Origin: Arabidopsis thaliana
Taxonomy: Eukaryota > Streptophyta > Magnoliopsida > Brassicales > Brassicaceae
Direction: 5' to 3'
Length of the DNA stretch: 64,000 nucleotides
Assembly: GCF_000001735.4 (NCBI RefSeq)
Contig: NC_003074.8
Span: 1,550,101 to 1,614,100 of the forward strand
The position numbers were made by a program, and so were the translations under genes. Positions 1 through 64,000 of this stretch are shown piece after piece; the first letter of the stretch is position 1, and each line of letters opens with the position of its first letter. A model generated the notes under the pieces. It saw only the letters and a list, made by a program, of their open reading frames with translations. It was not told the origin of the DNA and made no database searches.

Positions 1-312
1 CTTAATTTCGAATTAAAAGCTAAGTTTATATATATTGACAAAAGATGAAAAAGGTAATAATATAGTTTCTATACTATATATTATCTCTTCATATCTTCAA
101 TCTTGTGGACCTCGAAAATGTTGGATTGATAGTACGTGCTACCTATAGCCATATCTTATCTCGACATCTCTTTTAAATTTCAAGTTTCTAACCACAGTAA
201 AGGTTAAAAAAAAATTCAAGTAATTGTATTAAAGTAAGAGTTTATAACTTCATTATGTATATAGAGTTAAAAAAGAACAACTTAATTATTTCTATCATCT
301 TATGGTTCACAG
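1..312. other. Intron or 5' region of the sugar transporter
   Basis: AT-rich sequence with no coding stretch that would supply the missing transporter N-terminus. It ends in an acceptor (CACAG at 308-312) that joins the first visible exon, so it is most likely an intron whose upstream exon lies outside the window. Confidence 0.55.
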
Positions 313-2963
313 ATAGGTTATACTGCAGATACAATGTCCTCCATTATGTCAGACTTGGATCTTTCTCTCGCACAAGTAAGTCCAACTTTCATCACAATTT
401 TTATGGGAAACAACATTAATATAATTTTTCAGTCAATTCTTCCAATTTTACAAGTGGATGGATACACGCAAACGTATACGTATTTTGTTGAAACTACTAG
501 TTACATCGCTTTTTTTTTATATCAAATGAAAAATTATTTAGGGGTAACAAAATAGAAAAAGTTGACTACTGTACGAGCTCATATTGTTACAGTGATGACT
601 AGTTAATTTTAATTTCTTGAGAACTATGTTTACAGTTTTCGCTGTTTGGTTCGTTGTCGACGTTTGGAGGAATGATCGGTGCAATATTCAGCGCCAAAGC
701 TGCAAGTGCCTTCGGTCATAAAATGGTAAGTATCAATTATTCTCAAAATCACCCCTATCTTTCTTTTATTTTGTCGTAAGCCCAAAAATTTATATCGTAA
801 ATTTCTACACCCTCATTTTTTTTTGTCTTACAATATTTCTTAGACGTTGTGGGTGGCTGATTTATTCTGCATAACTGGTTGGCTTGCAATTTCACTAGCC
901 AAGGTTCCCTCCATAACTTATATTCTTCTTTATTTTTGCAAGTTTAACAAAATTGTATATTTTATCACCATTTTAGTAATATAGTCTATGTTTTTTTGTA
1001 GTATATAATTCTTATTTTAAATTTCTTTTTTGGCACACAGGATATTATTTGGCTTGACATGGGGCGATTTTTGGTGGGAATTGGAGTTGGTCTCATTAGC
1101 TACGTGGTAAAGCTATTTCCTGAAAAGATGACAAAAAAAATATATATATATATCGTCGTAACCATAAATATTTTCTGTATAGGTTCCTGTATATATTGCA
1201 GAAATAACACCCAAGCACGTAAGAGGGGCTTTTACATTTAGCAATCAGGTGACTTACCTATTTAAAATCGAAGTTTAGACGTATATTATCATTTTATACA
1301 TAAATTTGACTTATTTATTCTAACATCAATACTTCACAGCTTTTGCAAAACTGTGGAGTTGCAGTCGTATATTACTTTGGAAATTTCTTGTCATGGAGAA
1401 CTTTAGCCATAATAGGTGATTCATTCCCATCAACTATCCCGATTTTAAAGATTCATTTCTCCTGATTATTATTTTATTTGCCCTAAACTAAAATATAGAT
1501 ATCTAATTAACCAGGTAGTATTCCATGTTGGATACAAGTTATTGGTTTGTTCTTCATACCTGAGTCTCCAAGATGGCTGGTTAGTCATATAAATCAATCG
1601 TGAAAAACTTATATCCATGAACATGATTGTTGTAATTTGTAAGTAAATATATAATAATATATGAACATAATATTTACAGGCGAAAAAAGGTCGTGATAAA
1701 GAATGTGAAGAAGTTCTTCAAAAGTTAAGAGGAAGAAAATACGATATTGTGCCTGAAGCTTGCGAAATCAAGGTACTCATACGTACAAATCAGTCCCACA
1801 AAATACAGATGTTTGACATAAATATATTTAAAATCACTTGTAGTCTTGTAGATCATTCATTCACCAAAAGAAAAAAGAAAAACAATCTACTCCTAAGCAA
1901 AAATTCTCACTTATACTTGTTTTAAATTTGTAGATTTCAGTTGAAGCTTCGAAGAAAAATTCGAATATCAACATTCGTAGTCTTTTCGAAAAGAGATATG
2001 CTCATCAACTTACAGTAAGAAAAGAAGAGTTTTATTCATTCATTAAATATATTCTAGTGATCTTGATTTTTATATAAGAACTGAATAACAAATTATTTGT
2101 TTTGTTTGGATTCGGTTGATTTTTGTTTAGATCGGCATTGGTTTGATGCTTCTGCAACAGTTATGTGGAACTGCAGGAATAAGTTCTTACGGAAGCACTC
2201 TATTTAAACTTGCCGGTAATCAGATTTATTTCCTAATTGAATTGTTTATAATTTAGTTAGGAATTTGTTTTTTGCTTTTCAAACTAATCCTTTGATTTTC
2301 TAGGGTTTCCTGCTCGGATTGGGATGATGGTGTTATCTCTTATCGTCGTACGTAAAAATTTATTAGATAGATATTTTTCTGTTTTAAATGCACTTTGACA
2401 AAAGAAAAAAAAAATATTATATATGATTGCTTCATTAATTGTATTCTCACATCCTGACCCCAATTTCTTATTAATGATCATATGCATAGGTACCAAAATC
2501 TTTAATGGGTCTAATCCTCGTGGATCGATGGGGAAGACGCCCACTTCTTATGGTTAGAAAAATTTAAATCTTTTAGGTTCAGTCTATCTTTTTTTTTACT
2601 GTGCAAGTAAAATAGTCCATAAATAAGATAAATTTTTATTTTCATACATCGAATTTGCAGACTTCAGCGTTGGGGTTGTGTTTAAGCTGTATCACATTGG
2701 CAGTAGCGTTTGGAGTTAAAGATGTCCCGGGAATTGGAAAAATTACTCCAATTTTCTGTTTCATTGGAATATTGGTAAGTTTTTCACTATTTGAATTTCA
2801 CTCTAATTTATAATCTAAAAACTCTATCAAACTATATATTTACACAAACTTCAAATGTGTTATTCTGTTTTTCTTTAATATCTCAAGTACACTAAACCAA
2901 ATTAGACAGCCATTTTTTTTAGGCAATCATACTTGATCAAAAATAATATGAAAGTCAAAACTC

Positions 2964-2994
<31 letters not shown>

Positions 2995-3842
2995 TGATTA
3001 TTGTTAAATTTTCAAAATTTTGACTAGCTATAACAATTTATCATTCAAACAGTCGTTTACGATGATGTTCGCAATTGGAATGGGAGCGTTACCATGGATT
3101 ATAATGTCTGAGGTATACACATATGAGCAAACATACTATTTTACAGATGTTTTTGGATTATAGTCATACCGATGATCATTTGTTAATTATTATTATTTAT
3201 GTTAATTACTTTCTTGGCAGATATTTCCAATGGATATAAAGGTATTAGCTGGGAGTTTAGTGACCATAGCAAATTGGTTCACTGGTTGGATCGCCAACTA
3301 TGCTTTCAATTTTATGTTGGTTTGGAGCCCAAGCGGTGAGTAACATAAAGCATATACACATTCGATTACAAATCAAAATATTCTATTAGTTTTACTTGAA
3401 TAAACCGAAGCAAATATATATACAAATGCATAAATGATTTGCTAAATCCTAAATCGCTGCCTAGGCATGTAGGCATGCATGCAAGTCTTTTGTTTAATTC
3501 TTTCATGCATGCAAGTATACCGTATACGTCTCTAGTTTTTCTTTTATAACTTTTTCTTTTAAGGATGTTAATTTTTCTTTCATATGTTAAATTTGAATTA
3601 ACTAGACTAACATGTTCTTTTTTCTTTTTGTATATATATAATACTAGACTAACATGCTTAATCGTGTGCTATAAGAAAAAAGCAATGGCTAATCCTGTCT
3701 ATATAAATAAAAATAACTTGCAGGGACTTTTATAATATCCGCTATAATCTGTGGAGCAACAATTGTATTCACATGGTGCTTGGTGCCGGAGACTCGAAGA
3801 TTAACGTTAGAAGAAATCCAACTGTCGTTTGTCAATGTTTAG
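313..3842 (+). CDS. ERD6-like monosaccharide transporter, 3' part (16 exons)
   Basis: Major facilitator superfamily sugar/H+ symporter of the plant ERD6-like group, expected in a vacuolar or plasma membrane. Exons with GT-AG borders: 313-375, 636-725, 844-903, 1041-1106, 1183-1248, 1340-1415, 1515-1579, 1680-1772, 1934-2014, 2131-2215, 2304-2347, 2490-2552, 2661-2774, 3053-3112, 3221-3335, 3724-3842 (TAG). They sum to 1260 nt, 419 codons in one frame. Visible family motifs are GYTADT with DLDLSLAQ at the start, PESPRWL in exon 7, [16 protein letters not shown] in exon 10, [11 protein letters not shown] in exon 12, PWIIMSEIFP across exons 14-15 and [13 protein letters not shown] near the end. 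The family is usually about 460-490 aa, so roughly 40-60 N-terminal residues are missing; no convincing first exon is present in 1-312. From memory this is At3g05400 (ERD6-like 12). The many tiny exons are typical of this family. No lesion seen. Confidence 0.9.
2967..2994. repeat. (AT)14 microsatellite in transporter intron
   Basis: Uninterrupted AT dinucleotide run in the intron between exons 13 and 14 of the sugar transporter. Runs of this kind are usually length-polymorphic between accessions. Confidence 0.9.
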
Positions 3843-4682
3843 GGTTCATCGGAAGCATTCATATATACATCATAAAGGTTGATATACTACATCATTTGCT
3901 ACATATAATTCGGCTTCGATCGTATCCATAAATTATTTGATTAATTCAATATAATTAACTAAAGTTTCCATTGTTTAGTTGAACTCATTGAAGATTAGTT
4001 TATTTGTATACATATATATATATATATACTATTGTTTTTCTTCGGTAACAGTGCTGATTAAAATTCGAATGATGATATGCAGCCCTTACCACTTCTATAA
4101 AGTATAAACTACTATCGACCATCTTTTTATTTATTTTATTTTGGAGTTCTTACATTCATCATTATAATACACATGATCCTTAAAGCATATAGTGTGGTAT
4201 ATGTTAAAACAGAACAAACTACTTATATCACCATTTTGAACCTGTTTTTAGAAAATCCTTCTTTAAAAATTCAATGCTTTTTTCTTTTTCTTAACTCAAG
4301 TTCATTTCACCAATTAATAAGAGCACAATTCCTCCTCCAATAGATTATTCTCGATAAGAATTCACAAACATATTGATACATAATATATAACTTATCTAAA
4401 TATAAAAAAAATTGGGTTGAAGTGTATACATGTTAAGTTTAGTGAAGTACTGAAAAGTATTAATGATTAAGGGTCTCTAAGTAAATTAAAGGATAGTGAA
4501 GTACTGAAAAGCAATTCATATTTTTGGGAGAGCGATTCTCTTTAAACGCTGCCGTTCGGCTGTTGTTCTAAACGCCACCGTTGGTAATTGTATTAAAACG
4601 TTGTCGTATAATCTCCCTCTCGAGGTGATAAGAGAGTCGACGGCAACACTCAGCGACCTCACTTAACGAACAGAGACGAGAA
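3843..4682. other. Intergenic: transporter 3' end and PsbP-gene upstream region
   Basis: Holds the transporter 3' UTR, a short AT run near 4013-4029, and the promoter and 5' leader of the next gene. The 18-nt string TAGTGAAGTACTGAAAAG occurs twice as a direct repeat, near 4439-4456 and 4494-4511. No additional gene seen. Confidence 0.6.
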
Positions 4683-7600
4683 ATGTCTCTGAAACCTTAT
4701 TTCTCTCTACTATACTCATCTCCCACTAATGTAAAACTTTCCAACTTCTTAATCGCTCAACAACCCTCCGGTGACCTGAAAACTACCCCGGCCGAGGAGT
4801 TTTCTCCACTGGTTGAGAAATTCAACCGACGGCTTCTTCTGGGTGTAGGATCGTCCTCTGTTCTTGCGATTGGTGCGAATTTCGGAGGAACCACGAGTTT
4901 TATACTCGGTTTATCGCCAGGGATAGGCCGGAATCTAAAACTCGACGTCATTTATCCGATTGGAGGATATAGCAGATGTATCGATACGGTTGAAGGATTC
5001 GGTTAGTAAGTCATCGAATTTCTCCGGTTTAAGATATTACCAATTGGAAGATAAATCAAATGATTGTCAATTTTGTAATCACAGAATTTATATATCCGGC
5101 TACGTGGGTTGGAGACCAGACGCTTTTGTATAGAGCGGCGGAGAAGTCAGAACGGGAGAATTCGCTAGACCTTCCTCCGGCAAGAAACAGTCGCCGGAAA
5201 AACGTTAATGAACCGGTTGTTGCATTTGGACCGCCCGGTTCGACCGGTGAGCTTAATGTCAGTGTTATCGTTTCCCCTGTCTCACCCAGTTTCTCGTAAG
5301 TAAAAACATCATTCTTTTTTTTTTTTTTTTTTTTTGAAAGAATGTAAAAATATATTCACCCAAAAAAACGATTGTTACAATGAATGCGACATGATTTAAA
5401 AGAATCTAAAAGAGTTAAGAACAATTAGAATGATTTCTAGCTATGGATTTGAAACCAAAACTGCAGCCCGCCTTGGAGTCGTGTATTCCCAGACTTTATA
5501 GCCGTGCTGAATCTGTTTCGAATATTCTTGTCGATGATCTTTGCAAGTTGCGTTACCGGGATAGCAAGCCCCCCATGTCGCCTACTATTACGCTCTCGCC
5601 ATAAACTGTGGATCGTTGCTTGGAAAGTATAACGAAGAGTGAAGAGATGTAGATACGGACGGGATGTATCCAGCAGATGTGGAGTGATAAGGCTCCAACT
5701 CGAGATGCGTCGACCATGAAGAAGACCTTTTGTCAAAGAGCACCAGATTTGAGAGGAAAAGGGACACGAAAAAAAAAGGTGATCTCGTGTCTCCAATTCC
5801 TCATCACAGAACACACAACTATGCCAAGCTTCAGAATTCCATTTGCGGAGTTTATCACCCGTCGCAAGTCTGTTCTGAAAAACAAGCCAAGTGATGAACG
5901 AGAATTTCGGAGTAGCAGAAGAGAACCAGACTCCCCGATACCAATCGCAGCTTGGGTTTATGGTTCTTATTCGCTGCCAAGTAGTTGAAGAAGAGAAAGA
6001 GCACTTAAAGCTGTCCTCCTTTTGTTTCCAAAGTGAGCGATCACTCTCCGTGCCTCTGTCTTGTATAGCCAACGCTATGTAATTCTCAATCTGATTTAAA
6101 AGATCCACTCTATGTCTCTTTCTCCGATGAGTATTCATGACCTCAGCAACTGTAGCATGACTCGCAATACCCAGATCTATTATTCCCCGTGGCCCTAACA
6201 GTTGATGAAGTCTGCCAAGCGGACACCAATGATCATACCAAAAGGATGTGGAAGTTCCAGAACGTACTTCCATTCGATGGAGTTGACTAGCTTTGTCTCT
6301 CTGCTGAAGTATTTTTTTCCAAATCCAAGATCCCATACAAGAATTTCCCTTAACAGACCAAAACGATTCCTTACGTATCAAGTTTTTAGAGAGCCATTGA
6401 ACCCACAAAGAATCCCGAGCCGACAGTATTCTCCATATAAGCTTCAAAAGACTAACCTCATTCGTTTCTTTTAAAGTCTTTAAACCCAGCCCTCCTTCTT
6501 TTTTTGGCTTACACACTTCCGACCAAGCTACTTTAGCTCTCTTAGCATTGAGTTCAGGACCAGACCACAAAAAAGCTGAAAACAACTTCTCTATCTCAAC
6601 AAGACAAGCCTTCGGCAATCGAAAAACAGAGAACCAAAAGTTAATGATGCTAGAAAGAACAGACTTGATCAGTTGTAATCTACCCGCAAAAGACAAGAAC
6701 CGAGTGGTCCAGGATGTAATGCGAGTTCGTATCTTCTCAACAAGAGGAAGATAATCCATCTGCGACATTCGCTTAGTAAGTAGAGGCAGGCCAAGATATT
6801 TAACCGGTAATGTACCTAACGCAAAAGGAAACTGTTGAAGAATAGCTTCCTTAGCTCGTGGAGAGATTCCTGCCATGAAGGCTGTTGATTTCTCCAAGCT
6901 TATCTTTAACCCTGACATAGCCGCGAACCTATCAAAAACTTCAAGAGTGCCCTTGATGGATTTAGTAGTTCCATCTGAGAACACCATTATATCATCGGCA
7001 AAACACAAGTGTGTGAGACTCATATTACGACACCGAGGATGATAACCAATCCGTTTTCCCTCAGCTGCCTTGTCAAGCATACAAGAGAGAACGTTCATAC
7101 AGATGACAAAGAGGTATGGAGATAAAGAACAGCCCTGGCGAAGACCCCGTTCACTGCGGAAAAAACCCGAGAGCTCTCCATTCACCTGAACCGAAAAAGA
7201 AGCAGTACTTATGCAGAGTTCAATCCAATGGATAAAAATATCTGGTAAGCACATAGCTTTTAGAATATTTATCAGAAAAGGCCATTGTACAGAGTCAAAA
7301 GCTTTCGAGATATCAATCTTAAGAGCACTCCGGCTAGATATTGAATCCTTATGGTAATCCTTCACTAGTTCTGAAGCTAGCAACAGATTTTCCATCATCA
7401 ATCGGTCTTTAATAAAAGCAGATTGATTTGGCGCAATAGAGGCAGGGAGGATTTCTTTGAGCCGATTAGCCATAAGCTTCGAGACGACCTTGTACAACAC
7501 ATTGCAGCAAGAAATTGGGCGATAATCTTTCATACCACTAACCTCCTGCTTCTTAGGAATTAAAGCTAGAATCGTGGTGTTTACACCTTTTGGCAGGAAA

Positions 7601-10600
7601 CCCTTCAGAAAGAAAGATTGTATAGCGATTACAAAGTCTTTACCCAAAACCGGCCAAGCATGTATGAAGAATTCCACTGTATAACCATCGGGACCTGGAG
7701 ATTTATGCTGCGGCATAGAGAATAGAACCTTTCTTATTTCCTCTTCAGTGACATCTCTCAATAATCTTTCGTGATCCAAAATTGAACTACGATAAGATAA
7801 GAGACTCTGGATTTCGCTGACACTAGAGCCCTCAAAATCCTCTGGCTTAGCTTGTAAGAACCTTTTAAAAAACTGCACGGCTTCCTCTTTTATATCCTCT
7901 TGGCTCGTACGCACAATGCCATCAGAACATAAAATTTCTCGGATTGAATTCATGGCGATCCTGGCCTTAACACTATTGTGAAAATACTTATTATTTAGGT
8001 CTCCTACATCCAACCAATGCAACTTAGATTTTTGCTGCAAATAACCTTCTTCCAAGACTGCTAGAGAATTCCATTGAGTGTAAGCTTGATTTTCTTCTGC
8101 AATTGCTTCAGAAGAAGCTGTTTCCAAAGCGAGTTTCTGCTTCTCACATAAGGATGTATAGGCTTGATCCACACGAACAGACAGATTATGAAGCTTATTT
8201 CGACCTAGAGACTTGAGAATAGGCTTTAGACTCTTTAGCTTTTTCGAAAATCGAAACATAGCAGAGGTTGAATGATAAAGCACGGGAGTACCAGCCCAAA
8301 AGTCTTGGACAGTTTGCAAAAACTCAGGCATTGTGGTGAGGACATTATTAAACTTGAAAGGACCTTTTGGTATCGGAGTTGCAGAGGCCAACGTTACTCT
8401 ACACCGCAAATGATCCGAGCACCCTCCTGCTTCAAAAGTGCCATAAGCCGCAGGAAATTTACGATTCCATTCTTCATTAACAAGAACTCTGTCCAACTTT
8501 TTATTTATTATCCCCTCTTCTCTCTTGTTTGACCAAGTAAACACCGGACCATGATAGCTCATATCAGCTAGAGAGCAGTCTCTAACGACTTCTTGGAAAT
8601 CTCGCATACCCTGCGGAATAAAAGGTGAAGTAACAAAATTTGAATGCTCCTCCCCCTCCAGAATTTCATTAAAATCACCAAGAATCATCCAACTTTTGGT
8701 ACGGAACATTGGCATATTGTAATGATTTCTCAAGTCTTCCCAAAGTTCCCGCCTCTCATCCACATAGTTTGAAGCATAGATAAAAGAAACCAAAAATTCC
8801 TCTGCATTCTCTTCAGTCAAAACAGAGCAAGTAATCATTTGTCCACTTTTATAAACCGGAGTGACACGAACCGAACTCTTCCAAATAACCCAAATTCGTC
8901 CCAAACGATGGTGTTCATAGTTAGTCATAGAAGACCACCCAGGAAATACCTTAGAAATGATCTTGCTAGCACTAGTTTCATCCACCCTCGTTTCTAATAA
9001 ACCCCCAAAAGTTAAAGACTCCTTTCTCACCCAATCACGAACAACGGAATGTTTATTTGATTTGTTAAAACCGCGCACATTCCAGAAGAACCCCGACATT
9101 TAATGATGTTTTTTGGAGTTTCTTCTGCTCGAATTGCTGGAGACATTGTCTCTAGCTTTTTGAGTAAAAGACTCCGAAAGGACTTTGTGTGAACTCTTGG
9201 AGGAGCGAGGAAGATTTACTCTCACCGCTCCTGCTTTCTCTTTATCCGAAGTGGAATTCTTTTCGATCGCTTGAGTAGAGACAACGTCATCAATAGAGTT
9301 CGTTCGCTCCGTCTCAATGACTTCCTCTGAGGAGATTGTGGGGAACTCATCTTTATCCCCATTCTCCTCCTGATCACTCAGGACAGAGTACCGAGAAGAG
9401 GATAAAATTGTTGCTTGGCCAAAAGTTAATGGTTTCCCATTTGACTTTTCTGTACTTTTGCTTCCTTTACCTGGGGAGACTATGGACCAACCATCTCCTT
9501 CCGACTGAGATTCTGGTGGTACCACCTTCTCTGCTACCACTTGTTGTTCAAAAACCTCCTGAGAAATCAAAATCGAGTTCTGAATCCCATCCTCTTTATT
9601 CCCACTATTAGCTGACTCATGGTCAGCAACTCTCACTGTGGTAGCAGAAGCAGAAGGATCCGCTAAAACTTCACCTTCTTCTAGCTCACTTTCTATCACC
9701 AGCGCTGGAGGCTTGAGCTTACTCACACAAACATCCACTAGGTGACCCCACTTACTACAACAAGTGCATTTGGGAGGCAACCAGGGGTAAATAAACTCCA
9801 CGATAACATCTTTTTCCTCCTCAATTTTGAACCTGTGACACTTTGGAACGTCTTGCGAAAGATTTACTTCAACAAAAACTTTAGCTTCATCAAACTTTGT
9901 GCATAATTCTGTTTCAGGATGTAACCGTATTGGATTTCCTACTGAACTTGTAATAAAACTCAAACCATCCCAGGAGAACATGGAATGAGGAACATTCTTC
10001 ACTGTGACCCACAACGGCATTGTTTTAATCTCTGGCTGGGCTTCTTCTTTAATCGGAGACCACTTGGCAACAATCATTGGTAAACCAGCAATGTTCCACA
10101 TCCCTCTTCTGACTATTCTCGAACGCGTGGCGGAGTCACGGATTCGAAACTTTACTGAAGTAGAGTCTATCTCATAGACGTCAATCTTAATTGCTTTGTC
10201 CCCAAGAGTCCAGATCTTATTGACTATGACATGGATCTTAGCGACATGCGGAGCTTGTGATGGGAACCGTCCCACCAGAAAATCATCCCAGAGAGGGACA
10301 GATTCAGTGATAACTTCTTTCGGAACTGCAATGGTTGGGACACCGTCTTGCACAGAGACTTCATATTCATCTTTTTTCAGAGAAGGCCGTTTAGTAACTA
10401 CTGCTGCATAGGACTTTTGCTGGACAGATCCAGATGGAGAACCAACTGTTCCTGCCTCAGAAGAGACTGGTAAAACCTGGTCGGACATGAGAAACCGACG
10501 GCAAGCCGCCGCTGAAACCCTAGCTTGCTGAAAAAGAATGAAAACCCTAGTCGCCAAGAAAATCGCCCTAGAGCTGACGTGTCATTAAAAAAAAAAAACA

Positions 10601-11356
10601 TCATTCTTATAGTAGAAACATTTGATTGTTCTGTGGTAACTGGTAACGACTAAGTGATATGGTTTACTAGATCTTGCAAACAAATCTAATTGATCATGAG
10701 AAAAAATTGTAAGACTAGATCGATTATTTTAGTGGTCTAACAACTAGTTTCAAAGTTGTAATTTTCAAGATTGTTTATTACATTTAGTACATGTTTGAAG
10801 TGAAACAATATATCTCAATGTAAGTACATGATTCTCTTTACTACTTTGAATCTATCACAGAAGTTAGTGCAGACACCCGATTCGCTATGATTGTTAAGAT
10901 CATAAAGTGACCTAGATCGATGAGCATCAATGTTTTTTTTTTTCTTTTGCCAATAAGCATCAATGTTTTCTTGACGAGCAATTGTCATTTTATTTCAAGA
11001 AGCGGAATCTGTTTTATGAAAGTGTTTATTGTTTACGATATAGAATCGAAGCGTTTGGAGGGCCAAAAGAAGTAGGAGAGGCAATAGTAAGAACAGTGAC
11101 AGGATCTGGTCAACGAGCAGATTTGAAAGGAACTTTGCTAGAATCAAGTATCAGACAAGATTCAGAGAGAAACTTGAAGTACTACGAGTTGGAGTTTAAA
11201 GTCGAATCACCTCTTTTCCGGCGGCATAATGTAGCCGTTTGTTGCGCTCACAGTGGCCGGCTTTATACACTGAACGCTCAAGCGCCAGAGTCAGCTTGGT
11301 CAGAGGTGAAATCGGAAATTTACACTACTGCGAAATCGTTCAATATAATTTCTTGA
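4683..11356 (+). CDS. PsbP-domain thylakoid lumen protein, intron 2 interrupted by a LINE
   Basis: Nuclear gene for a PsbP-family protein, a family related to the extrinsic PsbP subunit of photosystem II, with members in the chloroplast lumen. Three exons: 4683-5001, 5085-5295, 11044-11356. Together they give 843 nt and 280 aa in one frame. The N-terminus looks like a bipartite chloroplast/thylakoid signal: an uncharged Ser/Leu-rich start, then a twin-arginine (residues 49-50, NRRLLLG) followed by a hydrophobic stretch, as in Tat-exported lumen proteins. The PsbP-like fold follows (FIYPATWVGDQTLLYRAA, then IEAFGGPKEVGEAIV, YYELEFKVESP, and APESAWSEVK near the C-terminus). Intron 2 is 5748 nt because it holds a whole LINE in the opposite orientation; without it the intron would be about 450 nt. 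Both splice sites remain canonical (GTAAG, ATATAG). From memory this is At3g05410. Whether the long intron is spliced efficiently cannot be seen here. Confidence 0.88.
5302..5316. repeat. LINE target-site duplication, 3' copy
   Basis: AAAAACATCATTCTT next to the LINE poly(A) tail, identical to 10594-10608. The exact border with the tail is uncertain by a base or two because the repeat ends in T. Confidence 0.85.
5437..9099 (-). CDS. LINE ORF2: endonuclease - reverse transcriptase - zf-RVT polyprotein
   Basis: Uninterrupted 1220-aa polyprotein that nicks target DNA and reverse-transcribes the element RNA. The N-terminal APE-type endonuclease shows WNVRG at the start, LLETR near residue 34, GDFNEI at 141-146 and SDH with the catalytic His at about 230. 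The reverse transcriptase follows: IPKK, YRPISCCNVLYK, ISKAFDSV, a GLRQGCSLSPYLF stretch, and the catalytic FADD box at 700-703 (phenylalanine for the usual tyrosine, common in plant LINEs). A C-terminal zf-RVT-like Cys/His cluster (CVFCDEELETRDHLFFSC) is typical of plant L1 elements. No RNase H domain is visible. The ATG directly abuts the ORF1 stop (TAAATG), suggesting termination-reinitiation. No stop or frameshift interrupts it. Confidence 0.95.
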   Translation of the reverse strand: MSGFFWNVRGFNKSNKHSVVRDWVRKESLTFGGLLETRVDETSASKIISKVFPGWSSMTNYEHHRLGRIWVIWKSSVRVTPVYKSGQMITCSVLTEENAEEFLVSFIYASNYVDERRELWEDLRNHYNMPMFRTKSWMILGDFNEILEGEEHSNFVTSPFIPQGMRDFQEVVRDCSLADMSYHGPVFTWSNKREEGIINKKLDRVLVNEEWNRKFPAAYGTFEAGGCSDHLRCRVTLASATPIPKGPFKFNNVLTTMPEFLQTVQDFWAGTPVLYHSTSAMFRFSKKLKSLKPILKSLGRNKLHNLSVRVDQAYTSLCEKQKLALETASSEAIAEENQAYTQWNSLAVLEEGYLQQKSKLHWLDVGDLNNKYFHNSVKARIAMNSIREILCSDGIVRTSQEDIKEEAVQFFKRFLQAKPEDFEGSSVSEIQSLLSYRSSILDHERLLRDVTEEEIRKVLFSMPQHKSPGPDGYTVEFFIHAWPVLGKDFVIAIQSFFLKGFLPKGVNTTILALIPKKQEVSGMKDYRPISCCNVLYKVVSKLMANRLKEILPASIAPNQSAFIKDRLMMENLLLASELVKDYHKDSISSRSALKIDISKAFDSVQWPFLINILKAMCLPDIFIHWIELCISTASFSVQVNGELSGFFRSERGLRQGCSLSPYLFVICMNVLSCMLDKAAEGKRIGYHPRCRNMSLTHLCFADDIMVFSDGTTKSIKGTLEVFDRFAAMSGLKISLEKSTAFMAGISPRAKEAILQQFPFALGTLPVKYLGLPLLTKRMSQMDYLPLVEKIRTRITSWTTRFLSFAGRLQLIKSVLSSIINFWFSVFRLPKACLVEIEKLFSAFLWSGPELNAKRAKVAWSEVCKPKKEGGLGLKTLKETNEVSLLKLIWRILSARDSLWVQWLSKNLIRKESFWSVKGNSCMGSWIWKKILQQRDKASQLHRMEVRSGTSTSFWYDHWCPLGRLHQLLGPRGIIDLGIASHATVAEVMNTHRRKRHRVDLLNQIENYIALAIQDRGTESDRSLWKQKEDSFKCSFSSSTTWQRIRTINPSCDWYRGVWFSSATPKFSFITWLVFQNRLATGDKLRKWNSEAWHSCVFCDEELETRDHLFFSCPFSSQIWCSLTKGLLHGRRISSWSLITPHLLDTSRPYLHLFTLRYTFQATIHSLWRERNSRRHGGLAIPVTQLAKIIDKNIRNRFSTAIKSGNTRLQGGLQFWFQIHS
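9100..10488 (-). CDS. LINE ORF1: nucleic-acid-binding protein with CCHC zinc knuckle
   Basis: RNA-binding or gag-like protein of the LINE. The first ATG (10488, MSDQVLPVSS) gives 462 aa; the frame is open further upstream only through a non-ATG codon. The N-terminal half (LWDDFLVGRFPSQAP to about residue 235) resembles the DUF4283 domain found in plant LINE ORF1 and related proteins. It is followed by a perfect CX2CX4HX4C zinc knuckle at residues 241-254. The remainder is a low-complexity, acidic and Ser-rich tail ending in a basic KKHH. The stop TAA is immediately followed by the ORF2 ATG. Confidence 0.9.
   Translation of the reverse strand: MSDQVLPVSSEAGTVGSPSGSVQQKSYAAVVTKRPSLKKDEYEVSVQDGVPTIAVPKEVITESVPLWDDFLVGRFPSQAPHVAKIHVIVNKIWTLGDKAIKIDVYEIDSTSVKFRIRDSATRSRIVRRGMWNIAGLPMIVAKWSPIKEEAQPEIKTMPLWVTVKNVPHSMFSWDGLSFITSSVGNPIRLHPETELCTKFDEAKVFVEVNLSQDVPKCHRFKIEEEKDVIVEFIYPWLPPKCTCCSKWGHLVDVCVSKLKPPALVIESELEEGEVLADPSASATTVRVADHESANSGNKEDGIQNSILISQEVFEQQVVAEKVVPPESQSEGDGWSIVSPGKGSKSTEKSNGKPLTFGQATILSSSRYSVLSDQEENGDKDEFPTISSEEVIETERTNSIDDVVSTQAIEKNSTSDKEKAGAVRVNLPRSSKSSHKVLSESFTQKARDNVSSNSSRRNSKKHH
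10594..10608. repeat. LINE target-site duplication, 5' copy
   Basis: AAAAACATCATTCTT at the LINE 5' end, identical to 5302-5316. Extra A residues lie between the repeat and the first element bases, as often seen at LINE 5' junctions. Confidence 0.85.
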
Positions 11357-11779
11357 ATGTAAAGGATCGGAAAACAAATTGTAAAAACCCAAAAAGAAAC
11401 AAGATACTACAAAGCAAAGCTTATTTTTTCTTCATATTGATAGGGTCTCTTTGTTTTTCTTAATTAATTCACACTATTGAGTTGATTACGATGATTAAGG
11501 TCAAAAATACGAAGTGACAATAAAAAGAGAAAAGTTTCGAGCATAATCATGTCTTCTTGATCGTGCCGCTCGCTATATAAACACTGCACCAAGCAATTAC
11601 TATAATTTTTGATCAATTAAATATTAAATTTTGAGAATATGTTTCTATATTAATGAAAATAATTTAAAGTAATCATAAGTTTGTATCTTTGAACAAACGA
11701 AACTAGAAAACGCCTATCTCTGCTCATTGGCTTCTCCATCTCCGATCAAATCCGCGGTCGTAGTCAGAGAGAGAGACAA
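11357..11779. other. Intergenic: PsbP-gene 3' end and ACBP4 promoter
   Basis: 3' UTR of the PsbP-domain gene, an AT-rich promoter region and the ACBP4 leader. A GAGAGAGA run sits just before the ACBP4 ATG. No further gene. Confidence 0.6.
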
Positions 11780-14700
11780 ATGGCTATGCCTAGGGCAACC
11801 TCTGGTCCCGCTTACCCGGAGAGGTTCTACGCTGCTGCATCTTATGTCGGTCTCGACGGATCTGATTCGTCGGCGAAAAACGTCATCTCGAAATTCCCCG
11901 ATGATACTGCACTACTTCTCTATGCGCTATACCAGCAGGTCAGCAACTTCCATTTCTGATCTCTTCCATTGTTGATCTCACGATTGTGGATTTTGCTTTT
12001 GAATTTCACGAGATCTGGTCGTTTGGGTGTTGATTTCTTTGTTTTAGTCACCGATTCATATTCCTCTCGCCGAATTCTTATCGGATTTTAGAAATGACGC
12101 ACTTTACTTGTCTGATTAGCTGTGCTTGATCGTTATTTTCGATCCTGGTTAGTATATTCGAAATGCTCAGTAAAATGTTACCCGAGATCTCATCACGATT
12201 TGATTGGAAACATGATTGAAACAGTTTTATTTTATTAGATCTCAGGGAGCGTTGGTCCGTCAGTCGTAGTTTACTTGGATCTACATTGATTCTATAACTT
12301 GATTAGTATAGTCGTAGATGAATTTCTTACGAGGGGGTGAAACTGGCTGTTCCTTAACATAGAGAGAAACGTTCTCTTGTACTAATTATAATGTCGAGTC
12401 TACTAGTTTTTATCCCTGGGATAGATAGGCTCAGTGCTGATGATCTCTTGGATTTAACATTGAAACAGGCTACTGTAGGACCATGCAACACTCCGAAACC
12501 TAGTGCCTGGAGACCAGTGGAGCAAAGCAAATGGAAAAGGTTAGATTGGGTGCTGTGTTTTGCCCATACTTATCTACGATTAACATTTATGCATTTATCA
12601 CTGGTTCTTTTATTTCTATTCTTGCGTTTGTGAATCATACTTGTAGGAATATGCTTCATGGTAGATATTAATAGGAGATGTCTTAGATTTCATCAATTAC
12701 TAGAGCGTAAGAATCCAAATGCATTAGGGAAACGGGAAAGGAGTACTTTAGTGTAAGCTACTAGAGGAAAATAGAAATGCAGGATTTGAATGTGCATCCC
12801 TGGGGAAAAAAACTAAGTGCTTACCTATGTTTTGGACCTTTTGGTCTACATTACTGAGGTTGTTAATGCTTACGATCCTTTTTAAAGGAAAATAAGACTT
12901 TAAAGTTGTCCTCGTTCCTTTCCTGAAAGATACACATGCTACTGTTCTGAAGCATTTCATATTTACTTAGTTGGCAGGGGCTCGGAACCATGCCCTCCAT
13001 TGAGGCAATGCGTCTCTTTGTGAAAATTCTGGAGGTAACCGACAAAGAGGTCTATTTTTTTTTTTTTTTTAAAGACTTAACTGGAGCATAACCTTGCTTT
13101 CTTCTCTATTGCTCAATTTTTATCAGGAAGATGATCCTGGTTGGTATTCGAGGGCATCTAATGATATTCCAGATCCTGTTGTAGATGTCCAAATTAATGT
13201 AAGTTTTGGTATCCCATGGGATTCGATGTCCAAACCATGGGAACTATTACACATATCTTTTGCTTGATTGAAGAAAATTATTTGAGTTTTTTAGTGCATT
13301 CATCTTTGTAGCAGAGAGCAAAAGATGAGCCTGTTGTTGAGAATGGGAGCACATTTAGTGAGACAAAAACAATTTCTACGGAGAATGGACGTTTGGCTGA
13401 AACCCAAGATAAAGATGTAGTCTCAGAAGACTCAAATACTGTTTCTGTATATAACCAGTGGACTGCACCCCAAACATCAGGTCAGCGTCCAAAAGCTCGT
13501 TACGAGGTAATTTATTTTTTCTCTCTCTTTTGAAGAATAAGTAAAAGGTTATGTCATTCATGTATCTTCTGTATTTTTCTAAGTCTTGTTTATTATATTT
13601 TTTTCAGCATGGCGCAGCAGTTATTCAAGATAAGATGTATATATATGGTGGAAATCACAATGGCCGTTACCTTGGTGATCTTCATGTAAGCAACCTCTAT
13701 GGTTTATAAGCATAAGCTCCTAATGTAATTGAGATATTCAGCTCCTAGCTTGACAATACCAGTCCCGGTGACAGTTCCTAAGCAAAGCTTCTGTGGAATG
13801 TATACAGGTTCTAGATTTAAAAAGTTGGACTTGGTCAAGAGTTGAAACCAAGGTTGCAACAGAATCTCAGGAAACATCAACTCCGACATTGTTAGCTCCT
13901 TGTGCTGGTCATTCTTTGGTAAGTTTATTAACTTTTTCGTTTTGTTTTTGTTATTATCGTTTTGCTTTCCTGCCCAGAAATATTCAGGAGAGGGGTTTCA
14001 GCTAAAGCAAAGTATTCTCTTCATGAAAGTCACTTGCTATATTAGTTTGTAATAAAGAAGACTCTAGCTATACATTATTCACTTACCTTCTTTGCTTGTT
14101 TTGTAGATAGCATGGGACAACAAGCTGCTGTCTATCGGTGGTCACACAAAGGATCCCTCAGAATCTATGCAAGGTTAGCGTTTATATACCTTTGAAGACG
14201 ATAATTTGCACATATTTATAAGATTTTTCTGGAATCTCAATGATTACATATCACTTTCTACTGTTTCCTGTCACAGTGAAGGTCTTTGATCCCCATACCA
14301 TTACATGGTCAATGTTAAAGACATATGGAAAACCACCGGTATATCTTCACTTCTCTCATGTTGTCTCATTTGCTTTCCTGTCACCTTTGTATGAAAATAT
14401 TACAGTTTTATACAAAAAAAAATTTGGCCGTCAAAAGACAAAAAAATAAAAGTTGTTTTCTTTCCTTACCCTCCCATAATATCTTCAGGGTTAAGGTGCA
14501 TCTAAATCCAGAATTTCTCCTTGCTAATTTGGAAGTCAAATATGCATTTTGGTTACTTAAATTTAGACTTTCTTATAATTATCTCTTGCTTTTAGGTTTC
14601 ACGTGGAGGCCAGTCAGTTACAATGGTGGGTAAAACCTTGGTGATATTTGGCGGGCAAGATGCAAAGAGATCACTTCTGAACGATTTGCATATACTTGAC

Positions 14701-16947
14701 CTAGACACGATGACCTGGGATGAGATAGATGCCGTGTAAGATTTTATGATGTTTCTGCATTTTGTTCTCTTTCGAAGAAGTCAAACCCATTTAAGATTAG
14801 ATATATAACCAGAATATGAATATGTTAGAAATCGACCTCCTATCTCCTTTAGTATCTTAGTCGTTATTGAAAGATTAGCAATTCAGGATTTAAATTGGTG
14901 TCAAATTGCAGGGGTGTATCTCCATCTCCGAGGTCTGATCATGCTGCTGCAGTGCATGCAGAACGGTTCCTTCTTATCTTTGGTGGCGGCTCACATGCAA
15001 CCTGTTTCGATGACCTGCATGTCCTTGATTTGCAAACTGTAAGTTAAGCTAAGAGTCTATTCTTTCAGCTGCTCTCAAACATGCTTTGTCAGCCTCTGAT
15101 ATAATTGTCACATATAGATGGAGTGGTCAAGACCAGCACAGCAAGGTGATGCACCAACTCCAAGAGCTGGACATGCTGGCGTGACAATTGGGGAGAACTG
15201 GTTTATTGTTGGTGGCGGTGATAACAAGAGTGGTATGTTAATGCACTTTTCCCTTGGAAATTTTCTCTTCCCAACCGTTCTGTTTATCACCCCCTAGAAC
15301 AAAAGATATTTGCTTGGGTTTTTTTTTTTGTGTGTGTGGGGTGACTAATTTTGTGACAAATTACTGCAGGGGCATCGGAGAGTGTTGTACTAAACATGTC
15401 AACTCTTGCATGGTCGGTCGTTGCTTCAGTTCAAGGACGTGTACCTCTTGCTAGCGAGGTACTTAAATAAACAGACTTTATCCATATTAATTCCCAGATA
15501 GCTATACAAATAAACACGGTAGAAGCCTTTTCAAGACTTCGAAAAAAGTCAAGTCATGCTTATTTCATTTCCATCGTCCTTTCCTTTGCTACTGACAGGG
15601 ATTAAGTTTAGTGGTGAGTTCATACAATGGTGAAGATGTACTAGTCGCTTTTGGTGGATACAATGGACGTTACAATAACGAAGTAGGGACTGTGATCTGA
15701 ACCCATAAGTTCATTTCTCTTAATTTTTCATTTAGTTCTGCTTCTAATTCTTATCTGGCATTAGATTAATCTTCTTAAACCAAGCCACAAATCAACATTG
15801 CAAACAAAGACTCTGGAAGCGCCTTTGCCAGGTAGTCTTTCTGCTGTTAATAATGCCACAACCAGAGACATTGAGTCTGAGGTTGAGGTGAGCCAAGAAG
15901 GCAGGGTACGGGAAATTGTCATGGACAATGTTAACCCTGGATCAAAGGTATCTTCTTGTCAAATTTCCCTCCTTAATATATTTTGCATAGCACCACCTTT
16001 TGATTTGTTTGAGAGAATTGAAGCATCTTATGCATATATGCTGTGGTAGTGATTGTGTCGACACAGAATATAGTTACTCCAGTCCGGATCATCACCTTCT
16101 CGCACTCTTATTATGTTTTGGGTGATTAATCCCCAGGTTGAAGGAAACAGCGAACGCATTATTGCGACTATTAAATCTGAGAAGGAAGAGCTGGAGGCAT
16201 CACTGAACAAAGAGAGGATGCAGACTCTCCAACTAAGGCAAGAGTTAGGAGAAGCAGAATTACGAAACACAGATTTGTACAAGGTACTAATATTATCACC
16301 TTCTTAAAACAGAAGCCGACATGAATAAATTGGTGAACCAATCGTTCATAAAGACTGGTTGCAGCAGTCTTCCAATTGCATTCACATTTAACATCTGAAA
16401 TCTCGGAATTTTTCCTCGAATATGATATACCTAACTTTGTACTGACATTTTGTAGGAACTTCAATCTGTTCGTGGCCAACTTGCAGCCGAACAATCAAGG
16501 TGTTTCAAACTGGAGGTACTAAACCGTAGCCACATCTCTTTTGTACCATAACCTACAGAATTTGGAATCTCGTGAAACCCGTGATTTAATGACTACATAT
16601 ACTCATATTCCAGGATGAATAGGAATCTTGATTAGAACATTCATCCATTGTAACCACTGGATCTATCACATATCTTCTCTGTCATTTATTGATAAGCTTC
16701 ATCACGTCATAAGAACAAAAACAAAGCAAATCTAATTGGGTCACTTTCTCCGAATCTGCAGGTTGATGTTGCAGAGCTAAGACAAAAGCTTCAAACATTG
16801 GAAACACTACAGAAGGAACTCGAACTCCTGCAACGTCAAAAGGCTGCCTCAGAACAAGCTGCAATGAACGCTAAACGACAGGGCTCGGGTGGCGTATGGG
16901 GCTGGCTCGCTGGAAGCCCTCAGGAAAAAGATGATGATTCGCCTTGA
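11780..16947 (+). CDS. ACBP4: Acyl-CoA-binding protein with kelch repeats
   Basis: Binds long-chain acyl-CoA esters in the cytosol and serves lipid trafficking. Eighteen exons: 11780-11938, 12469-12539, 12971-13034, 13127-13198, 13315-13506, 13608-13685, 13808-13918, 14107-14173, 14277-14338, 14596-14735, 14912-15038, 15118-15232, 15370-15458, 15599-15682, 15765-15947, 16137-16283, 16456-16515, 16762-16947. They splice to 668 aa in one frame; exon 5 could start at 13312 instead (adds one Gln). The ACB domain is residues about 12-110 (YPERFYAAASYVGL, WRPVEQSKWKSW, MPSIEAMRLFVKIL). Kelch repeats follow from about 185 to 480 (MYIYGGNHNGRYLGDLHVLD, LVIFGGQDAKRSLLNDLHIL, FLLIFGGGSHATCFDDLHVL, VLVAFGGYNGRYNNE). 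The C-terminal 150 residues are a Lys/Glu/Gln-rich coiled coil ending in GVWGWLAGSPQEKDDDSP. The domain order matches plant class IV ACBPs. From memory this is At3g05420. No lesion. Confidence 0.95.
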
Positions 16948-17644
16948 TCATTTTTGGTCCGGTAATGCCATTTTCCTCCGGACGATATTTGCTTTCAGTA
17001 AAGAAATATATATAGTTTTTTTTGTCTGAGTCTCTCGCATTGTTTCTTCTTCCAATAAGATATTTTTTTAGCGAGCTTTGATTACTACCGATGTTTAGCT
17101 TTGTTCTCTGTTATACAAGTGATTCACCAGAATATTCGTTAACTTTTTTGAAATATTTGTTTTGGGAGTGTCTGACAAAATTATGAAAACTAAATCAGTT
17201 TACGATCAGCAATCATAATTTTCTTATATTTACGAGTCTCTTACTCTCTTCACTCTTTAGTCTTCGTTTGCATTAAAAATTAAATTAAATTTACCTCACT
17301 TCGTAAGTGGACAAAAAATCACGTTTTAGGCAGCAAAATAAAATAAAATAAAAAGATCACGTTTTTTTGTCCCATGACGTGGCAACCTATTACTGGATGG
17401 GAAGTTCGACCGTTCACCATCACCATTTATGACGCTGAGAAGTTACCAAAATGTCCTTCTCACCAAGTGATGCTTTTGTCATCTTCTCCAGCTTTACTCT
17501 CATGAAATTTCTTAAATTTTCTCTTCCAGCAAACAATCTCAGGATTTAAACAAAGTTACGCATCTTCTGGCTTCGAGTTGTTTCTAGGGTTTCATTGTTA
17601 TGAAAGCTCTTTAACACCGAGGGTTCAAGTGTGGTTAGAGAGAA
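16948..17644. other. Intergenic: ACBP4 3' end and PWWP-gene promoter
   Basis: Contains the ACBP4 3' UTR, a TAAAATAAAATAAAA run near 17336-17352 and the leader of the PWWP gene. No extra gene. Confidence 0.6.
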
Positions 17645-20600
17645 ATGAATTCGGCTGAGGTGAATGTGAATCCTAGGGTTTTTGGTGATAGTTTCGTTAC
17701 TTTTTCTGGCAATGGCTCCGGGAAATTTGAAATGATTGATCAGGCCGAAGCTTTCCTTATGGAGCTTGATTCGGTTGCTGCAGACACTGGAAGTGATGGA
17801 AATGGAAATGTCGATTTAGGTTCTCGAGTGTCTAACAGTGAAACGGAACCTAGATTTTGTGAAATGAAAAGAGAGATTAGAGACTCTGATCACCGATTTT
17901 ATGAGCTCTGCAACGAATCTGGTGAGAAGAAAATGGAGAAAAGGCGAGTTCCGGACTACAAATCTTTCTTATCCGAATTTGACGATTATGTTGCGAGGGA
18001 GAAAATGGGTTCTAGAAATTCGAAGGCATTGAGCTATGGTTTTGAAGTGGGAGATATGGTTTGGGGAAAGGTAAAGTCACATCCATGGTGGCCAGGTCAA
18101 ATATTCAATGAAGCTTTTGCGTCTCCCTCTGTTCGTCGTGTGAAGAAGATGGGTTACGTTCTGGTTGCTTTCTTTGGGGATAATAGTTATGGATGGTTCG
18201 ATCCTGCTGAGCTTATCCCTTTTGAACCTCATGTGAAGGAGAAATCACAGCAAACTAGTTCGGATCACTTTGCAAAAGCTGTGGAAGAAGCTATGAATGA
18301 AGTAGGTAGAAGGTCAGCTCTTGGCTTGACTTGTAAATGTCGGAATCAGTATAACTTTAGGCCTATTAATGCTCAAGGTTACTTTGCTGTAGACGTGCCT
18401 GATTACGAGGTCCAAGCTATTTACTCTTCTAAGCAGATTCAGAAAGCTAGGGATAGTTTTTCATCTGTGCAAACTCTAGCTTTTGTGAAGCGGTGTGCAT
18501 TAGCACCTCAAGAGTGTGATACAGACAGCTTAAAGTCTTTCCAGAAGAAAGTAGCGGTTTGTGCATTCCGTAGAGCAGTGTTTGAGGAGTTTGATGAAAC
18601 ATATGAACAAGCTTTCAGGGCAAGATCTGTATACTGTTTAATGAAGACACATGAACCACTTAATAGAGCACCCCTTCGAGGTAGATTCACCTTTCAGCGA
18701 TCCTGGCATTGTTTTGAATACATTTGTAATATTTCTGCTTCCAAAATCGAATTTTATGGAGTTTTATTAGATCTTTCTCCTATGTATCACAGAGATACGG
18801 TACTCTATAAATTGGTGATCTCGTTGAGTTTGTTTTTCTGTTTCTCGAGCCATATAGGCTACATTCGAGAGTTTTGTGGTTTGGGTATCCTTCGACATCA
18901 AAAATGCTTTTCTTAAGGTTGTTATTGTAGGATTTATAGCTATGAAGTTGTATTCTTAGAATGCCTCAAAAGGATATGGCATATCTTTGATCTTAAATTC
19001 TGGATTGTGAAATCTCATTGTGTTGGGTGGTTGGAATAGATTTCATATTTCCTCATGCATTGCTTGTGTTTACAGTCCCCTTGAGTGGCTCATTGGTCAG
19101 TGCAGAAACTCTGGGCAACCCAAAGAGCTACACAAAAGCTATGAATGTAAAGGATTCTACTAAACAAGACAAATATCTTCCAAAAAGAAGAGAAGAAGCT
19201 GGTGATATGACAGTTCAATTTGGCCAGGTCCAAGAATCTTCTCAGTTTCAGGGCATCAACGGATCTTCAGCTTGGGATCGTCTACTCCAGAGAAGGACTC
19301 CATGTCTCCAAACTCCCAGGAAACATGAGCAGACTGGGCTTGTCAGCATGAACTTCACCTCTTCAAGTGGTAATATTCCTGGAAAGAAATCCTCTGTTTC
19401 AAAGCTCTCTCGTGATGATGACAAGGGTTTAGCTCAAGAGTCAGATGTGAGAATGGGAGAAAAAGCAACTCTATTTCCAGATCAGGAGAAATTTGAACCA
19501 ATGAAAAGCCTTAAACAAGATGAGACTGGAACAAATTCTAGATCTAACAAAAGCTCTCTCAAGCTTTTTAGTGGTGGGAAATTTTCTGCAGGAGTTGGGA
19601 TCAAGAAAGGCAATGTCGTGAAACGGTCTTCTGGCGAAATGAAATCTGAGAATTGTCCTCCAGAACCAAAGAAAAAGAAGAAAGAGTATGTGTCAGAGCT
19701 GAACCGTGACACTCCAGATAAGAGGAAAGCGTTATCTTCTGGAGAAGCTTGGGCCAAGAAATCGTCACAAGTAGATTCAGCAAAGAGACGCTCCAATATG
19801 TTGATAGTGAAACTTGATGGTCTGCAGCTGTTGAGTAATTTGCTAGCTCTCTCGCTTGACCCTCTCTTTGGATCCTCAGATAGAAGTTCTTTTAGAGTTA
19901 TAAGGCAGTTCTTTTTTCATTTCCGATCACATGTTTACCAGAAAAGCTTGGCCACATCTCCTTCCGCAACAAAACTGTCAAAATCTGCAAAGACTTTGTG
20001 CAGAGCTAATGAACAATCAAAGGCTGGGAGAAACCGCATATCGTCTGACAGTCAACAAGATGTCCCATCAACTAAGAAGCTAAAGAAAACCATTCAGTTC
20101 AAACCACTGGCTTCTGACAAGAAAACAAACCAAGATGCAACAAAGAGATCAAGTCTTGCACCTTTAAATCCAGTAAGAGACCAATGTCGAGTTCCCATCA
20201 ATGCCAAACCAGCTATAGTTCAACAAGAAAAGAAGACGGGTCCATCTGCAATGGTAGTTGAGCCAACAATGCTGGTCATGATGTTTCCTCCTGGTGAATC
20301 TCTCCCTTCCATTGATCTGCTTAAGGCGAGGTTTGGACGCTTTGGACAGTTGGATCAATCAGCCATCAGAGTTTCCTGGAAATCCTCGATCTGCCGTGTT
20401 GGCTTCCTGTATAAACTCGATGCGCAGACTGCCTTAAGATATGTATCAGGAAGCAAATCTCTCTTTGGCAATGTGAATGTGACATACTTTCTCCGTGACA
20501 TGAAAGCTTCTTCTGCATCCGGAGATCATGAACTGAAGAAAGCCAAGAGGCCCAAGACAGACAAACCCATCACTAAACCATTGAACCAGCTACTAGAGCA

Positions 20601-20937
20601 AGCACCGCCGGTTCACCAACCAAACATCCAGCTCAAGTCTTGTTTGAAAAAACCAGGCAATAACCGTAATGGTAACCACAGAACAGTACGAGTGAAATTC
20701 ATGTTGGGTGAGAAAGAAACAGAGTCACCATTTTCGGTTTCGATTCTTCCTCTCTCTTCACAAGACTCAGAACCAAAGCCTGTAAATAACCAAGTGGACC
20801 ACGTCGAGCCACCACTAGACCCGTCACAGCTTAAGGTGGACATCTCCCTGCAGATGATGGAGCTGTTAACAAGGTGTAACGATGCTGTGGCCAACGTCAC
20901 GGGTTTGTTGGGTTACGTCCCTTATCATTCCTTATGA
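17645..20937 (+). CDS. PDP2: PWWP-domain chromatin protein
   Basis: Nuclear histone-reader protein of the plant PWWP-domain (PDP) family; family members act with Polycomb/MSI complexes. Two exons, 17645-18680 and 19076-20937, give 965 aa. The PWWP domain is around residues 133-200 (VGDMVWGKVKSHPWWPGQ, then VLVAFFGDNSYGWFDPAELIPF). A family-specific segment follows (YEQAF, then PLSGSLVSAETLG directly across the splice). Next come a long Lys/Ser-rich basic linker with KKKKK-type nuclear signals, a conserved LLSNLLALSLDPLFG...FFFHFRSHVYQKSL block near residues 595-640, and an RRM-like region at about 740-820 (MLVMMFPPGESLPSIDLLKARFGRFGQ). The reading through the first exon past 18680 (to 18916) is intron. 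The paralogue symbol is from memory (At3g05430) and less certain than the family. Confidence 0.88.
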
Positions 20938-21280
20938 AAGATTACATTAAAGAAAAACAAAAGTCTGTCCTTAGGTATTATTAACTAGTATTATCTGGAG
21001 AAGGGTATCAAAATTCAAAGTGAATAGAACATCTCTCTTTCTCTAAATATCCACATTTGACATATAAACCGATTTTAAACCAGAATGTTTTTCTAACTTT
21101 ACTGGTTTCCAGTTTGCCAAAAAAAAAAAAACTTTATTGGTTTCCTATTTTAAAGCCAATATCAAACTGCAAAAAAAAAAAAAAAAAAACAATTAACCAA
21201 ATTTGCATGAAAACTGAAACCAAATGCGTTTTAATTCTGCGCGTTTGATATTAGATCTAACATTTTAGAGCATAACAATA
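20938..21280. other. Intergenic: 3' region of the PWWP gene
   Basis: AT-rich, with two poly(A) tracts (about 21120-21131 and 21171-21189). Nothing gene-like seen. Confidence 0.55.
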
Positions 21281-22026
21281 TCCTACTATATTATTTGGAA
21301 AGTACATAACCTTACTTTTTGTAATTAATTACATGCCATTAGAAAAATTTAATCAAAAACAAAATCTTTTAATGACATCATTAAGATTATCAAAATTATT
21401 TAACGACAATATTCATCTCTTAATTATAGGGCTTATTGGATTTAAAGACGGGTCATCAAAAATTTCCTAAACTAAAGCAAAATATACTGAATATTCAAAT
21501 ATCTATCTGTTACCAAATTATAAACAAATAAGTTCGTAAAACGATTTAATATTTTATATACGAAATCAATTAAATCTTAATCACATAAAAATTAGCACAA
21601 AAAAAAATATGGTACATTTGGGTCTATAGTATTTTTGCAAGACTTTTTTGGTGGATTTTGGTAAAAGTGCATTCGGCCCCTATTAAATAAATATGGTACA
21701 CTCCTAAGTTATTAGCTAAAATGTTTAGATTATAATTCAAAGTCATATCATAAATAAAATTAATATTAATAAAATAAATGACTTTTTGGCAAGACGAATT
21801 TTTGAATCAACATTAATAAAAAGTAAAATATAATTAATCCACTGTTTCAATACGGGTTAAATCTTTAATTTATTATTTTTAATAACAATTAATATATATA
21901 AATACTTAATAACAATCATAAATTGTAAAATATAAATATTTTATAAAAATAAAATTTGCAAGTTTTAATATATATTACTTTTAAAAAATAAATCATCCCG
22001 CGGTATACCGCGGGTTAAAATCTAGT
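21281..22026 (+). mobile_element. Non-autonomous Helitron, about 746 bp
   Basis: The right end has the Helitron signature: an 18-bp perfect palindrome, CCCGCGGTATACCGCGGG (21997-22014), then 7 nt, then CTAGT at 22022-22026 followed by T. The proposed left end starts TCCTACTATATTATTTGG at 21281 directly after an A, giving the expected insertion between A and T. The interior is very AT-rich and has no ORF, so it would depend on an autonomous element. The 3' end is well supported; the 5' end is a reasoned choice from the TC start and the A/T target. Confidence 0.7.
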
Positions 22027-22617
22027 TTAGTTTATTTGAAATCAGATATTATCGGATCTAGCAAATATATTTTCTCTTGTCCAATTGATATTTTTCCAAC
22101 AAGATAGACAATTTTCGATGTTGTAGAGGATTTTTTAGTCATGATCATACTAATAATCGTAAAAGTTTTTTAAGGAAAATCTTTTTTTAATACAAATTTC
22201 TTATAGTTTCGATTCATCGTGATTGTACTATATATCAGTTCTTTTTCGGTTTTGTTTTAGTTTAGTTTTTATCAATATTATTTCAGTTACGGGCGGTGTT
22301 TGAAACTGATCAGCCTCTCTACAAAATATTTCAGATTGACATCTAAACTACTGATTTATCCTTTATTATATTTTAAGACTGCTTGATAAAAAATAATAAT
22401 AATAAAAAGTATTTATCTATAGCATAATTTCAACAATAAATAATGATTTTGACCCAACAAAATAATATACCAAAAGCTTTTTGATTTGGATGCAAATCCT
22501 TAAAACGATATATATAAAAGATTCGTAGTTATACTAGGACCCTTAATCAAACAACTTTTATAATCCCGAAACCTCCTCTTTCTAAGTTACTCATCTCTTC
22601 TTCTTCTACTGATTATA
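22027..22617. other. Intergenic: promoter region of the C2 gene
   Basis: AT-rich DNA after the Helitron. The only clear element is the TATA motif just upstream of the C2-domain gene. Confidence 0.5.
22509..22520 (+). promoter_or_regulatory. TATA box of the C2-domain gene
   Basis: TATATATAAAAG, about 100 nt upstream of the ATG at 22618, a normal plant TATA-to-ATG distance with a short leader. Confidence 0.55.
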
Positions 22618-23166
22618 ATGGAGTATTATCAACCGGTGGAGATTAACGTTCTATCAGCTCAAGATCTCAACTCCATCAATCTTTTGTTCAGACCAACTGT
22701 CTATGTTTCCGTCTCGGTCACACGTGGTTCACGTGACAAGCAAGTCACTCCAGCTGCTGCATGGGATAAGAAATTCTTACGGTGGAATTATCGTATGAAA
22801 TTCTATATAGAAGATGACAAGGTTCGAAGGAATGAGTCAGTGTTTGTGTTTCAAATCAAGTGTAAGAGATTTTTCGGGTCCGACCAAGTCGTTGGGAAAC
22901 TTTTCATACCGGTAAAGCAATTGCGGCACCTGAATGAAGAGAAGACCATAACCGAGCATACCAATATAAATTATCAGGTCATAACCGAGACCGGAAAACC
23001 AAAGGGTAGTATATGTTTAGGGTTTAGATTTGGATGTATTTTTAGGGGACAAATCAGAGGATGTAATTCGGATATTGCTAGGGTTCATGAGGGTTGTAGA
23101 TTAGGAGTTTGGGGAAATATTAGACATGAGCCATCAGCTCCTTGTGAAGATGATATCTATGCTTAG
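22618..23166 (+). CDS. C2-domain protein, single exon
   Basis: Intronless 182-aa protein. The first 140 residues form a plant C2-type domain: VEINVLSAQDLNSINLLFRP, YVSVSVTRG, a WNYRMKFYI strand, an ESVFVFQIKC strand, VVGKLFIPV, and a terminal GSICLGFRFG strand. Such C2 proteins often bind phospholipids, some of them Ca2+-dependently. I do not see the full set of Asp residues of a canonical Ca2+ site, so Ca2+ binding is doubtful. The tail after residue 145 (RGQIRGCNSDIARVHEGC) is not recognised. A TATA box lies about 100 nt upstream. From memory At3g05440. Confidence 0.8.
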   Translation: MEYYQPVEINVLSAQDLNSINLLFRPTVYVSVSVTRGSRDKQVTPAAAWDKKFLRWNYRMKFYIEDDKVRRNESVFVFQIKCKRFFGSDQVVGKLFIPVKQLRHLNEEKTITEHTNINYQVITETGKPKGSICLGFRFGCIFRGQIRGCNSDIARVHEGCRLGVWGNIRHEPSAPCEDDIYA

Positions 23167-24120
23167 AAATTGATTACTTCGATTATTTCCAATAATTTTA
23201 TATCTTGTTATTGTTGTATTATTTGATATGTATTTCATCATACTGATCATAGTCAACAAGATAGAAAGAACTCAAACGCGTTAGAAAACGAAAACAAAAA
23301 TCTCAACATAAATGATTTAACTTTGACGTATTGAGTTGAGCCAAGAAACCCGAGTGAGATGGTTTTGACTTTGACGTATTGAGTTGAAACCCATGCACGC
23401 ATAATTTTTAGAAGGTTTATCAAGATTCCATCAATTTACAAAATGACAAAGAACACTGAAAATTCAGTTTCTGTTTAATATAGTCAAAAAGATTTGGACA
23501 TTGTTGACCATTAGTTATTGTGTTATTTAAGGATTGTTTGTTTCAAATATTTAATGCTTAGCAGTGTAAACTAGCTACTCCCACAGATGGTATCCATTCC
23601 CGTCTACGTTTTTTTCTCCGTTTATGTTCACGTCTATTTTTATTTTGTTCAACATCTAAAATGTTTAATTTATAGATCCTTATGACTTGGTCCCTACTAG
23701 ATTCGCTAGAAACTTAGAATAAACAAGTATCCTTATGACTTGGTCTACAAGATTTGTAACCTTATGAAATTCTTCAACTACTCTCTTTCATCACCTTGGC
23801 TGCCTCTTTCAATTGATGATCTCCTCGGATACCTTTTTCAATTGAGCTCCTCCATCAACTTCAACTAACAGATTGACAGAACAAAAAAAAAACAGCAAAA
23901 TCAGATGGTAATTGTAACTTCTTAGGCTTATATATCAAGCGGACAAAAACCAGTATACTATATGCAGAATTTACGAGATAACAATCAGAGTGGTTAATTG
24001 ATCAATCTAACAAGTCAAGAAACCACATTGTTTTTGATACTCCATATCTGATCAATCTAAATATATATATATACAAAACTACGTGTTCTTTTTTCTGGGT
24101 CAACTATACAAAACTACATG
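23167..24120. other. Intergenic between C2 gene and cystatin-like array
   Basis: No gene. Two pairs of short direct repeats: CTTTGACGTATTGAGTTGA near 23322-23340 and 23370-23388, and TCCTTATGACTTGGTC at 23677-23692 and 23730-23745. A short AT run lies near 24060-24073. Confidence 0.55.
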
Positions 24121-25065
24121 TTAAAATCTGAATATGAGAGGTGAAAAAAGATTACCCAATTTAGGTGAAGTGGGTCTGCAAAGGATGGGATAAGTCTTGC
24201 CTGCAGACCAATCCACCTTAGCTTGATACTCCACTAGAGGTGCATCAGGAGAATCAGACTCTCTTGCAGCAAAAGTGATGTAGTACGTTGTCCTGCCCCC
24301 TGGGTTGAAATTAGCCCTCAAAACATGATCCAACTTCACATTAAATCCCTGGAAAAAAGAGACAAGAATAATTAATGGGTCATATCTCATAAATATAAAC
24401 TAGCTAGGACTCTGAAAAGCCAAAGTAGAGAGATGTTGTTACCTGTCGTTTGTTATATTTGTCAACACAAAGAGAGATGCCATGTTTCCTAGAAACTGAC
24501 GAACTGTCACACCTGTACGCATCTTTTCATCCAGACCACGGAGTGTGGCAATTCCACCCCATAGGTAAGGTGGGAATTCGGCACTTGACTCAAAAAACCT
24601 AAAACCAAAACAAACTACTAAGTTACTTGAGATTTTATAATGACCCATTTAGCAAAATTCGATACGTATAGAGATGGAAAAGGGTGATAGACAGATGAAT
24701 ACCTTGGTTTCGATGACCGTGCGCTTGTAAAAACGGGCCCTCTTCTCAAGGTCCTTGGTGGCATACTCTCTCTGATCATCAGAGGAATGATACTCTCGGC
24801 CATCGAAGCTATCCTTATCCCATTCGGAATCACTATCACTTTCACTATCCTCCTCGTCGTTTTCATCGGGATCCTCCTCGTCATTTTCATCGGGATCCTC
24901 CAGGTCGGTGGTTTCAACCTTGCGCTTCCCCAGCATAGAAGATTCATCTCCCGTGGTAATTTCCATTGACTCCGTTGATTGGTTTTCGCTTGAAGATCCA
25001 CACTTGATCTCGCCGTCGCTTGAAGATCCATACTTGGTCTCACCGTCGCTTGATTTAGGAGCCAT
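24121..25065 (-). pseudogene. Cystatin-related family gene, copy 1 (frame-disrupted)
   Basis: Member of the Arabidopsis cystatin-related family: an acidic N-terminus followed by a cystatin/monellin-like domain. Exons by homology to copy 2 and by splice sites: 24703-25065, 24443-24598, 24121-24348. Exon 1 (MAPKSSDGETK, DPDENDEED repeats, DSFDGREYHSS, FYKRTVIETK) ends in phase 0. Exon 2 then begins GTTTTTTGA, an immediate stop. Its recognisable protein (FFESSAEFPPYLWGG) lies in another frame and returns to the expected frame near DKYNKRQ. Relative to copy 2, exon 2 has lost 2 nt at its start and gained 2 nt near its end. Exon 3 (FNVKLDHVLRANFNPGG, ESDSPDAPLVEYQAK, KTYPILCRP) is intact. As read, the product would be about 123 aa, without the cystatin fold. 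Unseen alternative splicing could change this. Confidence 0.65.
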
Positions 25066-25410
25066 CTCGATGATTGAGTAAACCTTAGATTCACCTTTCA
25101 ATTCAATTTGGGTTTTTTATTTTTTTTCTAACAAGAAGCTAAACGCATAGATAACACAATTCATAGTAATTTATCGTCCGTGACACTTATTTGCGTTTGT
25201 GCCATCAGACAAAAAAAATGATTCCTCATCAGTTTTTAAATTATTTTGTTATCTATATATTTGCATTATGATTCCAATATGTTCAACTTAGTGTATACTC
25301 TAGTCTTAACTGTTTATTTTTTGTTATTAATTAATATATAACAATTAGTAATACACCCTTTAAACAAAATTAAGAGCCTAAACCGTAACGTGTATAGTCT
25401 ATATGAGTGG
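25066..25410. other. Spacer between cystatin-like copies 1 and 2
   Basis: Leader/promoter of copy 1 and 3' flank of copy 2 (both minus strand). AT-rich; no other gene. Confidence 0.5.
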
Positions 25411-26318
25411 TCACTTTTGTAGAGGACTTGGTCTACAAAAGATGGGATAAGTCTTCTCGGCTGCAGACCATGCGGCCTTAGCTTGATACTCCTCTGAAGG
25501 TGCATCTGGAGAATCAGACTCTCTTGCAGCAAATGTAATGTAAAACTTGGACATGGAGCCAGGGTTGTAATTCGCCCTCAAGATATGTTCCAACTTCACA
25601 TTCAATCCCTAAAAACAACAAGACATAATTGATTTAGATATACACACATAATTAGGAATCTAATAGCCATGATTAGAACCAAATTAAAAGTGAACAACTT
25701 GCCACTTCTTGGTTATACTTGTTGAGACATGAAGATGTCAAGTTAGCGCAGAATTCACGGACGGTAAGGCCTTTCCCAGCGTTCGCTTCAAGATCGTAGA
25801 GCGAACTAATTCCACCCCAGAGGGGAGGAAAACGGTCTGACGGCTCAAAGAAACCCTAAACAAACCAAAGATACGTGATTAACAACAACATACACGAAAA
25901 TCCGAATGAATCATTTTCTACTCGAGAATACCTTGTTAGGATGACTTGGCGTCTATAATAACGACATTTCTCATCAAACTCCTTGTCCGAATACCCCATC
26001 TGATCAGAGGAATGATACTCTCGGCCATCGAAGCTATCATAACCCCATTCCGGCTCACTATCCTCCTCATCCCTGTGACTCTCTTCGTCACCTTCCTCCT
26101 CTGATTCGATCGTCTTCCACAACAACGTCCTCGACTGATTCGTATTCTTCTCCGTCCTCGTCAGCTATTTGCTCGCTTTCACCAGGGTTGGGGGTTTCGG
26201 CCCTGCGCTTCCCCAGAAAAGATAGGCCAACGCCGGTGGATGTTTCCATTGGTTCCATCACATTTACGTCGCTCGAAGATCCATCATTTACCTCGCCGTC
26301 GCATGATTTTGGAGCCAT
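25411..26318 (-). pseudogene. Cystatin-related family gene, copy 2 (frameshifted in exon 1)
   Basis: Tandem paralogue of the gene at 24121-25065. Exons: 25932-26318, 25706-25855, 25411-25608. The ATG at 26318 starts MAPKSCDGE as in the other two copies. The acidic region runs to VVVEDDRIRGGR and stops at TGA (26088-26090). The conserved continuation (ESEEEGDEES, DSFDGREYHSS, YYRRQVILT) is one frame away, consistent with a 1-nt insertion around GACGATCGAATCAG. A second single-base difference just before the exon 1 donor (ACAAG against ACCAAG in copy 1) restores the phase, so exon 1 is again a multiple of three. Exons 2 and 3 (GFFEPSDRFPPLWGG, LTVREFCANL, GLNVKLEHILRANYNPG) are open. Predicted product as read is 76 aa. 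Confidence 0.65.
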
Positions 26319-26794
26319 GTCGATTTTTTTCAAAACCCTAAATTCCTTTTCAAGCCAATTTGGTTTTCTTTTGTAGAGAAGAAGCCTAGCCAACAGTTTA
26401 TCATTAAAATATTTTAGCTTGTAGTCTCATATTTGTGTGATTCTTTTTTTTTTTTTTTTTTTAAAGGAATTTGAGGAACACATTTGTTTGATTTTTCTTA
26501 TACAAAACAACTTTGTTTTATAATCTAACTGAAAATTCCAACAGAGACTTAACCCTCTTTAATTAATGACTATTCACAGTACAATGCTAAATAGTAAATA
26601 AGATATGATATTATTCTCTTCCATCAACTTGGAAATGGTCTCTCTTCCATTGCCTTTCAATCAAACATTAATAGACAAAATAAACAGAAAAATTAGTTGC
26701 TGATAAATATGGAAAGAAGTCAAAACCCAAAACGTGGCAAAGTATGTATAATAAATTCAAGTAAAAATTGGTTTCTTCAGCATGAGCAAGATAT
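26319..26794. other. Spacer between cystatin-like copies 2 and 3
   Basis: 5' flank of copy 2 with an 18-22 nt T tract near 26443-26462, then AT-rich sequence up to the truncated third copy. Exons 2 and 3 of the third copy are not present. Confidence 0.5.
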
Positions 26795-26928
26795 ATGTTG
26801 GGAATTTCGGCCCTGCGCTTCACCATGAACGATGAGGCAACGCGGGTAGAAGTTTCAATGGACTATGTCAGTTCTGGGTCGCTCGAAGATCCATCCTTCA
26901 TCTCACTGTTGCTTGATTTTGGAGCCAT
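26795..26928 (-). pseudogene. Cystatin-related family gene, copy 3 (5' fragment)
   Basis: Only the beginning of exon 1 is left. Reading down from an ATG at 26928 gives MAPKSSNSEMKDGSSSDPEL, then an in-frame TAG, then SIETSTRVASSFMVKRRAEIPN, which matches the same stretch of copy 2 (GKRRAETPNPG). Homology is lost by about 26795. The upstream leader also resembles those of copies 1 and 2. Clear relic of a third tandem gene. Confidence 0.8.
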
Positions 26929-27741
26929 GTCGTTTATCGAACAAACCCTAACTTTCTCTTCAAGCCAGTTTGGTATTTTCTAAGAAGACGACACAACTTT
27001 TATGTCCGCATAATTAAGAAAGATTAAAGTATACATGGTTGCTTGTAGTATAATTGAAATTGCAGTTGCAATTGATCAAAACAAAGACCCTATGTCAAGC
27101 AACTTTTGGCCTTTTGGAAATGGTTTGATTTAATCCTCTCTTTTTTTCGTCGTGATTTACTCCTTTTTCCTATAATGATTTGGTTCACTCATGTGTGTTT
27201 GGAACTTTGTGTATTTATTTTTCTTTCTCGTGCCTATTCAATAGAAAATCAATTTTCAAAAAAAAAGGAGAATAAAAATCGTTTCACCTAAGATCAGAAG
27301 ATTAGGACTGGTGGGAGTTTCCTCAATTCAACGTTTTTTCCCTCCAATCAGTCTCTATGTACACGTGGCTTTCATTAGCCAATTATATTTCTGAGGCCTT
27401 CAGAGAACTCATTTAATAAGAAAGAATCGTGTATCAAATTTGAGATATAATCTTATCATTTTGTAGTAGATAATACATGTTAACTTACCTTAACATTTGA
27501 TTTTATTCCATCAACAGTTTTGAAATATATAGTAGTATAGTACCGCGTACCATATATAGTTAGTGTAGTCAAACTCAAATCAATTAGTATTAACTCTTAA
27601 GATTTTCTGGTCAAACCCAAAACGTACATTCCTTCTTTTGGTTAAAACCCCACAACGTACATTGCATTATAAAAAAACGACGAAGGTTACTTAAGCTTCA
27701 TCACTAAAAGCAAAATACACCGTAACAGTTTTCGTTGGAAG
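26929..27741. other. Intergenic upstream of the Cys-rich repeat gene
   Basis: Leader of the relic copy 3, then AT-rich sequence. The near-identical strings TCAAACCCAAAACGTACATT (27612) and TTAAAACCCCACAACGTACATT (27642) flank the promoter of the next gene. No other gene. Confidence 0.5.
27668..27677 (+). promoter_or_regulatory. TATA box of the Cys-rich repeat gene
   Basis: TTATAAAAAA starting about 70 nt upstream of the ATG at 27742. Confidence 0.5.
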
Positions 27742-28518
27742 ATGAAGAACGTTTCCTTTCAGCTTTTGTTTTTGGTTTCTCTTCTTGTTCTTGTCTTTGG
27801 TAAGTATATTTATTTTCCCGTCTGTAGTTTTTTTAATACACTTTTCAATTTGTAGTTTAATACCTGAATAATGGAAAATCATAACTCTATGCAATTTAAA
27901 AATAAGAAAATGAAAATTTATGAATAAGAGGCATGACCGAGAATGGGGAAAAATATTTCATCATAGAAATTATGAAGTTTCAAAATCATTACTTTCTGAA
28001 CATATATTGCCATTAACCTTATATGTGAAACCTACCGAATAGAAATTAATCTTATGCAGTACTTTTTTGACAAATTATGTTGGACTAACATATATTTAAA
28101 TATAATCACATTTGAAGGACATGATCTTGTGAAAGGTAGGACAATGGATACAAATGGTGGCGGCGTGCATACAAATAGAGGCAGTGGATTTTTTCACGAT
28201 AATCCTCCTTGCAATCCAAGAGATCCAAAGTGCATAGATAAACCTTGTAATCCAGAGAATCCAAATTGCAGAATGGAACAAGGTGCCATTAAGCCAAACA
28301 GAGGCAGTGGATATCTTCACGATGATCCTCCTTGCAACCCAAGAGATCCAAAGTGCATAGTAAAACCTTGTAATCCAGAGAATCCAAATTGCAGAATGGA
28401 ACAAGGTGCCATTAAGCCAAACAGAGGCAGTGGATATCTTCACGATGATCCTCCTTGCAATCCAAGAGATCCAAAATGCATAGTAAAACCTTGTAATCCA
28501 GAGAATCCAAATTGCTAA
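27742..28518 (+). CDS. Secreted Cys/Pro/Asn-rich protein with three 41-aa repeats
   Basis: Two exons, 27742-27799 and 28118-28518, give 152 aa. Exon 1 encodes a textbook signal peptide (MKNVSFQLLFLVSLLVLVFG). Exon 2 encodes HDLVKGRTMDTN and then three tandem 41-residue units (123 nt each) at 28159-28281, 28282-28404 and 28405-28518; the last is truncated. Each unit contains NRGSG, HDxPPCNPRDPKC, then KPCNPENPNC, so four cysteines in two PCNPxxPxC blocks, joined by RMEQGAIKP. Units 2 and 3 are almost identical at the nucleotide level, indicating recent duplication. It may be a small secreted defence-like or signalling precursor, or a cell-wall protein; no known enzyme or receptor motif is present. 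I recall the locus (At3g05460) as sporozoite-surface-protein-related, which only reflects the repeat composition. Confidence 0.85.
28159..28518 (+). repeat. Coding minisatellite, 123-nt unit x 3
   Basis: Three tandem units with starts at 28159, 28282 and 28405. Units 2 and 3 differ at only a few bases; unit 1 is more diverged in its first 35 nt. The copy number stays in frame because 123 is a multiple of three. Confidence 0.92.
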
Positions 28519-29566
28519 AAGAAACAAGGCGTTGATAGTAAAGAAGCAGTATTGGTAGCAATGGGAATGTAAGTTATAAGATATGTGAATGCCTTATAAA
28601 ACGCATTTTATTGAATAAAACGTGTTTGTCTAAATATTTGATTTATATGATCAATATATATAGCCAGATAATTCTGGTATAATGCCCGTACCAAACTTAA
28701 ACAAAGCGTACCAAGACAATCACCTAACATATATAATCGGCATGTAATCATTATAGTATCCCATATTTTAATTTTAACTATCTTAACTAACAAAAATATT
28801 CTTAAATTTTTATTTGGACATTTAATACTCAAAATTTTTTGGTTGGAATAAAAATACATAATTTAATTATTTGTGCTCTTAAAATCTCTTTGTATATAAA
28901 TTATTAAACTATTTGTGAAAATCGAACTCGCAACTTAAGAAACATTAGAAAGATGTCTATATGAAATGAGCTAATCAAGAATATCTCAACAATGAAATAT
29001 ATCTCGACGTTCCATTCACAACATTTCACCCTTCAACCTCATCAAGGTAAAAATCAACAAAATTAGTTGTAAGAATAAAAAGAATCCATAGAAAGGCTTC
29101 ATATATACAAGCACGAGGGGTTCATGATGACTATTGGGCAAAACAAACATCGAAGCACTCGAGCTCATCCATCACACTCCCGTAAGCATTGTCGTTTTGT
29201 GTAATGAAGTTGTTGTGTTCAGTATCATGATATTATAACTAGAACCTTGTTATCAACCTCATTGATGTGTATATGATGATGTATGTAGTTCTTTGAAACA
29301 AGAAACGGAATAAGTACCAAACTCTGGATTATCCATAGAAATGTTGACGTCTCTCATGAATCAATGATTTTAGCGTATGATACATATACAAATCCATATA
29401 CATATTTGTCCATCTTCATCCATAGACTCAAAGTCTGAATCTCTGCCCACCTCTAGTCCACAATAAACCCCAAAACCGCTCGGTTATCATAAACAACTCA
29501 GAAATTTCATAAAAAAAATTCCTACAGAAACCAAACAGTCACACCTCTGTTCATAGTCAACATTGC
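28519..29566. other. Intergenic, convergent 3' ends
   Basis: 3' flank of the Cys-rich repeat gene and 3' UTR of the formin gene (minus strand). AT-rich; no coding region seen. Confidence 0.55.
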
Positions 29567-32447
29567 TCATCGAAACGGAGCCAAAGGGCTAGGGCTATTG
29601 GGAACCCTAACACACCTCAATTCTCTACAAACATGATCCAACATCCCTAGAAAATCCCTTACAATCACAAAGATCCTCAATGGGTTCTTCTCATCTCCTC
29701 TCACATCTCCATGAAAATACTCTGCAATCTCTCCAACCCTCTCCATTATCCTCTTCTCGTCTTCCCTCAATTCCTCCAAGCTCTTCTCGCCGTATCTCAA
29801 AAACGAGCTCATCGAACTAACAAATGCTCTGTTTTCTTCGTCCCCTTTCAGCTTCTCACTCGCAAGACAGCTCAACTGCCCCAACCCATCTCTCAGATTG
29901 GACACCGAGGTAACAAGACCTTCCAGATCAATCGTTGCCGTCTTCTTCACGTTTCGTAGCTCTGTGTTTAGACCCGAGACGAGATCGAGCCCCATCCTTC
30001 TGTAATCCTCCTCTTTCTCCTCAGGTGTTCGGTTCTTGTTTGATCTCTGGTTCATGATCCGTCCCATGATGCTGTCTGAAACCCTGATTCCTTCAGACCT
30101 AGAGATCTCTTGTACAACAAAATGAAGCAGAGTAGTCTTTCCATCTGTGCCTTTAACATCAGAGAGTTTAAGCAGAGCATCGAGCTTGAATGCTTTTGCA
30201 CCACCGCGTATGGTTCCTACATTCATCCTGTTTCCAGTCTTTAGGACAGCTTCTAGAAGCTTCAAGAATAACCTGCTTGATTTAAGCTCCTTGCAAGCTT
30301 CCTAGTAAAGTACTTTTAAGTGTTAATCACCGTAACTTGAAGTGCAAGAAATCAATAAACGAATATAAAGTAAACACTGTAATACCTCAAGCATGGAGAA
30401 GGAGTTTCTGAGATGAACCACTTCATCTTCAAACGTTTCTCTATAAAGCATTGCTTCAGCTCTCTGAAACGCAAATGGAACTCCAACAAGAGCTCTGAGA
30501 AACTTCTCAGCTGAGCCAAGCTCATCCACGGCTCCTTTGTAGCTACGCAGCTTCAACTCTTCTTCTTTAGTCGGCACCATCTTCACCAACGCTTCTAGTT
30601 GCTGTAAACACAAGCCTTCCCCTACAGATAAACATTTTAACATCAGATCAGCTCCTCAATGGATTGATTTTGGTTGATATTAGTTTACCTTTCCCCAAGG
30701 CAGAGCAGATTTGGTCCGCGGTTGCGTTGAGAGCTTTCAAGAGAATGGTAAAATTCTGAAGTCTTTTAGGTTCAAGAAGGTGTTTCCCTGGTGATGGAGT
30801 TTTGCTCTTCCCTTCCTCATTCTTCGTTGAGCTTTGCATCGTATATCCAAACAGTGACTCAATCATCTCTTCGTCTAATCTGAATAACCACAAGACCACA
30901 TAATCACACATTCATGAAAAACATTTTGTTGATTGTGGCTAGTTAAAAACTTACTCAAAAGAGCTTGTTCTGAGCTTATCCCAAACCATAGTCCGGTCTG
31001 GTGTAGCCCTGACTTTATCCCAGTGAAGTGGCTTCAGTTTAGGCAATGGAGCTCCGTCTTTGCCTAATGGTCTACGCTCAGAAAAATCAAGAGACAATGG
31101 CGGTGGAGGCGTTTTATTAATTCCAGCTACTTGAAGCTGTTGTGGCGGGGGCGGTGGTGGCGGTGGACGCGGTTGAGAATTTGGTACATTGATCGGAAAG
31201 CTTGTCTTCGAGGAAGAAGCACAAAGTTTTTCACATAATTGCGACGAAAGCGTCTGAAGATTAGCGGTTTCTGGCGAAGACAGGGTGTGAATACGTTTGT
31301 TAGAGAACTGCGGAAGCGGTGGAGGCGGTGGAGGTGGTGGTGGTGGAGCAGATACAGAGATTCCGAAGTCGCTTCTAGAACATTCAGGAATATCCAATTT
31401 GTGTTCTGAGAAGCGTTGAGAGGAACCAACGTTAACACTACCAGAAGCAGAGGAAGCATTTGACAATCTTGGATTTGAATACTGAGAGCCACCACCAACG
31501 GAATGAAAAGACTCATCATCGTCTGAAGAATCATTGATTACAACAACAGGAACAGAAACAGAGTTTACTGTTTGTTCTTCATCATTTTCGTGCACCGACA
31601 CAATCTCTTTGGTCGAATAACTACTAGCATTGTCCCAATCATGTGAGATCTCTGTTTCTATACTTCTCTTTACCTCTTCTTCAAGCAATCCACCATTGAT
31701 ACCGTTCAAATCCTTCTCTGTTTCTCGTATTTCTTTAACAGAAACAGAGTTTTGTCTCTCCAAGTCAACTCCTAGTGAGTTTAGGTACAAGAAATCGAGA
31801 GTAGGGTTTACACTAACCTTCCTCGTCGAGCTTTGAGATTTTCCCTTTTTCCTTTTAAACGACAGCGTTTTACCGTTCATTTTCCTTTTTCTTCTCGCGC
31901 AGAGACAGAACACTCCAACGACACATACTACGAAACCGATTGCAGAAGCTGTGGAAGCAACGACAGGTACAAGAATCTTCTTAAATGTTCCTCCTTTCTC
32001 ATGTTTTCGCCGTTGAATCTCGGGTTGTTCCAATGGATGGGTCCGTTGAGGTAACGGACGACGGAGATGTGGAGGAATCGGTCGTGGAGGAGCTGGAGGA
32101 TACGCCGGAGATTCGATTGGACCACCGTTGGGAAACGGAGACGGCGACGGCGCCGGCCAAGGAGAGAAAGAAGCAGACTCGGCGAGATTTCTTCTCCGTG
32201 AAGTAGAGGGTTTAATCAAATCGAGTAAAGCTCGAAACTTTTCCAAAACTCGAAGCTTTATCTTCTCGCCGCCCTCTTCTCCGGCGTATCTTCCGACATG
32301 GGTTCGGTATCTTTCACCGTTTTCCACCGTTAACACCTTCCAGTCATCAAGCTCTTTAGCATTAGCAACAATGCAAAAGAATCTAACTTTGCAGCAGTGT
32401 AATGAAACTACAATGATCATGAGAAAAATCTGACGAAAATAAACCAT
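29567..32447 (-). CDS. FH11: Class I formin FH11
   Basis: Membrane-anchored actin nucleator. Four exons: 30955-32447, 30689-30879, 30386-30621, 29567-30301. They splice to 884 aa. The protein begins with a hydrophobic signal peptide (residues 1-30) and a Pro-rich extracellular segment ([16 protein letters not shown] and [18 protein letters not shown]). One transmembrane helix follows at about 158-183, then a basic stop-transfer (ARRKRK). Next is a cytoplasmic region with FH1 poly-Pro runs ([13 protein letters not shown] and [10 protein letters not shown]) at about 370-460. The FH2 domain runs from about 470 to the end ([74 protein letters not shown]). The architecture is that of plant class I formins, which link the cell wall and plasma membrane to actin. 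From memory At3g05470. No lesion. Confidence 0.95.
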
Positions 32448-35282
32448 ATCTTTGTTCTCTTTTTAGATCTTTTCTCTGTAAAAACAAATCATAAACACTA
32501 CAAAGAAACCATTTATGAGAAAAGACTCAATTTGTCTTTAATGTATTTTTTTTTTATTTTTCTCTCCTTTGAGACTTTAATGCTACTCCAAGGAACCCCT
32601 GAACTCTGCAACTATAGTTGTACTGGTAATGGTAACACCCTCTTTCTCCATTAACTCTCCTAGCAGAACAACAGAGCTAATTTTGCAATTTATACACACC
32701 ATTTTAGGTAATCATCTCTTAAATAAATAAATTAATGCGAATTTTTCTTGAATAAAGGAACAAATGTTAATTTTAAAATCATTAAATTTTGCAGAGCATT
32801 AATGCGAATTTTCTTGGAATTAATGTGGTGACAATATGAAGCTTTTTAGTTTAAGTTTGAAAACAGCTTTTTTGTTTAAGGAAGAGATTAAAAAGGAGAA
32901 AATCTAGTAAGCAAAGAGAAGATAGAAAGAAGCGTGAAGGTGTTGGTGTGAAGTGGGTCCTCTTATTGTTGGCACATTTGGCTTCTTCAGCCATTTGGTT
33001 ATTTACTGTACAAGCTTTCTTTGTTCCTCTCAACCCACCATTGTTTTATGAGGCAAATTACAATACAAACGAATTTTTGCATTTATTGTATAGAATTTAT
33101 TCTTGTGTTTTGATATGAATGTGCGTATACACGTACCTAACAACATACGTATGAATGATTCCCATTCATATGTTTTTTTATTCATGGGTTATTTAAGGAT
33201 ATATGAATGTTCGGAGAAAAAAAAACTCTATTGTCGTAATAGTTTCGTAACACACACAATACGCAACTGCCATTATAGATAAATTAATTTTGACTGAAAC
33301 TATTTGATAGAATATTAGTGGTATAAATATGTTACAAATGCAAAGGAAAACATAAATTTCTGTATAGACAAAATATTTTCCTTTACATGTCCCTTCTCTG
33401 TCGTATATGGCTATAAGAAAGATTATAAAGTTTTACTCAAAATTGTTGTCAGTTGGGGGATGTTTTTGCTATATAAATGATAAGTTGGATAAAGAATTCT
33501 CAATTCACCCATAATTAGTAATCTAACATTTATTCTTACGGTTAGAAGTTTCCAAAATTCTGATGAATATTCAATTAAAAGTATTTTAAAAAATATATGG
33601 ACTTTAGATTGGATTCTGGTAAATCAGACCAATAGGTGGGTAGTGACGAAATTGAAATTAATAATTTAGGCAAACTTCTCTATCTTTCTTGTCACATTCT
33701 AAAGCTTCCCAAAGTGAGATGGTTAGTTGTTCATAATTTCACAAAATAGGTCGCAAAGAATATTATCTTGTAGAATATGATGTTGATTTCGTTGAGAAGT
33801 TTATACTATGATTTTCTTAGTTTGATATGATGAATGACTTTTTAGAAAGCTAGTGTTTGGCCTTTGAATGCGTTTTTAATAATAGTTATATCAAAGTTCA
33901 TCAAAATAAGATCATATATAATGTGTTTACAAGGACATAATATTGAAATGAGGGAGAGACATATGATTGGAAAAGTTGTATTTACTTTCATCATTTTTTA
34001 TGGTATCAAAGCAGAGGTTGAGAATTGTGTGTTTCAATCCTATCTCTCACGTCGATAGAAAAAGATGTTAAAAAATTCCCTTAGTAGTAGATTACTAGAT
34101 TGAATGATTTATTTTACCATTGAGATTGAGTAAAACGAATATCACTAGACATTTTTTTTTTCGCGAATATCACTAGACTTGTACACAATATTTGTTCTCT
34201 ATTGTTTTCACTCTTTCTACTTGGTTCATTTAACTTCTCAAGTGTCAGCAAATTTGATATACGTGGGGCCAATGTTGTATGAACTTGTCTTAGAGACTTA
34301 AACGTATTATATTGGAATAGTCTACATACTTTGTTATCTCTATTATATAACATATACACGGTACCGTAGATCACGTAATGCTAACATGAGTGATTAGTTA
34401 CAAATTTTCAAAGTCTAGGTGTTACTTGTCAATCAAATAAATTAAAAGGAGTTTAGGAGTCAAAGATTATAAGTCAGCGTATCGAGAAGACCAATGAAAA
34501 AGTAAGAAACCATAATTTAGGGATGATATATATGCTAAAGTATCTAACTTTTTTCATATTCAAAAGTCGAATGCAGAAAGTTACAACTTTTGTCTGCATT
34601 TCTCAGAGATATTGAGAAGAGTTTTATGAGTTGATGTGTTCTGTCTACATTTAGCATAAAAAAGGGGAATCCACATTTACAGAGAGTTGTTTGTACCCAC
34701 TTTGTCTTGAGAATAAAGTAAATAATCAGTTTGGAGAAACAAACAAAAAATTTAAAACAAATATACTAGCCCATAAATTGTCAGATATATCACATGCTAG
34801 TTTGGAGAAAATTGTAGATTCCATTTGCAAGAAATAAGAAGAAAAGAAAGACAAATATTTCATTTCTTTTTATTTTAAACTGAAAAATGAAATCAAATAA
34901 TTGGCGATTTTTAGATTTGTGGTTCGGTAAAGGAAAACAGTACAATTGCGAGATTTGTCCTTGTCACCGCAACAAATATATTTCGCAATAATAAATGCCA
35001 ATTAAAGTATACCACCGGCACCGAACTAGTCAATGACGTCACTCTATCTGAGACATAAGCCCAATTAAATCGTGCGGTTAAAAGCCCATTAACTAATATC
35101 AATATAGGCCCATTATTAAGAAACTATACTATGACTTTTTAGTATATTTCGCGCTTTAAGCTGATTTCAGGAATTTCATGGCAATCCCGCCAATCGCCCA
35201 CTAAAATCATTCACCAATTTTTATTTTATTTTTAAGGTTTAAATTAAAATTTGAATTTATTTTTCTCCAGAGACAGAGAGAG
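32448..35282. other. Large divergent intergenic region between FH11 and RAD9
   Basis: About 2.8 kb, AT-rich, containing the two divergent promoters. Open frames up to 86 codons occur but none has homology, splice structure or composition that I can support. An RNA gene or unannotated lncRNA cannot be excluded by reading alone. Confidence 0.5.
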
Positions 35283-38138
35283 ATGGAGTTGAGTATCAGT
35301 GGCAATGCGCTCAAGACCTTGTCTAGGTCTATAATCTGCCTCGCACGCGTCGGTAACGAGCTCGTTGTCCAAGCTTCGCCGACACAGGTACTCTCCTTTA
35401 TATGCTTTATCGGTTCCTCCGTAACCCTAATTTTAAGGATTGGCAAGTATTTGGTGCGACTCTTGCAAATAAATTGTTTATAAGTTATTTTCGTCACCTT
35501 GTACTGACGATTAGGGTTTTTAAGTCGATGATTACTTTATCGCCGTTAGTTTACCCAAAATCTTGTGTCCAAGAGTTTGGTTCATCGTTTTCTGGGCAAA
35601 TGCTTTAAGAGGCTTAGGAACGCTGTGTTGATTGAATTTGTAGTTTATCACCTCTTTTAGCTGAACAATTCGTCACATTACTCTGATTTTACTGTCTACT
35701 TTATTCGCCTTGTTAGATCTAATTTCTTTTGTTTTGTGCATAACTTTGCAGCTGGCATTGCACACTTTGAATGCTTCACGTTCTGCCTATCAGTGTATCA
35801 CATTTCAGTCAAGTTTCTTTGATGTATATACTGTTTCTGGTCCTCAAGCTCATTTCAGTGTACTTTTGAAGGTATTTTTACTGTTATTCTGAAATTTTTA
35901 GCAATGAAATTCATTGGTGTAAGTAGTTGTTGCTGATATTACTTTTTTACCAGGCTGTTTGTTCTGTTCTTAGAACCCCTCTCGCGAGCATTGATCATAT
36001 GAGTGTGCAGTTGCCAGATCATGATGCATCTAAGGTCAAATGGACTTTGCAGTGTTACAGTGGTAAAATCTATATTTCCTTGTTCTTACACATTGTTTGC
36101 TCTTGTCTGCAATTATCACATTCTCTAGTAACTTTGTGTAGCCGTCCTGTGTAAAAACCTGGATGTGGCATGTTTCAGACCTGTTCATAATAGTTTAATA
36201 TTATCTGAAACTGTTAACTGTGACCTCTACTTCTTAGATAACTTTGAGCAGTTTATGGTTTACCGTTGAAGCGTGGCTTGAATTTGTTTTATCATATGTA
36301 CAGGTATGAAGAAAACATATTGGATTACTTGCAATGTGGAACCAGATATACAGCATCTGTCCCTTGATAGGGGTAGATTTCCTAGTACCTTAGTCATGCA
36401 TCCTCGAAATCTGAGCAAGTTGCTTGGAAACTTCCAGTCATCCCTCCAAGAGATTACAATTATTGCTACAGACCAAACTTCTTTCCCCTCTGATGCTGCA
36501 AGTGAAATAGGTGGAAAAGCTGTTGAGTTTCGGAGCTATGTGGATCCTACCAAAGGTTAGGACACGGAAATCATGATAAAACTGGAATATCCAGGTTCCC
36601 TGAGGAAGGCTGCTAAGAATTCTCTTTTCAATCCGCAGATGGTGACTCTTTGTTACATACACAGCTATGGATTGATCCATCAGAAGAATTTTTGCAGTAT
36701 ACTCACGCAGGTGATCCAGTTGACATCACATTTTCCTTGAAGGAACTAAAGGTTTAACATTCCTCCTTTGGAAGTCTGGTTTGAATTTCATCCACCTCTG
36801 TTTGTGTCAACTAAATATCTTCAATAATTTCAGGCATTTCTTGCATTCTGCGAGGGCTGTGAAGCCGATATTCATCTTTTTTTCGAAAAAGCTGGCGAGT
36901 AAGAATCCTATGTTTTTCATGCTTTGAATTTCGCTTATTAAAATGCATCTTCTTGTGTACTCTTGACATCTTTTAAATTCGATTGCAATTTCATTCTGGC
37001 CAATACTTCTAAACTATGGTTCTTGTCTATAAAGGTGCATGCTTATCAAATTAGCTAGCTAAACCACTCATTTAAACACCAAATTCTTTTTTGGCCGGGA
37101 CAACTAGTTTTGTAGTCACTATCTTATCTGTTACTGAATGTCATAATATGTACTTCGTTGCTAGACCAATACTGATGGCTCCAAAATTCGGTTTGGGTGA
37201 TGGGTCAAGCTCCAGTTTTGATGCAACACTCGTTCTTGCGACAATGCTTGTGTCTCAACTTCAGGAAGGGATTCCGGCAGAACCTCCTGAAGCAGCAAAC
37301 TCCACAGGTGGCCATGCTGCCGAGCAAGTAGGATCACGGCCTCAAGAACGGTCTAGGCAAAATGCCTCTGAGCACCCATCTGATCACACACGAGTATGGT
37401 CTGAACTTTCAGGTAGTTACTAATCTAATGGTTATGATTTGTATTCACAATATTTCCTGTTAACTAAAACCTTAAGAAATCAATGCTCGGTAGCAGGAAC
37501 TGCCACTAAGAGCGTGAACGGTACTGAGGATAGGCCACAGGCTCAGGGACAACCAGACTTGGATATCCATAGAATTAGGAATATGGAAATATCAAAAGGC
37601 GGGCCAGTTGGAGATACTGCTCCTGCAGCTCCTCCTAAGTCGTATCCTTCACTCTCACAATCACTATCACTAAACACTTCTTGGCATGTTTAGCTGTTCA
37701 GCATTAAATCATAGTCCATAATTGATTAGAAATTCCTGCTTGTGTAGTTGCAATTTGCTTCTAAAATGCATTTCTTAGCCTATTTAACGACTAACCATTT
37801 CAGCATGCCCCATAACCCGAAATCACATATCTCCAGTGACTGTACTTCTTTCTATATATGCTTTGTTATCTTTGACTCTATTTCAGCCAACGTCCCACAC
37901 AGATAGATCATGCTGAAGGATCCCGAGGTACCTGCAAAATCATTTCTACAGCCTTGTCTTCTCTTGTCTCGTTACTTATCCTAAAAAGTAGTCATTTCTT
38001 TGTCACTTGTCCTCAGTACGGGTACAGAACCAAAGTTTCTCCCAGCACCATCCTAGTAATTGGGTGGATGCAAATGAGGAAGAAGAAGATGACGACGAAG
38101 GTGTCGAGGCGACACCACCTCACAATGAAGATTATTAA
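35283..38138 (+). CDS. RAD9: RAD9 checkpoint clamp subunit
   Basis: Subunit of the nuclear 9-1-1 (RAD9-RAD1-HUS1) DNA-damage clamp. Ten exons: 35283-35387, 35752-35871, 35954-36062, 36304-36555, 36639-36751, 36834-36898, 37165-37412, 37497-37638, 37887-37927, 38017-38138. They give 438 aa in frame. The N-terminal two-thirds is a PCNA-like fold (MELSISGNALKTLSRSIICL, FDVYTVSGPQAHFSVLLK, WTLQCYSGMKKTYWI, DPVDITFSLKELKAFLAFCE). The region after about residue 290 is low-complexity and acidic (NEEEEDDDEGVEATPPHNEDY at the end), as expected for the phosphorylated RAD9 tail. Several small 3' exons could be spliced alternatively. From memory At3g05480. It shares a divergent upstream region with FH11. 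Confidence 0.92.
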
Positions 38139-41100
38139 CACAAGTCCCTTTCTCTTGAATTTTTTGTCATCTCATCCAGCTGTAAGTTCTCGACCCTTCT
38201 CTCGCAATCATTCAAGATTTTTTAAGCTAATTAATTACAAGAGAGATTGATCAAAACAGACTTGTGTCTTCTTGTGTGGTAATAGAAAGAGCTATAGACA
38301 CTCTTACTAGTATATCTTGCAAGAAAGAAATGTTTCTCGTGTATGATACCAGTAATGCCACCACAGAATGCTATTCAAATATGATTTAAGTTTTGTTTTT
38401 CTTTCATCATCCTCTATTCTCATTGGAAGTAGACTTTTACTAAACAGACTAAATGCGTCAAGAACAAGAAACAAGGGTCACTCTTTAAGTTCTTAATTAT
38501 TGTTATATAAGCACCGGATCTGTTCTCTTATTCAAACTCATTGTACATTCTCTTTTTTTTACAGTGAAAGTGATCCAGAGAAGATTGTGGAAACTGGGAC
38601 AGAATATACAAGTAAAGTAAGGCACTAAGATCGTGATTTATTCCTCCACACTTACATATAAATTCTCTACGTGTTACGGTAAAATGTCTTTCTCTCTCTC
38701 TCTCCCTGTCTAGAATAGAATAGAATAGAATAGAAGAAAAAGGTGAGAGTACATGCATATATGTGTAGTGTTAGGTGCTTCATCCACTACAATCAAACTT
38801 TGATCCTTTCTTGGCGAAACTTCTGAATCGCGTGCTGTGTTGTTCAGTCATGTTTGTTTATTATGCCTTTGCTTTTTCTTTCTAACTTGACATAAAAATA
38901 GAATGCCAACCCACACCTTGCGCTTGAATCTCTGCATCTATACTATATTCTTATTATACCCACCTCTTTGCTTTCCCTCCCAACACAGCCAAAAAGTGTC
39001 AAATTTCAAACGCATTCTCTTATCTTTTCACTTAGACTGATTGTTTCAAACGCCTACCTTTGTTTAAATCAAAACACAACTATGAGAAGGAGTTTTTCAT
39101 GAACCCTCTATAAAAGCAAATGAGACAGAATAAAATGAGTCATAATTTTAAAATGTTCTTCAAAGTTACCAACCACTTTGTCTCTCTTTATACGATTAAA
39201 TCAGTAAAAGATGGCGAACTAGTCCAAAGAAAGGGACCATTTTAAAATTACGTAATATAATATTATAGAAATATCAACTTTATGAATTGGCTATAATCTT
39301 CGTTTTTAATTTAAAGACATCTCTCTGTCTCTTTTTTTTTTTTTTTTTTTTGTGCAATCTTTTAAAAAAGATTGGTCTACTTGATAAAAGTTGTAGGAAG
39401 AGGTTCTCCATAACTTGGAATCTTTGTTTTTTTCTTTTTGATATCCTCATCATTGGTATCTTATTCGTGATTGCCTCATAAGAAAAGTAAAGAGATTTGC
39501 CTTTGCATAACACTTTCGTGTTATGTAATTTCATCTTCTTCGCATTCTTAATTTTGTTCGGTTACATCAATTATTCCGAATGATAAGTTTCAATCTCGTG
39601 ATATGTTTCTTCAAAACAAAATATAAAACATTTGTCGTCGTCTTCTAATCATGATTGCTACTTTAATATAAAAACTAACTATCATATGATTGTTAGTAAT
39701 CTATCAAATACTTGAAAATACAATCGAATAAAGCTAATGTTGATTAAGATTATATTGAAACAAAAACAATTAGAATTGGTTAAAAGGAGCCAGCTGGCTT
39801 TTGGGGGATAAACTTGGTAACGCGCAAACGCCGTCCTTAGTGATCTGTGATTTGGGCCCCACTTTTGTTCTTAACGGTTTCTTCTTCTCACGTTACGCGC
39901 CGCCTCTCTCTTTCTCTGACGCCGTCGACTTTATCCCGGAGGACAATAAAACTAATAAAAAAGACAAACTAGCCGTTGCTCTCTTATTTTAAATAAAACA
40001 TTTGTGATAAGAAATACTATTTCGCAATAAGAATCGATCATCTAATGGTCTCTAAATTAACTTTATGCATACATAAACGTTGAAACACTCAAACACACAT
40101 GGATTATCGTTTCTAAATTATATATGTGGATAGTCAAATTAATCTTATTTCACGGACATCATTCTATCTAAATAAATTGTCAACGCAGAAATAGTGCTAC
40201 CCATGAATGGAGTGTATAGATTAGTAACCATGTTTGGATAGTGGTTTACATGTCTTTAAGTTTGCTTTTCACCTACTAGAGCAAGTTTGCATATTTGCCA
40301 AATATATGAATGTGCACAAAATTGGATAGTAGTTGACTAATTAACAAAATAATATATCTTTAGATGAACATTTGATTATACATGAAATTGTAAATCACAT
40401 TTTCTTTCAAATATATACATGACCAAAAAAAAAAGAAAAAAAAAGTAAGAATGATGGCAGTGAAAAAAAAGCTCCGGCAATAAACATAAACGGAAAAAGG
40501 AGAAACGTGCGTTGACGTTAACGGAATGTTGGATGCCGTCTAACTAGAGTTCATACCATTTGGCCGATAGAGCGAGATGGAAAATGACACACCGGTCAAC
40601 CAGTTTCTGCATAGCTATGCCCCTGGTTTCACCCATTAATTACGTAAAATGCCATTACATAGTTTTTTTTTTCGGCTCTTTAGAAGAATGAAAAACACAC
40701 AATTAAACGAAACTCGTGGAACATTAACATGTTAGGAAATCAATCAACATAATTAATTTTCTCGGTCGTAAAGAAATAGTATTCAAGACTCAAGATTATG
40801 CTCTTCTTAAATATTGCAATTTGGATTAATAAAAAAATTTTGCTATGTAAAACTAAAACCTAATTGTAATTTAAAATTTTATTTGAATCCGTCCTAATAA
40901 CTAACAAAGTCGTGGATGCACGAAAACATATCCAAAACTTCAAAATAAACCCAACGAATATTTCAAAGCTTAGACATTGTAATTTGCATGATTAAAATAA
41001 AGAGCAACGAATATGCGTATAATAAGTCAATTTCATAATCAATTAACAAAAAAATAAACGCGTACCTATTCTTTTGTTGGAGAAAATACAATGGCAGTTT

Positions 41101-41280
41101 CGTTAATATATCCATACACAAGCCCATTATAACAAAAACCTCAGGTTATAAGAAGCTACACACCAACGCTTAACCTGTTGTCTTCAGCTGTGTACAGAAT
41201 CAAGTTTCCAAGAGAGAAAGAGAGTAAAAGCAAATTAACAAAGGAAGACTCTGATTCACCGAGAAGGTTTTGGCTTAAAG
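38139..41280. other. Large intergenic region between RAD9 and RALF22
   Basis: About 3.1 kb. It contains the RAD9 3' UTR, a CTCTCT stretch (38690-38704) with an adjacent GAATA pentamer repeat (about 38713-38735), a T tract at 39332-39351 and the RALF22 promoter. Open frames are short and of intergenic composition. No gene that I can support. Confidence 0.5.
38713..38735. repeat. (AGAAT)n pentanucleotide repeat
   Basis: Four to five tandem AGAAT/GAATA units directly after a CT-rich microsatellite, in RAD9 3' flanking DNA. Confidence 0.85.
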
Positions 41281-41640
41281 ATGACGAACACTCGCGCGAT
41301 CTACGCCGTCATCGCGATCCTGGCGATAGTAATCTCAGCCGTGGAATCAACCGGAGACTTCGGAGATTCGCTAGATTTCGTGAGAGCCGGATCTTCATCG
41401 CTCTTCTCTGGATGCACAGGATCGATCGCAGAGTGTATAGCGGAAGAAGAAGAGATGGAGTTCGATTCAGACATAAGCCGGCGTATATTAGCACAGAAGA
41501 AGTACATTAGCTACGGTGCTATGAGGAGGAACAGTGTGCCTTGTTCACGGCGTGGTGCGTCGTACTACAACTGCCAGCGTGGAGCTCAGGCGAATCCTTA
41601 CAGCCGTGGATGCAGCACCATCACTAGGTGCAGGCGTTGA
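41281..41640 (+). CDS. RALF22: Rapid alkalinization factor 22 precursor
   Basis: Intronless 119-aa peptide-hormone precursor. RALFs act outside the cell through the FERONIA receptor kinase with LLG co-receptors, and on cell-wall LRX proteins; RALF22 is linked to salt response and wall integrity. Visible: signal peptide in residues 1-24 (AIYAVIAILAIVISAVES), a variable propeptide, the dibasic subtilase (S1P) site RRIL at about 67-70, then the mature peptide. The mature peptide begins AQKKYISYGAMRRN with the receptor-binding YISY motif and has four cysteines (CSRRGASYYNC and CSTITRC) for two disulfides. It ends RCRR. The start is the first ATG giving the signal peptide; a longer overlapping frame from 41178 is out of frame and is leader. 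From memory At3g05490. Complete. Confidence 0.97.
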   Translation: MTNTRAIYAVIAILAIVISAVESTGDFGDSLDFVRAGSSSLFSGCTGSIAECIAEEEEMEFDSDISRRILAQKKYISYGAMRRNSVPCSRRGASYYNCQRGAQANPYSRGCSTITRCRR

Positions 41641-43439
41641 AGAAGATGAGTCACTTGAATTTCCTATTTTGCCCCTTTCTTTTTGTGTCTCTGTCTCTCT
41701 TCTCGATTTTCATTTTTTTAATTATTTTTATTTTCCGGGATATATGGGTTTGATTTTACACATTGAAAAAAAAACTTCTACTATAGTCTTTGATTTGAAA
41801 GGAAAAAAAACGAAATTGCTTCTTTGTTTTTTTTTCTGGTTGTTGTCTATATACATAAATAAAAAATTCAAAGTTGCGTAGATTAAAAATAGTTATTAGT
41901 CCGAGAAGTGATTTTGAGATCTGTGCGTAGTTTTGTGTTTACTAACAATTGTTAATGAAAAGTGATTACCGTTAATTTAATTATATGAATCTGAGGTGTT
42001 TGAGTAATAAATATTTGGAGCGTATTAATTAATTATAGTAGACAGAAAGATAAATAAAAGCAGAATTGAATTGATCCTTCCTTTATTAGCTGTTGGTGGC
42101 ATGTTGGCTTATAAGGTAATGATGGGACCATCACAACCTAATTCGTAACATTTTTCTTCTTATACTAATTTATCAGCCTCGAAACTTCGTTTTGGCTGTA
42201 ATTGTTTTTTTTATATAATTAATGATGCGTCGTTGGATATGTTTTTAGACATTATTATGGCTCTCAATAGACGAATCTGTAACCTTACAAGTAATAACGA
42301 ATGTAGTACCATAATGAAAATGTGGAAAACAAGAAGAACAAGTCGGAGTATAAAATATTCTGTAGAGTTTATTACCCATAAAACAAAAGTTTTCATGAAT
42401 TCATGTAAAATATACTCTAGAGTTTAGATAGTTCTCTTTTAGCATGTGTAAAGATTCAGAACTAGATAAATGTGGATAATAATCTGAAATGCCGAATATA
42501 AACAGAATCATAGCCGCAAATGATTTATTTTTATATAACCAATGGGTTTGTAATTAATATTACTCGAATCTGTAATATTTTCCCTCCACCAAGTTTGAAA
42601 TTGGACTAACAATGGAATCAATAGCACAATCAGGTATAAGAAGTTTTAGTCATTTGATCGAGATTAATGTTGGAGTGTAGCTTTGTTTGGGTCATGTTTT
42701 GGGCTCTTCTCCATTTCATACTTTGCCGATGTGATGAACCACGCACTAACATGGGTATAGTTCGTTCGATGTTTCTATTGGGCCTTTACTCGTAATATTG
42801 GGCCATAATGATCACGTGACTTAGTTTTGTTTTGTTTTTGTTTGTGTTCATGTAATTTTAAGTAGTGGGCTTCAACTTGTTTTGAGCCCATAGCACATGA
42901 TTTCCCTTTATTGTTTATTGGTCTACTTTTTTTTTTTTTTTTTTTTTGTGTGAACATTGGTCTACTTTTAAAATCATTAAACTATGTAAATTAGAATCTA
43001 AAATAAATTCCTCCATTGACTCCCAAGTCTTCATCATTAGAACAAGAATATTCTTGTATTTATTATAATACTTATTATAAACAATTTCCTTTTCTGGTGA
43101 GAAAAAACAAAATCAAAATAAAAAATTTCCTTTTCTTAGCGACACACATTTACTTAACCCACAAGTCGTCAACGGCCCAAAGAATATGGATGGTTACGAG
43201 AGAGCGCATACAAAGACGCGCTCCTAACCGACCCAATTAGAGAAAACACACGCTTGCTTACACGCGTAATAAGGTTCTTACACGTGCCAAAAACCCTTGT
43301 TATATAAAGAAACCTAGGTCACGTCAATTTCTCATCACCATTGCTTTGTTTTGTTCGTCAAATATAATCAATTTTAAATTTCTTCTCTTCTCTTCAAACG
43401 AATCGCCTTTTTCGATAATCTCTTTGCATCGATTTCATC
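41641..43439. other. Intergenic between RALF22 and LDAP3
   Basis: RALF22 3' UTR, AT-rich DNA, a 21-23 nt T tract near 42929-42948, and the LDAP3 promoter. No coding region supported. Confidence 0.55.
43281..43309 (+). promoter_or_regulatory. LDAP3 core promoter: CACGTG and TATA box
   Basis: A CACGTG G-box/ABRE core (43281-43286, in the context ACACGTGCC) is followed by TATATAAAG at 43301-43309, about 130 nt upstream of the ATG. This suggests bZIP-type ABA or stress control, in line with the known drought induction of this lipid droplet protein; the regulation itself is inference. Confidence 0.6.
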
Positions 43440-44702
43440 ATGGCTACTCAAACGGATCTCGCTCAGCCCAAGCTTGATATGGTAAATTACGTAAATCTCT
43501 CTCAATTTCTTATCGTTTTTCGTCTCAAATCTTGATTTTACGTTTCTGTGATTGTAATTTTGGAGGATTTTTGGTTCAATTTTGTTCACATGTCTCTACC
43601 TATCGCATTCATGGATCTGTAGTTCAATTCTTTCAGATCGTATTCGTAGTGCATGTTAATGTTTTGTTTATGTAGAAGATTAGATTAATGAATTGAAAAC
43701 AAATGATATTTTGTGGGCTAATTAATTTGCATGTTATAATTATTGAATTGTCAGACCAAGGAGGAGAAAGAGAGGTTGAAGTATTTGCAATTCGTGCAAG
43801 CTGCTGCTGTGGAAGCTCTGCTTCGCTTTGCTCTTATTTACGCTAAGGCAAAGGACAAGTCTGGTCCTTTGAAACCTGGTGTTGAATCTGTTGAAGGAGC
43901 TGTCAAGACTGTCGTTGGTCCTGTCTACGAGAAATACCACGACGTCCCTGTTGAGGTCCTTAAATACATGGACCAGAAGGTACAATTTTGACTCTTTCCC
44001 TATCTTTGGATCTTGCTGAAAGTGCCTTTGTTGATGAACAATGAATGAATCTGTGTTGTTGATTGTATATCTACTTCATCGAACATATGTGATTAAAAAA
44101 GTACAGTTAAAGTTGTGATGATTTCATATCATCTCTTTGGTAGAAGGTTCAGGTAAACGGGTCAATGTCATTATGTTCTGTAGAGTCCCTCTTTTTGAAG
44201 CTGACAAGTTTGTTTTGCGTTGTTGCAGGTTGATATGTCTGTGACTGAGCTTGACCGTCGTGTCCCACCAGTCGTCAAGCAAGTGTCTGCCCAAGCCATC
44301 TCCGCTGCTCAGATAGCACCCATTGTGGCACGTGCGTTGGCCTCTGAGGTTCGACGTGCTGGTGTTGTTGAAACCGCTTCTGGAATGGCTAAATCCGTCT
44401 ACTCCAAGTACGAGCCTGCTGCTAAGGAGTTGTATGCAAACTATGAGCCAAAAGCAGAGCAGTGTGCCGTTTCAGCTTGGAAGAAGCTTAACCAGCTTCC
44501 TCTATTCCCAAGGCTGGCTCAAGTTGCTGTACCAACAGCTGCTTTCTGCTCTGAGAAGTACAATGATACTGTGGTTAAGGCTGCAGAGAAAGGGTACAGA
44601 GTCACATCGTACATGCCATTGGTTCCAACAGAGAGGATCTCAAAAATCTTCGCTGAGGAGAAAGCTGAGACCGAGCCTTTGGAGTTCCATCCACTTGATT
44701 GA
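43440..44702 (+). CDS. LDAP3: Lipid droplet-associated / small rubber particle protein
   Basis: Rubber elongation factor (REF/SRPP) family protein coating cytosolic lipid droplets in vegetative cells; also called SRP3. Three exons, 43440-43481, 43755-43979, 44229-44702, give 246 aa. Family features: [69 protein letters not shown], then [31 protein letters not shown] and [11 protein letters not shown] (quoted in parts in order). The protein is Ala/Val/Lys-rich with amphipathic helices, has no signal peptide and no transmembrane helix, as usual in the family. A G-box and TATA box lie upstream. From memory At3g05500. No lesion. Confidence 0.95.
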
Positions 44703-45475
44703 TATGGGTGTTTTGTTAGTGTGATTTTTTGTTTTGTTGGGATTAAGGTGAACCGGATCTTGGTTAGCGATTGATCTCTGGTTCTCGTTCTTTTTTTTCT
44801 TTGTCATGAACTTTTGTTGTTTCGTTTAATAATCAAAAGTTGTATAATCTAAGTTTGGGATTACCACCCTATTGAGTATTGAGTGATAAAAAAAAAGTTG
44901 CGTGAATTATCGCCCTATTGAGTGATACATCATAGTATTACATATTTATATCCTCAGAAAATGGACCGAGAATTTTTATCAAGAGATGAATATTGTTGTC
45001 GGTAGGATTTAATTATCAGTTTGTATATATGCAGACATATGCAACTCGTATGTATTGTGATATGCAGATATTACTGATATCTATAACAAGTTTGTGAACC
45101 TTTTTTATTGACGAGGTATGTCATCATGTTTGATAATCGTTAGCGTTATTAACAGCGGTGAGAGAAGCAGACTTGAGATTTGCTTTTTCAAGAAACTATG
45201 GGCCCATGTCGCGCTGATCCGAAACTTTAATCCCAATAGCTATTATGCACACAAGTCACCGCCGTTCACGTTAGCACTCCAAACCCTTGGCACGTAAACC
45301 TCCCGACACTTGCTCTCTTTCTCTCATCTCCACGATCTTCTCACTCTCTTGGTGAGCTTTTTCTTTCCCGGTCAAAATTTCGACTATAGAAGTTTCGTCC
45401 GTCGGTCTTTCTAACTGAATCAAATTTTCACAAGTAATCTTTCGCGCGGCTCGTTTTATAGAAACACGATTCAGA
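44703..45475. other. Intergenic between LDAP3 and the acyltransferase gene
   Basis: LDAP3 3' UTR, AT-rich sequence and the GC-richer leader of the acyltransferase. No extra gene. Confidence 0.55.
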
Positions 45476-47974
45476 ATGGGAATTCATTTTGTTGACAAGG
45501 CAGATCTATGGAAGAGTGCACTGTTGTTCAATCTTAAACTTCGTGATCGATTTCGAATCGCCGTCGATGATCACCGTGGTCGAGCTACGGTTTTCTCACC
45601 GGATGGTTGCTTCTCTTCCACTATCCACCGCTGGGTGACTCGATTCCGGAACTTTCGCCGGGAGTCTCTCCCTTCTCCACCGGCTTTTTATCGCAGACGA
45701 GGTTTGAATGAATCATTACCTTTTATTAACTCTAATAGTGGATCTGTGTAATTGAGCTTTGTGATTTGAACTTCAGCTGTTTCTCTGAGAGATGGTTTGA
45801 GTCGTAATATTGGCGTAGATTAGCTCGATGGTGTTATTTGTTTTGTATCACCTGAAGGATTTGTTTTTAGCACTTTTTGGCAATAGTTTTAGCTGTCATT
45901 CCAAGCTGCTCCAATGATTCTGTTTGTTATTATGTCTACTATCTTGATTTGTGGGAATTTGAATTGACAAAACTCCTTGTTCTTGTAGTTTCTAAGGACT
46001 TAACGGCAGAAGAAGAGTCTGCTCTTTTCCGGATGCTACAAACTGTGGCTGTTCCCCTTATTGGAAATGCTTGTCATGTTTTCATGAATGGTTTTAACCG
46101 TGTTCAGGTTTGAGACATCTTAGATTTCTGCTTCACAAATTTCATTCTTATCTTTAGTCCTGTTATCAGTTCTTATTTTGTTTATCTTTTTAGGTATATG
46201 GTTTAGAGAAATTGCATGATGCTTTACTCAACAGACCAAAGAACAAGCCTCTTGTAACGGTATGAGTTGACTTATGTTCTGAAATGTTGTGTGTTTGTGG
46301 TTGGGGTTTTAGATGAACCTGCTTGTTTTCTTACCCATGAACTTCTTAATAATCTTCAGGTGAGCAATCATGTTGCATCTGTGGATGATCCATTTGTCAT
46401 TGCTTCATTACTTCCACCTAAATTTCTACTTGATGCCCGTAATTTGAGGTGGACGCTCTGTGCTACAGATAGATGCTTTAAAAACCCTGTAACTTCAGCT
46501 TTCTCTCGATCTGTCAAAGTTTTGCCAATTTCTCGTGGTGAAGGAATTTATCAGCAGGTAACACAGGCTGTTTTTGTAGCTAGCTTTTCTTGATTGTTAC
46601 CTGCTATTTTATCTATATTCAAATTTACTGATGAAAACAAGTGTCACATCTTCTGCAGGGAATGGACATTGCGATTTCGAAATTGAACAACGGAGGGTGG
46701 GTTCACATCTTTCCAGAAGGCAGTCGCTCCCGGGATGGTGGAAAGACTATGGGCTCAGCGAAGAGGGGTATCGGAAGGTGAGTCATGTGTGATTTGGGTT
46801 CACTTCCCTTATATAAAGCACTCCACTTTAATGTGTCTTATCATTTTATTCTATAACAAGTTTTATTTGTTTTAGGTTGATTTTGGACGCAGATACTCTC
46901 CCTATGGTTGTTCCTTTTGTGCATACTGGTATGCAGGATATAATGCCAGTTGGAGCTAGTGTTCCACGGATTGGCAAGACAGTAAGTATATCTGAATCTC
47001 CAATTTTTTCTTCCTCGTTTGTAGCTTTCATTTTTGATCTCTTAATAGTTTGATGCATCATGATCTCTGCTCCGCCCAAAATCAGAAAACAAATAAAAAA
47101 CCATAACTTTCAGAGAAGTAGTTAGTTGCCTCGAGTTAAAATAGTTTAAGAGTGTATTGCTTTGTTTGATTTGCAAGCCCTTGGATACAGATCTAAGACC
47201 TCTCGCAATTTTTGTTGGACTTGACTTTTTAGTGATCCGAGGAGTGAATCGGATCTCGAATTAATGATTTAAGAAAGAAAGGATCTATCGATAATTGGGT
47301 GATTCATATTTTGAGTAAGTGGATATGTATTGTCCATGGAAGGATATAGAGTTCAAATGCCAGACATTTTGTAGTGTTACTAATTGTCATTAGGTTATTA
47401 CATTGCTTAATTATGTATTTGCAATCTTTAATCTGTTTGATTTACGTCAAACATTTCGCAGGTGACAGTGATCATTGGAGACCCTATTCATTTTAATGAC
47501 ATTCTCAGCACTGAAGGAGCCCAACACGTCTCAAGGAAACACCTGTATGACGCCGTTTCGTCCAGAATTGGACAAAGACTGTACGATTTAAAAGCACAAG
47601 TTGATAGAGTATATATAGAACAACAATCTATGATGTCACACAATGCCAAAACACCCTCGGACCGTGCTGCTGAGATCTTTCATAGAGTCGATTGGGACTC
47701 ATTTGGGATGGGAGCACAATTTTCAGAAGAATCATCACCCAGTAGTAAACCGATTGGCCAAAGCGATGATCGCATTGTCAGATCTCCCAAAAGGAGAGTC
47801 TCACCCGAAGGAGGGGTCAGCTTGAAGATTAAGAAGCTCATGGACTCAACCGAGATGATGGGGTTTGCGGCTAGAGGGTTACTAATGAACGAGTACAAGA
47901 GTCGGGTTGAATCTGCCAATGTTGGTAGGCCTTTAAAGGCTTGGAGAGAGTATTTTATGAACCGTGGATTATAA
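45476..47974 (+). CDS. Tafazzin-like phospholipid/glycerol acyltransferase
   Basis: Membrane-associated PlsC-type acyltransferase resembling tafazzin, the transacylase that remodels cardiolipin and related lipids. Seven exons: 45476-45701, 45989-46107, 46194-46259, 46360-46557, 46659-46777, 46876-46981, 47462-47974. They give 448 aa. Motif I is SNHVASVDDP with H141 and D146 (HX4D). The DxRC-type block (WTLCATDRCFKNP) follows, then motif III FPEGSRSRDGG (from F221) and a VVPFVHTGMQDIMP motif. The last exon adds a long hydrophilic C-terminal region (residues about 280-448) not needed for catalysis and typical of the plant protein. The N-terminal 75 residues (exon 1) are also plant-specific. From memory At3g05510. 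Substrate is inferred from family resemblance only. Confidence 0.88.
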
Positions 47975-48510
47975 CTTGCAAGTTAAACTCCCGTTAGGAA
48001 TATTAGTTTAGTAATGAGGTTTAAGTCCCACAGGCCACAACAAATGGACATGTTTTTACTTGTCTAATATAGATTTAGCTAGATTTTTTTTTTCGATCAC
48101 ACATGAACTCTTATCTATCTCGTTGTTGTTGTTGTAAATTAGCTTTTAATAAAATCCCAGTTTCTCGAACCTTTTTAATCACAGCAAATACTACATTAAA
48201 GATTAGATTTGGTGTGTTTTGCTAAAGATAATGCCTTTCATGCGCTTAAATTAATTTGAATGGGTTTCGATTGAAATTGGGATATTTGCTGCAAAAACGA
48301 TGCGGTTCGAGTAAGAATGGCCACGTGGCACAATCTATCACATCAAAACGACACCGTCAGAATTCATCATGGTAAACGAACGGTCATGATTTAATCGCGA
48401 TCCAACACAGGAAAGTTTATGAGTGTGCAATGACGAATGTATCCCTACAGAGTTCAGAATATCGACGGCGACAATTTCTCTCTCCGGCTAACTTTTTTCT
48501 AGAGAAAGCT
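47975..48510. other. Intergenic between acyltransferase and CPA
   Basis: Acyltransferase 3' UTR and CPA promoter/leader, including CCACGTGG near 48321-48328. No extra gene. Confidence 0.55.
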
Positions 48511-51034
48511 ATGGCGGACGAAGAAGATGAGTTACTGGAGACAGAACTAAGTTACGACCAGAAAAAGGAAATCGCCAAGTGGTTTTTCCTCAACGCTCCC
48601 GCTGGAGAAATCAATTACGTCGCTAAAGGTACTTAGATGCATCGTACATACATATTTCCGACGATTCCTCCGATGTGTCCCTCAATGAGAAGGCGAGATC
48701 ATAGATTCTCCGTGTGCATTTTGTTTTGTTTTGAGCATCATGCGTGATTTGACATCTTTGTTTCGATTTCTGTAAATCTTTTGGACTTCTGACAGATTTA
48801 AAGGCGGTTTTGAGCGATGAGGAAGTGTACAATGAAGCAGCCATGGAAGCATTTCCAGTGTACAACAAAACTCACATGATTTGCCTTGAAATGCCCAGTG
48901 GAGCTGGTGATGTGAGTTAGCATCTTATTCTGGTTCTATTCTACTTAGTTGAAATTTTCATTTGTTGTGTCATAGGAGTTGAATTGTCGAACATTATTGA
49001 CTTGTAATCTCTGTTATGTGGAATTAGCTATTCTCATGATCTATTAAGATTCTTAGAGAAATGTGGCTAATGAAAAGGGGAAGAGCTTTGAACAATACTT
49101 AGTGGATCACTCAGAAGGAGAGAACTCAAGTATACTTTGTGGTATTTGTCTCTCTTAGATGTATATTGCTTTCCTAGGGTTTTTGCTTCGCTAGCTGCAA
49201 AGAGGCTAGAGATTAGTCGATCTTAGAAATTAGGGATTTTAAATTCTAGTAGGAGTTCTTCAATTTCGCTGTTTGGATTGAGAATTTTTGAGCTTTGAGT
49301 GTCTTGGTCGTGTGTCTTTTTCTTTCCTAGAGAGTTTTTAAAAACTTGCGACTGATATCTACATGCAACACTCTTATGCTGACTATTGTTGATCAAATTG
49401 GCAATCAACATAAGTCCTGCATCACCTTTTCATATTTTTTGAAGATGTTATGGGAAAACTGTTTAGTGTTTATTCGCTGCGAGATATCGTAATACTGTTT
49501 TGTTGAATCTCAGGTGATTGTCTCATCTTACAGTGAAATTAATGAAAATGAGTACCTTGATCCAAGAACTGCCCAGGTTGCCATAGTTGATCATGTTAAA
49601 CAGGTACATTATTTTATTGTTGTTGTTCTTCATTATGGTGTGCCATGATCTGTGAATCTAATTTAAGCTTACCTCTCCTCTCTTTGACCAGATTTGTACA
49701 AAGGTACGGCCTGCAAATGATGAAGAACTTCCTTCTTTGTATATTGAGGAGTACAGGTATGGATTTTTACACCCAGCTGTAGGATTTAAGATCAGGTTCA
49801 TGCATCACCATTCAGTTCAGAATTATCATATATTCGTAGCCTAAGTTCTTATGGCAACAAAGGCAAACATTAGAAAAGCACTTTCAGAAGTTTAGGAATA
49901 AAGGGCAATGAACCTGGAGTGATCTACATTATTTTTGTCTTACTGCTGAATACATATGTTGAAAAGGTTGTTTTGCTCATTACAGATATGCTCTTGATGC
50001 TGAAATCCAGAGATATGTTAGTGAATCTTATCCGAAAGGTATGTCTGCAGTTAATTGTGTGAAAGGGAAAGATAATGAGGGTCCAGGGTCCGACTTTGAG
50101 CTTGTTGTTATAATTACTGCTATGAGACTTAGTCCCCAGAACTTCTGGTGAGTACAAAATGACCTTTTACTTATTTCTCCATTTCCATTGTTTAGAGAGA
50201 AAAAATGATTTTGAGTGACCAAACCGGGGTGTTTGGCAGTAATGGAAGTTGGAGATCTGTATGGAACATAGATTTCCAGGATGAATCCCAGGTGCTTGAC
50301 ATAAAAGGGAAATTGCAGGTAACATTCGCGACTTGCTTTCTCTGTAAGTTGACTGTGACGTTATTCTATGCCAATTGATGTTCAGTGAGCTTGTTTTAAG
50401 TATATCACTTTCTCTTCAGGTAGGAGCTCATTATTTTGAAGAGGGAAATGTGGAATTAGATGCAAAAAAAGATTTCCAAGATTCAACAATATTTCAGGTA
50501 CCTCATTTTATCTGCGAAACTGTGTACAATAATGTAGACCACAAGCCAGGCCAGGCTAGCATATAATATACACCAAGGGAACAAATATGTGTAGGCTCTG
50601 ATATAACCTTGTCGTTCATTTTTTGTTCCATTGACAGTCTGCAGATGACTGCGCGATTGCCATAGCCAATATTATCAGGCACCATGAAACAGAGTACCTT
50701 GCATCTCTAGAGGTTCCCAATTAGCAACTCATTTATCTCGTACTTTTCCATTTCATGTGTTGTTAATCTCGTTGTATCTGACCCAATCATTAGGTAGCTT
50801 ATTCAAAATTACCGGATAACACTTTCAAGGTAATTGTCTCTTTCCAAATAACGATTTCAGTGGCTGCACAATGGTAACCTCGAGGTGTATTTAGAAATTT
50901 CTGAGCAGATATATGGAATTTTGCAGGATTTGAGGAGGAAACTTCCGGTGACACGAACTCTGTTCCCATGGCAGAACACTTTACAGTTCAGCCTAACAAG
51001 AGAGGTCGAGAAAGAACTTGGACTTGGCAAGTGA
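48511..51034 (+). CDS. CPA: F-actin capping protein alpha subunit
   Basis: Forms with the beta subunit a heterodimer that caps actin filament barbed ends and in plants also responds to phosphatidic acid. Ten exons: 48511-48628, 48796-48911, 49514-49603, 49692-49756, 49986-50147, 50240-50318, 50420-50497, 50638-50712, 50794-50829, 50927-51034, giving 308 aa. Family blocks: KKEIAKWFFLNAPAGEI, VAIVDHVKQI, the conserved NGSWRSVWNIDF, VGAHYFEEGNV, IIRHHETEYLASLE, and the C-terminal LRRKLPVTRTLFPWQNTLQF actin-binding region. The start MADEEDELLE is chosen because it matches the family N-terminus; an in-frame ATG at 48430 would add 27 residues. From memory At3g05520. Confidence 0.95.
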
Positions 51035-51229
51035 CTAATCATCAACTCGCAACCTTTTGAGTGCTATATTTCGTTGTCAAAGTTTCTGTGATTTCCATTA
51101 TGTAAGTGAAGGATAAGTATTATTTCTGTTGTGTCTTGTCTTTCCTTTGGAGTAATGTATACAAATCGCATTAGTAAGTATGATAGATATTGTTCCGCAA
51201 GCCGCATGAAAGAATTGAAGTTTGGTCCC

Positions 51230-51234
51230 AAAAA
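51230..51234 (-). terminator. Pol III oligo(T) terminator of tRNA-Glu
   Basis: Run of five T on the minus strand just after the tRNA 3' end, the standard RNA polymerase III stop. Confidence 0.8.
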
Positions 51235-51237
51235 GAG

Positions 51238-51309
51238 CTCCGTTGCCGGGAATCGAACCCGGGTCTCCTGGGTGAAAGCCAGATATCCTAACCGCTGGAC
51301 GACAACGGA
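51238..51309 (-). tRNA. tRNA-Glu (UUC)
   Basis: 72-nt tRNA on the minus strand. The acceptor stem TCCGTTG (51309-51303) pairs with CAACGGA (51245-51239), with discriminator G at 51238. The anticodon loop CTTTCAC carries TTC within a CTGG/CCAG stem. The T arm has a perfect internal B box (GGTTCGATTCC). No intron. A TTTTT Pol III terminator (51234-51230) lies 4 nt past the 3' end. Confidence 0.95.
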
Positions 51310-52615
51310 TATGTTATTGGAACTGTTAAAGAACTAAATATGTATTAAACTTTAATATGAATGATAAAGATTTCCTTAAATAATCTGTTAATAAAAAAAA
51401 AGCAAAAAAAAAAAAAGAGAGCACAATTTGAAAGGAAAGCCCAATAATAGAGGCCCATGGTGAAAGTCTTAGGCCCCGGGTGGTAATCTAATCACGTTTG
51501 TAGTGATAATCTAATCACGTTTGTTTTTAATGATAATGCGTTGTCCCCATCCTTGTTCTTAATTCAATTGTCAATCACCTCCATTAATTTTGTGTTCACC
51601 TCGGTTAGAAAGCTTTGTTTTAATTTGTTAAGACGATGCTGATATATCCTGAATCATGATTAAATTAAAATCCTTAAGTTAAAGTCATTACAAAAACCAC
51701 TTTTGAATATTGATCAGATATTGGTCCCATGCCCAAAACGATGGTGCAAAATGTCTAAAGAGTGATAAGCTAGCAATTACTAGATATATACTAAAAGAAA
51801 TAGTTTCAGTTCCAAGCATGAGCACTAGTCATAGTTGAGGCTCACAAATTTCTTGCAAATCATCTTCGAGTTTTCCACGTCCAGAGATGGTCTCCTTCCT
51901 CCTGATACACACACAAACAACTAAGTATCTTCCATCGTCTAAAAATAAACAAAAGCATACGTAATTACCCATTTCCTCCACCTTCTTATTTATAATCAAG
52001 TTGAACAATTTTCAAATCATCCAAGACACAATCATTTATTAAATATTGATATATGCAATGACAAAATATCCAAAAGTATTGACTTCAATGACATTCAATT
52101 TTTGCTATTTTTTTATTTTTTTGTACGAATAGTCTTCAGATCTTTTTCAGTTGATGTCAATCCAAACTTTAATCATGAGTCTATCACAATATTGTTGAAG
52201 TACATAAAACAAGGAATTGATTTATTTATAATCGAGTTAGGAAAATTTTAAACTACAAACATAACATAGTTACACAGAATTGTATCAAAATATCATTATT
52301 GTTGTTATATGTATTCATTTAGTGAAAAAATATTAAAATCTTATAAATAATTAGCTTTATAGACAAAATATATAAATTGATATTTCAAATCACAAATGAA
52401 TCTAACCATAAAAATTATCACTACATATTATGGATCTAATTTTATTAATAATACAAAAATAAACAAATAATAAATATAAATTAGCATAAAGAACAATCAA
52501 TGTAATTTTTTTTTAACAATTTTTAAAACAAACCCACGCGTAGCGTGGGTAGTCATCTAATACAAATATAATTTTACCTGATTTCATAATCGCATATTGC
52601 TGACTTTGGACGTCT
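51310..52615. other. AT-rich intergenic region with a Helitron-type end
   Basis: Starts with the tRNA upstream DNA and poly(A)-rich tracts (51392-51418). From about 51650 it is very AT-rich and ends in a Helitron-like 3' terminus (see 52532-52561). GTAATCTAATCACGTTTGT / GATAATCTAATCACGTTTGT is a short direct repeat near 51483-51522. No gene. Confidence 0.5.
52532..52561 (+). mobile_element. Helitron 3' terminus
   Basis: A hairpin, CCCACGC / GCGTGGG around a GTA loop (52533-52550), is followed after a short spacer by CTAAT at 52557-52561, fitting the Helitron rule of a GC hairpin about 10 nt before CTRRT. The sequence to the left is AT-rich and ORF-free, as in non-autonomous Helitrons. I could not fix the 5' TC end; it may lie anywhere from about 51650. 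Confidence 0.6.
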
Positions 52616-52879
52616 TCAGTGATCACTTTCATCCTCCTGCTTTTTCGCCTCAGATCTAGCCGAATGATACTGCACAATAAATGTGATCCCTATGGGAATC
52701 ACTACTCTTGAAATTGCATACATCCCGCCAACTCCCGTGAACGTCATCGTTTTGCTATATGAAGATGGCTCCACTATCACAACCAATGCTGACTTAGCTA
52801 CAAAAAAAGCTTGTTTAATGCTACTACTTTTCTGTTGTTGATTATTGTTTTTTTTAGATTCCGAGGCATTACTTGTCAT
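52616..52879 (-). CDS. Small hypothetical membrane protein, 87 aa
   Basis: Single-exon ORF from MTSNASESKKNNNQQQ to KKQEDESDH. It has a polar Asn/Gln/Lys-rich N-terminus, a central hydrophobic stretch (KQAFFVAKSALVVIVE), a second hydrophobic segment (GMYAISRVVIPIGITFIVQ) that could span a membrane, and a charged C-terminus. I do not recognise a family. Support is the ordered polar/hydrophobic/charged layout and amino-acid use unlike the surrounding AT-rich DNA. It sits right next to a Helitron end, so the downstream region may have been altered by insertion. It could be a chance ORF. Confidence 0.45.
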   Translation of the reverse strand: MTSNASESKKNNNQQQKSSSIKQAFFVAKSALVVIVEPSSYSKTMTFTGVGGMYAISRVVIPIGITFIVQYHSARSEAKKQEDESDH

Positions 52880-53439
52880 TTATGATTGAGTTTTGAGCAT
52901 ATATATGTTTACTTAACGCTCGAATATATGACAAGAATTTGTAAAGGTTTATGATGTTTTAATGAATTTTGGTTTTCTTTTAAATTTCGGATGAGAGACA
53001 TAAATAAAACAGCATTTCTAATAAAGTTTGTTTTTTTGGAAGAAATCTTTCTGTTGCAGTTCTTGTGATTAAGGTTCTTGCAATTTCAAGAGTAGATTTA
53101 GACATTCATAATTGGAATGTAAATCTGAAAGCTATAGTCAGGGGGGTTTAAATTGTCTTATATTGAGTTAGTTCGAGAGAATGTGGAAGACTCTAACTCG
53201 TTCAGAGGTTTTCCCCTATGCATTTCTTTGAAGACAAGTTTTCCTAAGAAAACTCTTTTTTATTTTTAATAGCTAATATAATTTACTTTTTTCTTTTTGG
53301 TTATTTATTTTCTCTCGTCTTCTCTCCTTATTGGTTTTTTTTCTCTCATAGTCGCTCTCCCTCTCCTCTCCCTTTGAGAAATCCCTAACTCTTTGCTCTT
53401 CTCTTCCCGGCGATCTATCTCTCCGATTTGGGTATTGAA
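52880..53439. other. Intergenic upstream of RPT5a
   Basis: Shared divergent region between the small ORF and RPT5a. CT-rich pyrimidine tracts (CTCTCGTCTTCTCTCC, CTCTCCCTCTCCTCTCCC) mark the RPT5a leader at 53313-53375. No other gene. Confidence 0.55.
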
Positions 53440-54801
53440 ATGGCAACTCCTATGGTTGAAGATACGTCAAGCTTCGAAGAGGATCAGCTTGCTTCCATGT
53501 CCACCGAAGATATCACTAGAGCTACTCGTCTTCTCGACAACGAGATTCGAATTCTCAAGGTTTGCCCTATATCTCTCTCGATCTCCTTTGCCTTTATATC
53601 GTTCTCCATGATTGTATCTTCTTAAATTGGTTTCATCAATCGCTTTAATTCCAGTAAGGTCAGGCTCGAATCTGGTTTCGATTTTTCGCGATTACGGGTT
53701 TAGGGTTTGAGTTTCGTGTAATCCGTGGAAGCAGGAGATGAACTAGACCTTTAATTTTATGACCCTTCTTGTGATTTCTTCGTGTGTTTTCAAAGTTTGG
53801 ATTTTTCAACTCAACTGAGATTGATTGAATTGAAAAGCTACGTCTTTCTTGTTGCAAATTGGATATGTTGAAATTGCTCATCTTGTGTTTTTCTTTGATG
53901 GGGATTTAGGAAGACGCGCAAAGAACAAATCTAGAATGTGATTCTTACAAGGAGAAGATTAAGGAGAATCAGGAGAAGATTAAACTCAACAAGCAGCTGC
54001 CTTACTTGGTTGGCAACATTGTCGAGGTATTCAACTAGTTTTCTTATCTTATTTTTGGTATTTTCCTACAGAGTCTTACCTATTTGATTTGAATTCTAAC
54101 TGTTGTGTTACCATATCATGCTATTAGATTTTGGAGATGAATCCAGAAGATGATGCTGAGGAAGATGGTGCAAATATTGATCTTGACTCGCAACGGAAAG
54201 GAAAATGTGTTGTGTTGAAAACGTCTACACGGCAGGTGAGACTTCCAAACCCATTCTTTAGATATGTTTTCTACATCTTCTCTTCCGTTTCCCGTTTCAT
54301 GTCTGAGCAAATACTTTTGTTTTCGTTATGTGGACTGCAGACCATCTTTCTACCAGTTGTTGGACTCGTGGATCCTGATAGTTTGAAACCTGGTGACTTG
54401 GTTGGAGTTAACAAAGATAGCTACTTGATTTTGGATACCTTGCCATCCGAGTATGACTCTAGGGTTAAAGCCATGGAGGTCGATGAAAAACCAACTGAAG
54501 ATTACAATGACATTGGAGGACTAGAGAAGCAGGTATGTTTATACCATTGTGTTAATCTGCTGTATTGACTTTGCTTCGTAGTGAAACTAATTGAGTTTAT
54601 TTCTGGAACAGATCCAAGAGCTTGTAGAGGCAATTGTGCTTCCCATGACGCACAAGGAACGTTTTGAGAAGCTGGGTGTTCGTCCACCAAAGGGAGTGCT
54701 CTTGTATGGTCCCCCAGGGACTGGTAAAACTTTAATGGCTCGTGCCTGCGCAGCACAGACCAATGCCACCTTCCTTAAATTGGCAGGCCCTCAATTGGTC
54801 C

Positions 54802-54838
<37 letters not shown>

Positions 54839-55893
54839 TATCAGATTCAATTCTCATCTCTTAGAACTCTTTACCCTGTCTGGATATAAGATTTTAGTGT
54901 TCTGGCAACAATAATTACATGTGACGAGCTATAATGATACTTGATTGTAATGACATGATGACATATCCAATTTATATACAGATGTTCATTGGAGACGGAG
55001 CAAAGCTTGTCCGTGATGCCTTTCAACTTGCCAAAGAGAAAGCTCCGTGCATTATCTTCATAGATGAAATCGATGCCATTGGTACAAAGCGTTTCGACAG
55101 GTACAAATCTTTTTCTGATTCCAATTCATGTATTTCTGCACTTTCTCAGCTATTTGCTCAAATCACATTCTTTGGTTGAGAGTACAGTGAAGTCAGCGGA
55201 GACAGGGAAGTGCAGAGGACTATGTTGGAGTTGCTCAATCAACTTGACGGATTCAGTAGCGATGAACGTATTAAGGTGAGTGTCTTTATCCATTCTAAGG
55301 ACTAATCATACTGGTCTTAAAAATCGTTCTCAAAGAAACAGTAACAACCATACCTTTCTATTTTTTCAGGTGATTGCAGCTACTAACCGTGCAGATATTC
55401 TGGACCCAGCACTCATGCGTTCTGGTCGATTAGACAGAAAGATTGAGTTCCCACACCCAACCGAAGAAGCGAGAGCAAGAATCTTGCAGGTTTGTCTCTC
55501 CCATTTTTCAAACATGACCCTTGGTGATAAGTAAAAGGCTCTCATAACACAACTAACCCAACTGAATGAATCCAGATTCACTCAAGGAAGATGAATGTCC
55601 ACCCAGACGTCAACTTTGAGGAGCTTGCACGATCAACAGATGATTTCAATGGAGCTCAGCTGAAAGCAGTGTGTGTAGAGGCAGGCATGTTAGCTCTTCG
55701 CCGTGATGCCACAGAGGTAAAAAAGACAGAACTCTTAATGATTTGAGCTTTATGATTGTGTAGTTTGGTCTGTTTTTTAAGGTGGGGTTCTCTGTTGTTG
55801 TGTTTGTGTGTTCAGGTGAACCATGAAGACTTCAATGAAGGTATCATCCAAGTCCAGGCCAAGAAGAAAGCAAGCTTGAACTACTACGCCTGA
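53440..55893 (+). CDS. RPT5A: 26S proteasome regulatory ATPase RPT5a
   Basis: One of six AAA+ ATPases of the 19S base that unfold ubiquitinated proteins and open the 20S gate. Ten exons: 53440-53559, 53910-54026, 54128-54235, 54341-54532, 54612-54803, 54982-55100, 55188-55275, 55370-55489, 55576-55716, 55816-55893. They give 424 aa. Order: N-terminal coiled coil (about 30-75), an OB-like domain (about 95-150), Walker A GPPGTGKT at 212-219, Walker B IIFIDE at 267-272, and a second-region-of-homology block with arginine fingers ([19 protein letters not shown]). The C-terminus is NYYA with the hydrophobic-Tyr-X tail that docks into the 20S pocket. A (TA)n run begins right at the intron 5 donor. 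From memory At3g05530. Confidence 0.97.
54805..54835. repeat. (TA)n microsatellite at an RPT5a splice donor
   Basis: About 15 TA units starting with the second base of the intron 5 GT donor. The first intron bases read GTATATAT, so the donor's downstream consensus is supplied by the repeat. Confidence 0.9.
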
Positions 55894-56386
55894 TCTCTCT
55901 CTCTCATCATTTATTTTTATCAATGCCGTTTATCTTTCAACTAGTTTTACTTGTACCCTCATTCCGATTTGGATCTTTTTAAGTTTTCGAATCAGGATCA
56001 TCTATTATATCAAAATACATTTAATTGTGTTCATCTTCTTCTGAAAACAAGTTTGGAAATTTAGAAATCTTAGTATCTCTATAGTATTGGTTCATGGTAT
56101 ATAGACCTATTCTAAAATTATGTTTTCTTTCAGAAATTTTTAAGAGAATTCACTTATCAATCTCTAATATTTTGTATATATCATAGTATTTTGAACGTAT
56201 ATCAAGTGAATTTTTAAAACTAATCAGGCCTTTTTCGTTGCACTAATCCTTTCAAGCTCTCAATTTAAGGAAATTGCATAAAAGTTAACTTCACTTGAAA
56301 TAGAAAAATCTCTCAAGATTAACCAAAAGTACTAACAAAAAGTAAAACTCCAAAATAAAAAAATAAAATCTGTAGCTTTGAAGTAT
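55894..56386. other. Convergent 3' region of RPT5a and TCTP2
   Basis: Both 3' UTRs, AT-rich. No extra gene seen. Confidence 0.55.
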
Positions 56387-57930
56387 TCAGCACTTGATCT
56401 CTTTCAAGCCGTAGGCCAAGTAGAGAAAAGTAGGATCAGTGGCTCCTTCTCTGTAGTAAGCAAACACTAAGCTCCCTTCTTCTCCTTCCATGCTCTCTCC
56501 CACGAAGCTGTCACATTCGTTGAAAATAATTCACCAATTAGACAAAATTAACTTCAAAAAAAAAATAGAAGAAAGAAGATAAAAGAGAAGAGCTTACAAT
56601 TGGAAGTCTTTGAGCTTTGACATCAAGAATTTGGTGGCACTCTCAATGTGTTTCTTGAACAGCTCTTGGTTTTCTGAGTCCAACTTAGGGCTTAGTTGCT
56701 TGATGTATCTTTTCATAAACATCACAAATTGTTTCTTGTCAAACGATGGTTGCTCCTGCCAGAACATCGCATATAAATACCCAAAAGTTAATCTCAAACT
56801 TGTCCCAAATTAGTTTGTTTCTTGCGCTCAAAGAAAAGAAGATTAAAAAGGTTTTTAAAGTTTACCTGAAGCCTAAACGTATCGATGATATCGACAACCT
56901 TCACAGCTTGATCATCGACTCCTTCGTCTTCACCCCCTTCCTCACCCGATGGATTCTGTTGGTGCAGGAATTAGCACCTCCGACAATACCAATTTAAACC
57001 AAGGAATAACATGAATAAAATCGAGAATTCGATTGAACCGGGGAATCCCGGTTAGCCTGTTAATGGGCCTAAGTCATGAGCTCGCCAGAAGATTTAGGTC
57101 GACAATCGAGATCGCCATAGGCGGCTTCTGAGGTCGTGTGAAGGGAAAACTTCCATTTAAAAGAGGGGAATCTCATGAAGAATGGAAGTAATGGAGATTT
57201 AGACCTAAGATAATTAGAAGTTTATCATATTTTGGTATGTTCGACCCATTGTATAAATAGGGGGGGGTCAAACTCCCCAAAGGATCATCTTTAACCTAAT
57301 ACAAGAGACTACGATTATAGAGCAAACCCTAGCTTTCTGTTCAAACAACTTTGTTCTTTCCCTTTGATTATTTGTGAGCTAAGAGAGGAGTGAATTTGTC
57401 TAAATCCCTTAGTACAAATTCATTGTTTGATTACAAAATCAACAGATTCGCACCTATGTCAAAATCCATAGCTCCTTTCACAACCCACTAATGAACACAA
57501 AAAAGAATAACAATGATACATCAATTTAAATTCAACCAGCTTTGATCGTAAGAAAAAAAAACTCAAAGCTTTATTTAAGAATAATACCTTTCCTTCAACT
57601 TCCCATAACATGCCATTCTCGATTTCCTTGTAAGGAAAGGAATCAGAGAGAAGCTCATCGCCTGTTTGATCAAAAAAGAGAGACAAACTTTAGCTTCTTA
57701 CACAAGCAATACATACATATCAATGTATGTTTTTCTTTTTGGGATAGATCATAGATAGATACAAAATCAGTATGTTAAGTGACGACGATGATTGAGGTTG
57801 AATAATTACAAGACACGAGTAAACTCCTAGAAAACGAAACGTTAACGCAAATCATGAAAACCAATATCGTAATTCACTACATGAACCAGAATCAGAATAT
57901 ACCTGTAAGAATATCCTGGTAGACCAACAT
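56387..57930 (-). CDS. TCTP2: Translationally controlled tumor protein homologue 2, exon split by a solo LTR
   Basis: Small conserved growth-related protein of the TCTP family. Exons that splice in frame to 156 aa: 57903-57930, 57588-57661, 56866-56955, 56598-56755, 56387-56507. Sequence: [26 protein letters not shown], then [65 protein letters not shown]. TCTPs are normally about 168 aa. The missing piece, [13 protein letters not shown], is still present at 57450-57487 behind a good acceptor (TAG at 57490-57488), but it is cut off from the rest of its exon by the LTR at 56957-57444. The third exon is instead entered through an acceptor (CAACAG) formed at the LTR-TSD junction, keeping the frame. 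The functional state of this shortened protein is uncertain. From memory At3g05540, once regarded as a pseudogene. Confidence 0.85.
56957..57444 (+). mobile_element. Solo LTR inserted in a TCTP2 exon
   Basis: 488-bp element that begins TGTTGGTGCAGG and ends AAAATCAACA, with TGTTG/CAACA terminal inverted repeats. It is flanked by an identical 5-bp target duplication GATTC at 56952-56956 and 57445-57449. It contains a TATAAATA box (57252-57259) followed by a G8 run, so U3-R-U5 runs on the plus strand, antisense to TCTP2. No gag-pol interior and no second LTR are present: a solo LTR left by recombination between two LTRs. Size and termini fit a Copia- or Gypsy-type LTR; the superfamily cannot be decided here. 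Confidence 0.92.
57252..57259 (+). promoter_or_regulatory. TATA box inside the solo LTR
   Basis: TATAAATA followed by eight G residues, positioned about 190 nt from the LTR 3' end as in an LTR promoter. It could drive antisense transcription through the 5' part of TCTP2. Confidence 0.55.
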
Positions 57931-59335
57931 GTTTGAAGAGAGTTAAAAGAGACTTTTTGTGTTGTTTTTCTTTCGCTGATTTGATCAGAGTAAACGTAGA
58001 GAGCAGAAGATAATTTGGTGAAAAGAAGAGAAGATAGAAGAAGTCTATTTATAGAGTTCATAATGGTGAGATGATGAATTGACATTAGGAGTCGTCTTGA
58101 TTCCTTGTTTTTCTCGGCTTAGGTATTTTTTCATATAAGAAAAAGGAAATCTTCCTTTGTTAAATTAGAGCCGTTCCTTATCTACTTAAACAAAAAAGAT
58201 TTTTGGAAAAAGACTAAATAGTAAAAGTATATTGGTATAAAACCAGGGAAATACATTAAACTTACTGTTTTACATGTCACAATTTATTTTTCAACAACAC
58301 GTTTGAAGTTTGTAACTCTAACCGGTCTTCTTGAGGTTCATTTTTGTCAAAACTATGTAATTTTTGTTTTTCGGGTTAATGAAATCGCCAAGAACCAACT
58401 TTTTGAAAACCATGTTCCATTCACCTAAATATAATAACGGTTTGGGGTTAAACTCTAAAAGTATTAACACCGTAAAAAGTAAAAGTAAAAGAGCGAAATT
58501 GGAAATTGGTAACTAGGAGGGGGAGCAGAGCTGCAAAAGTCGGCGCGAATAAACACTTTAGGCATGTGGACGCAATAATTCGCTTGGGAACATCGTCACA
58601 TTGGACTAACTAAAAACTTTGACTACTATTGACCTTCAAAACTTATTTTTACTATACTATTATTTACTTGTAAGTTTTCCAATATGTTTTAGTTCACATG
58701 TACTAGAAGATGAGATCCAATAAATTCTTTAGTTTTTCAAACAATTAGGAACAAATTTGTATTACTGGCATTGTCATCATCGACGGTCAAATTACTCAAA
58801 TCCGATATTTCTTTTTTTTTTACAGAATAATCGATTGAAACCCAAAGTCATTTATGAGAACCAAAAATAGAAAGCTAAAATACCAAGATGGGTATTAATT
58901 TAAATTTAATATCCAAAAAATTGGAAAAGGAAAAAAATAAATAAAAATGGAAAAAGCTTAGGGGGAAGCAGCTGATGGGTAAAGTAGACAAATCCGTCAG
59001 AATAAATCTGAGCCGTCCATTCTAGTCTTTGGACAGCGGTCATTGCTTCTACCCCGTAACCCAATCTTTCTCACACAAAACATAACGCTACAGAAAAAAA
59101 AAAAAACTCTAAAAAATCAAAGAGCGATTTTTTTTCTTCTTCCTGGGTCTCTCTCTGGTGGTGACGATCGAAGAGAGTTCACGGATTCGTACAAGGATTA
59201 AATTAATTATTCTGGTAAATTAATCGAAGCGTAAGGAATTGGGGAGAGTGATTTTTCTGGGTTCGAATTTGGTGGTTGATTCAAAAAAAAAAAAGGGTTT
59301 TGAGATTTGGGTTATTTTGATTTCGAATTTTGGTT
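57931..59335. other. Divergent intergenic region between TCTP2 and the RING gene
   Basis: Contains the TCTP2 promoter on the left and the RING-gene leader on the right, with A tracts near 59093-59106 and 59284-59294. No coding region supported. Confidence 0.55.
58045..58053 (-). promoter_or_regulatory. TATA box of TCTP2
   Basis: TATAAATAG on the minus strand about 115 nt upstream of the TCTP2 ATG at 57930, so the original promoter is retained despite the LTR in the gene body. Confidence 0.6.
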
Positions 59336-62033
59336 ATGGGTTTAGGCAATAAGGGTAACAAATTCAATTTCGGCGATAATGATCTCGCCGACGAAGCTAG
59401 TGGTGCCGATGGCGACGAAGGTGATGGTTTTGGTTCGGTTGCGTGTTCGATTTGTCTCGAGACGGTTGTTAAAAACGGCGATCGAGCATGGGCTAATCTT
59501 CAATGTGACCATCAGTTCCATCTAGGTGAGTTTGTGGATTCTGATACGATACTCTTTTTTTTGTTCTTTTTCATTCGATTGTTTGAAAAAAAGTAAAGAA
59601 TTTGCTTCAGATTTTGATTTGAATCACCCAGATCTATCCTTATTTGATTCGATTTATGAATAAAGAACCTGTTACATTCTGTTTTTTTCGACTACCATTG
59701 TTTGTGTGATGTGGCTCTCATGATTTGGTATTAAGCTCTGAAACTAATGGCTTCATGCTTGATATAGTTTTGATCTGGTCGAATTATTATTATTATGTGA
59801 GGTTACGGACATAGCATCAATTATGTATAGCATCACTATTTCATTGCAACTGCCAAGTTTCTTAGATTGATCTCTCCACCTTGTTTGATGCATGTATTGG
59901 CTCATAATCTCAGAATGTTCGTGCCATATGTGTTTCATTAGTACATTTATTAGCTCAGAATCTCTAGATAGCAGTATCTGTGTGTTTGTATCTATAAGCC
60001 GACCAAATTTTCCTCAGATTAGGGATTATTCATTATGCTTCATGGTTGGTTTCTTATGTTTTTGACAAAGCCATCTAACTTCACATCTGTTTTCTTTGTT
60101 TTTAAGATTGTATTGGTTCGGCTTTCAATGCAAAGGGAGTGATGCAATGCCCCAACTGTCGGAAAGTAGAAAAAGGCCAGTGGCTTTATGCAAACGGTTG
60201 TCGTTCATATCCCGAATTCAATGTCGAGGATTGGGTTCACGAAGAAGATATTTATGATATTGGAGCATACTCTGAAATGGTAAGAAACTGATAACACAAT
60301 CCTTCTTATATTCCATTGCGCTTCTGCATTACTTTTCACTTCTTTGTCTCATGTGCTGAGTTTTTAATTTTTGAAAGATTGCTGTTCATTTTATTTGATT
60401 GCTTCAATTATGTTCCATCTCGAAAATACCTTGTGTTTATGTATATTTGTAGTCTTTTGGAGTTCACTGGTGCCCATTTGGAAGCTCAGCCCGTCTTCCT
60501 TCTTTCGAGTAAGCAACTGCATAACATCCATTTAACTCTCTTTTCTGCTACTTTTGGCAATCAAAACTGGCATTCTCTTCCCTTCTTTGCTGATGAATCT
60601 CTTTCAAACTTTGTAGGGATGGAGAATTTTCACCGAGTTCATGTAAGACTATTTGTCAGATCGGTTATTCCATTTTTGTCCTCATTATCTTCTTCTTATG
60701 TTCTGGAATTCGGGTTTATCGATCTATTAATTCTAATGTTGTGGTACAGATCACGATCTTTTGGGACAGCAAGGTTACTATACTGAACCAGCAGCGCCAA
60801 CCGCAGGTCATCCATGTCCATATGTAACCTATTTTGGCCCGGTTCACTCGCCTTCCTCAAGCAGTGGTGGTGCTGCAGGCGTTTCAGACAGTTCAAGTTT
60901 CAGTAGTCACTGGAACACTGGCTCTTCGGTTTCTGGTGAAGTCCCAACTCCTTATGGTTTCCCTGTGGATCCGCACTATCACGGCTGGGATTATCATCCG
61001 CCTCCACCCCCACCGCCACAGCATTTCTCTGCTTCTGGCGCTCATGTGGGCAGTCCAACTCAGCCCACGCCTCCACCAGCCGCTGCGAGGACTTCTCGAG
61101 CCAACGGCTCAGATATGATCAGACCCAGACCGCCACATTTCACGCGTCCATTTCATGGTCACAGGTAAACATTTTCTGTCTTGGTAGAGGTATATCACTA
61201 ATGAACATAAAATATGACCTTAATTACAAATGTGTTGAGAATTTCTTCACATAAAGAAACTAAAGTGCTCACAGAATTCAAATTTGGTTTTGTGCAAAGA
61301 TTTCTCAAAATTGAAGCACTGAATTGTTATATTGGTAACTACACTCTTGATTTGTGGAAATAAATTAGTTTTGCGGAATGGAATGGTGGAATTGAAATAA
61401 GTAGGAAAAAGTCAATTTTCGTGAAAACTTGTGTAATGGCATATTTAGTTTGCATTTTAGACATCTTGCGGAATAAATTAATGAACAAATCTGCAAATAA
61501 ACGTGACTAACAAAAGCCCGTTATTTCGTGATACCACAGGTTTACCAATTAGACCTTTTATCAACTATCATATTTTTTTGTTTGTTAAAACACATCTTAT
61601 GGCTTGTTTGTGCAGTTCCAGTGGTAGAGCGGGTAGCTCGGTGGCATCTGTTCCGAGGACACCACCATTTCCAGGAAGCAACGCTCGGACCCGAGACAGA
61701 ATGCAGGCTCTTCAAGCCTATTACCAACAGTCTTCTGCACAGTCACACCAGCCGGATTCGCCTATAGTCTCTCGAGGGCCTGTATTCCCATCTGGCCGGA
61801 GGCCCGCTAGAGGAATAGCTTCAGGGATGGGATCAACGTCATCTTCTTCAGATCAGGCAGGTGGGAGTGGTTTTATCCGGTTTAACATATGGGAGAGAGA
61901 TCCTTATATGCAATCACAACAAGCCTACTCGGTTAATCAGATGGACAGAGAACCAAACATTTGGACATCTTCATTTAATGAAGGATCAGGAAGCTTCCAT
62001 CAGAGGCACGGTGGCGGAGGAGGATCATCTTAA
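59336..62033 (+). CDS. RING-H2 zinc-finger protein (probable E3 ubiquitin ligase)
   Basis: Six exons: 59336-59525, 60107-60279, 60453-60508, 60617-60642, 60750-61164, 61616-62033, giving 425 aa. The RING-H2 finger has ligands C37, C40, C57, H59, H62, C65, C78 and C81 (CSIC, CDHQFH, CPNC), with its second half on exon 2. This is the E2-binding fold of E3 ligases. Downstream is a conserved segment (KGQWLYANGCRSYPEFNVEDWVHEED), a SFGVHWCPFGS block, then Pro/Ser/Gly-rich low-complexity sequence ([20 protein letters not shown]). A further conserved region follows (SNARTRDRMQALQAYYQQSS, FIRFNIWERDPY) up to a Gly-rich end. No transmembrane segment. A 26-nt micro-exon (60617-60642) is needed to keep the frame. 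Substrates unknown. From memory At3g05545. Confidence 0.88.
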
Positions 62034-62759
62034 GAACTGAGTCAGTACCCGTTCGAGATTCTCACCGGTCGGGCAATTCTCATGATGGACAAAAAACCAA
62101 AAAAAGAAAAAAAAAACATTGGGAATTTGATATTTGAGAAAACCTGAAAAACTGCATGCTCAAGTTATGTGATGAATTGATAATCTAAAAACACAAAATG
62201 GTATGTAATGGTTTGGAGAGAGACTGCCTCCCCCAGTCGGTGGTGTGACCCCCGTGCGGTTCGAGGTCTGGGTATGAATCGGGGGAGCGAAAGAGGTCTT
62301 TGGGTATTTGTTTTTTAATGTGGCGACATTGGGTATCCAAGTTATTACCCTAATGAAACTTTCTTTCTTCTATCTGGTTATGTTAAATTTTAACTGTCGA
62401 GTTTTTCTTCATATTACTATCCCAAATTTTGATGGTCTTTCTTTTGTTTTGTTTTTTCCCTACAACATAAAAATTGACGTCAAATGACCAAGACTATAGT
62501 CTATACGTGACATCAAAATCGAACAGTCCAAACCAAAGTCAAATGACCAAGACCTGTCTATAGTCTATAATGTTACAACAAGGCCGCCTTTTTTCTTCTA
62601 ATTCAGCGTCGTAATTGCAAAATAATAAAATAGTTTAATAGTAAAATTGAGGGATACAAAAACAAAAGGTAGAACTTTCCTCCTCCGATTTTATCTCAGC
62701 CTATATAAATTACCGGCGAAAGGCTTTATTTTTCTTCCAAGTTTTGATTTTTCCAAACA
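62034..62759. other. Intergenic between RING gene and HIG1-type gene
   Basis: RING-gene 3' UTR, including an unusual GC-rich patch at 62226-62290, and the promoter of the next gene. The string GTCAAATGACCAAGAC occurs twice (near 62479 and 62538). Confidence 0.55.
62701..62710 (+). promoter_or_regulatory. TATA box of the HIG1-type gene
   Basis: CTATATAAAT about 55 nt upstream of the ATG at 62760, leaving a very short 5' UTR. Confidence 0.6.
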
Positions 62760-63648
62760 ATGGTGGAATCAAAGACCAAATTTGAAGAAATCAGAAAATG
62801 GGTCTCCGATCACAAACTTCGTACCGTCGGTAATTATCCTTGTTTCTTCTTCTTCTTCTCAACATTCCTTTTCTCTTGGGTCGTTTATTGTGATCTTAGA
62901 TTTCATCGCCTTAATGTCATATAGTAGAATTGATTATTAACTTGTTACGGTTTCTGTTACCGTCTTGGATTTCCTCTTGATTCCACTGAGACATTTTTGG
63001 TCCTCAATTCTTAATGTTCTTTGACATGCAAAGATATTAGAGAATGCATTCCCATCTACTTTATTTTTGGTGTTTTGATATTTCTTTCTGCTAATTCTGA
63101 ACCTGTATTGTTTTAATTTGACCGTTGTTGAATCAGGTTGTTTATGGCTAAGTGGTATTACCGGTTCTATCGCCTATAACTGGTCCCAACCTGCCATGAA
63201 AACCAGTGTCAAGATCATCCACGCCAGGTGAATCTTCTAATCAAAAGGATTGATTGATTATAAATGGTTGAATGATTTTTTTGTAAAGTTTTTGAGTCTC
63301 ATTTGCATTTTGAAACATTTTCTGTAGCCATGAACATTTATAGTTGAGCAACATCATCATCTCCATGTCCCAAAAGCATGTACATTTCTCTGTTCTTGCC
63401 TGTAAGCTATAGTTGTTATCGACATAAATTTTATGTTCTTAGCCAAATCATTTGTTCGAGACATCCAGTCACATGGTACTGTACGAAGCACTTTTCTCAC
63501 CGAGCTTCTTCTCAGGTTGCACGCTCAGGCGCTGACTTTAGCTGCTTTGGCTGGAGCAGCCGTGGTGGAGTACTATGACCACAAAACTGAAGCTACCAAC
63601 CGCTATCCGAAGTTTCTGCCACCGGAAAATTTATCTCACAAAGACTAA
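62760..63648 (+). CDS. Hypoxia-responsive HIG1-type family protein
   Basis: Small probable mitochondrial inner-membrane protein of the HIG1/RCF1-like hypoxia-responsive family, whose members associate with respiratory complexes. Three exons, 62760-62829, 63137-63227, 63516-63648, give 97 aa. It starts MVESKTKFEEIRKWVSDHKL, then a first hydrophobic segment (GCLWLSGITGSIAYNW), a polar linker with the conserved KTSVKIIHARLHAQALTLAA stretch, a second hydrophobic segment (LAALAGAAVVEYYDH), and a polar tail (PENLSHKD). The two-helix topology fits the family. From memory At3g05550. Confidence 0.9.
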
Positions 63649-64000
63649 AAACTCTAAACTCCTAAGCTGCAATGGTTGGTTGCAGCGTTTTCTGTTTGGT
63701 ACAAGGTCTCGTAGCTAGAGAGAATTTTTGTAGACCTTTCAGGGAAATTTTCATGTAATTGACAAAAACAAATTTTTGCTTATTACAGTATATCATTCTT
63801 TTGATACATTCAGATGGATTGTCATGTGTTGTAGATTGCACACAATATACAGACTTCTAAGAGATAATGTACTGAAAACAAATCCATGATTAAATTGAAC
63901 AACTAGCATTTGTTGGTGGAACACAAAAGAATAAATATCCTCACTTGTCTAACGAGTTGTGGGAGTTATTACAATTTAAAAACAATTGGGATTATTTTTG
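63649..64000. other. 3' flank of the HIG1-type gene
   Basis: 3' UTR and AT-rich sequence to the window edge. No gene seen. Confidence 0.5.

Follow-up and report, generated by a model that had tools for sequence, protein, structure and literature searches.

A solo LTR in an exon of Arabidopsis thaliana TCTP2 and a probable splice acceptor at its junction with the target duplication

The insertion of an LTR element into a coding exon raises the question of how the interrupted gene can still be read as a protein. In maize waxy, an LTR element in the gene alters splicing, an example of alternative splicing caused by retrotransposons. The TCTP2 gene of Arabidopsis thaliana poses this question in a compact form, as one of its exons is split by a solo LTR and a shortened protein has been described for it. 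Here we analysed the window that contains the gene (64,000 nucleotides, C3:1550101-1614100) and asked whether the end of the LTR itself supplies part of a splice site. We consider it highly probable that the LTR insertion made a CAG acceptor and that joining the donor at 57588 to 56955 yields a protein of 156 aa from which 13 codons have been left out.

The interrupted gene and the family of its LTR

TCTP2, the published designation of At3g05540, occupies the minus strand of the window and comprises five exons, the third of which is interrupted. On this strand, the coding part of exon 1 lies at 57903-57930, with the ATG at 57930, and exon 2 at 57588-57661, with the donor AAG/GTATTA after 57588. 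Exon 3, as read from the sequence, spans 56866-57487 as a whole, and in the gene model exon 4 lies at 56598-56755 and exon 5, with the stop codon, at 56387-56507. The interruption leaves a stranded half-exon 5' of the target duplication (57450-57487), which together with G 57449 makes up the 13 codons skipped by the splice from 57588 to 56955, and an exon 3 remainder (56866-56955) that begins AATCCATCG (NPS...). The original acceptor, TTCATTAG/TGG at 57487, is still intact. Elsewhere in the gene, the intron at 56756-56865 (minus strand) is present in TCTP2 and absent from TCTP1, and was either lost or gained by one of the duplicates; a tRNA-Glu gene lies at 51237-51309 on the minus strand of the same window.

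The earlier note on this DNA had claimed that a 488-bp solo LTR with GATTC duplications splits a TCTP2 coding exon, and direct reading confirms this for exon 3. The LTR runs from TGTTGG to CAACA on the plus strand (56957-57444). In gene-strand order, the sequence before the LTR is GACATAGGTGCGAATC, the LTR follows from 57444 down to 56957, starting with TGTTGATTTTG and ending with GAGGTGCTAATTCCTGCACCAACA, and the sequence after it is GAATCCATCGGG. The two copies of the 5-bp target duplication match perfectly, with GAATC on the gene strand (GATTC on the plus strand) on both sides: the exon-2-side copy is at 57445-57449 and the exon-3-side copy at 56952-56956 (both minus strand), and the first base of the latter, G 56956, provides the acceptor's G. 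The element has TG...CA ends and a short flanking target duplication and lacks an internal part, all features of a solo LTR, and this anatomy shows an insertion that was followed by reduction to a solo LTR. This is not a chance resemblance: the duplication is perfect, and the LTR stops on both sides where the copies of a repeat family stop.

This repeat family has at least 40 matches, the TCTP2 copy counted, across the 119.66-Mb, 7-contig genome. Among the 39 other matches, 19 were read as DNA, namely 18 near-complete copies and a partial one (L034) that was excluded both from the LTR-end counts and from the tree; two of the 18 are the ends of one element, so that the copies are not fully independent. 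The LTR end CACCAACA is present in 17 of the 18 near-complete sister copies, CTAAT occupies the corresponding position in 10 of the 18, and the last 24 bases are shared in full by nine. A script found perfect 5-bp duplications at five of these 18 copies, to which CCAGC (L024) and a GTAAT pair were added by eye. The GTAAT pair flanks a 10.6-kb relative with two LTRs at C2:3752539-3763193 (L020 and L023). When 10 of the 15 listed ORFs of this relative were submitted to Pfam, gag, RT_RNaseH_2, RVT_3 and rve were found in that order, in separate ORFs on one strand; five of the ten matched no Pfam family, one was DUF3287, and the model of the reverse transcriptase core domain had no match among the ten. 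Judged by this order in the relative, with gag and RNase H followed downstream by integrase, the source of the TCTP2 LTR is assigned to the Ty3/gypsy superfamily. The Tat lineage is characterised by an additional RNase H upstream of integrase and by an extended 3' region; with RVT_3 preceding rve and a length of 10.6 kb in the relative, the source family is perhaps Tat-like. The LTR appears to be antisense to TCTP2, because the domains of the relative are encoded on the other strand when its LTRs are read in the sense of the gene.

The junction acceptor and the reading frames that it permits

LTR elements generally end in CA, and at TCTP2 the duplicated target starts with G, so the junction is a CAG acceptor. 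On the gene strand it reads CCAACA/G and the exon restarts at 56955; the AG (56956-56957, minus strand) consists of A 56957, the last LTR base, and G 56956, the first duplicated base, which bears out the proposal that one base of the acceptor comes from the LTR and the other from the target. Position -3 of this acceptor is C. A branch-point-like CTAAT lies at 56970-56974 (minus strand), and its A at 56971, which lies 15 nt upstream of the acceptor G, may be the true branch point. No AG stands between CTAAT and the acceptor, the sole AG of the last 65 nt preceding CTAAT, and U makes up 0.38 of the 60 nt before the junction, the same fraction as in native intron 3. The pyrimidine tract is poorer, with 10 of 17 positions before the junction compared with 14 of 17 at the native acceptor 57487. 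On the -3 base, the CTAAT and the U content, the junction acceptor can be graded qualitatively as usable.

The sister copies indicate that CA, and in half of them CTAAT, was supplied by the LTR, so that the acceptor would have come largely ready-made in the LTR end. The idea that the intron was made in one step thus holds for the acceptor half, because the LTR end is shared across the family; it holds less well for the whole, as native acceptor 57487 is intact and is expected to be a possible competitor of the new one.

The splice from 57588 to 56955 removes the LTR and the stranded half-exon and keeps the frame. Computed translation confirms the predicted in-frame loss of 13 residues and the product of 156 aa. 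The pre-insertion protein had been put at about 168 aa; when the flanks are joined with a single copy of the duplication, the ORF of the empty site is intact and encodes 169 aa. If the LTR is retained after normal splicing of intron 2, translation stops after 52 codons. We enumerated 786 GT-AG pairs as single introns in the TCTP2 segment, and 41 of them keep an open frame as far as the native stop. For the native donor 57588, four acceptors keep the frame (156, 151, 137 and 126 aa); frame rescue is therefore neither rare nor unique to 56955. There are 144 open three-site combinations; six of them give 156 aa, one by joining 57454 to 56921. If an LTR that ends in CA and makes a 5-bp duplication were placed at each of the 462 sites in exons 2-5, the duplication would begin with G and the frame would be kept at 45 of them.

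These features suggest the following sequence of events. A Ty3/gypsy element would have entered exon 3 of TCTP2 in antisense orientation and later been reduced to a solo LTR; its CA end and the target G would have formed the CAG acceptor, with the LTR end also contributing the CTAAT. The donor at 57588 would then be joined to 56955, so that a single excision takes out the LTR along with the former intron 2 and the stranded half-exon, and 156 rather than 169 aa are made. Acceptor 57487 presumably still competes, and transcripts that use it and retain the LTR would meet the early stop.

Published transcripts and the thirteen residues

The published data on AtTCTP2 come largely from PMC4489097. 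The cloned ORF (KR261461) is 13 aa short of AtTCTP1; cloning required nested PCR and prolonged denaturation, and the cDNA clones comprised four of the short form, one of AtTCTP1 and none of the curated version that has the length of AtTCTP1. In addition, a 35S::genomic ORF-GFP construct of AtTCTP2 yields GFP. The cDNA and GFP data support the use of the junction acceptor with donor 57588, and with it the view of the earlier note that splicing turns the insertion into part of an intron. The printed 13-aa deletion would then be the loss caused by joining 57588 to 56955. Two other outcomes, a 126-aa product in which native sites are used to skip exon 3 and a 151-aa product from acceptor 56940, were rejected as sources of the printed isoform, as neither deletion is of 13 aa.

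The later curated TCTP2 record, which according to PMC4489097 has the length of AtTCTP1, counts against the 156-aa reading. A product of exactly that length, 168 aa, perhaps the curated version, would arise if the junction acceptor were used mainly with a GC donor: splicing from GGT/GCGAAT (last exon base 57452) to 56955 takes the LTR out almost exactly, at the cost of one codon. A GC donor in the duplication, paired with the same kind of acceptor, is also used in SV2 of CMT1 carrying Evelknievel (PMC6238269). However, the curated version was not represented among the cDNA clones of Toscano-Morales et al. (PMC4489097), and 168 aa can equally be reached through the GT-AG pair 57537 to 56940 and through two three-site combinations. 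The T at donor position -1, moreover, fits the usual consensus poorly. We regard main use of the GC donor as improbable.

The position of the missing residues within the protein bears on a second alternative, in which 57454 (TAG/GTGCGA) is joined to 56921, so that the half-exon is kept, 13 other residues are lost and the LTR junction goes unused. This splice is likewise in frame and likewise gives 156 aa, and the gap of AtTCTP2 has been placed in a flexible loop by both PMC4114181 and PMC4489097, two placements that count against the junction-splice reading. PMC7202613, by contrast, assigns the gap to the fifth beta strand, which we take to fit residues 35-47, the stretch lost by the splice from 57588. 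The joining of 57454 to 56921 also needs the fourth AG past the junction, inside coding sequence, with nearer AGs skipped, and we give it a slim chance. The claim that the 13 residues come from the core fold is accordingly not plainly borne out, as one paper names a beta strand and two the flexible loop.

Of the 168 residues aligned between TCTP1 and the joined TCTP2, 123 are the same, and 8 of the 13 stranded codons are identical to TCTP1, a score matched or undercut by 53 of the 156 sliding 13-codon windows; being TCTP1-like and no outlier among the windows, the half-exon looks like coding sequence that was live until recently. The TCTP profile (PF00838, cut-off 24.3 bits) is matched by the 156-aa form with 155.4 bits, by the 169-aa form with 187.4 and by TCTP1 with 194.2. 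A solved TCTP chain, 6izb_A (153 aa), which is probably a loop-deleted construct, matches the 156-aa form end to end in one stretch. Synonymous sites between the duplicates are saturated overall (pS 0.75), so TCTP1 and TCTP2 look like old duplicates; this comparison (L035 against the window) differs from the description in PMC4114181 of a copy that 'arose recently'.

Insertion age, expression and precedents

The end branch of the TCTP2 LTR measures 0.0093, or about 4.5 changes, in a tree built from 19 LTRs; its group of three is supported by 98/94, and the inner fork is weak (68/22). With five changes and a substitution rate of 7e-9, this suggests an insertion about 1.5 My ago (0.5-3.4). Lineage divergences of 0.03-0.06 apply to the A. 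lyrata split. Had the insertion preceded that split, 15-29 changes would be expected, and the probability of five or fewer is 0.004 to 4e-8, given neutrality, no gene conversion and those divergences. Compared with this expectation, the roughly 4.5 changes make it unlikely that the LTR is shared with A. lyrata.

The age matters for an account in which the loss of the 13 codons is older than the LTR and shared with A. lyrata, the element having hit sequence that was already skipped. The A. lyrata TCTP2 is said in PMC4489097 to carry the deletion too, a statement that counts against the LTR as its cause and that amounts to half of one refuting condition named in the earlier note. PMC4114181, from the same group, places the A. 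lyrata homologue at the equivalent position and states that the deletion occurs in no TCTP except that of Giardia, and the two papers thus conflict on this point. Against an older loss, both the native acceptor and the half-exon have been preserved in frame, with a TCTP1-like sequence, and the joined flanks have no AG directly before AAT, where the deletion made by the splice from 57588 to 56955 ends. We consider an older loss very unlikely and retain the LTR junction as the probable source of the deletion.

It is less easy to decide what the spliced product is worth to the plant. TCTP2 may be a dying gene, broken by the LTR, with RNA that is mostly unspliced or stop-bearing and silenced by siRNA, and with the short cDNA as a rare and functionless by-product; this is compatible with the use of the junction acceptor and is a serious possibility, if somewhat short of an even chance. 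AtTCTP2 mRNA is 2-4 orders of magnitude below that of AtTCTP1, and the gene falls within a hotspot of dsRNA, where small RNAs also occur (PMC4489097). As related in the same paper, Berkowitz 2008 obtained no AtTCTP2 mRNA by RT-PCR and described another T-DNA allele as wild-type looking, which counts against a functional short form. The short time since insertion cannot show constraint either: because only about 1.5 My have passed, an ORF of 156 aa that is still intact says little about function. On the other side, another T-DNA allele, SALK_045146, is reported to be lethal and to be complemented by 35S::AtTCTP2-GFP, a result of one group (PMC4489097).

The LTR may itself cause the low mRNA level. 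It carries TATAAATAG at 57252-57260 (plus strand), pointing antisense into TCTP2 exons 2 and 1 as a putative promoter; TATAAATAG is found in 19 of the 20 LTR rows, one of which is partial, and TATAAATA occurs in every row. An antisense LTR promoter at TATAAATAG could explain the dsRNA, the small RNAs and the scarcity of mRNA.

Activity of the short form has been reported in tobacco regeneration assays, in which the genomic AtTCTP2 ORF fused to GFP gave regeneration in 140 of 350 explants and AtTCTP1-GFP in 0 of 350 (PMC4489097). Removal of the 13 residues from AtTCTP1 raised regeneration from about 3 to 13%, and their addition to AtTCTP2 lowered it from about 35 to 16%; the swap also shifts localisation, and these are the data of one group (PMC4489097). 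The strings 'transpos' and 'retrotransposon' are absent from the main text of that paper, as 'transpos' and 'retro' are from the main texts of PMC4114181, PMC7202613, PMC4269120, PMC10420919 and PMC5605047. Of 20 papers that contain 'AtTCTP2', four also contain 'transpos', and judged by title and the opening of the abstract these deal with other subjects. A link between the LTR and TCTP2 was not found in the main texts of the mostly open-access papers searched.

The closest precedent is Evelknievel in exon 13 of CMT1 (Ler), which is spliced out in three ways (PMC6238269, which also relates the earlier work of Henikoff and Comai on this element). In variant SV2, which makes up 25% of all and 51 of the 83 sequenced slow-band clones, the acceptor joins an LTR A, called the penultimate base, to the initial G of the duplication GGCTG, and the donor is a GC in the upstream copy of the duplication. 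CMT1 thus shows that an LTR A and a duplication G can act as an acceptor in A. thaliana. At TCTP2, an AG is likewise formed across the LTR/duplication junction of an exonic LTR element, and in both genes the frame is restored, at CMT1 in one variant. The CMT1 case, however, involves a full element present in some accessions only, a GC donor and near-exact repair, whereas TCTP2 has a solo LTR, most likely employs the gene's own upstream GT donor and loses 13 codons. In A. thaliana, an ONSEN copy inserted into an exon (PMC12112155) is also removed as an intron, but it is a fresh, full-length copia insertion, for which two different genes are named. In introners (PMC9860276), too, the element can bring one splice site and the duplication the other, and codons can be gained or lost; unlike TCTP2, with its single LTR-element insertion and no precise new intron, they are many-copy introns, most of which are thought to have spread by DNA transposition. 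On this comparison, the splicing mechanism proposed for TCTP2 is one already known from CMT1, and TCTP2 would be a further case with an unusually visible protein consequence.

In summary, the end of the LTR and the G of the duplication are most likely the working splice signal of TCTP2, which would make this gene the second case in A. thaliana, after CMT1, in which an LTR end and a target G serve as a splice acceptor. The LTR gives a cause for the deletion that papers on plant TCTP hold to be the key difference between AtTCTP1 and AtTCTP2, and conclusions on the natural TCTP2 isoform should be drawn with the caution that they concern a transposon-altered allele. A simple rule is suggested, CA/G at LTR junctions, which is applicable across exonic insertions. 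More speculatively, and with odds that we place well below even, a CA-ending LTR that meets a target beginning with G may be a ready CAG acceptor that has rescued at least two A. thaliana genes disrupted by insertions into exons, CMT1 and TCTP2, and in TCTP2 has fixed a new form that, through the loss of 13 residues, is nuclear and active in regeneration; one transposon insertion would then have produced a gain of function.
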